From positions 1 through 46,375 of the forward strand of contig JAHEJV010000004.1 of the NCBI GenBank assembly GCA_024638705.1: a stretch of DNA of 46,375 nt, read 5' to 3'. The stretch is from Deltaproteobacteria bacterium (GTDB taxonomy: Bacteria; Myxococcota_A; UBA9160; SMWR01). A program made the translations under genes and the position numbers. This document shows, piece by piece, positions 1 through 46,375 of this stretch; within the stretch, counting starts at the first letter, position 1; each line of letters starts with the position of its first letter. The notes below the pieces were generated by a model, which saw nothing but the letters and a program-made list of their open reading frames with translations, had not been told where the DNA came from and did no database searches.

Positions 1-574
1 GCGGGTCCGAGTGGGGGAAGGCGAGGCTCAGCACGTCGGCTTCGGGGAGCGCCTGCGCCGTCAGCACTGCGCTGACGCGCTCGACTCCCTCGGCGTAGAT
101 CAGCGCCTCGTCGTCGGTCGCCGCGATCTCGCCGTCGGGCCCACGAAGATCTTCCAGCGCCTCTCCCAGGTCGGGATAGACGCCCGCGATGCCCACCTGG
201 CGGAGCGCCTGCGCGAGCACCGGTCGGCTGCGCGCGATCGCCAGCTCCGAGTTGATCACCGACTCCTTATCGCGTTGGACGAATGCCTGCTCGGAGCCGA
301 CTTCGGCCTGGTAGACGAGCTCGCGACCGAACTTGACCAGGAGCAGAGAGGAGGATTCATACAGCGGCGTCTGCATGAGGATTGCAGCGAGCAGCACGAA
401 GCCAGTGGCTCCCGCAGCGGCGAGGAAGCCGCGGCGCCGCCGCTCGATCAGCTCCCGGGCCTGCTCGTAGATCTCGCGCAGCTGTTCGATGCCCGGGCGC
501 GTCTCGGGAGTCTCCGGAGACTCGGGAGACTCGACGGGTCGGATGGGTCGCTGCTCTTTCTTGGACACTGCCAT
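1..574 (-). CDS. Chain-length determinant (Wzz/GumC-type) polysaccharide co-polymerase, partial (C-terminus beyond the left edge)
   Basis: Reverse-strand reading gives MAVSKKEQRPIRPVESPESPETPETRPGIEQLREIYEQARELIERRRRGFLAAAGATGFVLLAAILMQTPLYESSSLLLVKFGRELVYQAEVGSEQAFVQRDKESVINSELAIARSRPVLAQAL..., open to position 1. One TM helix followed by Wzz-like 'Y.SSS.LLVK..RE.V'. Good SD (GAGGAGG) before ATG at 574. Not in the supplied ORF track because it has no stop. Confidence 0.8.
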   Translation of the reverse strand, partial: MAVSKKEQRPIRPVESPESPETPETRPGIEQLREIYEQARELIERRRRGFLAAAGATGFVLLAAILMQTPLYESSSLLLVKFGRELVYQAEVGSEQAFVQRDKESVINSELAIARSRPVLAQALRQVGIAGVYPDLGEALEDLRGPDGEIAATDDEALIYAEGVERVSAVLTAQALPEADVLSLAFPHSDP

Positions 575-637
575 GGGAACCTCCTCAGGACCGGGACGGG
601 CGACTCGGCAGTCGCGAATGCGTGGGATGCGTCGGAT

Positions 638-1432
638 TCACGACACGACCTCTCGAAGTCTCTTCTCGAGGGTGGCCGGGTCGAACGGAAGGACAGGACG
701 GAGCGCGCGTGTCCAGGCGGGAACCCCCGGGTCGCGACGCGCATGGTAGAGGCTCGTTTTGCGCACGTCGGGCAGCGGTCGTCCCACGAAGTCCGCCAGG
801 CGCTCGAGCGATTCGTCGCTCTCCATCAGTCGTTCATAGGAGAGCGCGAGGAAAGGCCGGTCGCAGGACTCGAGATGTCGCAGGAGCATCCAGTTGTAGG
901 TGGTCCAGGCGTGCGTCACGCGCACCGCGCGCAGCGGGTGCCGCGGCCCCGAGCGCGTGCGCTCGAGGATCTGTCCCAACCCCCGCGTGACGGCGATGAT
1001 GCGATGCTCGGGGAGCACGCGTCGCCACGCGGCGTACGTGAGGCAAGAGCGGGGATCCTTGAAACCCCAGTCTCCGCCCGACGCGTCGCACGACGCCACG
1101 ACGCGAGCGAGCGGCTCGGCGACGGCGGCGCGCGCCAGGCGCCGATCGAGGGCTCGGATTCGGACGTACGCCTGCGAGTCGCGGTTCTGGACGTGGCCGG
1201 CAGCGTCGACGCGCGGCTGGTGGGGGCGTCGCAGCAGGTAGCCGAGGGGCGGGAGCTGGAGTCGATGGAGCAGCGCGCGGTTCGCCTCCTGCGTCGCCCG
1301 GCGCTCGAAGACCTGGCCCTCGGCATAGCCCAGGCGCTCGTCGAACTCGCCCATCGAAATGCCGGCCTCGTGGAGTAGGCGGGCGATCAGCGTGGTCCCG
1401 GATTTGTGCATGCCGAGCACGACGTAGATCAC
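638..1432 (-). CDS. Sulfotransferase family protein
   Basis: MIYVVLGMHKSGTTLIARLLHEAGI: N-terminal 5'-PSB/P-loop-like PAPS-binding motif typical of sulfotransferases; downstream 'IIAVTRGLGQILERTRS' at the 3'-PB position. 4-nt overlap with the upstream GT gene. Confidence 0.8.
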   Translation of the reverse strand: MIYVVLGMHKSGTTLIARLLHEAGISMGEFDERLGYAEGQVFERRATQEANRALLHRLQLPPLGYLLRRPHQPRVDAAGHVQNRDSQAYVRIRALDRRLARAAVAEPLARVVASCDASGGDWGFKDPRSCLTYAAWRRVLPEHRIIAVTRGLGQILERTRSGPRHPLRAVRVTHAWTTYNWMLLRHLESCDRPFLALSYERLMESDESLERLADFVGRPLPDVRKTSLYHARRDPGVPAWTRALRPVLPFDPATLEKRLREVVS

Positions 1433-2601
1433 GCGCCACTCCTTCCGGCCGGCGACGCCGTCGTCTCGTGCGCTCGCCGGGAGCGCCCCGCGGCCAGCTC
1501 GTCGTAGAGGGATGCGAGCTGCTCGACCACGCCGTCGAGCGCATAACGTGCCGCGACGACCTGGCGGCCGCGCGCGCCCAGGCGTGCGCGTTCGGGATCC
1601 GCGAGCAGCGCATCGAGAGTGCTCGCGAGCGCGGCGTCGTCCCCCATCGGGGCGAGCCGGCCGGTCTCACCGTCGCGCACGACCTCTTCGTTCGCCCCGA
1701 CCCGGGTCGCGACCACCGGGAGACCGCAAGCCATCGCCTCGAGCAGCGCGTTCGAGAGCCCTTCGGTCCGGGAGGGCAGGACGAAGAGATCGGCGGCGCG
1801 CAGCACCGGCACGACGTCGGTGCGTTCGCCGAGGAACGCGACGCCTTCGCCCGCGGCGCGGCGGAGCGCCTGCTCATCCGGGCCGCCGCCCACGACGAGC
1901 AGGCGCGCCTCGGGGTGGTGGCGGCGCACGCTGCGCCAGGCCGCGAGGAGTCCATCGACGTTCTTCTCCGGCACGAGGCGTCCGCAGTAGACGGCAGTCG
2001 GTGCGTCACCGAGTCCGAGCGATTCGCGCTGCGCTCGGCGCGCCTCCGCGTCGCCGGGCGAGAAGCGCGCGAGGTCGACCCCGTTGGGGATCGCGACGCG
2101 CCGCTCGGGCGGGACGCCCGCCGCTGCGAGCGAGAGGTCGATCTCGCGGGAGATGGCGATGAAGCGGTCCACCTGGCGGACGAGTCTCGCGAGGCGCGGC
2201 TTCGCGAAGGGCTTGCGCTCGATGCGCGGGATCTCGCCGCCCTCGCCACCGCGCAGCACCTTCACGACGACGGGGGTTCCGGTCACCGCGCGCGTCAGGA
2301 GCGCAGCGGTGGACGGAGAAAAGAGGCTGTAGGCGTGGATCACGTCGGGACGCAAAGCGAGGAGCCGGGCGACACAGGAGGCGGTGAACGCGAGCGACGT
2401 GCGCACTCCGGTTCCCGGTGCCGCGAGACGCCACACCGGAACGCCGTCGATCTCCTCGCGAGCGGGGAGATCGCCTACGCGTCGGGTGAGCACGTGAACG
2501 TCCACGCCGCGAGCGCGCAGACGCGGCGCCACCTGCGCGAGTTGCTGCTGCGCGCCGCCGGTGATCGGCGCGTACTCGAGGATCACCATCGCGATTCGCA
2601 C
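1429..2601 (-). CDS. Glycosyltransferase family 4-like (GT-B)
   Basis: MVILEYAPITGGAQQQLAQVAPRLRARG... and 'VPEKNVDGLLAAW...PSRTEGLSNALLEAMACGLPVVATRVGANEEVV' motif. Likely GTG start at 2601 after GGAGGA; the ORF-track start (2694) would overlap the next gene. Confidence 0.88.
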   Translation of the reverse strand: MRIAMVILEYAPITGGAQQQLAQVAPRLRARGVDVHVLTRRVGDLPAREEIDGVPVWRLAAPGTGVRTSLAFTASCVARLLALRPDVIHAYSLFSPSTAALLTRAVTGTPVVVKVLRGGEGGEIPRIERKPFAKPRLARLVRQVDRFIAISREIDLSLAAAGVPPERRVAIPNGVDLARFSPGDAEARRAQRESLGLGDAPTAVYCGRLVPEKNVDGLLAAWRSVRRHHPEARLLVVGGGPDEQALRRAAGEGVAFLGERTDVVPVLRAADLFVLPSRTEGLSNALLEAMACGLPVVATRVGANEEVVRDGETGRLAPMGDDAALASTLDALLADPERARLGARGRQVVAARYALDGVVEQLASLYDELAAGRSRRAHETTASPAGRSGA

Positions 2602-3749
2602 GAGTCCTCCTCGGTGGCTGCGCGAGCGGATGGCTGCGCGGCGCGATCGCGGTGACACAATCTCCGGTAGAGCGCGAGGAGACGCGCGGACCACGCGTCC
2701 GCGCCGAAGTGCTCGCGGACGCGCCGCCGTGCCGCCTTGCCGTGGCGCGCGCGCAGGGCGGGATCCCCGAGGACGCGATCCAGTGCCAGGGCGAGTTCCT
2801 CAGGACGGCCCGCTGGCACCAACGTCCCCGCGTCGGCGTCGAGGACGCGGGGCACGTCGCCCACCGACGTGGCGACGACGGGGAGTCCGGCGGCCATGGC
2901 CTCGAGGGTCGCGACGGGCAGGCCCTCCCATGCCGAGGCGCTCACGTAGAGGTCGCTCGCGCCGAGCAGCCGGGGGACGTCGCGGCGCAGTCCGAGGAGC
3001 GTGACGCGCTCGCCGAGCCCAAGGCGTGCGACCTCGGCCTCGATGGCTTCGCGCTCGCCTCCGCGTCCGACGATGCAGAGGCGCGCGCGACGGTTCCGAC
3101 AGACGCGTTCGAATGCGGCGAGCAGATCGCCGTAGGCTTTCTGGGGATGCAGCCTCCCGACGGCCATCGCCAGCACCTCGTCGGGTTCGACGCCGAGCTC
3201 CTTCCGCGCCGCGTCGCGCTCCGTCGCCGCGAGCGCGGGAATCTCCGCCACTGCGTTCGGAATGACCTCGACCGGCGTCGCGCCGAGGCGCGGTCGGTTC
3301 GCGGCCGCGGTCTCCCAGCCGACCGCCACCACCCGGTCGACGACCGACCGGAGCACCAGAGTCTCCAGCGCTCGCAGGACGCGCGGCAGTCGGATGCTGG
3401 GTCGGGTGTTGTGCAGCGTCGTCACTACAGGAATTCCGGCGGCGCGACCCACGAGCGCTCCGAGAATCGTGGAGCGCACCAGATGCGTGTGGATCACGTC
3501 GAAATCGCCGCTGCGGACGAAACGGGCCAGGCGGACGGCCCGCGTCGGCGAAGCGAAGCGCCGCGACGGCAGGCTCACGACGGTCGCGCCGAGCGCGCGG
3601 AGCTCGGCCTCGGCGCGGGCCTCGTTCTCGTGGAGCGTCAGCACCACCAGCTCGACGCCCGAGCCTCGAACGGCCGCCGCAAGCGAGCACTGGAGCTGCT
3701 CGGCTCCACCGCCCAGCCGCATCTCGTCGATCATCTGGAGTACGCGCAC
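2583..3749 (-). CDS. Glycosyltransferase family 4/1 (GT-B)
   Basis: MRVLQMIDEMRLGGGAEQLQ...; 'SASAWEGLPVATLEAMAAGLPVVATSVGDVPRVL' (E-x7-E motif). Confidence 0.88.
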   Translation of the reverse strand: MRVLQMIDEMRLGGGAEQLQCSLAAAVRGSGVELVVLTLHENEARAEAELRALGATVVSLPSRRFASPTRAVRLARFVRSGDFDVIHTHLVRSTILGALVGRAAGIPVVTTLHNTRPSIRLPRVLRALETLVLRSVVDRVVAVGWETAAANRPRLGATPVEVIPNAVAEIPALAATERDAARKELGVEPDEVLAMAVGRLHPQKAYGDLLAAFERVCRNRRARLCIVGRGGEREAIEAEVARLGLGERVTLLGLRRDVPRLLGASDLYVSASAWEGLPVATLEAMAAGLPVVATSVGDVPRVLDADAGTLVPAGRPEELALALDRVLGDPALRARHGKAARRRVREHFGADAWSARLLALYRRLCHRDRAAQPSARAATEEDSCESRW

Positions 3750-4603
3750 GACGCTCCTTCCCGGTGTGCCTGCTCGAGGCGCGCGAGCATCTCCTCGCAG
3801 AGCTTGCGCACCTCGTGAGAGAGGTCGACGTTCCGGCCACGCCCCACGGAGGAATCGGACACGCGGGCGAGGATCCGGTTGCCCGGGTAGTCGCGGTTTG
3901 CGAAGCGATAGACGCCGCGCATCACGGCTTCGGGCGTGGCGACGAGCTCTTCATAGCGACAGGTGCGGAGGTCGTTGCGATCCCCGAGCCCCTGGTCGAA
4001 GTAGAGCGCATTGCGCGCCCACCAGAAGATCGCCGCGGCGTCGTAGGGGCTCATCGTTTCGCTGAAGAATCGCGAGGCGACGTGTGCCACCTCTTCCGAA
4101 ACCGCCTCGGAGCGCCAATCATTCTCACGGCGCTGAGCGATGCTGCGAAGGTTGCGGATCCCGTTGTCCCTGCCGAAGCGTGCGAGGTTCGACCGCGTGA
4201 CATCGGCGTAGTGGCGGAACATCCACAGCCCGCGGGCGGCCGGGAGGGCATCGAGCAGGGTGCCGGCGTGCTGACTCTCCACGAGCGGCTTCAGGACGAC
4301 GAGCGGGTGGCGGCTCCGTGCGATGCGTCGGGCCACGGTCTCGTAGTTCCCGAGCCGGAGATGGCTACGGCGATCGGAGGCCGATAGCGAGCTGTGCTCG
4401 GGATAGACCTTCGCGTCGGGGTCTTCGTCGAGGATCTCCGTCATCAAGGTCGTCCCCGACCGTTGGCAACCCAGCACGACGAGCACGGAATCGGGCCCGG
4501 GCAGGTCGCCAGCGAGCCAACGGCGCAGCTCGTGCTCGGCGTGGGCGACGTCGGTCCGGAGACGTCGGGCCACCATGCGGGTCCGTTCGAGCATCCCACC
4601 CAT
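3731..4603 (-). CDS. Sulfotransferase family protein
   Basis: 'VLVVLGCQRSGTTLMTEILDEDPDAKVYPEHSSL' 5'-PSB motif plus 'LWMFRHYADVTRSNLARFG' 3'-PB-like motif. Start taken at ATG 4603, immediately after the stop of the upstream gene. Confidence 0.82.
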   Translation of the reverse strand: MGGMLERTRMVARRLRTDVAHAEHELRRWLAGDLPGPDSVLVVLGCQRSGTTLMTEILDEDPDAKVYPEHSSLSASDRRSHLRLGNYETVARRIARSRHPLVVLKPLVESQHAGTLLDALPAARGLWMFRHYADVTRSNLARFGRDNGIRNLRSIAQRRENDWRSEAVSEEVAHVASRFFSETMSPYDAAAIFWWARNALYFDQGLGDRNDLRTCRYEELVATPEAVMRGVYRFANRDYPGNRILARVSDSSVGRGRNVDLSHEVRKLCEEMLARLEQAHREGASCAYSR

Positions 4604-4604
4604 G

Positions 4605-5981
4605 TCAGGCTTCACTCCGGGCGAGGGCGGGCGTCTGGATCGCAGCCGGCGCGCGCTGCTCCACCGTGCCCCGGGCGGCGAACGCGATCCCCAGAAGCAG
4701 CCAGAAGTAGCGCGGATAGGTGAGATGCAGGAAGACCGATCCGGCGAGGTATCCGAAGAGGGCGATCGCGAACGCGGTCGCGGCCTGGGCCTCGGTCTCG
4801 CGCCCGGATGCGAGCAGGACGCTCCGCATGCGCAGCACACTGGTGAACGCGAAGAAGAGCAGGGAGCCGAAGGCCGCGATGCCGATCAGGCCCGTCTCGG
4901 CGGCGACCTCGAGGTAGAGACTGTGTGCCTGTCGCTCCTCGCGCCGGCCGTCGAGTGCGAGCTCGCGCGCATAGCGGTGGTAGTAGGTCTCGAAGTTTCC
5001 GTAGCCCACTCCCATCAGGGGATGGTCGGCGAACATCATGGCCGCAGAGGTCATCTCGCTGATGCGTCCCCGGAGCGCGGAGTCGGAAGGCGTCCCCCCT
5101 TGCATGGCCGACGTGAGTTCGCCGAGCGCCGCAACCCGCTGCCCGAACTGGGTGGGCGCGAGTGCGACGCCCCCGGCTACGAGGGCGACGGCGGCTGCGA
5201 CCGCGAAGCTGCGTCGCCGTTCGCGCGGGACCCAGACCGTCATCGGCAGTGCCGTCAGGGCGAGTGCGACCAATCCGCCGCGCGAGTAGGTGAAGCCGAT
5301 CGCGATCACCGAGAGTCCGGCCGCAACGCCCCCGACGACCCGCTCCAGCCGGTCGCGTCGGTGGAGCAGCCGGTGCACGCCGAGCGGCACGACGACGACC
5401 AGGATCAGCGCGAAGTAGTTCGCCGAGACCGGGCCTTCGCTGCGGGCGCCGGCGCTGTCGTCGTAGATGTTGCGCAGCTCGGTGCGGGCGAAGCCCGCGA
5501 AGGTGTCGTCGAAGCTCCCGGTGAGCTGTTGGTAGACCGTGAGCCCGGAAAGCACCAGACCCGCCAGCACGATCGCCGAGAGGGTCCTGTCGAAGTCCAC
5601 CGTGTCCCGGAGCGAGAGGACGAGCACGATCAGGATGAAGAAGCCGTCGAGCTGATTCTTCAAAGCCTCGTGGGTGCGCTCGACGTCGGGCGTAAAGAGC
5701 ATCGACCCGATACAGACCCCACCGTAGATCGACGCGAGCACCAGCGTGTGCCGCCATTCCCGGCCGACCTGCGCGCCCGTGACGAGCCAGCGGGCGATCG
5801 GCAGCATCACGAGTGCCGGGGCCGCGAGCATGAAGAGAGGCGGCACGCCGAATTCGGCGCGCAGCGCGTCGGACCAGCGAATGAAGATCAGGAAGGTGAA
5901 GAAGGGCGCCGCCCATTCGGGCCAGCGCGCCACCGCCGCCAATCCCGCGAGACCCACCGCGAACAGCAGCATGCCTTCCAT
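4605..5981 (-). CDS. O-antigen ligase/polymerase family (Wzy_C-like) membrane protein
   Basis: MEGMLLFAVGLAGLAAVARWPEWAAPFFTFLIFIRW..., about 10 TM segments, long periplasmic loop with 'DHPLMGVGYGNFETYYHRYA...AHSLYLEVAAETGLIGIAAF', the Wzy_C/WaaL-family hallmark. Confidence 0.88.
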   Translation of the reverse strand: MEGMLLFAVGLAGLAAVARWPEWAAPFFTFLIFIRWSDALRAEFGVPPLFMLAAPALVMLPIARWLVTGAQVGREWRHTLVLASIYGGVCIGSMLFTPDVERTHEALKNQLDGFFILIVLVLSLRDTVDFDRTLSAIVLAGLVLSGLTVYQQLTGSFDDTFAGFARTELRNIYDDSAGARSEGPVSANYFALILVVVVPLGVHRLLHRRDRLERVVGGVAAGLSVIAIGFTYSRGGLVALALTALPMTVWVPRERRRSFAVAAAVALVAGGVALAPTQFGQRVAALGELTSAMQGGTPSDSALRGRISEMTSAAMMFADHPLMGVGYGNFETYYHRYARELALDGRREERQAHSLYLEVAAETGLIGIAAFGSLLFFAFTSVLRMRSVLLASGRETEAQAATAFAIALFGYLAGSVFLHLTYPRYFWLLLGIAFAARGTVEQRAPAAIQTPALARSEA

Positions 5982-7171
5982 TACGCCCCCCGCCGCGCGG
6001 ACGCCGCACCTTCGAGGGCCTCGTCGGGATTGCGCCGGGGCTCCCAGATCCGGGCCTGGCGTCCGCGGAAGAAGTGCACGAGGGCATGCAGGGCGGCCGC
6101 GTTTGCCACGTCGAAGAAGGCGGGCAGCGCGAAGAAACGCAGCCGCGCAAACGGAAGGCCGCGCCCGAGCCATCCCGCGAGCGCCAATCCGTGGAACGCG
6201 AGCTGGGCGAGCGTGGCGACGCGATAGACGGGATGCACGTTCCAGGCGAGCGCGGCACCGACGAACGCCCCGACGAGCGCGATGCCCACCAGGCGGCGCA
6301 GCACCTTGTGGGAGAACAACTGGAGGGCGTAGAAGCCCGTCCGACGCGGGTCGAGGAGCCGCCGTCGCTGCCACACGCTGGCGAAGCCGCGGCCGATCAC
6401 GCGCACTTTGCGACCGTATTCGTCGCCGAGTCCGTCGGCGGCGGCGCCCCGCCCGACGGCGGTCGGTTCGAACCAGAGCCGCTTTCCCGCCTCGATGACC
6501 CCGGTCGAGACGAAGAAGTCGTCGGTCACGCCATCGGGAACGGGAGTGAAGAGTTCGCGGCGAAGCGCGTAGAGCTGACCCGTGGCGGACGTGACGTTGC
6601 CGCTTCGGCTCTCGAGCTGCTTCCAGAGTCGGTCAAAAGACCAGTAGGCGCGCTCGCCGCCGACTTCGCCCTCGTCGGAATACCTGAAGTCGCCGGCCAC
6701 GCCGCCCACGGAAGCGTCTGCGAACGGAGCGACCAACCGTTCGAGCGCGTTTGCGTCCAGGGCCGTGTCGGCATCGCTGAACACGAGCACGTCGCCCGTC
6801 GCGGCGGCGACTCCCGCGTTGAGGGCGGCGTTCTTTCCCACCCGCGAAAGCTCGACGAGCGTGAGAGGAGTGGCGCCCGCGTGCGAGGCGACCCGCTCGC
6901 AGGTGCCGTCGTCGCAGCCGTCGGCGACGACGATCACCTCGAGTCGATCGCGCGGGTAGGAGAGGGCGTCGAGGTTGGCGAGCTTCCGGTCGATCACGGC
7001 GGACTCGTTGTGCACGGCGATCACCAGGCTCACGCTAGGCAATGCGCCGTCGGTGCGGGGCCGCGGCGCCGGCCGCAGGGCTCGCAGCGCCAGCAGTGCC
7101 GGAAAGCCCAGATAGGCCCATGCGACGAGCGCGACGGAACCCAAGAACAGGACGAGGCCCAGCGCGGTCAT
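5981..7171 (-). CDS. Glycosyltransferase family 2, membrane-associated
   Basis: From ATG 7171: MTALGLVLFLGSVALVAWAYLGFPALLALRAL...SVSLVIAVHNESAVIDRKLANLDALSYPRDRLEVIVVADGCDDGT...VLVFSDADTALD; C-terminal TM helices. Confidence 0.88.
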   Translation of the reverse strand: MTALGLVLFLGSVALVAWAYLGFPALLALRALRPAPRPRTDGALPSVSLVIAVHNESAVIDRKLANLDALSYPRDRLEVIVVADGCDDGTCERVASHAGATPLTLVELSRVGKNAALNAGVAAATGDVLVFSDADTALDANALERLVAPFADASVGGVAGDFRYSDEGEVGGERAYWSFDRLWKQLESRSGNVTSATGQLYALRRELFTPVPDGVTDDFFVSTGVIEAGKRLWFEPTAVGRGAAADGLGDEYGRKVRVIGRGFASVWQRRRLLDPRRTGFYALQLFSHKVLRRLVGIALVGAFVGAALAWNVHPVYRVATLAQLAFHGLALAGWLGRGLPFARLRFFALPAFFDVANAAALHALVHFFRGRQARIWEPRRNPDEALEGAASARRGA

Positions 7172-8430
7172 CCCGTCCCCGCTTTCGCGATGTCCTCGGG
7201 TGAGGGGTCGTCCGGCGCGGACGCGAAGAGCAGGGCGAGGCGTCCCGCATTGACGTCGACATCGAAGGCTTCCCGCACGCGTCGCCGACCCGCCGCGGCG
7301 AGTCTTCGCGCGCGGGCGGGGTCGTCTCGCAATTGCTCGAGGGCGTCGGCGAGGGCCTCCGGGTCGTCGGGCTCCACGAGCAGTCCGCTGCGCCCGTCTT
7401 CGACCAGCTCGGGGACGCCCGCCACCGTCGTCGATACTACGGGCCGCTCGAGCGCCATCGCGTCCATCAGCGCGACGGGAATTCCATCGGCGCGGCCGCT
7501 CGGCTCCACGCGACACGGGAGCGCGACGACATGCGCCTTGCCGATCACCTTTTCCACTTCGTTCCGGGGCTGCGCGCCCAGCATCTCCACGCGCCCGCGA
7601 AGACGCGGGTCGTCGCAGGTGCGCTCGAGAGCGGCCCGTTCGCGTCCCTCCCCGACGAGGACACAGCGGAACGCCACGCCGCGCTCGGCGAGAAGCGCGC
7701 ACGCGTCGAGTAGCACGCGGTGTCCCTTTTTCGGCTCGAGCCTTGCGATGCAGGCGATCGTGAAGATCTCGTCATCCCCCGGCGGCGGCAGCGGACGGAA
7801 CCGGTCGACCTCGACGCCGCAGCGGACCACGCGCACGCGGGCCGTGTCGGGGTCGCGGAGCTGGCTTTCGAGGAAGCGCGCGCCGAACGCCGAGATCGCG
7901 ACGACGAAGCGTGCGGCGCCCACCTTCTCCTCGAGCATCGGGCGTCGGACGTAGAGGTCGTCGGCGTGGGTGGTGAAGCTGTAGGAGAGCCCGGAGAGGC
8001 GGTGGATCACCCAGGCGGCGAGGGCGGAGTGGGTGGCCCAATGGGCGTGCAGGTGATCGATGCGCCGACGCTCGAGCTCGCGGGCGAGCGTCGCGGCCTG
8101 CGTCAACGCGAGGACGGCTGCCGCGAGGACGCGCGGAGACGAAGCGTGACTTGCGATCGTGCGCGCCCAGACCGCCGCCAGGCGCAGGGGCGACCGGAGC
8201 AGCCAGTGCCATTGCGCTCGGAAGACCGCCGGACTGAGCGCCCCGAAGCAGATCCTGCGTCGAATCAGGTGCTGCGCTTCGCGCGGGGCGTCGGACGCCG
8301 ACCCGGGGCGCAGGGAGCACACCACCGCGCGGGTGCCGCGCCGCTCGAGCGCGAGGATCTCGTCGGTCACGAACGTCTCGCTGAGCTTCGGGAAGCGGTT
8401 GAGGAGATAGGCGACACGCGGCGTCGTCAC
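7168..8430 (-). CDS. Glycosyltransferase family 4-like, colanic-acid type
   Basis: GTG start at 8430: VTTPRVAYLLNRFPKLSETFVTDEILALERRG (typical 'YL...FP..SETFI..Ei..L' N-terminus) and 'RLEPKKGHRVLLDACALL'. The upstream part of the 816-aa track ORF is out-of-frame shadow of the flippase gene. Confidence 0.87.
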   Translation of the reverse strand: MTTPRVAYLLNRFPKLSETFVTDEILALERRGTRAVVCSLRPGSASDAPREAQHLIRRRICFGALSPAVFRAQWHWLLRSPLRLAAVWARTIASHASSPRVLAAAVLALTQAATLARELERRRIDHLHAHWATHSALAAWVIHRLSGLSYSFTTHADDLYVRRPMLEEKVGAARFVVAISAFGARFLESQLRDPDTARVRVVRCGVEVDRFRPLPPPGDDEIFTIACIARLEPKKGHRVLLDACALLAERGVAFRCVLVGEGRERAALERTCDDPRLRGRVEMLGAQPRNEVEKVIGKAHVVALPCRVEPSGRADGIPVALMDAMALERPVVSTTVAGVPELVEDGRSGLLVEPDDPEALADALEQLRDDPARARRLAAAGRRRVREAFDVDVNAGRLALLFASAPDDPSPEDIAKAGTG

Positions 8431-9953
8431 GGTGTGGCCTCCGCCGTTGCGCTGCGGCGGCGGAGTGCGCCGGCGAGCACACGCACCGCTGAGGCGCAGA
8501 ACTCGCGAGCGACCAGGCCCAGCGTGACGACGTAGACTGCGGCGCCGACGGTCGCGCCCAACGCGATCTGGCCCCACGCGGGTTGCTCCCTCATCGCGGG
8601 AAGCAGGACGATCAGCGCGAGGGCCATCGAGCCGGTCGCGATTGCGGGGGGTGCGAGTCCGGCGAGGCCGCGACGCAAGGGCAGCTCGAACACGCGTTGC
8701 GCGACGAGGAGGTTCGCGACGAGGGCGACGCCCGCGACGCCTGCCTGCGCCCAGCCGACGGCAGCCGGCGTGCCGACGACCGCCGCGCCGTACCACAGCG
8801 CGGGAAGCACCAGGGACGCACGCAGCAGCGAGAGCCGGGTCAGGACGTCCGGCCTTCCGAGCGCCTTGTAGAGGTCGCCCACGTTGAACGAGAGTGAAGC
8901 CAGCAGCGCGTAGAGGCAGATCGGCGGAATCACGGTCGCGACGTCGATCCATTTCTCCGAGAAGAAGCCCACCACGACCGGCTCGGCGAGGAGCGCGAGG
9001 CCCGCGGCCATCGGTGCAGTCAGCGCGAACACGTAGCTCGCGCTGGAGACGAAGGTGGCGTGCACGGCGTCCCGGTCGGACTGGAGCCGCGCGTAAACGG
9101 GGAGCAGCACCTGGCCGAGCATCGTCGCCAGGTTGCGGATCAGGAGGTCGGGGATCCGGAACGCCAGGGTGTACACGCCGAGCGTCGCGGCGCCGAGCAG
9201 CCGCCCCACGAGCACGGAGTCGGCGTTGCGGATCAGCGCGCCGAGGAGGTCGATCGCCACGACGTGACCGCCGAAGGGAAGCAATCGGCGCGCGGCGGCG
9301 CGATCGAAGTGGAAACGCGGGTGCCAGTCCAACACCCACCAGTAGACGGGCACCGCCAGCGCCGCTGCGCCGACCGTTCCGAGGATCAGGCTCCAGTAGC
9401 CGAAGCCAGCGAGCGCGAGGACGATCGCGATCAAGCCCTTCCCGGTCGCGTGCACCAGTTCGGGCACGAAGCGCCGCCGGAAATCGAGGCGACGTGCGAG
9501 CAGCGTCGCGTGGACGTTGCGCAAAGACTCGATCGGAAAAAGCAGCCCGAGCGCGCGCGTCACGTCGACGGCGCGCGGATCTGCGAAGGCCCAACCCGCC
9601 AGGGGCGCTGCGACCCACACGAGCGCGAAACCGGTCGCTCCGGCCAGCAGTCCGAGCCAGAAGCCCGTGTCGAGCATCTCCGGGTCGTCGCGGTGGTGGA
9701 TCAGCGCAGGGGCGAGCCCCAGGCCCGGGATGGCCGAGAACATCGCGATCACCGCGATGGCGTAGGCCGCGACGCCGAAATCCTCTCGCTCGAGGAGACG
9801 GGCCAGGACGACCGTGCTGGCGAAGAACAACAGACGTCCGGCGAGGCGCGATGCCGCCACCCAGGCGGTGCCTCGGACGGCCGAGCGGGCGAGCTGCTCG
9901 CGATCGCGCATGCGTCGGCGCTCGTCTTCGTCGTTCGCGTCGAGCGACGGCAC
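8427..9953 (-). CDS. Lipopolysaccharide/EPS flippase (Wzx-like, oligosaccharide flippase family)
   Basis: 'SAVRGTAWVAASRLAGRLLFFASTVVLARLLEREDFGVAAYAIAVIAMFSAIPGLGLAPALIHHRD', polytopic MATE/Wzx-like. Confidence 0.88.
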   Translation of the reverse strand: MPSLDANDEDERRRMRDREQLARSAVRGTAWVAASRLAGRLLFFASTVVLARLLEREDFGVAAYAIAVIAMFSAIPGLGLAPALIHHRDDPEMLDTGFWLGLLAGATGFALVWVAAPLAGWAFADPRAVDVTRALGLLFPIESLRNVHATLLARRLDFRRRFVPELVHATGKGLIAIVLALAGFGYWSLILGTVGAAALAVPVYWWVLDWHPRFHFDRAAARRLLPFGGHVVAIDLLGALIRNADSVLVGRLLGAATLGVYTLAFRIPDLLIRNLATMLGQVLLPVYARLQSDRDAVHATFVSSASYVFALTAPMAAGLALLAEPVVVGFFSEKWIDVATVIPPICLYALLASLSFNVGDLYKALGRPDVLTRLSLLRASLVLPALWYGAAVVGTPAAVGWAQAGVAGVALVANLLVAQRVFELPLRRGLAGLAPPAIATGSMALALIVLLPAMREQPAWGQIALGATVGAAVYVVTLGLVAREFCASAVRVLAGALRRRSATAEATP

Positions 9954-9954
9954 G

Positions 9955-11100
9955 TTAGTGGCCGCCCCTCATCGAGAGCACGATCGGCAGTGTCCGCAGC
10001 AGGATCCACAGGTCGTAGAAGAAACCCTGGCGGCGGACGTACTCGAGGTCGAGCCGCAGTCGCTCGTCGAACTCAGCGCTCGCGCGCGCTTCGATCTGCC
10101 AGAGCCCGGTGATGCCGGGCGGCACGTCGAGTCGGGCGGTGTGCCAGGCCTCGTAGTCGTCGGGCGAGAAGGACGTCGGTCGCGGCCCGACGAGACTCAT
10201 CTCACCGCGCAGGACGTTCCAGAGCTGGGGAAGCTCGTCGAGGCTGGTCTTCCGCAACAGCTTTCCGACCGCCGTGATCCGCGGGTCGTCGGGGACCTTG
10301 AAATCGGGCCACTGCAGCTCGTTGAGGTGCGCGAGTTCCTCCTTGAGTGCCTCGGCGTGAGGCACCATGGTCCGGAACTTGAGCATCTCGAAACGCCGCC
10401 CGCCCCGCCCGGTGCGCTCCTGTCGGAACAGCACGGGAGCGCTCGGGGCGGAGAGCCAGATGGCGACCGCGCACAGGAAGACGATCGGCGCCCAGAGCGG
10501 GGCCGCAGCGAGCACCGCCGTGACGTCGAAGCCGCGCTTGAGCCACGCCCCGAAGCGCGTGCGGCGCCTCGGGGCGAGGGGCCAGGTGCCCGCGGCCGGT
10601 CCGATCGAGGCGTCGGCCCGTCGCCCGTAGGTCGCCTCGAGATTGGACCCTGCGAGCTCGATGAGATCCGGGAGCGTGAGGGCCTCTTCGCGGAAGCTGG
10701 CCACTCCGAGAGCCAGTGCGCGCTCGTCCGCTCGCGAGAGGACGCGCTGTCCGAGCTCTTTGGCTCCCTCCTGGGTGGTGGACGGACAGAAGACCAGCCA
10801 GCTTCCGTGTTTTCCCCATCGGGTGAACACGTCGGTCTGCCGCAGCGCACCGGCAATGCACTGCTCCAAATGACCAAACTCACTCGCGTTCTTCGCATGT
10901 CCGGACCGTGCCGACAGCGCCAGGACGCTGAACGGCAGGGCGTGCCGACGGCTGAGGGAGAACAAGACTTCCGCGAGCGCCACGGGTCCGAAGCCCTCCT
11001 GGACGAGCGCCTCCTGCCCGAGATCCACTTTTTCGTTCGAACCAATCAATGTGAGCTCCTGCCGCTGCATCTTCCCGCACAACATCATTTCCACTAGCAA
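9955..11100 (-). CDS. Bacterial sugar transferase (PglC/WcaJ-type phosphoglycosyl transferase) with N-terminal degenerate GGDEF-like domain
   Basis: C-terminal half: '[23 protein letters not shown]...[23 protein letters not shown]...[27 protein letters not shown]...[13 protein letters not shown]' (classic PF02397 motifs). N-terminal half reads as GGDEF-fold but with GKHGSW in place of GGDEF. Start codon uncertain (TTG 11100 or a downstream ATG). Confidence 0.9.
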
Positions 11101-11137
11101 GAAACAGGCCCGCGAGCGCCTTCGAAACCCCTGTTTC
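11101..11137. promoter_or_regulatory. Inverted repeat GAAACAGG-N21-CCTGTTTC immediately upstream of the sugar-transferase gene
   Basis: Perfect 8-bp arms at 11101-11108 and 11130-11137, read directly. Confidence 0.5.
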
Positions 11138-11239
11138 GCCGGCCGGGCGAGGGCAGGGCGAGACTAGGGCTCACGAGCGACGGGGCACGACGCTTTGAGA
11201 GTGGCGCGCGACCTGGTTAGGTGACGCGCCCGAGGGAGA

Positions 11240-11317
11240 GAAACCGCCGGAAAGGGTCTACCGGTTGCCGGTTTCCGCCACCCGACGGGGATTTTCTCCG
11301 ACCCCTGGAGGGGTCGG
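11240..11317 (+). promoter_or_regulatory. Structured 5' leader of the polysaccharide-export gene (two predicted stem-loops)
   Basis: Stem A: GAAACCG (11240-11246) with CGGTTTC (11269-11275), nested CCGG (11247-11250)/CCGG (11261-11264). Stem B: CCGACCCC-TGGA-GGGGTCGG (11298-11317), perfect 8-bp stem with 4-nt loop. ATG of the export gene is at 11389. Confidence 0.5.
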
Positions 11318-11388
11318 AATGGCACTCTCCCGCACGCCGATCGTCCGCGAAGAAGCGGGCGCGGCGCTTTCGCGCATGGGAGAACGAG

Positions 11389-11988
11389 ATGAAGAGCGGA
11401 TTCCTCCTCCACACCGTCGCATTGGGCGTCCTGCTCGGCGCTCTTTCGGGCTGCGCTACGCGCGGCCAGCCCGAGCCGGCCGGAAACGCGGCGACCTTCG
11501 AGGAGACGCCCTACGTGATCGGGGTTCCCGACCTCCTGAGGATCGCCGTGTGGAAGCATCCCGACCTCTCCACCGAGGTTCCGGTGCGCCGCGACGGCAA
11601 GATCTCGGTCCCGCTCCTCGACGACATCCAGGCGGCCGGACTCACCCCCGAAGAGCTCAAGGCGGTGATCACCGAGCGGCTGTCCAGCTCGATTCGGTCC
11701 CCGAACGTCACGGTGATCGTGGTGAGCCCGGAGAGCCAGATGGTCACAGTCGTCGGCGGCGTGGCGCAGTCGGGGCCGATCCCGCTGCGCGGACAGATGG
11801 GCGCCGTGGAGGCCGTCGCCGCGGCGGGCGGCTTCTCCGCGTGGGCGAACACGAGCGACATCCGCGTGATCCGTGTCGTCGAGGGGCGACGCGTTTCCTA
11901 CGCGGTCGACTACGGCGCCTACCTGAACGCGGAACCCGGCTCCGACATCGTGTTGCAGCCGGGCGACGTGGTGGTCGTCCCCGAATAG
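11389..11988 (+). CDS. Polysaccharide biosynthesis/export lipoprotein (Wza-like, Poly_export + SLBB)
   Basis: MKSGFLLHTVALGVLLGALSGCATRG (lipobox LSGC), 'YVIGVPDLLRIAVWKHPDLSTEVPVRRDGKISVPLLDDIQAAGLTPEELKAVITERL' and SLBB-like 'VVGGVAQSGPIPLRGQMGAVEAVAAAGGFSAWA'. Confidence 0.92.
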   Translation: MKSGFLLHTVALGVLLGALSGCATRGQPEPAGNAATFEETPYVIGVPDLLRIAVWKHPDLSTEVPVRRDGKISVPLLDDIQAAGLTPEELKAVITERLSSSIRSPNVTVIVVSPESQMVTVVGGVAQSGPIPLRGQMGAVEAVAAAGGFSAWANTSDIRVIRVVEGRRVSYAVDYGAYLNAEPGSDIVLQPGDVVVVPE

Positions 11989-11996
11989 CCCGCTGC

Positions 11997-13478
11997 ATGC
12001 GTCTCCGTCTCCTCTCGATCCCGCTGGGCGCACTCGTGCTCGCGACGACACCCGTGCACGCGGACCGTCTGATCCTTTCGATCGAGCAGGACGTGACGCA
12101 CCAGAGCAACCTCTTCAAGACGCCCGACGACGAGGAGTCGGACGCCTACTACCGCGTCCGTCCGGGCGTCGCGTTCCAGGGCGAGGAGAGCACGTTCCGC
12201 TACGACCTCGTCTACCGACCCTCGTTCGATTTCTACTTCGACAACAGCGACCTCGATGACGACAGCCACTACGGACGCGGAAAGCTGTCGTGGAAACCGA
12301 TGGCGAATGGCGAGCTGACCCTGGGCGGGGAGGTCTCTCACTACCGCACCGTTCGTTCCGACGACGTGGAGGGGGACGGCGTTCCCGACGCTCTCTCGGG
12401 GCGCGACGGTCGCGTGACGAAGGCGGTCGCCGATTTCGGTTACGAGCACTACGTACAGCGCGACTGGATCGCAGCGACCCACGCGGGCGTGCAGAGCTAC
12501 ACGTTCACGGACCGCGAGAGCGCGGACAGCCTCGGCTTCGACGGTGAGGCGAGTCTGATCCACGAACTCCGACCCAATCTCGCTCTCGGCGGTCTCCTGT
12601 TCGGAAGCCAACGCAGCTTCGACGAACAGCAGACCAGCGGGACGCCGCGTTCCCGAAACCTCGTGTTGAACGGCAGTCTGGTGTTGCGTGCGGAGCCGTT
12701 TCGATCCACGACGTTCGAGGTGCGAGGGGGGCCCGCGCTGATCGCGGTCTTCAACGACGGTCGCGACCGCGGTGCCACCGTCGATCGTTTTCGCGGCACC
12801 GACGCCGGGCCGAATACCACGGCGGCCGTCTTCGATCCGGCGCGTTGCGCGACGGTGAACGGGCAGTTTGCGCTCGCGAATTGTCCGGTCGAACCGGCTC
12901 CCGCCGCAGCCGGCCAGCTCGGCCAGCGGAGCTTCGTCGAATACGACCCGGGAACGCGTCCTCGCGCCGACGATGAGGTCGAGGTGACGGGCTTCGTCCA
13001 GGCGCTCCTGCGGCGCGAGGATCGCTGGGGGGAAGCGAGCGTCGAGTACTCCCGCTGGGAGGAAGCCTCGGCGGGGATCAGCGCCACCACGATCCGCGAT
13101 TCGGTGACGGGCACCGTGCAGTTCGAGCCCGGCGACTGGGTCATCCGCGCCCGGGCGAACTGGAACCAGCGCGAGGACGTGACACGGGTGGTGCGCAGCG
13201 TGGTCAGGGCGGGGCCGAGCCCGGTGCCCTCGGCCGGCCCCTTCTTCGTGGCCGAGGCCAACGGGCTGGTTCCGGACAGTACCACGGCGCGCATTACGCA
13301 GTACTGGGTCGACCTCCAGGTGACGCGCTACTTCCTCGAAGATCGTCTGGCGATCGAGGTCGGCGGCCGCTACGTGAAGCAGGACCGAAGCGGCTTCGGG
13401 GCCTCGGTCGATTTCGACAACACGATCGGCACGGTCGGCCTCCGTTACGAGTTCCGACCGGTTCACTACCTGCAGTAG
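11997..13478 (+). CDS. Outer-membrane beta-barrel protein of an EPS system (BBP2 / PEP-CTERM-system-associated-type porin)
   Basis: From ATG 11997: MRLRLLSIPLGALVLATTPVHADRLILSIEQDVTHQSNLFKTPDDEESDAYYRVRPGVAFQGEESTFRYDLVYRPSFDFYFDN; signal peptide, alternating amphipathic strands, C-terminal 'TIGTVGLRYEFRPVHYLQ'. Position next to Wza fits BBP2. Confidence 0.75.
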   Translation: MRLRLLSIPLGALVLATTPVHADRLILSIEQDVTHQSNLFKTPDDEESDAYYRVRPGVAFQGEESTFRYDLVYRPSFDFYFDNSDLDDDSHYGRGKLSWKPMANGELTLGGEVSHYRTVRSDDVEGDGVPDALSGRDGRVTKAVADFGYEHYVQRDWIAATHAGVQSYTFTDRESADSLGFDGEASLIHELRPNLALGGLLFGSQRSFDEQQTSGTPRSRNLVLNGSLVLRAEPFRSTTFEVRGGPALIAVFNDGRDRGATVDRFRGTDAGPNTTAAVFDPARCATVNGQFALANCPVEPAPAAAGQLGQRSFVEYDPGTRPRADDEVEVTGFVQALLRREDRWGEASVEYSRWEEASAGISATTIRDSVTGTVQFEPGDWVIRARANWNQREDVTRVVRSVVRAGPSPVPSAGPFFVAEANGLVPDSTTARITQYWVDLQVTRYFLEDRLAIEVGGRYVKQDRSGFGASVDFDNTIGTVGLRYEFRPVHYLQ

Positions 13479-13644
13479 GAGCGCTCATGATAGGCGTCTC
13501 CGTGCGGGAGTTTGGGTGGACACATGCAGGCGGATTGCCGCTTCGCGGTGGCTTCGCGTTCGGCACGGCGCGAAGATATTCCCGCGTTCCGGGCGCCCGT
13601 ACGGAAGGGCGTCGGGGTAGAGTGGGCGCCCGCTCGAGTCGTCC

Positions 13645-15282
13645 ATGCTGAACCCGTCTCCCGATCCCACCGAAGCCTCCGATTCGCCCGCCAGCGCGGT
13701 GCGGCGTGTCGGGTGGAAGCGCCTGCTGCTCGGGCTGTTGCTCGCGCTCGCGTTGGGACCCGCGTGCAGCTACTCGGACAGCGGCAGTGGCGGCGACGCG
13801 GCACTGGCAGCGAATTGCGTCGCGGGCCAGTCCTGCACGGCCGCGGGCGTCGGTGTGTGCAGCCAAGGCCTGACGCGCTGCCCGGATGGAAGCGGCGGTG
13901 CCGTGCAGTGCGCTGCGATCTTCGGCCCGAGCTCGGAGGTCTGCGATGGCGCGGACAACGACTGCGACGGCCGTTCCGACGAGGACATCCCGGATCAGAG
14001 CAGCGGGAGTGACGTCGGCCAGTGTCAGCCGCAGATCCTGTCCTGCAGGATGGGCTCGTTCGTCGAGATCCAGGAGCGGATCGATCCGCAGCCCGAGATC
14101 TGTGGGGACCGCATCGATCAGGACTGCGACGGATCCGACTGCGCCTCGCCACCCGTCGTCACGCTCGTCTCGCCGGCCCCCGGGTCCCGGTTGAACGAGG
14201 GCGCGCAGATCGTGATCGCAGCCACAGCAAGCGACGCCGATGGGATCGACCGCGTAGAGTTCCGGGTCGACGGGGTGCTCGAGGGGACCGACCGCAACGC
14301 GCCCTACCAGATCTCCTACACGGTTCCCTTCGGCGTGAGCGCGATCGGGATCGAGGCGCGCGCCGTGGACCGCGCGGGGTTCGACGCGAGCACCGGCGAG
14401 CAGCGCTTTCCGGTGGATCCCGATCCGGGCACGACGGTCGTCGGACGCGTCGTCGATCCGAGCGGCGCCTCGTTCGCGGGCGCCGTCGTGCGCATCCGGG
14501 GAGTCACGGGCGTGTCGGATACCACCGGGGCGGATGGTCGCTTCTCGATGGCGTCGCCCACGTCCCAGGAGATCGTGGTCGAGGTGCGGCGCCCGGGTTC
14601 GTCGCGGGTGATCGGCACCTCGGATCCGACGCCGCCCGTGCCCGGCGGCGTCACCGACGTGGGTACGATCCTCGCCGCCCGTTTCGGTTTCGAGAACGAT
14701 CTCGGCCTCGACCTCGACCTCGAAGACGACGAGGCCGAGCGCGTCACATTCGGGTCGGGCTTCGTCTTCCCGTTCTACGGCTCTCGCTATGGCCAGGTGT
14801 TCGTGAGCTCGAACGGGCGCCTCACCTTCTCCTTCGCCGACGACGAGGAGGACGAATCGGTCTCGGCTTTCGACACCCAGCCGGGCATCGCGCCGCTCTT
14901 CGCCGACCTCGATCCGGAAGGCGGCAACGGCGGCGTGTTCGTGCTGCAGGAGGCCGATCGGCTCGTCGTCACCTTCCGCGAAGTGGTCGTGCGCCAGAAC
15001 CGGCGCGACACCTTCCAGGTGATCCTCTACGACACCGGGGTCATCCAGATCGGGTTCGCCGCGGACGACGCGCGCGACGGGATCGTCGGGATCACACCCG
15101 GGTCTTCTCCCGCGACGGTCGAAAGCGATTTCAGCGACGATCCGCCGTTCACCGGCGGATCGGGGAGCATGATCTACGAGCGCTTCCAGGGCGGCGGAGA
15201 TCGCTTCGACATCGATGGCCGCTTCCTGCTCTTCGAGCCGACCGGTGCGGCCTACCGCGTGCAGAACGTCGCCACCGACTAG
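13645..15282 (+). CDS. Secreted multidomain surface protein: MopE-like metal-binding motifs, Ig-like, carboxypeptidase-regulatory-like and nidogen-like regions
   Basis: N-terminal signal/TM with Cys (LALALGPACSYSDSG); 'EVCDGADNDCDGRSDEDI' and 'EICGDRIDQDCDGSDC' MopE motifs; 'PPVVTLVSPAPGSRLNEGAQIVIAATASDADGIDRVEFRVDG' Ig-like; 'VVGRVVDPSGASFAGAVVRIRG...TTGADGRFSM' regulatory-like; 'FVFPFYGSRYGQVFVSSNGRLTF...FADLDPEGGNGGVFV' nidogen-like. Confidence 0.72.
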   Translation: MLNPSPDPTEASDSPASAVRRVGWKRLLLGLLLALALGPACSYSDSGSGGDAALAANCVAGQSCTAAGVGVCSQGLTRCPDGSGGAVQCAAIFGPSSEVCDGADNDCDGRSDEDIPDQSSGSDVGQCQPQILSCRMGSFVEIQERIDPQPEICGDRIDQDCDGSDCASPPVVTLVSPAPGSRLNEGAQIVIAATASDADGIDRVEFRVDGVLEGTDRNAPYQISYTVPFGVSAIGIEARAVDRAGFDASTGEQRFPVDPDPGTTVVGRVVDPSGASFAGAVVRIRGVTGVSDTTGADGRFSMASPTSQEIVVEVRRPGSSRVIGTSDPTPPVPGGVTDVGTILAARFGFENDLGLDLDLEDDEAERVTFGSGFVFPFYGSRYGQVFVSSNGRLTFSFADDEEDESVSAFDTQPGIAPLFADLDPEGGNGGVFVLQEADRLVVTFREVVVRQNRRDTFQVILYDTGVIQIGFAADDARDGIVGITPGSSPATVESDFSDDPPFTGGSGSMIYERFQGGGDRFDIDGRFLLFEPTGAAYRVQNVATD

Positions 15283-15357
15283 AATCGGGGTCGCGTGCCA
15301 GGGAAGGGTGAGCGTGATCACGCCATCGAGGGGCTCGTCTGCCGTATACGGTGAGGG

Positions 15358-16668
15358 ATGCACGGACGTGAAGAGGTGCGGACGATGAGATGCGGCCGGT
15401 CGGGGCGATCGCGCCGTCGGACCGCCGCGCTCGGACTCCTCCTCGCCGGGGCGGCGGCGCAGCTGGCGGTGTCGAGCGCGCTCGCGGACAGCGGTCTCGT
15501 GGCGACCACTTCGCTCGCCGCGCTCCAGCAGGCTGCGGAGAACGGAAACGAGCCCGAGGCGGACTGGGTCGCGCGGCTGCTCGAGGACGCGCGGCGCAGC
15601 TGGCGCTGGGGGAGCGTGTCCGGCGCGTTCGTGACCTCGGGACCGACCTACAGCAAGAGCTGCCATCCCGCGAACGATCCGCTGCGGACGAAATACCTCA
15701 AGGAAGGCGCACCCGACGCATACGCCCAGGTTCTCGGTGCGCATCTCGCCTCCGAGGAGGCGCTGGCGGAGCGGGCGCGCTTGCGCGTCCTCGAACTCGT
15801 CGACACGCATTCCTTCGCCGGTCTCACGGGGGACTACGGCGGGGACAACCAGTGCATCCTCGAGCTGGCGATCTCGATCCCGGTCTGGATCGCGACCGCA
15901 AGGCTCCTCGAGTCGACGACCGTGTGGTCCGAGGCCGATCGCGACACGTTCCAGGCCTGGCTCGCCGCGCATGTGTATCCGAAGGTCGCGTGGGCGAGCC
16001 GGACGCGCGCCAACAACTGGGGGGCTGCAGGCTCGCTCGCCGCCTGGGCAATCGCCCGTTACACCGATGGCGCGATCGCCACGCTCGAGGAAGAGGCTCC
16101 CACGTCTCGCTCCCTGGCGCCGGGGGAGGCGATGGCCGAACACATGGCGCTCCAGCGCTCGCGCATGAACGGGGAGTTCGTCGGAGATGCGCGCTGTACA
16201 CGACACGGTGTTCAACCGTATGGCGGCCTCCCCGAAGAGCTCCGCCGCGGGGCGACCGGCTGCGACGGTCTCTTCCTCGAGTCCGACGACAGCTCTCTCA
16301 CCTATCAAGCGATGCACGTCGAGGTGCTCGTCCTGCATGCGGAGCTCGCGCGTTGGGATGGGGATCCCTCTCTCTACGAGGCGACCACCGCGCCTGGGAA
16401 GCCGGCCCTCCTCGAGGCGATCCGGTTCGTGATCGCGAACGCGGTCGCGGGTGGGAACTCGTGGCCGTGGCCGCAATCGCGTCTCGGAACCCTCATCGTC
16501 GCATCCACCTACTACGACGACGCCGAGCTCGCGGCCGAGGCGGCTCGTGACGGAACCTTCCGCGCCGGCCGCACGCTGCCCTACGCACGGATCACCCACG
16601 GCAGCACCACCGCGCGCCGCGCGGCGGATCTCGGAGTCCCGGGAAAACCGCGCGTGGTCGAACGCTGA
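15358..16668 (+). CDS. Alginate lyase family (polysaccharide lyase) secreted protein
   Basis: Signal peptide (LGLLLAGAAAQLAVSSALADSG) and alginate-lyase-like 'RANNWGAAGSLAAWAIARYTD', '...DSSLTYQAMHVEVLVLHAELARWDGD'. All-alpha toroid-like pattern. Confidence 0.7.
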   Translation: MHGREEVRTMRCGRSGRSRRRTAALGLLLAGAAAQLAVSSALADSGLVATTSLAALQQAAENGNEPEADWVARLLEDARRSWRWGSVSGAFVTSGPTYSKSCHPANDPLRTKYLKEGAPDAYAQVLGAHLASEEALAERARLRVLELVDTHSFAGLTGDYGGDNQCILELAISIPVWIATARLLESTTVWSEADRDTFQAWLAAHVYPKVAWASRTRANNWGAAGSLAAWAIARYTDGAIATLEEEAPTSRSLAPGEAMAEHMALQRSRMNGEFVGDARCTRHGVQPYGGLPEELRRGATGCDGLFLESDDSSLTYQAMHVEVLVLHAELARWDGDPSLYEATTAPGKPALLEAIRFVIANAVAGGNSWPWPQSRLGTLIVASTYYDDAELAAEAARDGTFRAGRTLPYARITHGSTTARRAADLGVPGKPRVVER

Positions 16669-16690
16669 TCGAGGCGTGCCGTGGCCGAGG

Positions 16691-17506
16691 TCAGGACTCG
16701 GTCGCCGGGAGCGCGGTCGTCTCGTGCCGCGAGAGTGCGCGCCCGGCGGCACTGCGGACGCTGGCGTCGGCGTCGGATGTCGCCTCGCGGAGCGCATCGC
16801 GCACCGCCTCGGGCGGGTGGCCGAGGGTCGCGATGGCGGTCGCGGCGGTGCGACGGCAGATCGGATCTTCGTGCTTGGTCAGTGCGCTCCCGAGCTGAGC
16901 CCAGACTTCGGGGGTGTCCTGTCGCAGCCCGGCGAGTCCGGTCAACGCGAGTCGCACGAGACCGACATCCGTGTCCCGGCACGCCTCGAGATGCACGAGC
17001 AGGGTTTCGGGGGTCCCGGGCGCGAGCTCGCGCAGCGCGGTGAGCGCGATGCGCCGCACCTCCGGTGGGCGGGACGGCGCGGCGAGACCGATGACGACCG
17101 GCGCCACCTCGCCGTGGATGCGCCCGAGCTCGACGAGCAGTCGCGCGGCGCGCCAGCGGGCGTCGCCCCGTGCGTGTTCCAGACCGGATACGACCGCGGG
17201 CAGGAGCTTCACCGGCGGCGGCTCGAGTCGCGCCCACGCCCAGGCGGCTTCGAGCCGATGGCGCGGATCGTCGCTGCGCAGCGCCGGGGAGAGGGCGGTG
17301 AGCACCGCGTCGTCGTCCTGCTGGCGGCCGATGCGTTCGAGCGCGTGCGTCGCGGCGCGCACCACCTCGATGTCGCGGTCCGCCAGCGCGCCGACGAGGG
17401 CGTCGACGAGCAGCACCGCCGACGGATCCTCGATCGCCGCCCGGCACGCCGCGCGTCGCTCGTCCGCGTCGCCGCTCGCGAGGGCGGCCACGATCGGGTG
17501 GGTCAC
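16691..17506 (-). CDS. HEAT-repeat protein
   Basis: GTG start 17506: VTHPIVAALASGDADERRAACRAAIEDPSAVLLVDALVGALADRDIEVVRAATHALERIGR..., repeated 'A..AL..L.......' helices throughout; 4-nt overlap with the MBL gene. Confidence 0.75.
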   Translation of the reverse strand: MTHPIVAALASGDADERRAACRAAIEDPSAVLLVDALVGALADRDIEVVRAATHALERIGRQQDDDAVLTALSPALRSDDPRHRLEAAWAWARLEPPPVKLLPAVVSGLEHARGDARWRAARLLVELGRIHGEVAPVVIGLAAPSRPPEVRRIALTALRELAPGTPETLLVHLEACRDTDVGLVRLALTGLAGLRQDTPEVWAQLGSALTKHEDPICRRTAATAIATLGHPPEAVRDALREATSDADASVRSAAGRALSRHETTALPATES

Positions 17507-18372
17507 ACCCGTTCCCAGCGCGCCTCGATCGGCACGTCGCCTTCGCGCCGCGCGCGGCCCTCGCGTTCGAGCTTTTGGAGGTGGGAGCAGACCGAGGAGC
17601 GCGCCGGCAGATGGAAGGCTTCGGGATAGGCGGCGTAGACCACCGCCACGATGTCCTGGATGCGGGCGTTTCCCGCGCTCATCGCTTCGAGGATCTGCTC
17701 CTCGCGCGCGTTGCGGTGGGCGATGTACTCCTGGAGCTTCGCGGTGCCGTCGGCGATCTTCGGCCCGTGTGCGGGATAGATCACGGTCGGCTCCTCGGCG
17801 AGCAGCCGTTCGAGCGAGTTCATGTAGTCGAGGAGGTCGCCGCCTTCGGCGGGGATCACCGTGGTGCCGACGCCGAGCACGTTGTCGCCGGAGAAGATGG
17901 ATCGCTCCTCCTCGAGGACATAACAGAGGTGGTCCTCCGCGTGGCCGGGGGTGTGCAGCGCGCGCAGCGTGGCGCCTTCGGTCTCGATCACGGCGCCGTC
18001 GGCGATCGGTGTGATCTCGACCGCGTGTCCGGCGTCGAAGCCCGAGTGGGGAAGCTTCGAGACGCGCAGGGCGCCGTGGGCGTCCTGGACGTCGCGCGCG
18101 CCGCCGATGTGATCGGGATGACCGTGGGTGAGGACGATCTCCTGGATGCGGCAGCCGGCGCGTTCGAGCGCCTGCTCGAGGACGGGGAGATAGGCGCCGA
18201 CGCCCTGGCCGGTGTCGAGCAGGATGCGCTCCTCGCCGGTACCGACGAGGTAGGTGTTCGTCCCGGGCCCGGTGAACATGTTCGGGTTCTGCCCGAGCGC
18301 GACGACGACGCGCTCCGACCACACGTCCACGTCGGGCATCTCGAGGCCCAGCATCACTTCGGGCTTGCTCAT
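17503..18372 (-). CDS. MBL-fold metallo-hydrolase (LACTB2-like)
   Basis: 'GPGTNTYLVGTGEERILLDTGQG', 'IVLTHGHPDHIGG' (HxHxDH), 'HTPGHAEDHLCYVLEEERSIFSGDNVLG', 'PAHGP', C-terminal winged-helix-like LACTB2 domain. Confidence 0.9.
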   Translation of the reverse strand: MSKPEVMLGLEMPDVDVWSERVVVALGQNPNMFTGPGTNTYLVGTGEERILLDTGQGVGAYLPVLEQALERAGCRIQEIVLTHGHPDHIGGARDVQDAHGALRVSKLPHSGFDAGHAVEITPIADGAVIETEGATLRALHTPGHAEDHLCYVLEEERSIFSGDNVLGVGTTVIPAEGGDLLDYMNSLERLLAEEPTVIYPAHGPKIADGTAKLQEYIAHRNAREEQILEAMSAGNARIQDIVAVVYAAYPEAFHLPARSSVCSHLQKLEREGRARREGDVPIEARWERV

Positions 18373-18376
18373 TCGA

Positions 18377-18446
18377 CTTCGCTCGCCTCCGGCTCGCCTA
18401 TCTGGCTTCGCTCGCCTCCGGCTCGCTGCGCGCCGGCTTCGCCGGC
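18377..18446. repeat. Tandem 20-bp repeat (period 29) plus GC hairpin upstream of the MBL gene
   Basis: CTTCGCTCGCCTCCGGCTCG at 18377-18396 and 18406-18425 (identical), followed by GCCGGC-TTC-GCCGGC at 18432-18446. Confidence 0.65.
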
Positions 18447-18490
18447 TTGCTCGTGCGATTCGCGTCGCGACCGCGCGTCCGTCCGTTCGT

Positions 18491-19855
18491 TCACGTCGCT
18501 CCCGCGACGGTCATCTTCGACACCCGGACACTCGGCGATCCGATCCGCGAGAGCCAGAGCAGGTCGCTGCCGACGGCGTCGATGTTCGCCAGCATGTCGC
18601 CGAAGTTCGCGGCGATCGTGACTTCCTCGACGGGGTGGGTGAGTGCCCCGTTCTCGATCCACAGGCCCGCGGCGCCGCGCGAATAGTCGCCCGTGGTCGG
18701 GTTGAAGCCCATCCCGATCAGCTCGGTGACGAGCAGGCCCTTCGGCGTGTCCGCGATGATCTCTTCGAGGGTCGCGTCGCCCGGCTCGAGGCCGAGGTTC
18801 GTCGCGCCGACGCCGGGCGCGCTGCCCGCCGAGCGCGACGCGTTGCCCGTCGAGGCCAGTCCGAGCTTGCGCGCCGAGTAGGTGTCGAGCAGGAACGACG
18901 CGAGCTTCCCGCGATCGAGGACGGTATTGCGTCGGCTCGGCAGGCCCTCGCCGTCGAAGGGGCGACTGCCGAGGCCGCTCGGGCGCAGGGCGTCGTCGAC
19001 GAGGGTGATGCGATCGCTCGCGACGCGCTCGCCCAGCTTCTCGGCGAGGAAGCTCGTCCCGCGATACACCGCATAGCCACTGACCAGGCCCGCGACCTGG
19101 CGCCACAGGCTCGCCGCCGTCAGCGGATCGAAGATCACCGGCACTTCGCAGGTGGCGATCTTGCGCGCGCCGAGGCGGCGCACGGCGCGCTCGGCGGCGC
19201 GTCGGCCGACGTCTTCGGGCGCTTCGAGATCGGCGAGGCGCCGCGCGGACGTCATCCAGTAGTCGCGCTGCATGCTGCCGTTCTCGCGCGCGAGCGGCTC
19301 GGCGAACAGGCCGTGCGAGCCCGATTCGTACTCGCCGAGGAATCCCTCCGTGTTGCCGTAGACGACGCGCGCGAAGCCCGAAGATGCCTGGGAGCCCTCG
19401 GAGTTGGTGATGCGCGGGTCGGTCTCGCGGGCGGCCTTCTCGGCGCGCTTCGCGGCCTCGATGCGCGCGTCGACTCCGCTCGCGCGATCGCCCGCGTCGA
19501 TGAGATCGAGCTCGGGGAGCGCGTCGGCCGGGGCGAACCCGCCTTCGGGGAGGCCTGCTGACGGGTCTTCCGCGGTCGCGCGCGAGAGCGCCACGGCGTC
19601 CTGCGCCATCGCGCGGATCGCGTCCTCGCCGAGGTCGCAGGTGGAGGTGATCGCCGAACGCATGCCCGCGCTGCCGCGGGTGAGCGCCCGGATCCCGAGC
19701 GTGCGTCCGCGCGCCTGCTTCACGAAGTCGATCTCTTCCCCGCGCACGCGCGTCTCGAGGGAATCCGATTCCACGACGACGACGTCGGCGGCGTCGGCGC
19801 CGGCCGCGGCCACGGCTTCGAGGGCGAGCGCAGCGTGTTCGCGAACCGTGCTCAT
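18491..19855 (-). CDS. pmbA: PmbA/TldE-family metallopeptidase-related protein
   Basis: 'YGNTEGFLGEYESGSHGLFAEPLARENGSMQRDYWMTSARRLADLEAPEDVGRRAAERAVRRLGARKIATCEVPVIFDPLTAASLWRQVAGLVSGYAVYRGTSFLAEKLGERVASDRITLVDD', no HExxxH, as in PmbA/TldE. Confidence 0.88.
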   Translation of the reverse strand: MSTVREHAALALEAVAAAGADAADVVVVESDSLETRVRGEEIDFVKQARGRTLGIRALTRGSAGMRSAITSTCDLGEDAIRAMAQDAVALSRATAEDPSAGLPEGGFAPADALPELDLIDAGDRASGVDARIEAAKRAEKAARETDPRITNSEGSQASSGFARVVYGNTEGFLGEYESGSHGLFAEPLARENGSMQRDYWMTSARRLADLEAPEDVGRRAAERAVRRLGARKIATCEVPVIFDPLTAASLWRQVAGLVSGYAVYRGTSFLAEKLGERVASDRITLVDDALRPSGLGSRPFDGEGLPSRRNTVLDRGKLASFLLDTYSARKLGLASTGNASRSAGSAPGVGATNLGLEPGDATLEEIIADTPKGLLVTELIGMGFNPTTGDYSRGAAGLWIENGALTHPVEEVTIAANFGDMLANIDAVGSDLLWLSRIGSPSVRVSKMTVAGAT

Positions 19856-21291
19856 CCCTCGGTGCCGCCGACGGTGAGGTCTTCGATGCGCAGCGTCGGG
19901 AGGCCGACGCCGACGGGCACCGACTGCCCGTCCTTGCCGCAGGTGCCGACGCCGGCATCGAGCTCGAGGTCGTTTCCGATCTTCGACACCCGGGTCAGGA
20001 CGTCCGGGCCGTTGCCGATCAGCGTGGCGCCCTTGAGCGGCGCGCCGACCCGTCCGTTCTCGATGCGATAGGCCTCGCTCGCCGAGAACACGAACTTCCC
20101 GCTGGTGATGTCGACCTGACCGCCGCCGAAGTTCACGGCGTAGATGCCGCGGTCGACCGAGCGCACGATGTCCTCCGGCTCCTCATCGCCGGCGAGCATG
20201 AAGGTGTTGGTCATGCGCGGCATCGGCAGGTGCGCATAGCTCTCGCGGCGTCCGTTGCCCGTCGGCGCGACGCCCATCAGGTGCGCGTTCTGGCGGTCCT
20301 GGAGGTAGCCGCAGAGGATGCCGTCCTCGATCAGGGTCGTGCGCTGGGTGGGCGTGCCCTCGTCGTCGACGTTGAGGGAGCCGCGTCGCGCCGGAATCGT
20401 GCCGTCGTCGACGACGGTGACGCCGGGCGCCGCGACCCGCTCCCCGACGCGGCCGGCGAAGGCCGACGTCCCCTTGCGGTTGAAGTCGCCCTCGAGCCCG
20501 TGGCCGATCGCCTCGTGGAGCAGGATGCCGGGCCAGCCCGGGCCGAGCACGACGGTCATGCTGCCGGCGGGGCAGGGCTCGGCTTCGAGATTGAGCAGCG
20601 CCATGCGCACGGCTTCGTCGACGAGGCCCTTCCAGCGGGTCGGGTCCTGCAACGCGTCGAAGCCGGTACGACCGCCGCAGCCCTGGTAGCCGACTTCGCG
20701 GCGACTGCCGTCCTTCGCGATCACCTGCACGTTGAGGCGGACGAGGGGGCGCACGTCCTCGGCGAAGGTGCCGTCGCTGCCGACGACGAGCACCTGTCGG
20801 TGCTGGGACACACAGCTCGCCATCACCTGGTCGACGCGCGGGTCGCGGGCGCGCGCGTAGGCGTCGATCTCCTCGACGAGGCGGATCTTCTCCGTGACCC
20901 CGACGTCGGTGGGCGGAATCGCGACCGGGTAGAGGTCGCGCCCGGCGACGCGCGCGTTGACCGCTCCGCGCCTCGCGTCCGACGTCTCGCTGGCGATGGC
21001 GCGGGCGGTCTGCGCCGCGACCTGGAGCGACTCGACACTGACCTCGTCGGTGTGGGCATAACCCTGGCGCTCGCCGACCTGGGCGCGCACCCCGACGCCC
21101 TGCTCGAGATGGCGGTCGCCGCTCTTCACGATGCCCTCTTCGAGGACGACCGAATCCTGGGTGGTGTACTCGAAGAAGAGGTCGGCGTACTCGACCCGCC
21201 GTTGGAGCGCGGTGTCGAGCGCTGCGCCGAGGCTCGTCTCGTCGACGCCGAAGCGATCCTGGAAGAACGCTCGCGGGGTCGGCAGCGTCAT
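19852..21291 (-). CDS. tldD: TldD family metallopeptidase
   Basis: 'ILLHEAIGHGLEGDFNRKGTSAFAGRVGERVAAPGVTVVDDGTIPARRGSLNVDDEGTPTQRTTLIEDGILCGYLQDR' (HExxxH TldD signature); ATG 21291. Confidence 0.93.
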   Translation of the reverse strand: MTLPTPRAFFQDRFGVDETSLGAALDTALQRRVEYADLFFEYTTQDSVVLEEGIVKSGDRHLEQGVGVRAQVGERQGYAHTDEVSVESLQVAAQTARAIASETSDARRGAVNARVAGRDLYPVAIPPTDVGVTEKIRLVEEIDAYARARDPRVDQVMASCVSQHRQVLVVGSDGTFAEDVRPLVRLNVQVIAKDGSRREVGYQGCGGRTGFDALQDPTRWKGLVDEAVRMALLNLEAEPCPAGSMTVVLGPGWPGILLHEAIGHGLEGDFNRKGTSAFAGRVGERVAAPGVTVVDDGTIPARRGSLNVDDEGTPTQRTTLIEDGILCGYLQDRQNAHLMGVAPTGNGRRESYAHLPMPRMTNTFMLAGDEEPEDIVRSVDRGIYAVNFGGGQVDITSGKFVFSASEAYRIENGRVGAPLKGATLIGNGPDVLTRVSKIGNDLELDAGVGTCGKDGQSVPVGVGLPTLRIEDLTVGGTEG

Positions 21292-22001
21292 CGAAGTGGC
21301 TCCTTGGGGATTTCGCGCGCGAAGCGCGCCGGCAGATCGGCGAGGGTAGCAAGCGAGGTCGCGTCCACCGCCCGCATCCCGGCGGCGCGGGCGCCGGCGA
21401 GGTCGCGCTCGGCATCGTCGCCGACGAAGAGCGCGCGCCCCGGCGCGACGCCGAGACGGCGCAGGGCGGAAGCGAAGATCGCGGGGTCGGGTTTCGCGAC
21501 CCCCGCATCGACGGGAAGCCAGACGAGATCGATGGCCGGGCCGACGCCGAGACCGTCTAGGATGCCGGGCAGCCGTTGATCGAAGTTGGACACGACGGCG
21601 GTGGCGACGCCTTCGTCGTGCAACGCGAACAGGGCGTCGCGCGCTCCTTCGCGCAGACGCCACGCGTCGCCGCGGCCGTAGTGCGCGAAGAGCGCGTCGA
21701 AGCAGGCGTCGGCAAGGGCTTCGCCCGTCGCGGAATCCGCGGCGAGGAAGGTCTGGCGCACGATCGTCCGCCAGGCTTCGCGCTCCAGACGCGCGGCTTC
21801 GTCGCGGGACGCCGAGGGGAAGACGCGTTCGGGCGCGTTCGCGACGACGCGACCGAACGCGTCGCCGAGACGCCAGGCCGAGATCGCGCCGCCCGCGGCG
21901 TCGGCGAAGTGCGCATAGGTCTCGCCGACCGGTTCGCGCACCTCGATCAGCGTGCCGGTGGCATCGAAGAGCACCGCGCGGTCGGCCGCGGTGGCGTCCA
22001 T
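21288..22001 (-). CDS. HAD-superfamily hydrolase
   Basis: 'RAVLFDATGTLIEVREPVGETYAHFA', 'VATAVVSNFDQRLPGILDGLGV', 'AKPDPAIFASALRRLGVAPGRALFVGDDAERDLAGARAAGMRAV'. Confidence 0.88.
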   Translation of the reverse strand: MDATAADRAVLFDATGTLIEVREPVGETYAHFADAAGGAISAWRLGDAFGRVVANAPERVFPSASRDEAARLEREAWRTIVRQTFLAADSATGEALADACFDALFAHYGRGDAWRLREGARDALFALHDEGVATAVVSNFDQRLPGILDGLGVGPAIDLVWLPVDAGVAKPDPAIFASALRRLGVAPGRALFVGDDAERDLAGARAAGMRAVDATSLATLADLPARFAREIPKEPLR

Positions 22002-22943
22002 TCAGGCGCGACGCCGGGCCGATGCGATGAAGGTGTCGGGCAGATCGCGCGAACCGGAGCGGGCGGCCTGGGTCTCGTAGACGACGCCCTCGAGGTCGGC
22101 GGCTTCGAACCACGCCTCCACTTCGCTCGCGTCGAAGCCCAGCCAGGAGACGCCGAGCTCCTGGCGCATCCACTCGTGCTCGTGGCGCACGAAGTCCACG
22201 ACGACGACACTGCCGCCGGGCCGCACGATGCGCGCCATCTCGCGGATCGCCTCGGCCGGGGAGGGCAGGTAGTGGAGCACCATGTGGGTGAAGGCGGCGT
22301 CGACGCTCTGGTCGTCGAGGGGCAGGGCGTGCGCCTCGCCCGCGCGCAGATCGACTCCCTCGATGCCGGCCGCTTCGAGCTTGGCGCGCGCGGCTTCGAG
22401 CATGCGCGGGGAGTGATCGATCGCGACGACGTGCGCACCCAGGCGCGCGAGCTCCTGGGCGAGGATGCCGGTGCCGGTGCCGACGTCGGCGACTTCGAGG
22501 CCAGGGGGCAGCAGACGGGTGAGGGCGCGACTGCGCAGTGCGTCGTCGTTGAACACCTTGCGCAGGGCGTCCCATTCCGGGCCGACGGCGTCGAAGAAGC
22601 TGCGCGTGCGGTCAGCGCGCGCGGCCATCACCTGGGTGAGCGCCGCACGATCGCGCGCCCGCGTCGGGTCGGCTTCGAGGCTCTGTTTCACCAGCTCCCA
22701 GGTCTCGCGCCACGGACCCTCTTCGGGCACTTCGAAGCGGTAGAAGACGTAGGTGCCGTCGCGGCGGTCGCGCAGCAGACCCGCTTCCCGCAGGATCGCG
22801 AGGTGTCGCGAGACGCGTGACTGCGCCATTCCCAGCACGTCCATCAGCTCCTGCACGGCGAGCTCTTCCTGTTCGAGCAGGGCGAGCACGCGCACGCGCG
22901 TCGGGTCGGAGAGCGTCTTGAAGACCTTCTGGAGCGCTTCCAA
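22002..22943 (-). CDS. ArsR-family wHTH regulator fused to class I SAM-dependent methyltransferase
   Basis: N-term 'LQKVFKTLSDPTRVRVLALLEQEELAVQELMDVLGMAQSRVSRHLAILREAGLLRDRRDGTYVFYRF' (ArsR wHTH); C-term 'GLEVADVGTGTGILAQELARLGAHVVAIDHSPRMLEAARAKLEAAGI' (SAM motif I/II). Confidence 0.92.
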   Translation of the reverse strand: MEALQKVFKTLSDPTRVRVLALLEQEELAVQELMDVLGMAQSRVSRHLAILREAGLLRDRRDGTYVFYRFEVPEEGPWRETWELVKQSLEADPTRARDRAALTQVMAARADRTRSFFDAVGPEWDALRKVFNDDALRSRALTRLLPPGLEVADVGTGTGILAQELARLGAHVVAIDHSPRMLEAARAKLEAAGIEGVDLRAGEAHALPLDDQSVDAAFTHMVLHYLPSPAEAIREMARIVRPGGSVVVVDFVRHEHEWMRQELGVSWLGFDASEVEAWFEAADLEGVVYETQAARSGSRDLPDTFIASARRRA

Positions 22944-22955
22944 AGCGTCGAGACG

Positions 22956-23828
22956 CTATCTCACCACGGGCCGGGTGGGAGTGCCGGCCACCTCGATGCG
23001 GATCTGGCCGAAGTTCCCCACCTCGACGCCCTGGGCGTTGAGCGAACCCTGGATCGCGCCGCTCACCGTGAGCTCGAGCTGGAGCCGGAGCGGCGCCGTG
23101 GCGAAGTTCGGCGCGCGTCCGATCGTGCCTCGCGCGCGACCCGTCGCGAGCGGCGATTCGAGGGAGAAGCTGCGGATCCGCGCCCAGTCTTCGCCGCCGA
23201 GGTCGATCTCGCCGTCGATCTTCTGGAAGGGCATCGGCAGCGGCAGCTCGGGATGGGTGAGGATGCCGTCGCGCGCCTGGAAGGTGACGGTGCCCGAGGG
23301 TCCCTCCGGCAGGACCACGACGTCGATGTCGGCGTCGGTGCGTCCCTTCACGTGGAGCGGGGTGCCGAGCGCCTTCTGGGGAAGCACCTCGAGGTCGGCG
23401 TTGGTGAGGTCGCCGTCGTAGGCGGGAGTCTCACCCAGGGTGAGGACGCCCGAGGCGTCGCCGCGCGCGGAGAGGATGTCGAGTGCCAGCGCCGGATCGC
23501 CGCTGAACCAGGAGAGCGAGAGCGCCGGTCGGACGCCCGCTTCGGCGAGGTCGAAGCGCGTGCCGTCGGGCTGGATGATCTGGACGCCCTCGGCCTCGAT
23601 GCCGGGCGCCCAGCGCACGAAGCCGAGCGAGACGGGGCCGAGGATGATGCGCGTTCCGGTGTCCTGCTCGATCTGGGTCGCAATCCGCTGGGCGAGGCGG
23701 TCGTAGGGGAAGTCGAGCACCATGAAGAAGAGCGTCAGCGCGATGGCGGCCAGCGCGACGCCCGTGATGCGCAGGCCGCCGAGAGCGCCCTCGGCGCGCG
23801 AGGTGGCATCGGCTTCGACTCGCTCCAT
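22956..23828 (-). CDS. gspN: Type II secretion system protein GspN (delta/leptospira-type)
   Basis: N-terminal TM plus AsmA-like/GspN beta-rich region 'TQIEQDTGTRIILGPVSLGFVRWAPGIEAEGVQI'; last gene of the gsp operon. Confidence 0.75.
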   Translation of the reverse strand: MERVEADATSRAEGALGGLRITGVALAAIALTLFFMVLDFPYDRLAQRIATQIEQDTGTRIILGPVSLGFVRWAPGIEAEGVQIIQPDGTRFDLAEAGVRPALSLSWFSGDPALALDILSARGDASGVLTLGETPAYDGDLTNADLEVLPQKALGTPLHVKGRTDADIDVVVLPEGPSGTVTFQARDGILTHPELPLPMPFQKIDGEIDLGGEDWARIRSFSLESPLATGRARGTIGRAPNFATAPLRLQLELTVSGAIQGSLNAQGVEVGNFGQIRIEVAGTPTRPVVR

Positions 23829-23830
23829 CG

Positions 23831-24379
23831 CTAGATCGGCTCGAAGGACGAGACGGTGAACGTCACGTCGAGAAACTCGGGTTGGTCGGGGCGCGTGCGC
23901 ATGCGCAGGCTCTTCACGCTGAGTGCCTGGGGCGAGATGTCGATCTGGTGCAGGTATTTCACGGTCTGCGCGAGCGTCACGTTCTTGAGCCCGACCTCGA
24001 CCTTCGTCTCGCGATAGTTCGGATGCGAGGGCGACGCCTGCGGCTCCATCGACTCCACCAGGACTTGCGCCTGGCGCGCCAGCGTCTCCAGGGTGGTGCG
24101 CAGGTTGCCGCGCGAGCCGCGCTGGATGCGCTGCTCGACGTCGGCGAGGCGACCCTGGATCTCGTCGTACTCGCGGCGCATGCGCTGCATCGCGGCGAGC
24201 TGCTGGTCGGCGGAGGCGAGCCGCAGCTCCCCCGAGCCGGCGGCGTTGAGGATCGGGTTGACGATCAGAAGGTAGACGAGCGCGACCGCCGTCATTCCGC
24301 CCGCGACGGTGACGAGCCAGCGCTCGCGCGCTTCCAGCCCGTTGAACCCGTCGAGCAGGCGGTTCCAGAGCTCTTTCAC
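23831..24379 (-). CDS. gspM: Type II secretion system protein GspM
   Basis: GTG 24379: VKELWNRLLDGFNGLEARERWLVTVAGGMTAVALVYLLIVNPILNAA...; one TM and a ferredoxin-like periplasmic domain; follows gspL with 4-nt overlap. Confidence 0.8.
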   Translation of the reverse strand: MKELWNRLLDGFNGLEARERWLVTVAGGMTAVALVYLLIVNPILNAAGSGELRLASADQQLAAMQRMRREYDEIQGRLADVEQRIQRGSRGNLRTTLETLARQAQVLVESMEPQASPSHPNYRETKVEVGLKNVTLAQTVKYLHQIDISPQALSVKSLRMRTRPDQPEFLDVTFTVSSFEPI

Positions 24380-25929
24380 GAGTCGTTCTCCGGGTTGGCG
24401 AGACTGATCGTGACGTTGAACTTCTTGCCGCCGGTGCGGTTGTCGGTCTCGATCGCGCCGATGCGCGCCTGATCGAAGGGGGCGAACTTCGACAGCTCGG
24501 CGCCGAGCCGGTCGGACGACTCGAAGGTCCTCGCGTAGACGCGCAGCCGGACGGTCTGTTTGTCGATCGAGAGCTCCTCGAAGCCGACGTCGAGGTCCTT
24601 CGGGACGCGCTTCGAGATCTCGGTCAGGACGTCGAGTGCGGACATGTTTCCGCGGTAGACCCCGAGGAACTCGGCGCGCGCTTCGGCGTCCTGCACGGCG
24701 TCGCGCATGGCGGCGAGCGGGTCGTCGGGCACTTCCTGTCCGGGGAAGGCGCCCTGATAGAGGGCGGTGATCTGCTCTTCGACGCGGCTCGCCTCGCGCG
24801 ACTCGAGCACCGCGCCGGTCGAGAAGCTCACCAGCGCGAGTCCGGCGACGACGGCAGCGAGGATGCCGGTGGGCCCGAACTCGCGGCGTACGCGAGAGAG
24901 GTCGGCGCGGCGGGCGAAATCGTCCTGGCGCAGGTTGAGACGCGTCGTGCCGCGGCCTGAGCCGCGCATCGCCAGGGCGAGGGTCGGGGCGAGCTGACCG
25001 AGGCCGGCTTCGGCCAGGTCGAGCCCGGCTTCGTCGCGCGGCGTGCCGAGGCCTTTGCACGCCAGGCCCGTGCGTTCGCAGAGCCAGGTGTCGAGGTGCT
25101 CGAGCTCGGCGCCGCCTCCGATCAGGGTCACGTTGGCGATGCCGTCCGGGCAGAGCGGTTCGAGGGCCGTCGCGAAGCGGACGATCTCGGACGCGAGTCG
25201 GTCGACGACCTCCGCCGCGCGCGGGAAGGGTGCGCCGACACCCGGCTCGGCGACGCCGCGGGCGTGTTTGTCGGCCTCGGCGTCCTCGAGGGAGAGCGCG
25301 CGCTCGGCGGCGACGGCTTCGGTGAAAGCGCGTCCCGCGGTGCCGAGGGATCGCGCCGAGATCGCCTTCCCCTCGGCGAGGGCGCAGAGCGTCGTCTTCT
25401 CGTGGCCGATGTCGACGACCAGGCGGTTGCCGGGCCAGTCGAAGGCGTGGGAGAGATTTGCGAGCACGAGGCCTTCGCATTCGATCGTGCGCGCGTCGCA
25501 GTCGGCCTCGTGGAGCGTGCCGATCAGCTGGGAGACCTCGCTGCGCGGGGCGAGCGCGGCGATGACGTCGGCGCGTCCCGACTCGCGGTGGGCGAGCTCC
25601 CAGTCGAGGACCATCTCGTCGAGGTCGTAGGGCACCTGGTCTTCGATCTCGAAGGGAACCGCCTGGGCGAGCCGGCGTTTCTCGGTGAAGGGAAACGTCA
25701 GCCGCCGCACGGACACGCGATTGCCGCGCACCGCGGTGACGACGTGGTCGCGTTGGAAGGAGTGGATCCGCAGCATCCGCGAAACCTGGTCGGGCAGAGG
25801 CAGTCTGGCGTCGCGCGGCTCGGCGTGGACGCGCACGACCTTGAAGGTGCGCAGGCCCTGCTCGACCTCCACCGCCTTCAACGTGTGGCTGCCGAGGTCG
25901 AGCCCCAGGACGTTCTTCAGGATCGCCAC
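24376..25929 (-). CDS. gspL: Type II secretion system protein GspL (PilM-like ASKHA domain)
   Basis: 'LKNVLGLDLGSHTLKAVEVEQGLRTFKVVR', 'NRLVVDIGHEKTTLCALAEGKAISARSLGTAGRAFTEAV', C-terminal TM then PilN/GspL-like periplasmic domain. GTG start at 25929 preferred. Confidence 0.85.
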   Translation of the reverse strand: MAILKNVLGLDLGSHTLKAVEVEQGLRTFKVVRVHAEPRDARLPLPDQVSRMLRIHSFQRDHVVTAVRGNRVSVRRLTFPFTEKRRLAQAVPFEIEDQVPYDLDEMVLDWELAHRESGRADVIAALAPRSEVSQLIGTLHEADCDARTIECEGLVLANLSHAFDWPGNRLVVDIGHEKTTLCALAEGKAISARSLGTAGRAFTEAVAAERALSLEDAEADKHARGVAEPGVGAPFPRAAEVVDRLASEIVRFATALEPLCPDGIANVTLIGGGAELEHLDTWLCERTGLACKGLGTPRDEAGLDLAEAGLGQLAPTLALAMRGSGRGTTRLNLRQDDFARRADLSRVRREFGPTGILAAVVAGLALVSFSTGAVLESREASRVEEQITALYQGAFPGQEVPDDPLAAMRDAVQDAEARAEFLGVYRGNMSALDVLTEISKRVPKDLDVGFEELSIDKQTVRLRVYARTFESSDRLGAELSKFAPFDQARIGAIETDNRTGGKKFNVTISLANPENDS

Positions 25930-25939
25930 GAGGCCCCTC

Positions 25940-26998
25940 TCACAACGCGCGCCAGGATAGCAGCCGGGGGTCCGACCCATCCCCGCGGTCGACGACCGCC
26001 TCGATGCGCCGGGCCACGTCGCCGACCCGGCCCGTGGCCGTGATCACGAAGACGTCGCTCTTGTAGTCGGGCTCGGGAAAGATGGCGTTGGTCACGATCT
26101 CTCGTATCGGCGTGCAGCCCTCCGCACTTTGCTCTTCCGCGCAGACCAGGCCCCCGTCCTCGCGGGCGATCAGGAGCCGCCGCACGGTGTCCTCGTCCGC
26201 CAGCCGCAGCTCGACCTCGTCGTCGAAGAAGAGCAGCCCGAGGACCCAGGGCGGCGCGGTGTTGGGGTTGATGCCGCCGCCCCCGACGTAGGGGTAGACG
26301 GTGACGTAGGGCGCGAGCGCCGCCACGAGATGGCCGTCGAAGCCCTCCACGCGTCGCAGCTCGTCCACCGAGAGGACCGGGCGGTTGGCGGGCCGACCCG
26401 GAGGGTCGCGTCGCTGGTAGTCTTCGTCCTCGGGGCCGCCCTGTTGCTTCTCGCTGTCCTCGTCGACGTAGTCGATCAGGTTCGACGCGAGTTCGGTGGC
26501 GTCGTAGGTCTTCTCGCCGGGTGGCAGCGGGATCTCGGCCACGGCCTTCTCGATCAGGCGCTGGAGGAGGTCGGCGCCCTTCGGCTCGATCGCGCCGGTC
26601 TCGTCGAAGAACATCACGGCGTTGAGATTCAGCTTCGACGCGACGTCCTCGATCGACACCGCGAGGGACGAGCCGTCCGCGAAGACGATCGGCTGGCCGC
26701 TGACCTGCGCCCAGAGCTCTTCGCGGTGATCGAGCGCGAGCTGCGTCTGGCGCTCGCGGTACTCGTCTTCGAGCAGGAGTGCGGTCGCCAGGCGGACGCC
26801 GCCGCGTGCCAGGGCATCGGCCCGCGATCGCGAGTCGCGGTTCTGCACGATCATGTGATCGATCAGCGCGCGACTCTGGAAGGTGGCGATCGTGCTCGCC
26901 AGGAGCAGGGCGAAGAAGAGCACCACGACGAGGACGACCCCGCGCTCGCGGCGCCGAGCTTCCGACGAAGCCATCATCGAACGGCGCATCACAGACAC
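25940..26998 (-). CDS. gspK: Type II secretion system minor pseudopilin GspK
   Basis: 'RERGVVLVVVLFFALLLASTIATFQSRALIDHMIVQNRDSRSRADALARGGVRLATALLLED', 'IEDVASKLNLNAV', 'ELASNLIDYVDEDSE'. Confidence 0.88.
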   Translation of the reverse strand: MSVMRRSMMASSEARRRERGVVLVVVLFFALLLASTIATFQSRALIDHMIVQNRDSRSRADALARGGVRLATALLLEDEYRERQTQLALDHREELWAQVSGQPIVFADGSSLAVSIEDVASKLNLNAVMFFDETGAIEPKGADLLQRLIEKAVAEIPLPPGEKTYDATELASNLIDYVDEDSEKQQGGPEDEDYQRRDPPGRPANRPVLSVDELRRVEGFDGHLVAALAPYVTVYPYVGGGGINPNTAPPWVLGLLFFDDEVELRLADEDTVRRLLIAREDGGLVCAEEQSAEGCTPIREIVTNAIFPEPDYKSDVFVITATGRVGDVARRIEAVVDRGDGSDPRLLSWRAL

Positions 26999-27945
26999 TC
27001 CGGATTCACGGCCGGGTGGCCGGCGAGGATGTCCGCGTAGGGGGCGAACAGCGCGTCGGGGTTCTGTGCGAGCGCCGACAGCGTGCTGATGTCGGTGGGC
27101 GAGAGGCCCGCCGCCGCGGCGTCCGCCGCGCTCACCTTCGAGAAATCGACGCAGTCGGCGAGGGTGAGGTCACCGAAGTCGCCCTCGTCGCCCTCGCCGT
27201 CGGCGAATCCGTCCTCGCCGTCGGGATCGAGCAGCGCCTCGAGATCGATCGGGCGCAGCGGCAAGGGCACGTGGCGTGCATAACGTCGCGGCAGTGGATC
27301 GAAGCCGTCGTCGTCCATCTCCTCGTTCGGGTCGCGCAACCCGACCTCGATCTCGACGGCGAGCGGAAGCTCTCCCGAGTCGGCGAGCTGGGACGAGTCC
27401 CACTCCTCCTGCCACTCGCCGGCTGCGTCGAGGAAGCGCAGGGTGAAGGAATCGATCTCCTCGGAGACGACGAAGGCGTTCGGGTCGTCCGGGAGGGGAA
27501 GACTGCGATCGAGGCCGTCGGGCAGCTCGGGACGCGACCAACGGCGGAGTGCGAACCCTTCGCCGTCCTCGGCGCGGTCGAGGGTGTAGGCGACGACGGC
27601 GAGATCGGACGCGGGGCCGTCGCTGCCGCGCGGGCGCTCGCGGCGTACGAACTTGAGCTGGTCGGCGCCGCCCTGGTTGAAGCGCGATTCGCCGACGAAG
27701 AGCCAGGGGTGCCCGAGCGGATCGGCTTCGGACGGCTTGCGCACGAGCAGGGTGTGCTCGAGATCGGCGGCGATGCGATCGAGCAGGGTCGCCGCGCGTC
27801 GCACCTCGCGCGTGGATTCGGTGGCGCGCGTCGCCTGGTTCGAGAGGTCGATGTAGAAGTTGGCCGCGGCGCCGAGCAGGAAGCCCGTGATCAGCATGAC
27901 GCCGAGTACCTCGATCAAGCTGAAGCCGCGCTGCAAGCGCCTCAT
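26989..27945 (-). CDS. gspJ: Type II secretion system minor pseudopilin GspJ
   Basis: MRRLQRGFSLIEVLGVMLITGFLLGAAANFYIDLSNQ (type III prepilin signal GFSLIEVL) in the gsp operon; C-terminal acidic extension. Confidence 0.85.
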   Translation of the reverse strand: MRRLQRGFSLIEVLGVMLITGFLLGAAANFYIDLSNQATRATESTREVRRAATLLDRIAADLEHTLLVRKPSEADPLGHPWLFVGESRFNQGGADQLKFVRRERPRGSDGPASDLAVVAYTLDRAEDGEGFALRRWSRPELPDGLDRSLPLPDDPNAFVVSEEIDSFTLRFLDAAGEWQEEWDSSQLADSGELPLAVEIEVGLRDPNEEMDDDGFDPLPRRYARHVPLPLRPIDLEALLDPDGEDGFADGEGDEGDFGDLTLADCVDFSKVSAADAAAAGLSPTDISTLSALAQNPDALFAPYADILAGHPAVNPECL

Positions 27946-28538
27946 CGGCTGCCCTCGGTCTGGCGAAGGAGCTGCTCGAGCTCGAAGGCCTGCTCTTCGG
28001 CCGACGCCTCCTCGCCCTCTTCGCCTTCTTCGCCGCCCTCGGGCTCGGCTTCGGTGGGGAAGAGCTCGGCGAGCTCGCTGGTGTCGAGCGCGAAGGTCGT
28101 GCGCTCGACGCGCGCGGGCTCGCCCGCTTCGTCCCATCCGACGACGACGCTGATCCGCTGCACGCGACTCTGTCCGCGGTCGTCGACGAGCATCGTCTCG
28201 AGGGGCTCCGTGTCGTCGCGCCGGATCTCGTCGCGCAGCGCGCCCGGCAGCATCGCCATCACGTCTTCGGGCTGCACCTCGATCGCGATGATGTAGGGGG
28301 CCGACTCCTTCTCGGTGACGCCGTTCTCGAGCGGCTCGATCTGGATCAGGCTCTCGAGCAGCGCGAGCTCGCGGTCGGCGATCAGCGCGGCTTCGGCCTT
28401 CCTGCGGTCGAGCCCCTCGGAGCGGAGTCCGACGAGGGCGACGCGCGCGAGCATCGTGAAGACGAGGCCGAAGATCAGCACCGCCGCGAGCACTTCGATC
28501 AGCGTGAAGCCCCGTCGGTTGTGCCGACTAACTGCCAT
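27942..28538 (-). CDS. gspI: Type II secretion system minor pseudopilin GspI
   Basis: MAVSRHNRRGFTLIEVLAAVLIFGLVFTMLARVALVGLRSEGLDRRKAEAALIADRELALLES; acidic C-terminus. Confidence 0.83.
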   Translation of the reverse strand: MAVSRHNRRGFTLIEVLAAVLIFGLVFTMLARVALVGLRSEGLDRRKAEAALIADRELALLESLIQIEPLENGVTEKESAPYIIAIEVQPEDVMAMLPGALRDEIRRDDTEPLETMLVDDRGQSRVQRISVVVGWDEAGEPARVERTTFALDTSELAELFPTEAEPEGGEEGEEGEEASAEEQAFELEQLLRQTEGSR

Positions 28539-29094
28539 CGCGGACGCGGACGCGCTCGTCCAGCGGATGGACGTCGAGCGCAATGCGATTTCCCGCCGGA
28601 TCCTCGAGGTAGATCTCGGTGTAGTTCGCGCTGCCGTCGCGCTCGAAGTCGACGCTCGCCTCGCCGCGCGAGATCCAGCCGCCGGGTGTTTCGAGGCCCT
28701 CGAAGAAGAACGGGTGCTTGACGATCTGAAGCTTTCCGAAGTTGCCCGGGATCGGCCGGTAGGCGATCTCGGCGGCGCGCGGCGCTTCGAGCGAGAGCGG
28801 CGAGTTGCCGCGCAGGTCGGGATCGGCGAGACCGGGGTCGACGGCGTCGGGATCGGATTGCAGCCACTCAAGCCGGAACTCGGCCTCGTCGAGCTCCATC
28901 CACATGCGGTGCGGGATTCCGGTGACGATCGCGCGTTGACGCGCGAGCTCGAGCTGACCGGCGATCTGCTCGGCCTCCGCGCGCAGGGCGCGCACCTGGA
29001 CGCCGGCGAGGTTCGGGATCACGAAGGACGCGACCAGGGCGAGAATCGCCGCGACGGCGAGGATCTCGATGAGGGTGAAGCCCTGCTTCCGCAT
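28528..29094 (-). CDS. gspH: Type II secretion system minor pseudopilin GspH
   Basis: MRKQGFTLIEILAVAAILALVASFVIPNLAGVQVRALRAEAEQIAGQLELARQRAIVTG. Confidence 0.86.
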   Translation of the reverse strand: MRKQGFTLIEILAVAAILALVASFVIPNLAGVQVRALRAEAEQIAGQLELARQRAIVTGIPHRMWMELDEAEFRLEWLQSDPDAVDPGLADPDLRGNSPLSLEAPRAAEIAYRPIPGNFGKLQIVKHPFFFEGLETPGGWISRGEASVDFERDGSANYTEIYLEDPAGNRIALDVHPLDERVRVRDGS

Positions 29095-29118
29095 CCGGAT
29101 GGCGCGCCGCGCGGCGAG

Positions 29119-29589
29119 CTAGCTGTCCAGGGCGTCGTCTTCCGCCCAGTTTCCGAAGTCGGCGTCGACGCCTTCGCCGCCCGGCGACCCGTCGGCGCCG
29201 AAGGACCACAGGTCGTATGCGCCGCGGTTGTGTTGTCCGGGCGACTCGTACTGATAGGGGTTGCCCCAGGGATCTTCCGGGATATGGCGCTCGCGCAGGT
29301 AGCTCTGCTGGCTGCGCGCCTCGGGCGGGGGCGAGATCAGCGCGCGCAGGCCCTGCTCGGTGGTGGGGAAGCGCGAGTTGTCCATGCGGTAGGTCTCGAG
29401 CGCACCGTCGAGCATCTTGATCTGGGTCTTCGCGGTGCTGACGCGCGCCTGCTCGATGCGCGGGATGATCGCGACACCGACGAGCGTGCTGAGCAGGCCG
29501 ATGATCAGCACGACCGCCATGATCTCGATGAGCGTGAACCCGTCTTCGCGGACGAGGAGCCGAGAGGCCTTCTGATTCTTCTCTCGCAT
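29119..29589 (-). CDS. gspG: Type II secretion system major pseudopilin GspG
   Basis: 'REDGFTLIEIMAVVLIIGLLSTLVGVAIIPRIEQARVSTAKTQIKMLDGALETYRMDNSRFPTTEQGLRALI...DPWGNPYQYESPGQHNRGAYDLWSFGADG'. Confidence 0.96.
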   Translation of the reverse strand: MREKNQKASRLLVREDGFTLIEIMAVVLIIGLLSTLVGVAIIPRIEQARVSTAKTQIKMLDGALETYRMDNSRFPTTEQGLRALISPPPEARSQQSYLRERHIPEDPWGNPYQYESPGQHNRGAYDLWSFGADGSPGGEGVDADFGNWAEDDALDS

Positions 29590-29606
29590 CTTCTTCTCCT
29601 TCGGAA

Positions 29607-30842
29607 CTAGCCGAGCGAGGTCGTGACCTGCAGCAGGGGCACGAGCGTCGCCAGGATGATGACCAGGACGATCCCGACCATCACGAGGATCAGGACCGGT
29701 TCGAGCAGGGCGGTGAAGCGGCTGACCGTCGTCTCGACCTGCTCTTCGTAGGTGTCGGACACCTTCGTGAGCATCGATTCGAGCTCGCCACTCTGTTCGC
29801 CGACCTCGATCATGTGGGTGACCATCGGGGGAAACTCCCCGCTCGCCTTGAGCGGGGCTGCCACGCTCGCACCTTCGGTGATGCTGGTGCGGGCCGCCGC
29901 GATGGCTTCGGCGATCACCGTGTTGCCGGCAACCTGCCCGGCCGTTTCGAGCGCCCGGGTAATCGGCAGACCTCCCGAGAGTAGCGTGGAGAGAGTGCGC
30001 GCGAAGCGCGAGATCGCGATCGTGCGGACGAGCCGTCCGACCAGAGGAAGCCGCAGACGCACGCGGTCGTAGGTGGCGCGGCCGCGCTCGGTGCGGATCA
30101 CCATCCGGAACGCGGTGACGAAGGCGACGCCCACGAGGATGACCGCCCACCAGAAGTCGCGCATGAAGTTGGAGAGCGAGATGATCCAGCGCGTGTAGAA
30201 GGGCAGCTCCTGGTTGAGACTCGCGAGCAGCTCGGTGATCTGCGGCAGCACGACGGTGACCAGGGCGCCGACCACGACGCAAGCGAACAGGAACATCACC
30301 GTCGGGTAGATGAGGATCGAGCTGACCTTGTTGCGCAGCCGGACCTGGCTCTCGAGGTAGTCGGCGAGCCGGTCGAGGACGGTTTCGAGCGCGCCGCCGG
30401 CCTCGCCCGCGCGGACCATGCCGACATAGAGGTCGGGAAAGATCCCGCCGCCGGCGGCCATCGCGTCGGCGAGCGCCGAGCCTTCGTTCACGCGGTCGCG
30501 CACCTGGCCGAGCACGTTCTTGAGGCGCGCGTTCTCCACCTGATCGGTGAGGGCGCGTAGGGCGGACACGAGGGGGATGCCTGCGCCGACGAGCGTCGCG
30601 AGCTGTCGCGTCATCAGCGCGAGATCGAGCGGCGAGACGCGTTGGAATGTCGGAAGGGACACCGAGAAGCGGCTCGCTCCCGGCGCCGCGGCAACGGCGT
30701 CGCGCCGGCCCTCCTCGAGCTCGGTGAGGAACACGCCGTCGCGACGCAGGCGTGCGCGCGCTGCGCGGGAGCTCTCGGCGTCGAGATGGCCGCGGGTCTT
30801 CTTCCCCGCTTTCGTGACGCCCTTGTACGCGTAGACCGGCAC
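29607..30842 (-). CDS. gspF: Type II secretion system inner membrane protein GspF
   Basis: MPVYAYKGVTKAGKKTRGHLDAESSRAARARLRRDGVFLTELEE...; two T2SSF domains. Confidence 0.96.
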   Translation of the reverse strand: MPVYAYKGVTKAGKKTRGHLDAESSRAARARLRRDGVFLTELEEGRRDAVAAAPGASRFSVSLPTFQRVSPLDLALMTRQLATLVGAGIPLVSALRALTDQVENARLKNVLGQVRDRVNEGSALADAMAAGGGIFPDLYVGMVRAGEAGGALETVLDRLADYLESQVRLRNKVSSILIYPTVMFLFACVVVGALVTVVLPQITELLASLNQELPFYTRWIISLSNFMRDFWWAVILVGVAFVTAFRMVIRTERGRATYDRVRLRLPLVGRLVRTIAISRFARTLSTLLSGGLPITRALETAGQVAGNTVIAEAIAAARTSITEGASVAAPLKASGEFPPMVTHMIEVGEQSGELESMLTKVSDTYEEQVETTVSRFTALLEPVLILVMVGIVLVIILATLVPLLQVTTSLG

Positions 30843-30851
30843 CCGAATCCC

Positions 30852-32615
30852 TTAGATCTGGGCGACCGCGCCCTGTTCTTCGGTGGCGCGCAGCACCTCG
30901 GCGACTGATGTCTTCCCGGCGAGCACCTTGCGCGCTCCGTCGGAGCGCAGCGGGTGCATGCCTGCGCGGATGGCCGCGCTCTTGATCGTCTTCGAGTCGA
31001 TGTTCTGGCTGACCAGCGAGCGCACGTCGTCGTCGATCTGCATCAGCTCGAAGATGCCGAGCCGACCGCGATAGCCGGCGTAGTTGCAGCCCGCGCAACC
31101 CTCGGGCCGGTAGAGGCGCACCGGGCGACCCGGTGCACGGATGCCGAGCTCGGCGAGCTCTTCGTCGGTGGCCTCGTACGGCGTCTTGCAATCGGGGCAG
31201 AGCACGCGCACGAGGCGCTGAGCGAGCACCGCGACCAACGACGAGCCGACCAGGAAGGGCTCGACGCCCATGTCGACCAGACGCGTGATCGCGCTCGGCG
31301 CGTCGTTGGTGTGGAGCGTCGAGAACACGAGGTGGCCGGTGAGCGATGCCTGAATCGCGATCTCGGCGGTCTCGAGGTCGCGGATCTCGCCCACGAGGAT
31401 CACGTTCGGGTCCTGGCGCAGGATCGACCGCAGCCCGCTCGCGAAGGTGAGGCCTACTTTCGAATTGACCTCGATCTGGCCGATGCCGGCGAGCTGGATC
31501 TCGACCGGGTCCTCGATCGTGATGATGTTCTTGTCCGTGGCATTGATGCGAGACAGCGCGCCGTAGAGCGTCGTCGTCTTGCCGGAGCCGGTCGGTCCGG
31601 TGACGAGCACGATGCCGTTGGGCCGCGTGATCAGCTTCTGCATCGTTGCGAGCTGCTGTTCGTCGAAGCCGAGCGTGGTGAGGTCGAGGAGTTCCTGCGT
31701 GCGCGGCAGCAGGCGCATCACGACGCGCTCGCCGTAGGCGACGGGCAGGGTGGACAGACGCACGTCGTAGTCGCGGCCGGCGATCTTCAGGCGGATGCGA
31801 CCATCCTGGGGCAGCCGCTTCTCGGCGATGTTCAGGTGCCCCATGATCTTGATGCGTGAGACGATGCTCGCCTGGAGGGCCTTCGGCAGCGGCTTGATCG
31901 GCTCGTAGAGCACGTTGTCGATGCGGAAGCGCACGCGCAGCTCGTTCTCGAACGGCTCGAGGTGGAGGTCGCTGGCGCGCTCCTTCACCGCGTTGTGCAG
32001 GAGCGAGTTGACGAGCTTGATGATCGGGGCGTCGTCCTCGCCCGACTCGAGCAGGTCCTGCGGCTCGGAGCTGATCTCGCTCGCGAGCATCGAGAGGTCT
32101 TCGGCGGCGTCCTCGGCGAGGGCGTCGGTGGAGCCCGGGCCGCGGTCGTAGGCCTCGTTGATCGCGCCGAGGATCGTGCGCTGGGTGGCGAGCTCGATCA
32201 CGATGTCCGCGCCGTCGAAGAGCAGGCGCAGGTCGTCGAGCGGGCCCGTGTCGAGCGGATCGGTGACGGCGACGCGGATGGCGCCGCCGGCTTCCCGTGA
32301 CAGCGGCAGGACGCCGTGGTCCTTTGCGAAGGCGATCGGCAGCTGTTCGATCAGGCTCTCATCGACGTCGCCGTGGTGGATCTGGGCGCGGACGGGGAGG
32401 CCGAGCTGCTCGGAGAGCGCGCCGAGCAGCTGGTCGGCGGAAACGAAGCCGCGCGAGACGAGAGCGTCGGACAGGCGTCCGCCGGACTCGCGGTGGGCCT
32501 CGTGGGCGATCTCGAGCTGCTCCTCGGTGAGCGACGTGGTCCGCAGCAGGATCTCGCCGAGGTCCCGCGGTGCGGGCGGCCGATGGGCTGCGACCGGATC
32601 GACGTGTGTGCTCAT
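30852..32615 (-). CDS. gspE: Type II secretion system ATPase GspE
   Basis: MshEN-type N-terminus, Walker A 'VTGPTGSGKTTTLYGALSRIN', Asp/His boxes, tetracysteine 'CPDCKTPYEATDEELAELG...PEGCAGCNYAGYRGRLGIFELM'. ATG 32615 preferred (GGGGGGAAC upstream). Confidence 0.96.
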   Translation of the reverse strand: MSTHVDPVAAHRPPAPRDLGEILLRTTSLTEEQLEIAHEAHRESGGRLSDALVSRGFVSADQLLGALSEQLGLPVRAQIHHGDVDESLIEQLPIAFAKDHGVLPLSREAGGAIRVAVTDPLDTGPLDDLRLLFDGADIVIELATQRTILGAINEAYDRGPGSTDALAEDAAEDLSMLASEISSEPQDLLESGEDDAPIIKLVNSLLHNAVKERASDLHLEPFENELRVRFRIDNVLYEPIKPLPKALQASIVSRIKIMGHLNIAEKRLPQDGRIRLKIAGRDYDVRLSTLPVAYGERVVMRLLPRTQELLDLTTLGFDEQQLATMQKLITRPNGIVLVTGPTGSGKTTTLYGALSRINATDKNIITIEDPVEIQLAGIGQIEVNSKVGLTFASGLRSILRQDPNVILVGEIRDLETAEIAIQASLTGHLVFSTLHTNDAPSAITRLVDMGVEPFLVGSSLVAVLAQRLVRVLCPDCKTPYEATDEELAELGIRAPGRPVRLYRPEGCAGCNYAGYRGRLGIFELMQIDDDVRSLVSQNIDSKTIKSAAIRAGMHPLRSDGARKVLAGKTSVAEVLRATEEQGAVAQI

Positions 32616-32643
32616 GTGTTCCCCCCGTTTCCCGACGCCGCGA

Positions 32644-35139
32644 TCACTCGCTTTCCTCACCTTCGAGGACCAGGATCGACGGCGCCAGGCCGTGCGAACG
32701 CTGCACCGCCTCGCCGACGGCGTTCGCGTGGTCGAGGGTTTCGTAGGGCCCGAGATGGATCTCGTAGATCACGCTGTCGCCGACCCGGGCGGAGACGAGC
32801 GTGCCGTCGTGGCCGGAGTCGATCAGGTCGGTCAGCAGGCTCGCGGCCGCGTCGGGGTCGCCGAGGATCGCGGCCTGGAGGACGTAGCGATCGGCGGCGG
32901 CCCTGGCGCCGGCCTCGGCGGCGCGCTGGGCTTCGGTGATCGCGCGGATCTCGCTCATCCGCTCGTTCGGATAGCGCGCACGATGGGCGGCGACACGCTC
33001 GCGGATCGGCTTGCCGTGGTGTTCTGGCGTGTAGGGCAGGCCCTGTTCCTCGGCGAGGGCGAGACGCTGGGCCTCGACCTCGAGATCGCGCTCGGAGAGC
33101 TCGAGCGCGCGACCCGAACGCTCGCGGAACTCCTCGCGGCGGCGGATCGTATCGCCCTCGAGGTCGATCGGCGTGCGCACGATGCGCGGCGTCAGGAACA
33201 CCAGCAGGTTGGTCTTGCGCGTGCTCGTCGACGTCGACTTGAAGAGCCAGCCGAAGAACGGGATGTCGCCGAGCCACGGGACCTTCGTCTCGCTATCGGT
33301 TACCTGGTCCGATAGCAGGCCGCCGATGACGACCGTCTCGCCGTCCTGCACGACGACCGTGTTCTCGACGCGGCGGTTCGAGAGCGCGACGCCGACGTCC
33401 TCCTGGTTGCCGACGCCTTCCTGGAGGCTGCTGTTGATCGCGGTGATCTCCTGGAAGATCTCGAGGCGCAGGCTGTTGCCCTCGGTGATCTGCGGGGTCA
33501 CGCGCAACGTCACGCCGATGTCCTGGCGTTCGACGTTCACCGACGACGAGAGCCCGGTCTCCTGGCCCGCCGCCGATTCGACACGGCTGCTGATGATCGG
33601 GATGTTGTCGCCGACGCGGATCTCGGCCTCTTCGTTGTCGCTGGTGAGGATGTGCGGCGCCGACACGATGTTGATGTCGCCGTTGCTCGCCGACAGGTCG
33701 ATGATCGAGTTGATGATCGAGCCGCTGCCGACGCGGTTGCCCGATGCGTCGAGGTCGCGCGTGTCGCGGAACACCTGACCGAGGAGCGGCACCGACGCGC
33801 TCGTCAGGGGCACACCCGTCGCCGCCGTGGCCGCCGAGGTGGCGGACGCGACGAGCAGGTTCGTGTCGCCGTTGATCGCGCCGAGCAGGCCCGTGATCCC
33901 GATGTTCTCGGCGTCGTTGACCGTGAGCTCCATGATCAGCGCTTCGACGGACACCTGCGGGCGCTCGACGTCGAGCTTCTCGATCACCTGCGCGAGGGTG
34001 TTGAAGCCCTCCTGGCTCGCCTGGATGATCAGCGAGTTCGTCGCCGGGTCGGCGCTGACGCTGATGCCGCCCGCCAGTCCGGTGACGGCGCTGCGGATCG
34101 CCGGCGTCGCCTGGGCGGCCGCGGCGCCGCCTGCCGCCGTGGTCACCGACGAGCTCCGCCCGCCTCCGATCAGGCCCGACAGCGTGTCGGCGAGCTCTTC
34201 GGCATTCGCGTTGTTCAGGTAGTAGACGTGGATGCGGCCGCCGCCCTGGACGGGGATGTCGAGCTTCGCGACGAGCCGGCGCACTTCTCCGAGCTGGGCG
34301 CGCGGAGCGAGCACCAGCAACGAGTTGGTGCGCTCGTCGGTGAGGATGCGGACGGGCGGCTTGTTCGCAGCCGCCGGGGTTTCCGTGTTGGCCCCGGAGC
34401 GCCGCCGCGTCGAGCGCCGCGTCGTGCGCGTCGTCTCGGTCACCTGTGCGCCGTAGATCTCCGACACCTGCTCCGCGAGCGTAGTGGCGTCGGCGTACTC
34501 GATGTTGATGACGGCGAGCTCTTCCTTGTAGGTCTCGACGTCGATCGACTCGAGGATCGCGATCAACCGACGGATGTTCGAGGCGGACTCGGTGAGGATG
34601 ACCGTGTTGGTCGGGGCGTAGGCCGCCATCGCCGCGTCCTTCGAAACCAGCGGCTTGAGCGTGTTGACGATCGAGTCGGCGTCGATGTAGTTGAGCGGAA
34701 TCAGGCGGGTGACGAAGCGGTCGCGATTCGGCGGACGGCGTGAGCTGATCACCGTCTCGATGCTCGACTCCTTCGCCTCGCGCACCGGCACCACCTTGAT
34801 GGCGCCGCCCGGAGTCGTGACCGTCGTGAAGCCCTTCACCTGGAGCACCGACTCGAACACGGCGTAGGCCTGTTCGATCGGGATCGGTTCGGGGGAGACG
34901 ATCGTCACGCGGCCTCGCACGCGGTCGTCGTAGATGAAGTTCCGGTTCGTGGCGCGCGCGATCGTCTCGATCACCTGGGCGAGCTCGGCGTCCTGGAAAT
35001 CGAGCGTGACCATCGTCGTTTCGTCGTAGTCCGCCTGCTGTGCGGCGGCGGGGACGGCGAGTCCGACAGCGAACGCGAGGACCGCGGCGAACGCGAGTGT
35101 GCGCGGCGCCCGGAGGTGCGAGATGGAAGTGGTGATCAC
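32644..35139 (-). CDS. gspD: Type II secretion system secretin GspD with C-terminal SPOR-like domain
   Basis: N0 'MVTLDFQDAELAQVIETIARATNRNFIYDDRVRGRVTIVSP', N1-N3 repeats, secretin 'VEALIMELTVNDAENIGITGLLGAINGDTNLLVASATSA...IVSAPHILTSDNEEAEIRVGDNIPIIS...VVIGGLLSDQVTDSETKVPWLGDIPFFGWLFKSTSTSTRKTNLLVFLTPRIV'; the last ~80 aa resemble SPOR. Confidence 0.95.
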   Translation of the reverse strand: MITTSISHLRAPRTLAFAAVLAFAVGLAVPAAAQQADYDETTMVTLDFQDAELAQVIETIARATNRNFIYDDRVRGRVTIVSPEPIPIEQAYAVFESVLQVKGFTTVTTPGGAIKVVPVREAKESSIETVISSRRPPNRDRFVTRLIPLNYIDADSIVNTLKPLVSKDAAMAAYAPTNTVILTESASNIRRLIAILESIDVETYKEELAVINIEYADATTLAEQVSEIYGAQVTETTRTTRRSTRRRSGANTETPAAANKPPVRILTDERTNSLLVLAPRAQLGEVRRLVAKLDIPVQGGGRIHVYYLNNANAEELADTLSGLIGGGRSSSVTTAAGGAAAAQATPAIRSAVTGLAGGISVSADPATNSLIIQASQEGFNTLAQVIEKLDVERPQVSVEALIMELTVNDAENIGITGLLGAINGDTNLLVASATSAATAATGVPLTSASVPLLGQVFRDTRDLDASGNRVGSGSIINSIIDLSASNGDINIVSAPHILTSDNEEAEIRVGDNIPIISSRVESAAGQETGLSSSVNVERQDIGVTLRVTPQITEGNSLRLEIFQEITAINSSLQEGVGNQEDVGVALSNRRVENTVVVQDGETVVIGGLLSDQVTDSETKVPWLGDIPFFGWLFKSTSTSTRKTNLLVFLTPRIVRTPIDLEGDTIRRREEFRERSGRALELSERDLEVEAQRLALAEEQGLPYTPEHHGKPIRERVAAHRARYPNERMSEIRAITEAQRAAEAGARAAADRYVLQAAILGDPDAAASLLTDLIDSGHDGTLVSARVGDSVIYEIHLGPYETLDHANAVGEAVQRSHGLAPSILVLEGEESE

Positions 35140-35157
35140 GTTCGGGTCAGTCCCTCG

Positions 35158-36054
35158 TCAGTCCCTCGGTACGAAGGTGCGTTGGGTTTGCGCGCCACTG
35201 GCGTCCAGGATCGTGAGGTCGAACTGATCGGCTTCGGCGAACTCCTGGAAGATCTTCACGCTCTGGTCGGGCGAGTCGATCGAGATCCCGTTGAACTCGG
35301 TGATCACGTCGCCGTCGTTCAGCCCGATTTCCTCGAAGAGGCTGCCGGACTTGATGGAGTTCACCTGCAAGCCGACCATTTCGCCGCCTTCGAACTTCGG
35401 CAGCACGCGCGCCTGCGACAGCAGGTTGCTCGGATTGCGCAGCGTGTCCTCGAGATCGCGCCGCGACACGTCGAAGGCGCCGCTCTCGTTGCGCGACACG
35501 CGGGGGGTCCGATCGCGCGACGCGCGCTGCCTCGGAGTCCGCGCCTTGCGGCGGACCGAGGGCTTGCTCGACGAGCCTTCCTCGTCGAGGGTCAGTTCGC
35601 GCGGCGCGCCGTTCTCGGTGAGCACGACGCGGCGTCGCTCGATGCGCGTGACGAGCGCCTTCCCCTTGATCTGGTCGCCGACCGCGACGACGAGCGTCTC
35701 GTTCTTCTCGCGATCCTGGAGCGTCGCGCGGGAGCGGTCGGGATCGGACGCGGCGAAGGTGCCGAGCAGCTTCACCGGGAGCTTCGACTTCTCGAGGTCT
35801 TCCTCTTCCTGCGTGGCTTCGGCGACGGCCGTCGCGCTTCTCGTGCTCGAGTTGAAGAGGTTGCGCTGGAGGATGACCTGGCGCTCGGACCAGGTGCGCT
35901 GCCGCGTCGGCGGGGCCGTCGTCACGACGGCGGTCGCCGCCGGCGACGGAGCCAACACCGTTGCGGCGATCACCTCGTTGACCGTGTCGGCCGCGAGGAA
36001 ACAGCCCAGCGCGAACAAGAGCACGTTCGCGGTCCAGGTCATCACAGAACCCAT
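35158..36054 (-). CDS. gspC: Type II secretion system protein GspC (HR + PDZ)
   Basis: Single N-terminal TM, HR region 'LPVKLLGTFAASDPDRSRATLQDREKNETLVVAVGDQIKGKALVTRIERRRVVLTENG', C-terminal PDZ 'GLQVNSIKSGSLFEEIGLNDGDVITEFNGISIDSPDQSVKIFQEF'. Confidence 0.9.
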   Translation of the reverse strand: MGSVMTWTANVLLFALGCFLAADTVNEVIAATVLAPSPAATAVVTTAPPTRQRTWSERQVILQRNLFNSSTRSATAVAEATQEEEDLEKSKLPVKLLGTFAASDPDRSRATLQDREKNETLVVAVGDQIKGKALVTRIERRRVVLTENGAPRELTLDEEGSSSKPSVRRKARTPRQRASRDRTPRVSRNESGAFDVSRRDLEDTLRNPSNLLSQARVLPKFEGGEMVGLQVNSIKSGSLFEEIGLNDGDVITEFNGISIDSPDQSVKIFQEFAEADQFDLTILDASGAQTQRTFVPRD

Positions 36055-36131
36055 ACTCGTGGCTCGTTCGCTCCCGTGCAGGAACAGCCAAGGCGATGCT
36101 GCCGCGCACCAGGGCCGGCCAGGATTCGGCC

Positions 36132-36161
36132 AGTATACCCAGGCGTTCCTGCGTTGCTCAA
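36132..36161 (-). promoter_or_regulatory. Candidate sigma-70-type promoter for the gsp operon
   Basis: Minus strand TTGAGC (36161-36156) - 18 bp - TATACT (36137-36132), about 80 bp upstream of the gspC ATG. Confidence 0.45.
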
Positions 36162-36270
36162 GAGATTCCCCGTGAATACAAGGAGTTAGGACACCGATCC
36201 CCGTATCGGCTGCACGCTCCCGCGCCCTTACTGACCCAGATCACCGAATCGGCGTTCCGCGATCCACGAC

Positions 36271-36286
36271 ATTTCCCCTGGGAAAT
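36271..36286. promoter_or_regulatory. Palindrome ATTTCCC-CT-GGGAAAT upstream of dnaK
   Basis: Perfect 7-bp arms, 2-nt spacer; a TTGACA hexamer follows at 36299-36304. Not CIRCE. Confidence 0.45.
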
Positions 36287-36378
36287 CGGCGCAGGCGGTT
36301 GACAGGGAGGGCCTCCGGCCGAGGTTTGGCCCCATCGCGTCGCCAGCGACGGAGCGTGGCGACCCAGGAGAGGATTTC

Positions 36379-38289
<1,911 letters not shown>

Positions 38290-38311
38290 GGCGCAGGACG
38301 GCGGGGGGACG

Positions 38312-38719
38312 GTGAGCGTCCGGAGCCCGAAACGGGGCGACCCGAGCCCGAGCGGACGGCACTTCGGCGAGTTCTCCGAGCGACTCCTCGGCGACCACTG
38401 GCAGCCGGACGTCGACGTCTTCGAGACCGCGGAGGCGTTCGTCGTCCGCGCCGAGCTGGCAGGCGTCCGTCGCGGTGAGCTGCGCGTCACGGTCGACGGC
38501 GACCGGCTGCGGATCCGCGGCATGCGCGACGGCGAGGGCCAGCGCGCGGTCCGCCTCCACCAGATGGAGATCGCGACGGGTCCTTTCGAGCGCAGTCTGC
38601 GCATCCCCGAGGACGTCGACCGCGACCGCGTCACCGCGCATCTCGAGGACGGCCTCCTCACCGTCACGCTCGCAAAACGCTCGACGGGACACCGCAGCGT
38701 CCCCGTCGAGCGGCAGTAA
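38312..38719 (+). CDS. Small heat shock protein, Hsp20/alpha-crystallin family
   Basis: GTG 38312 after GGGGGGAC: 'WQPDVDVFETAEAFVVRAELAGVRRGELRVTVDGDRLRIRGMRDGE...GPFERSLRIPEDVDRDRVTAHLEDGLLTVTLAKRS'. The track ORF start (38207) overlaps dnaK. Confidence 0.93.
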   Translation: MSVRSPKRGDPSPSGRHFGEFSERLLGDHWQPDVDVFETAEAFVVRAELAGVRRGELRVTVDGDRLRIRGMRDGEGQRAVRLHQMEIATGPFERSLRIPEDVDRDRVTAHLEDGLLTVTLAKRSTGHRSVPVERQ

Positions 38720-38731
38720 GGAAAGAGCGCC

Positions 38732-41152
38732 TTGAGCGACGAAGAACGAGACCAGACCCGCGAGACCAGCGGGGGCGGCGGCACCGAGATCGCGGTGGAG
38801 AGCGGTGGCGGAGAAGAGAGCTCCGTCGTCGAGCTCCCCGGCGTGCTGCCGATCCTCCCGCTCAAGAACACGGTGCTCTTCCCGCATCTGCTGTCGCCGC
38901 TGCTCGTGAACACCGACCGCTCGCGGAAGTTGATCGACGAGGTGTTGCGCAGCCCCGACCGCCTGCTCTTGAGCGTGGCCGTGCGCGGTCCCGTCGAAGC
39001 GAGCCCCGGGCCCGACGACGTCTACCGGGTCGGCACGGTGATGCGCATCGCGAAGATGCTGAAGTTCCCGGACGACTCGTATCGCCTGCTGGTGCAGGGC
39101 GTCGCCCGCGCGCGGGTGGAGACCGTCGTCGGCGAGGATCCGTTCATGACCGGGCGCGTGTCGCGTCTCGACGACGCGGGCGATCTCGACTCCGTCGAGC
39201 TGACCGCGATGGCGCGCAATCTCGCCCAGGAGTTCATCGCCCTCGTCGGCGCGAGCCCGCGTCTCTCCGACGAGCTCCAGGTGCTCGCCCAGGGCGTCGA
39301 CGATCCCTCGAAGCTCGCCGACCTCGTCGCATCGCATCTCGACGTCGACGTGTCCGGGAAGCAGGAGCTGCTCGAGGAGGTCGACGTGCGTCAGCGCCTC
39401 GAGCGGGTGCTCGCCGAGGTGTCGCGCGAGAAGGACGCCCACAAGGTCGAGAGCGAGATCCGCGAGAAGGTGCAGACCGACATCGGCCGCACCCAGCGCG
39501 ACTACATGCTGCGCCAGCAGCTCGAAGCGATCCGTCAGGAGCTCGGCGAGCGCGAGGACTCGGAGACGGAGATCGAGCGCCTGCGGGAGAAGATCGAGTC
39601 GGCCGGCATGCCGGAAGAGGCGCACGATCAGGCGAAGCGCGAGCTCGACCGGCTTGCCCAGATGCCCGCCGCGGCCGCCGAGCATGGAGTGATCCGCACC
39701 TACATCGAGTGGATGGTCGACCTTCCGTGGCAGAAGTCGAGCGAGGACCGCCTCGATCCCGAGGAGGCGCGACGCATCCTCGACGAGGACCACTACGGCC
39801 TCGAGAAGGTGAAGGACCGCATCGTCGAGTACATCGCCGTGCTCTCGCTGAAGCGCGATCTGCGCGGCCCGATCCTGTGTTTCGTCGGGCCTCCCGGCAC
39901 GGGGAAGACGTCGCTCGGCCGCTCGATCGCGCGCGCCCTGGGGCGCGAATTCGAGCGCGTCTCGCTAGGCGGCGTGCGCGACGAGGCGGAGATCCGCGGA
40001 CATCGCCGCACCTACGTCGGCGCGCTCCCGGGACGCATCATCCAGAATCTCCGCCGCGCCGGGACGCGCAACCCGGTGTTCGTACTCGACGAGGTCGACA
40101 AGGTCGGCACCGACTACCGCGGCGACCCGTCGTCGGCGCTGCTCGAAGTGCTCGACCCGGAACAGAACGGCACGTTCAGCGATCACTATCTCGAAGTGCC
40201 CTTCGATCTCTCGAACATCCTGTTCATCGCCACCGCGAACCTGATGGATCCGGTGCCGCCGGCGCTGCGCGACCGCATGGAGGTGATCGAGCTGCCCGGC
40301 TACACCGCCGAGGAGAAGCTCGAGATCGCCAAGCGCTTCCTGGTGCCGCGGCAGCTCGCGGCGAACGGCGTCGCCGACGCTGGCGTCGATCTCCCCGACG
40401 ACACGCTGCGTCGGGTCATCGCGAGCTACACGCGCGAGGCGGGCGTCCGGAACCTCGAGCGCGAGATCGGCGCGATCGCACGCAAGCTGGCCCGCCGCAT
40501 CGCCGAGGGCGAAGACGGGAAATCGCTACGCGTGGCGCCCGACGACCTCGCCGAGCTGCTCGGGCCGGTGAAGTACGAGCCCGAGGTGGCCGAGCGCGCT
40601 GGAATCCCCGGCGTGGCGGTGGGCCTCGCCTGGACCCCGGCCGGCGGCGACATCCTCTTCGTCGAGTCCACGCGGATGCCGGGGAAGGGCGAGCTGAAGC
40701 TCACCGGCTCGCTCGGCGACGTGATGCGCGAATCGGCGGAAGCGGCTCGCTCCTGGCTGCGCGGGCGCGCCGAGGACTACGGCCTCGACCCCGACGCGTT
40801 CCGGAACTCCGACATCCATCTACACGTTCCCGCCGGCGCCGTCCCGAAGGACGGCCCCTCGGCGGGGATCGCGATGGTGACGTCGCTCGCTTCGCTGATG
40901 ACCGGGCGGTCCGGCCATCCCGACGTCGCGATGACCGGGGAGATCACGTTGCGCGGACGCGTGCTACCGGTCGGGGGCATCAAGGAAAAGGTGTTGGCCG
41001 CGAAGCGCGCGGGAGTCGCCCGCGTGGTGCTGCCCGAGCGCAATCGCAAGGATGTCGAAGAAGTCGAGGTGGAGCTCCTCGAGGGGCTCGACCTGCAATA
41101 CGTGGGAACCATCGATGAAGCTCTGGAGCACACCCTGCAGCCTGCCCATTGA
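38732..41152 (+). CDS. lon: ATP-dependent protease Lon
   Basis: LON N-domain '[25 protein letters not shown]', AAA+ '[60 protein letters not shown]', Ser-Lys protease '[22 protein letters not shown]...[19 protein letters not shown]'. TTG start. Confidence 0.98.
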
Positions 41153-42020
41153 GCGGGCGCTGATCGGACTCGCCATCGCCGCGTTCGCCACGGGCTGCGT
41201 CACGCGCGGCAAGCACGTCGAAGTGGTGGACGAGCGCGATCGCCTGCAGCAGAAGGTCGCCGACCTCGAGCGCACGAACGAAGCGCTCGGGGGCGAGCGG
41301 CTCAAGCTGCTCGACGAGATGGAGGATCTCCGCGTCGCGCGCGAGGAGCTGAACGCCGAGGTCGACGAACTGACGTCGCTGCGCGACCAGCTCGCCGAGA
41401 ACCTCGCCAAGCGCGAGGCCGAGGTGGAAGAGCTCGCGAAGAAATCGACGACCTACGAGGAGCTCGTGAAGGACCTCGAGTCGGAGGTCTCCGCGGGGCA
41501 GATCCAGATCACCCAGCTCCGCGACGGCCTGCGGCTCAACCTCGCCCAGGACATCCTGTTCCGCTCGGGCTCGTCGACGCTCGAGCCCTACGGCGTCAAG
41601 GTGCTGATGAAGGTGTCGAGCCAGCTCGCGCGCCATCCGCAGCAGGTCGAGGTGCAGGGCCACTCCGACGACGTGCCGCTGTCGAACTCGCTCGCGGCGC
41701 GCTGGGGCACGAACTGGGAGCTCGCGGCGGCGCGCGCTTCGCAGGTGGTGCGTCTGTTCGAGGCGGAAGGGGTCGATCCGACGCGACTGCGGGCCGTGTC
41801 CTACGGGAGCCACAACCCGGTCGCGTCCAACGACACGGCCGAGGGACGCGCGCAGAACCGACGCATCGAGATCCGCCTGATCCCGATCGACGCGCCGCAG
41901 CCGGGCGGCGATCCGGTGGAAGAGCCGGAAGGAGCGCCTGCGGCGGCGGACACTGGAGCGCCTTCGGCGGCAGGCCCCGGAGCGTCCGCGGCGGAGGCGA
42001 CGCCCGAAACCGCGTCGTGA
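41115..42020 (+). CDS. OmpA-family peptidoglycan-binding lipoprotein with coiled coil
   Basis: '[58 protein letters not shown]' then OmpA_C '[107 protein letters not shown]'. Confidence 0.88.
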
Positions 42021-43336
42021 TCCGGGACGCGCGCGACGCGCTCGTCGCCGTCCACCGCGCCGCCCTCGCCGCCGTCGATCCCGCTCGCGCCGTCGACACC
42101 GCGCTGTGTCGATCCGGCGACGGCGTCACGATTGCGGGACGTCCCGTCCCGACCGACACGCCGATCTTCGTCCTGGCCGTGGGGAAGGCCGCCGGGGCGA
42201 TGGCCGAGGCGGCCGAGGCGACCCTTGGCGCCGCCTGTACCGGCGGGATCGCGCTGGTGCCCGACGGCGGCGAGCGTCCGCTCGCGCGCTGCACGGTGCG
42301 CGTCGCAAGCCATCCGCTTCCCGATGCGCGCGGCGAGGAAGCGACCCGGGAGATCCTCACCTGGCTCGGGGGGGTCCCGCGCGACGCCACGCTGCTCGTG
42401 CTGCTCTCGGGTGGCGGATCCAGTCTCCTGTGCGCGCCCGCCGAGGGGATCGCGCTGTCCGACGTGGCGGCGACGGTCGACTTGCTGATGCGCGCCGGTG
42501 CGTCGATCGACGAGCTGAACGCGGTCCGCAAGCATCTGTCCGCCGCGACCGGCGGTCGGCTCGCCGTCGCGACGGCGGCGCAGCGCGTGGAGGTGTTGGC
42601 GATCTCCGACGTCGTTTCCGATCGCCTCGACGTGATCGCGTCGGGTCCGTTCGCGCCCGACCCGACGCGCTACGCCGACGCGCGCGCGGTCCTGGATCGC
42701 TGCGACCCCGACCGCCGGGCGCCCGAGGTCATCCGCGCGCACCTCGCCGCGGGCGTTCGCGGCGAGCGTGGCGAAACCCCGGATGCGGCAGCCCCGGCCT
42801 TCGCGCGTGTGCGACACACGATCGTGGCGAGCAACGACGAGGCGGTGCGGGCGGCTTGTGTCGCCGCCGAGGCGCGCGGCTGGCGTAGCGTCGCGCTGCC
42901 GCGTCGGCTCACGGGCGAAGCGCGCGACCTCGCGGAGCCGCTCGTCGCGCGTGCGGATGCCGAGGTCGGCGCCGCGCCGGTCTGCCTCGTCGCCGGAGGC
43001 GAGACCGTCGTTACCGTGCGCGGGAGAGGGAAGGGCGGGCGCAGCCAGGAGCTCGCCCTCGCGGCGGCGCTCGCGATCGAGGGGCGCACCGACGTGGCGA
43101 TCCTCGCCGCGGGCACGGACGGAGCCGACGGTCCGACGGACGCCGCAGGGGCCTACGCCGACGGCGGGACCGTCGCGCGCGGGCGCGCGGCCGGCGTGGA
43201 CGCGCGCCGCGCGCTCGCCGAGAACGATTCGCACGGTTTCTTCGCCGCCGAGGGCGGGCTCCTGCGCACGGGGCCGACCGGAACGAACGTCGCCGACCTC
43301 GCATTCGTGCTCCGCGACGCGGCCCGCTACAACTGA
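42017..43336 (+). CDS. Glycerate 2-kinase (type-2 / MOFRL family)
   Basis: 'VLAVGKAAGAMAEAAEATLG', 'LLVLLSGGGSSLLCAPAEGIALSD', 'VVSDRLDVIASGPFAPDPT', C-terminal MOFRL 'GGRSQELALAAALAIEGRTDVAILAAGTDGADGPTDAAGAYADG'. Confidence 0.93.
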   Translation: MIRDARDALVAVHRAALAAVDPARAVDTALCRSGDGVTIAGRPVPTDTPIFVLAVGKAAGAMAEAAEATLGAACTGGIALVPDGGERPLARCTVRVASHPLPDARGEEATREILTWLGGVPRDATLLVLLSGGGSSLLCAPAEGIALSDVAATVDLLMRAGASIDELNAVRKHLSAATGGRLAVATAAQRVEVLAISDVVSDRLDVIASGPFAPDPTRYADARAVLDRCDPDRRAPEVIRAHLAAGVRGERGETPDAAAPAFARVRHTIVASNDEAVRAACVAAEARGWRSVALPRRLTGEARDLAEPLVARADAEVGAAPVCLVAGGETVVTVRGRGKGGRSQELALAAALAIEGRTDVAILAAGTDGADGPTDAAGAYADGGTVARGRAAGVDARRALAENDSHGFFAAEGGLLRTGPTGTNVADLAFVLRDAARYN

Positions 43337-43339
43337 CCC

Positions 43340-44734
43340 GTGGGCGGGGAGAGACGCAGACGCAGGAGCATCCGGGCGGCGGGCACTTCGTGGCTCGCGC
43401 TCGTCGTGCGCGGCGCGGTGCTGTTCGGGCTGATCGTCCGCGCCGCGGGGCTCTACGCACGGATGCGTCTCGCGTCGCGAGGCACCTGGCCGATCCGGGA
43501 CGCGGACCGCGAGCGCAAGCTCGTGCGCTTCGCATCGCGGTTCGTCGACGTCGCGACGCGCTACCGCGCCGGGCTGATCAAGCTCGGGCAGGTCGCCAGC
43601 CTGCGCGTCGAGGTGTTGCCCGAGGCGTTGACCCGCGAGCTCGCGCGCCTCCAGGACCGCGTCGCGCCGCATCCCTTCGAGGAGATCTCCGCGCGGATCG
43701 AGAGCGAGTGGGGCGAGCCGTGGAGCGCGCGTCTGGCCGACCTCTGGCCCGAACCGATCGCCGCCGCCAGCCTGGGTCAGGTGCACGAGGCGCGCGCGCT
43801 CGATGGTCGTCGCCTCGCGGTGAAGGTCCTCTATCCCGGAATCGAGCGGTCCGTCGCCGTCGACCTCATGATGGCCCGTCTCGCGCTCTGGCTCTTCGAC
43901 TTCGTCACGGTCGGCGATCTCGGCGAGGTCTATCGCCAGCTGCGCGATTCGATCCGCGGCGAGATGGACTACGAGCGGGAGGGAAGGGCGGCGGAGGAGG
44001 TGGCGAAGAATCTCGCCGCCGAGCCCGCGCTCTGGGAGCAGCTGCGCGTTCCCGCGATCGACTGGAAGCTCACGACGCGCCGCGTGCTCGCGATGGAGTT
44101 CATCGAGGGTGTGAAGATCAACGACATCGAGGGCGCGGCTTCACGCGGTGTGTCGCGCGACGAGCTGGTCGCGCGCGCGGGCCGCGCCTTCCTGCACATG
44201 ATGTTTCGCGACGGGTTCTTCCACTGCGATCCGCACCCGGGAAACCTGATCGTCGACGGCGAGGGCCGCATCGCGATCATCGATTTCGGCATGAACGAGC
44301 GCCTCGCGCCCAGCGTGCTGGCGGCGGTGCGTGACCACCTGCGCGCGTCGGTGCTGCGCGATCCCGACTTGTTCGCATCGTCGCTGGTCGACGCGGGTGC
44401 GATCGAGGCGCGCGTCGCGCCGGTCGCGCGGGAGATCGCCGAGATCGCCTTCGATCCCGAGCTCTACAACCTCACGCCGAGCGAGCTGGCGAATCTCGAC
44501 TTTGCGGCGCATTTCCAACGCATGCGCTCCCATCTCGACCGCCTCGAGAACTTCCGCCTCCCGCCGGGCATCGTGATGTGGTCGCGCGCGCTGTCGATCC
44601 TCTACGCGCTGATCGTCGAGCTGGCGCCGGGCATCCGACCGCTCGACGTGTTCGGCCCCTACGTGATGGAGTTCCTGCAAGGGCCGCCCCCGGAAGCGCC
44701 GACGCCGCGTGCGGCAGCGGGCGCGCGGGCGTAA
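43340..44734 (+). CDS. AarF/UbiB (ABC1) atypical kinase family protein
   Basis: 'LIKLGQVASLRVEVLPEALTRELARLQDRVAPHPFEEI', 'PIAAASLGQVHEARALDGRRLAVKVLYPGIERSVAVDL', 'FHCDPHPGNLIVDGEGRIAIIDFGMNERL'. Confidence 0.94.
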   Translation: MGGERRRRRSIRAAGTSWLALVVRGAVLFGLIVRAAGLYARMRLASRGTWPIRDADRERKLVRFASRFVDVATRYRAGLIKLGQVASLRVEVLPEALTRELARLQDRVAPHPFEEISARIESEWGEPWSARLADLWPEPIAAASLGQVHEARALDGRRLAVKVLYPGIERSVAVDLMMARLALWLFDFVTVGDLGEVYRQLRDSIRGEMDYEREGRAAEEVAKNLAAEPALWEQLRVPAIDWKLTTRRVLAMEFIEGVKINDIEGAASRGVSRDELVARAGRAFLHMMFRDGFFHCDPHPGNLIVDGEGRIAIIDFGMNERLAPSVLAAVRDHLRASVLRDPDLFASSLVDAGAIEARVAPVAREIAEIAFDPELYNLTPSELANLDFAAHFQRMRSHLDRLENFRLPPGIVMWSRALSILYALIVELAPGIRPLDVFGPYVMEFLQGPPPEAPTPRAAAGARA

Positions 44735-44745
44735 GATCGCGCGCC

Positions 44746-45222
44746 ATGACGGTGTCGCCCGAACTCTACAAGCAGGCGCTCGCGCGTTGGGCGACCGGAG
44801 TCACGATCGTCACGGCGCGCAGCGGAGATCGCGTTCACGGCATGACGGTCTCCGCTTTCACCGAGGTGTCCCTCGATCCGCCCCTCGTGCTCGTGTGCGC
44901 CGACCGCAGCTCGAACACGTTGCCGCTCGTTCGCGAGGGGGGTGTGTTCGCGGTGAACGTCCTGGCGCGCGATCAGGAGGCACTCTCGAACCGCTTTGCC
45001 TCGAAGAAGGAAGAGTGGACCCGCTTCGAGGGGCTCGAAACCGACACGGGCACGACCGGCGCGCCCCTGCTGCGCGGCGCGGTCGCCAACCTCGATTGCC
45101 GCGTGGCGGACATGCATGAGCACGGCGACCACGTCGTGCTCGTCGGCGCCGTCGAAGAGGTCCGCACCGCCGACCACGACCCGCTGCTCTACTTCCGCGG
45201 CGCCTACGGGGGCATCGCCTAG
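44746..45222 (+). CDS. Flavin reductase family protein
   Basis: 'YKQALARWATGVTIVTARSGDRVHGMTVSAFTEVSLDPPLVLVCADRSSNTLPLVREGGVFAVNVLARDQEALSNRFA' (flavin_reduct signature); ATG 44746. Confidence 0.93.
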   Translation: MTVSPELYKQALARWATGVTIVTARSGDRVHGMTVSAFTEVSLDPPLVLVCADRSSNTLPLVREGGVFAVNVLARDQEALSNRFASKKEEWTRFEGLETDTGTTGAPLLRGAVANLDCRVADMHEHGDHVVLVGAVEEVRTADHDPLLYFRGAYGGIA

Positions 45223-45282
45223 CAGGCCGTCGCCCTTTTCGGCGCGCGCCGTGCTGTGCGTGGTGTGTGATAGCTTGGCGGC

Positions 45283-45930
45283 GTGGAGCCGCTCCGCTTC
45301 GTCGCGTACTCCGATTATCTCTGCCCGTGGTGCTACAACGCGTCACGCCGGCTGCATCGTCTCGAGTCGGAAGAGCCGGACGTGGTGATCACCTGGAAGA
45401 GCTATCTGCTCCGGCCGCGACCCACGGCGAACCGCGACCTCGAGAAGTTCCGGCGTTACACCGAGTCGTGGAAGCGTCCTGCGGCCGATCCGGACGCCGG
45501 GAACTTTCGCGTCTGGTCGACCGACGTCGGTCCGCCCACACACAGCGTTCCAGCGCATCTCGTCGCGAAGGCGGCTGCGGCGCTCGGCGCCGATGCCTTC
45601 CGCGCGGTGCACGACCGCCTCCTGGTCGCGTACTTCGAGGAGAACCGCGACATCTCCGACCCCGCGGCCCTGCGCGCCCTCTGGATCGAGGCGGGTCTGC
45701 CCGAGGCCGGGTTCGCGCGGCACGAGGATCCGGCCCTGCTCGACGCCGTGCTCGCCGACCACGCCGAGGCGATCGAGATGGGCGCGAACGGCGTGCCCGC
45801 GCTTCGCCAGGAGGGCCGCGACGCCGCCGTCACCGGGGCGCTGCCCTACGAGGCGTATCTGCGCTGGGTGCAGAAGATCCGCTCCCGCGCGGCCGAGGCG
45901 GGCGTTTCCACCCCCGGCGGAAAAGTGTGA
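45283..45930 (+). CDS. DsbA-family oxidoreductase (FrnE-like thioredoxin fold)
   Basis: 'LRFVAYSDYLCPWCYNASRRLHRLE' (CPWC), 'ITWKSYLLRP', 'GANGVPAL' cis-Pro loop. Confidence 0.85.
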   Translation: MEPLRFVAYSDYLCPWCYNASRRLHRLESEEPDVVITWKSYLLRPRPTANRDLEKFRRYTESWKRPAADPDAGNFRVWSTDVGPPTHSVPAHLVAKAAAALGADAFRAVHDRLLVAYFEENRDISDPAALRALWIEAGLPEAGFARHEDPALLDAVLADHAEAIEMGANGVPALRQEGRDAAVTGALPYEAYLRWVQKIRSRAAEAGVSTPGGKV

Positions 45931-45988
45931 ATTTCCGGTAAAGCCCGGGTCGCCGCCGTCCGATTCGCCTCAACAGGAGGGCGGTGGA

Positions 45989-46375
45989 ATGACTCGGATG
46001 TTCTGCTCGGTTTGTGGGATCACGGGCTTCGCCGAGACGCGCTGGCCGGGATCGGACGCGGCGGAGTCGCTCGGTTGGTGGCTCGGCGGACTTCCCGGAT
46101 TCCTGATCTGTGCATGGCGCCACGTGCTGCGTACCAAACACTGTGCGCTGTGCGGAAGCGCTGCGCTCGCGCGCGAAACGCGCGCGTCGGCAGCGCGTCA
46201 GCCGAGCGCGCCGCCGCATCTCGAGCGCGCGACCGGCGACGACGGGATGTGGCCCTCGCACTGGCGCGATCCCCGCGCGCGGCTGCGGCGCGGCGCCGGC
46301 TGCGTCGCGGCGTGGGGGCTGCTCGTGATCGGCTTGCCCGCAGTCGCCGCATGCGCCGCCGTGGCGTGGATCGCG
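45989..46375 (+). CDS. Zinc-ribbon/transmembrane protein, partial (C-terminus beyond the right edge)
   Basis: ATG 45989 after AGGAGG: MTRMFCSVCGITGFAETRWPGSDAAESLGWWLGGLPGFLICAWRHVLRTKHCALCGSAALARETRASAARQPSAPPHLERATGDDGMWPSHWRDPRARLRRGAGCVAAWGLLVIGLPAVAACAAVAWIA..., no stop before the window end; CxxC...CxxC split across a hydrophobic segment. Absent from the ORF track. Confidence 0.7.
   Translation, partial: MTRMFCSVCGITGFAETRWPGSDAAESLGWWLGGLPGFLICAWRHVLRTKHCALCGSAALARETRASAARQPSAPPHLERATGDDGMWPSHWRDPRARLRRGAGCVAAWGLLVIGLPAVAACAAVAWIA

Follow-up and report, generated by a model that had tools for sequence, protein, structure and literature searches.

A SPOR-fold domain predicted at the C terminus of the type II secretin GspD in one Myxococcota lineage, with a remodeled glycan-reading pocket

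Where both pilotin and GspAB are missing, the means by which a secretin arrives in the outer membrane and stays there is an open question; some type II secretion systems (T2SSs) lack known pilotins and GspAB, and other pathways possibly exist (PMC10329019). This question is raised by a gspD gene of a deltaproteobacterium (contig JAHEJV010000004.1), the product of which appears to end in a SPOR domain. The bacterium belongs to a little-studied class, probably UBA9160 of GTDB, a taxon within Myxococcota. The gene lies in a stretch of 46,375 nucleotides that was analyzed as a whole and is referred to here as the window. In other proteins, SPOR domains hold on to the septal cell wall, and the points at issue are thus whether the GspD tail belongs to this family, how widely it is shared, and whether it can be expected to bind the wall in the same manner.

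The window's GspD is a type II secretin encoded inside a gspC-to-gspM cluster. It scores 548.9 bits against the NCBI equivalog model TIGR02517 (cut-off 351.35), and Pfam resolves it into an N0 domain, three Secretin_N domains and the Secretin domain. Within the cluster, gspJ, gspK, gspL and gspM were assigned by Pfam, gspH by its N-methylation motif, and gspG and gspI by reading the open reading frames. The first GTG of its open reading frame was taken as the start of gspE, so that its first 17 bases coincide with the last ones of gspD; a downstream ATG is also present.

35158..36054, minus strand: gspC, with T2SSC and PDZ domains, upstream of gspD (PF11356, E 1.5e-15)
32644..35139, minus strand: gspD, type II secretin of 831 amino acids with a GTG start (TIGR02517)
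34792..35004, minus strand: N0 domain of GspD, residues 46-116 (PF21305, E 2.4e-25)
33175..33690, minus strand: secretin barrel of GspD, residues 484-655 (PF00263, E 4.2e-51)
30852..32660, minus strand: gspE, the ATPase (PF00437, E 2.6e-141)
29607..30842, minus strand: gspF (PF00482, E 1.6e-65)
23831..29600 (approximate span), minus strand: gspG, H, I, J, K, L and M, consecutive

Behind the barrel, GspD continues into three recognizable parts, the last of which is the tail in question.

33070..33174, minus strand: post-barrel S-domain region with a helix, residues 656-690, starting RIVRTPIDLEGDTIRRREEF... (AF2 helices)
32944..33009, minus strand: conserved linker motif, residues 711-732, consensus NPxRxxLxxHxxRYPxERMxEIE
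32665..32895, minus strand: predicted SPOR-fold domain, residues 749-825 (PF05036, AF2 and Foldseek, 48/48 relatives)

A preliminary description had claimed a SPOR-like C-terminal tail at 32644-32892, behind a linker of about 90 amino acids; coordinates and sequence are correct, on the minus strand and in frame with GspD, and the linker length agrees. That description had been staked beforehand on a PF05036 match at a reasonable E-value and on a ferredoxin-like β-α-β-β-α-β fold, and it survived on both counts. PF05036 matches residues 749-822 of the full protein with 23.1 bits (E 9.5e-5) and the tail alone with 25.9 bits (E 1.2e-5; cut-off 21 in both cases). For comparison, 48 distinct complete C-terminal regions of GspD relatives were gathered from named genomes and from relatives of the window's genome and aligned. 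Each of the 48 matches PF05036 with an E of 1 or lower, the strongest with 4.5e-12. An AF2 run on this 48-row alignment predicts strands and helices in the expected order (model numbering: E113-121, H124-136, E141-148, E151-161, H164-178, E183-187), with a mean pLDDT of 90.7 for the model and about 95-98 across the SPOR domain. When the tail model was compared with the PDB by Foldseek, the only matches below 1e-3 were the SPOR domains of CwlC (1x60) and RlpA (6i09/6i05), with a TM of 0.84-0.85 across the RlpA domain. A sequence profile of the tail likewise placed the FtsN and CwlC SPOR domains near the top of PDB matches, with weak scores. Model and profiles together indicate that the GspD tail is a real SPOR-fold domain. 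A chance match is ruled out by the relatives and the Foldseek result, and a fusion or frameshift artefact of annotation by the continuous frame, which recurs in dozens of genomes and is broken by stops in very few of them. That the tail might be an ordinary ferredoxin-like extension of the S-domain with a spurious resemblance to SPOR, as the low score of the window protein alone could suggest, is very improbable and in practice already refuted, because every relative matches the family, Foldseek ranks SPOR above every other ferredoxin-like fold, and even the weak profile matches are to FtsN and CwlC.

The region joining barrel and tail is unevenly conserved across the 48-sequence set. Mean pairwise identity is 0.69 for residues 645-671, and a stretch equivalent to the S-domain region is also found in Desulfuromonadales GspDs without SPOR. 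The linker that follows is partly conserved and predicted to be helical; its motif, in which Y is present in 46/48 and R in 47/48 relatives, was matched consistently by no Pfam family, and the variable stretches flanking it have mean pairwise identities of 0.19 and 0.18. The SPOR domain itself is gap-free over the whole set, with a mean pairwise identity of 0.39.

The survey of GspD homologs for which the preliminary description had called finds the tail in all 48 relatives and limited to two Myxococcota orders among 379 genomes. Barrel end, linker and SPOR are continuous in 66 genomes of the window's order (counted among the matches listed in the search of 379 Myxococcota genomes), and two further genomes of the order match this arrangement in pieces. 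The sister order contributes seven genomes with the continuous arrangement and one more with a partial match. The rest of the 379 genomes gave no continuous arrangement; what matched there were SPOR proteins unconnected to a secretin, or barrel ends with nothing of the tail behind them. Nine genomes of the order without a tail match (G016, G027, G029, G031, G036, G038, G040, G044 and G060) were checked by a second search and gave no match, a fragment only, or a distant secretin only; thus, among the order's genomes covered by both searches, the tail was missing from no complete GspD ortholog. Inheritance from an ancestor common with the Desulfuromonadales GspDs was considered and not seen, as the sampled ones stop 37-100 amino acids past the barrel without SPOR. 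In 395 genomes of the Desulfuromonadales phylum, barrel-end and SPOR matches lie at separate places with a sole exception (L213). This distribution, in the Myxococcota and in the tail-less Desulfuromonadales, indicates by homology search that the tail is fixed in one lineage made of two sister orders. In a SPOR tree the tails of both orders cluster apart from free SPORs and from a second secretin, on too few columns according to the tool's own warning.

This second, divergent secretin is encoded in the same order, is about 30% identical to GspD, and has a short tail with a SPOR-like domain directly after the S-helix in 18 aligned copies (L182-L187, L193-L201, L203, L205 and L207). PF05036 matches 13/18 of these tails at E <= 10 (best 9.8e-8), their predicted fold is closest to RlpA-SPOR, and a comparison of profiles pairs them with the GspD tail region at 97.3%, with the S-helix included in the match. 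In the window's own family, copies L202, L204, L206 and L210 are without a tail. One SPOR-tailed copy (L224:9204-11456) lies, as judged by reading its single neighborhood, outside any secretion cluster, beside genes read as glycosyltransferase and membrane-protein genes. The exception L213 (G451:C52:42102-42659) is a 603-amino-acid secretin from the Desulfuromonas-outgroup phylum that carries a C-terminal SPOR-like domain. It is distant from the GspD of the SPOR-tailed Myxococcota lineage, and its domain is apparently an independent acquisition. C-terminal SPOR domains on secretins have thus probably arisen more than once.

The open-licence papers searched yielded no report of a C-terminal SPOR domain on a secretin, whether GspD or PilQ, and among T2SS secretins with SPOR only LspD of Legionella, at the opposite (N-terminal) end. 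The C-terminal placement on a T2SS secretin is genuine, lineage-wide and apparently undescribed. For LspD, too, a SPOR domain has been predicted, and its system is reported without GspA/GspB (PMC6617341, PMC9239104), but the domain lies before N0, whereas that of the window's GspD follows the S-domain region; no Pfam match precedes residue 46 of the window protein, and the two lineages are unrelated. PilQ of Pseudomonas and Myxococcus is another secretin bearing its own wall-binding modules, and the AMIN domains of the P. aeruginosa protein show that the septal wall can recruit a secretin (PMC5285504); these domains are, however, N-terminal and belong to the type IV pilus. The GspB/OutB and ExeAB scaffolds likewise link secretin and cell wall (PMC9239104), but as separate inner-membrane proteins. 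The SPOR domains of RlpA, FtsN, DamX and CwlC share fold and family (PF05036) with the tail, RlpA-SPOR being among its nearest solved structures. These proteins are not secretins and keep the glycan-reading Gln, and RlpA and FtsN also keep the Arg.

It is at these residues that the tail departs from its family. In the structure of RlpA-SPOR with glycan, side-chain contacts are made by Q270, R302 and R309, and R311 belongs to the same basic patch as R309; of the key residues Q270, R309 and R311, the FtsN counterparts are Q251 and R285 (PMC6895207). GspD tails, free SPORs and second-secretin tails were compared in a joint alignment at the places of Q270, R309 and R311.

32875..32877, minus strand: Gln755, at the place of FtsN Q251 / RlpA Q270, retained in the window's GspD
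32761..32763, minus strand: Glu793, at the place of FtsN R285 / RlpA R309, charge reversed relative to Arg

The Gln is present in 11/48 GspD tails and lost in 37/48; the R309/R285 place is Glu in 37/48 and Arg in 2/48, and 15/48 tails have Arg at the R311 place. The Gln survives in the window's GspD (Gln755), alongside Glu793 and His795, and the tails of the sister order retain Gln in 7/7 with Arg absent. By comparison, the free SPOR proteins of the lineage have Gln in 30/30, Arg/Lys at the R309/R285 place in 30/30 and Arg at the R311 place in 30/30, these 30 controls being the best-scoring protein of each genome, a choice that favors canonical sequences. The window genome's other SPOR protein above the cut-off (L001, G000:C438) is canonical (VQVGAF...WRVRVGP) and served as a control. 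Mean net charge is -8.3 for the GspD SPOR domain versus +2.9 for the free SPORs, while the N-domains of these GspD proteins are neutral. In the second-secretin tails, the position normally held by Arg is Asp in 17/18 copies. As a group, then, GspD tails mostly lack the β1 Gln and basic-patch Arg by which denuded glycan is read. This weakens the functional claim and not the membership in the SPOR fold, because these residues are functional in the studied members and are not required by the Pfam model; the alignment and the structural model together point to a pocket that is remodeled while the fold stays SPOR.

The preferred reading, to which we would give roughly even chances and which ranks above the two alternatives weighed below, is that the tail docks or anchors the pore in the envelope through a changed ligand and not by binding denuded glycan in the standard way. 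In this lineage, GspD has gained a C-terminal SPOR domain behind the S-domain region and the linker. Since T2SS secretins are 15-mers with an S-domain (PMC6532946) on the periplasmic side of the outer membrane, about 15 SPOR-fold tails should be arranged as a ring in the space separating this membrane from the wall, and this ring would fix or position the pore by docking to a cell-wall zone. Its remodeled acidic face would no longer read denuded glycan in the standard way; candidate ligands are some other wall feature, of glycan or peptide nature, or else a protein that is attached to the wall or belongs to the secretion system. The conserved fold, the replaced glycan residues, the acidic tail and the failure to find known helpers all support a changed ligand. 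Against it, an inter-subunit packing role would yield equal conservation.

A less likely proposal is that wall contact has been lost altogether and that the tail binds a neighboring GspD, GspC or an assembly factor, acting much like an internal pilotin or stabilizer. That the Arg site has turned acidic in the tails of GspD and of the second secretin alike fits such a role, as do Asp774 and Gly776, which are invariant and GspD-specific and probably lie off the glycan-binding sheet because the AF2 model places them between helix 1 and strand 2. The absence of any known pilotin family above the cut-off in the 41 genomes searched also agrees with it. However, the SPOR domains with known function bind the wall, and the key Gln is retained in the sister order.

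Still less likely, in our judgment, is canonical SPOR function, in which the tail would bind stem-peptide-free glycan and thereby recruit and anchor GspD at division sites, as the PilQ AMIN domains do. The predicted fold and the PilQ precedent favor it. So does the finding that RlpA contacts glycan mostly by backbone atoms (PMC6895207), because of which ordinary denuded-glycan binding could persist despite the loss of side chains; this point, together with the Gln of the window protein and the sister order, also counts against a changed ligand. Nevertheless, single Arg-to-Ala changes suffice to lower binding by RlpA (PMC6895207), and in most tails the residue at the lactyl-carboxylate site is not merely lost but reversed to Glu, whereas the free SPORs of the same lineage keep Arg/Lys there. 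Standard reading of denuded glycan, and hence septal targeting, is therefore doubtful on the alignment evidence, the key Gln and Arg being mostly replaced and the domain strongly acidic. The preliminary description, which had read the tail as a peptidoglycan-binding SPOR domain, holds for the fold and for its C-terminal position after the S-domain region but is not supported for denuded-glycan binding by the known route; its suggestion of recruitment to division sites is likewise made doubtful by the same replacements, set against the canonical free SPORs.

The preliminary description had also recognized no pilotin candidate, and a wider search agrees: across 41 of the order's genomes, with the window's own about 90% complete, no PulS/OutS or AspS/GspS-beta type pilotin was found, the families PF09691 and PF16549 giving nothing above cut-off although both models gave positive control matches in E. 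coli. GspB (PF16537) gave nothing above cut-off in the same 41 genomes. Of its weak below-cut-off matches, one in G003 lies just upstream of GspD, at the expected place of GspC, and one in G028 just upstream of another secretin. Pilotins are very diverse in sequence, so that family models may miss them. For this reason, and because of the genome's completeness and the existence of T2SSs without such helpers, the searches give weak support to the tail as a substitute for a pilotin, a role that is unproven. We consider it improbable that the broadest account holds in full, namely that a lineage-wide, secretin-specific SPOR subfamily, its pocket turned from basic to acidic, assembles into a ring of 15 by which secretins, both T2SS and orphan, attach to a new cell-wall ligand and which replaces pilotin and GspAB.

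In all, a lineage-fixed domain of a wall-binding type, fused to the GspD C terminus where pilotins act, is a direct candidate for how a secretin may hold its place in the outer membrane without these helpers. Moreover, its replaced pocket offers a natural test of whether the SPOR fold may serve ligands other than denuded glycan.
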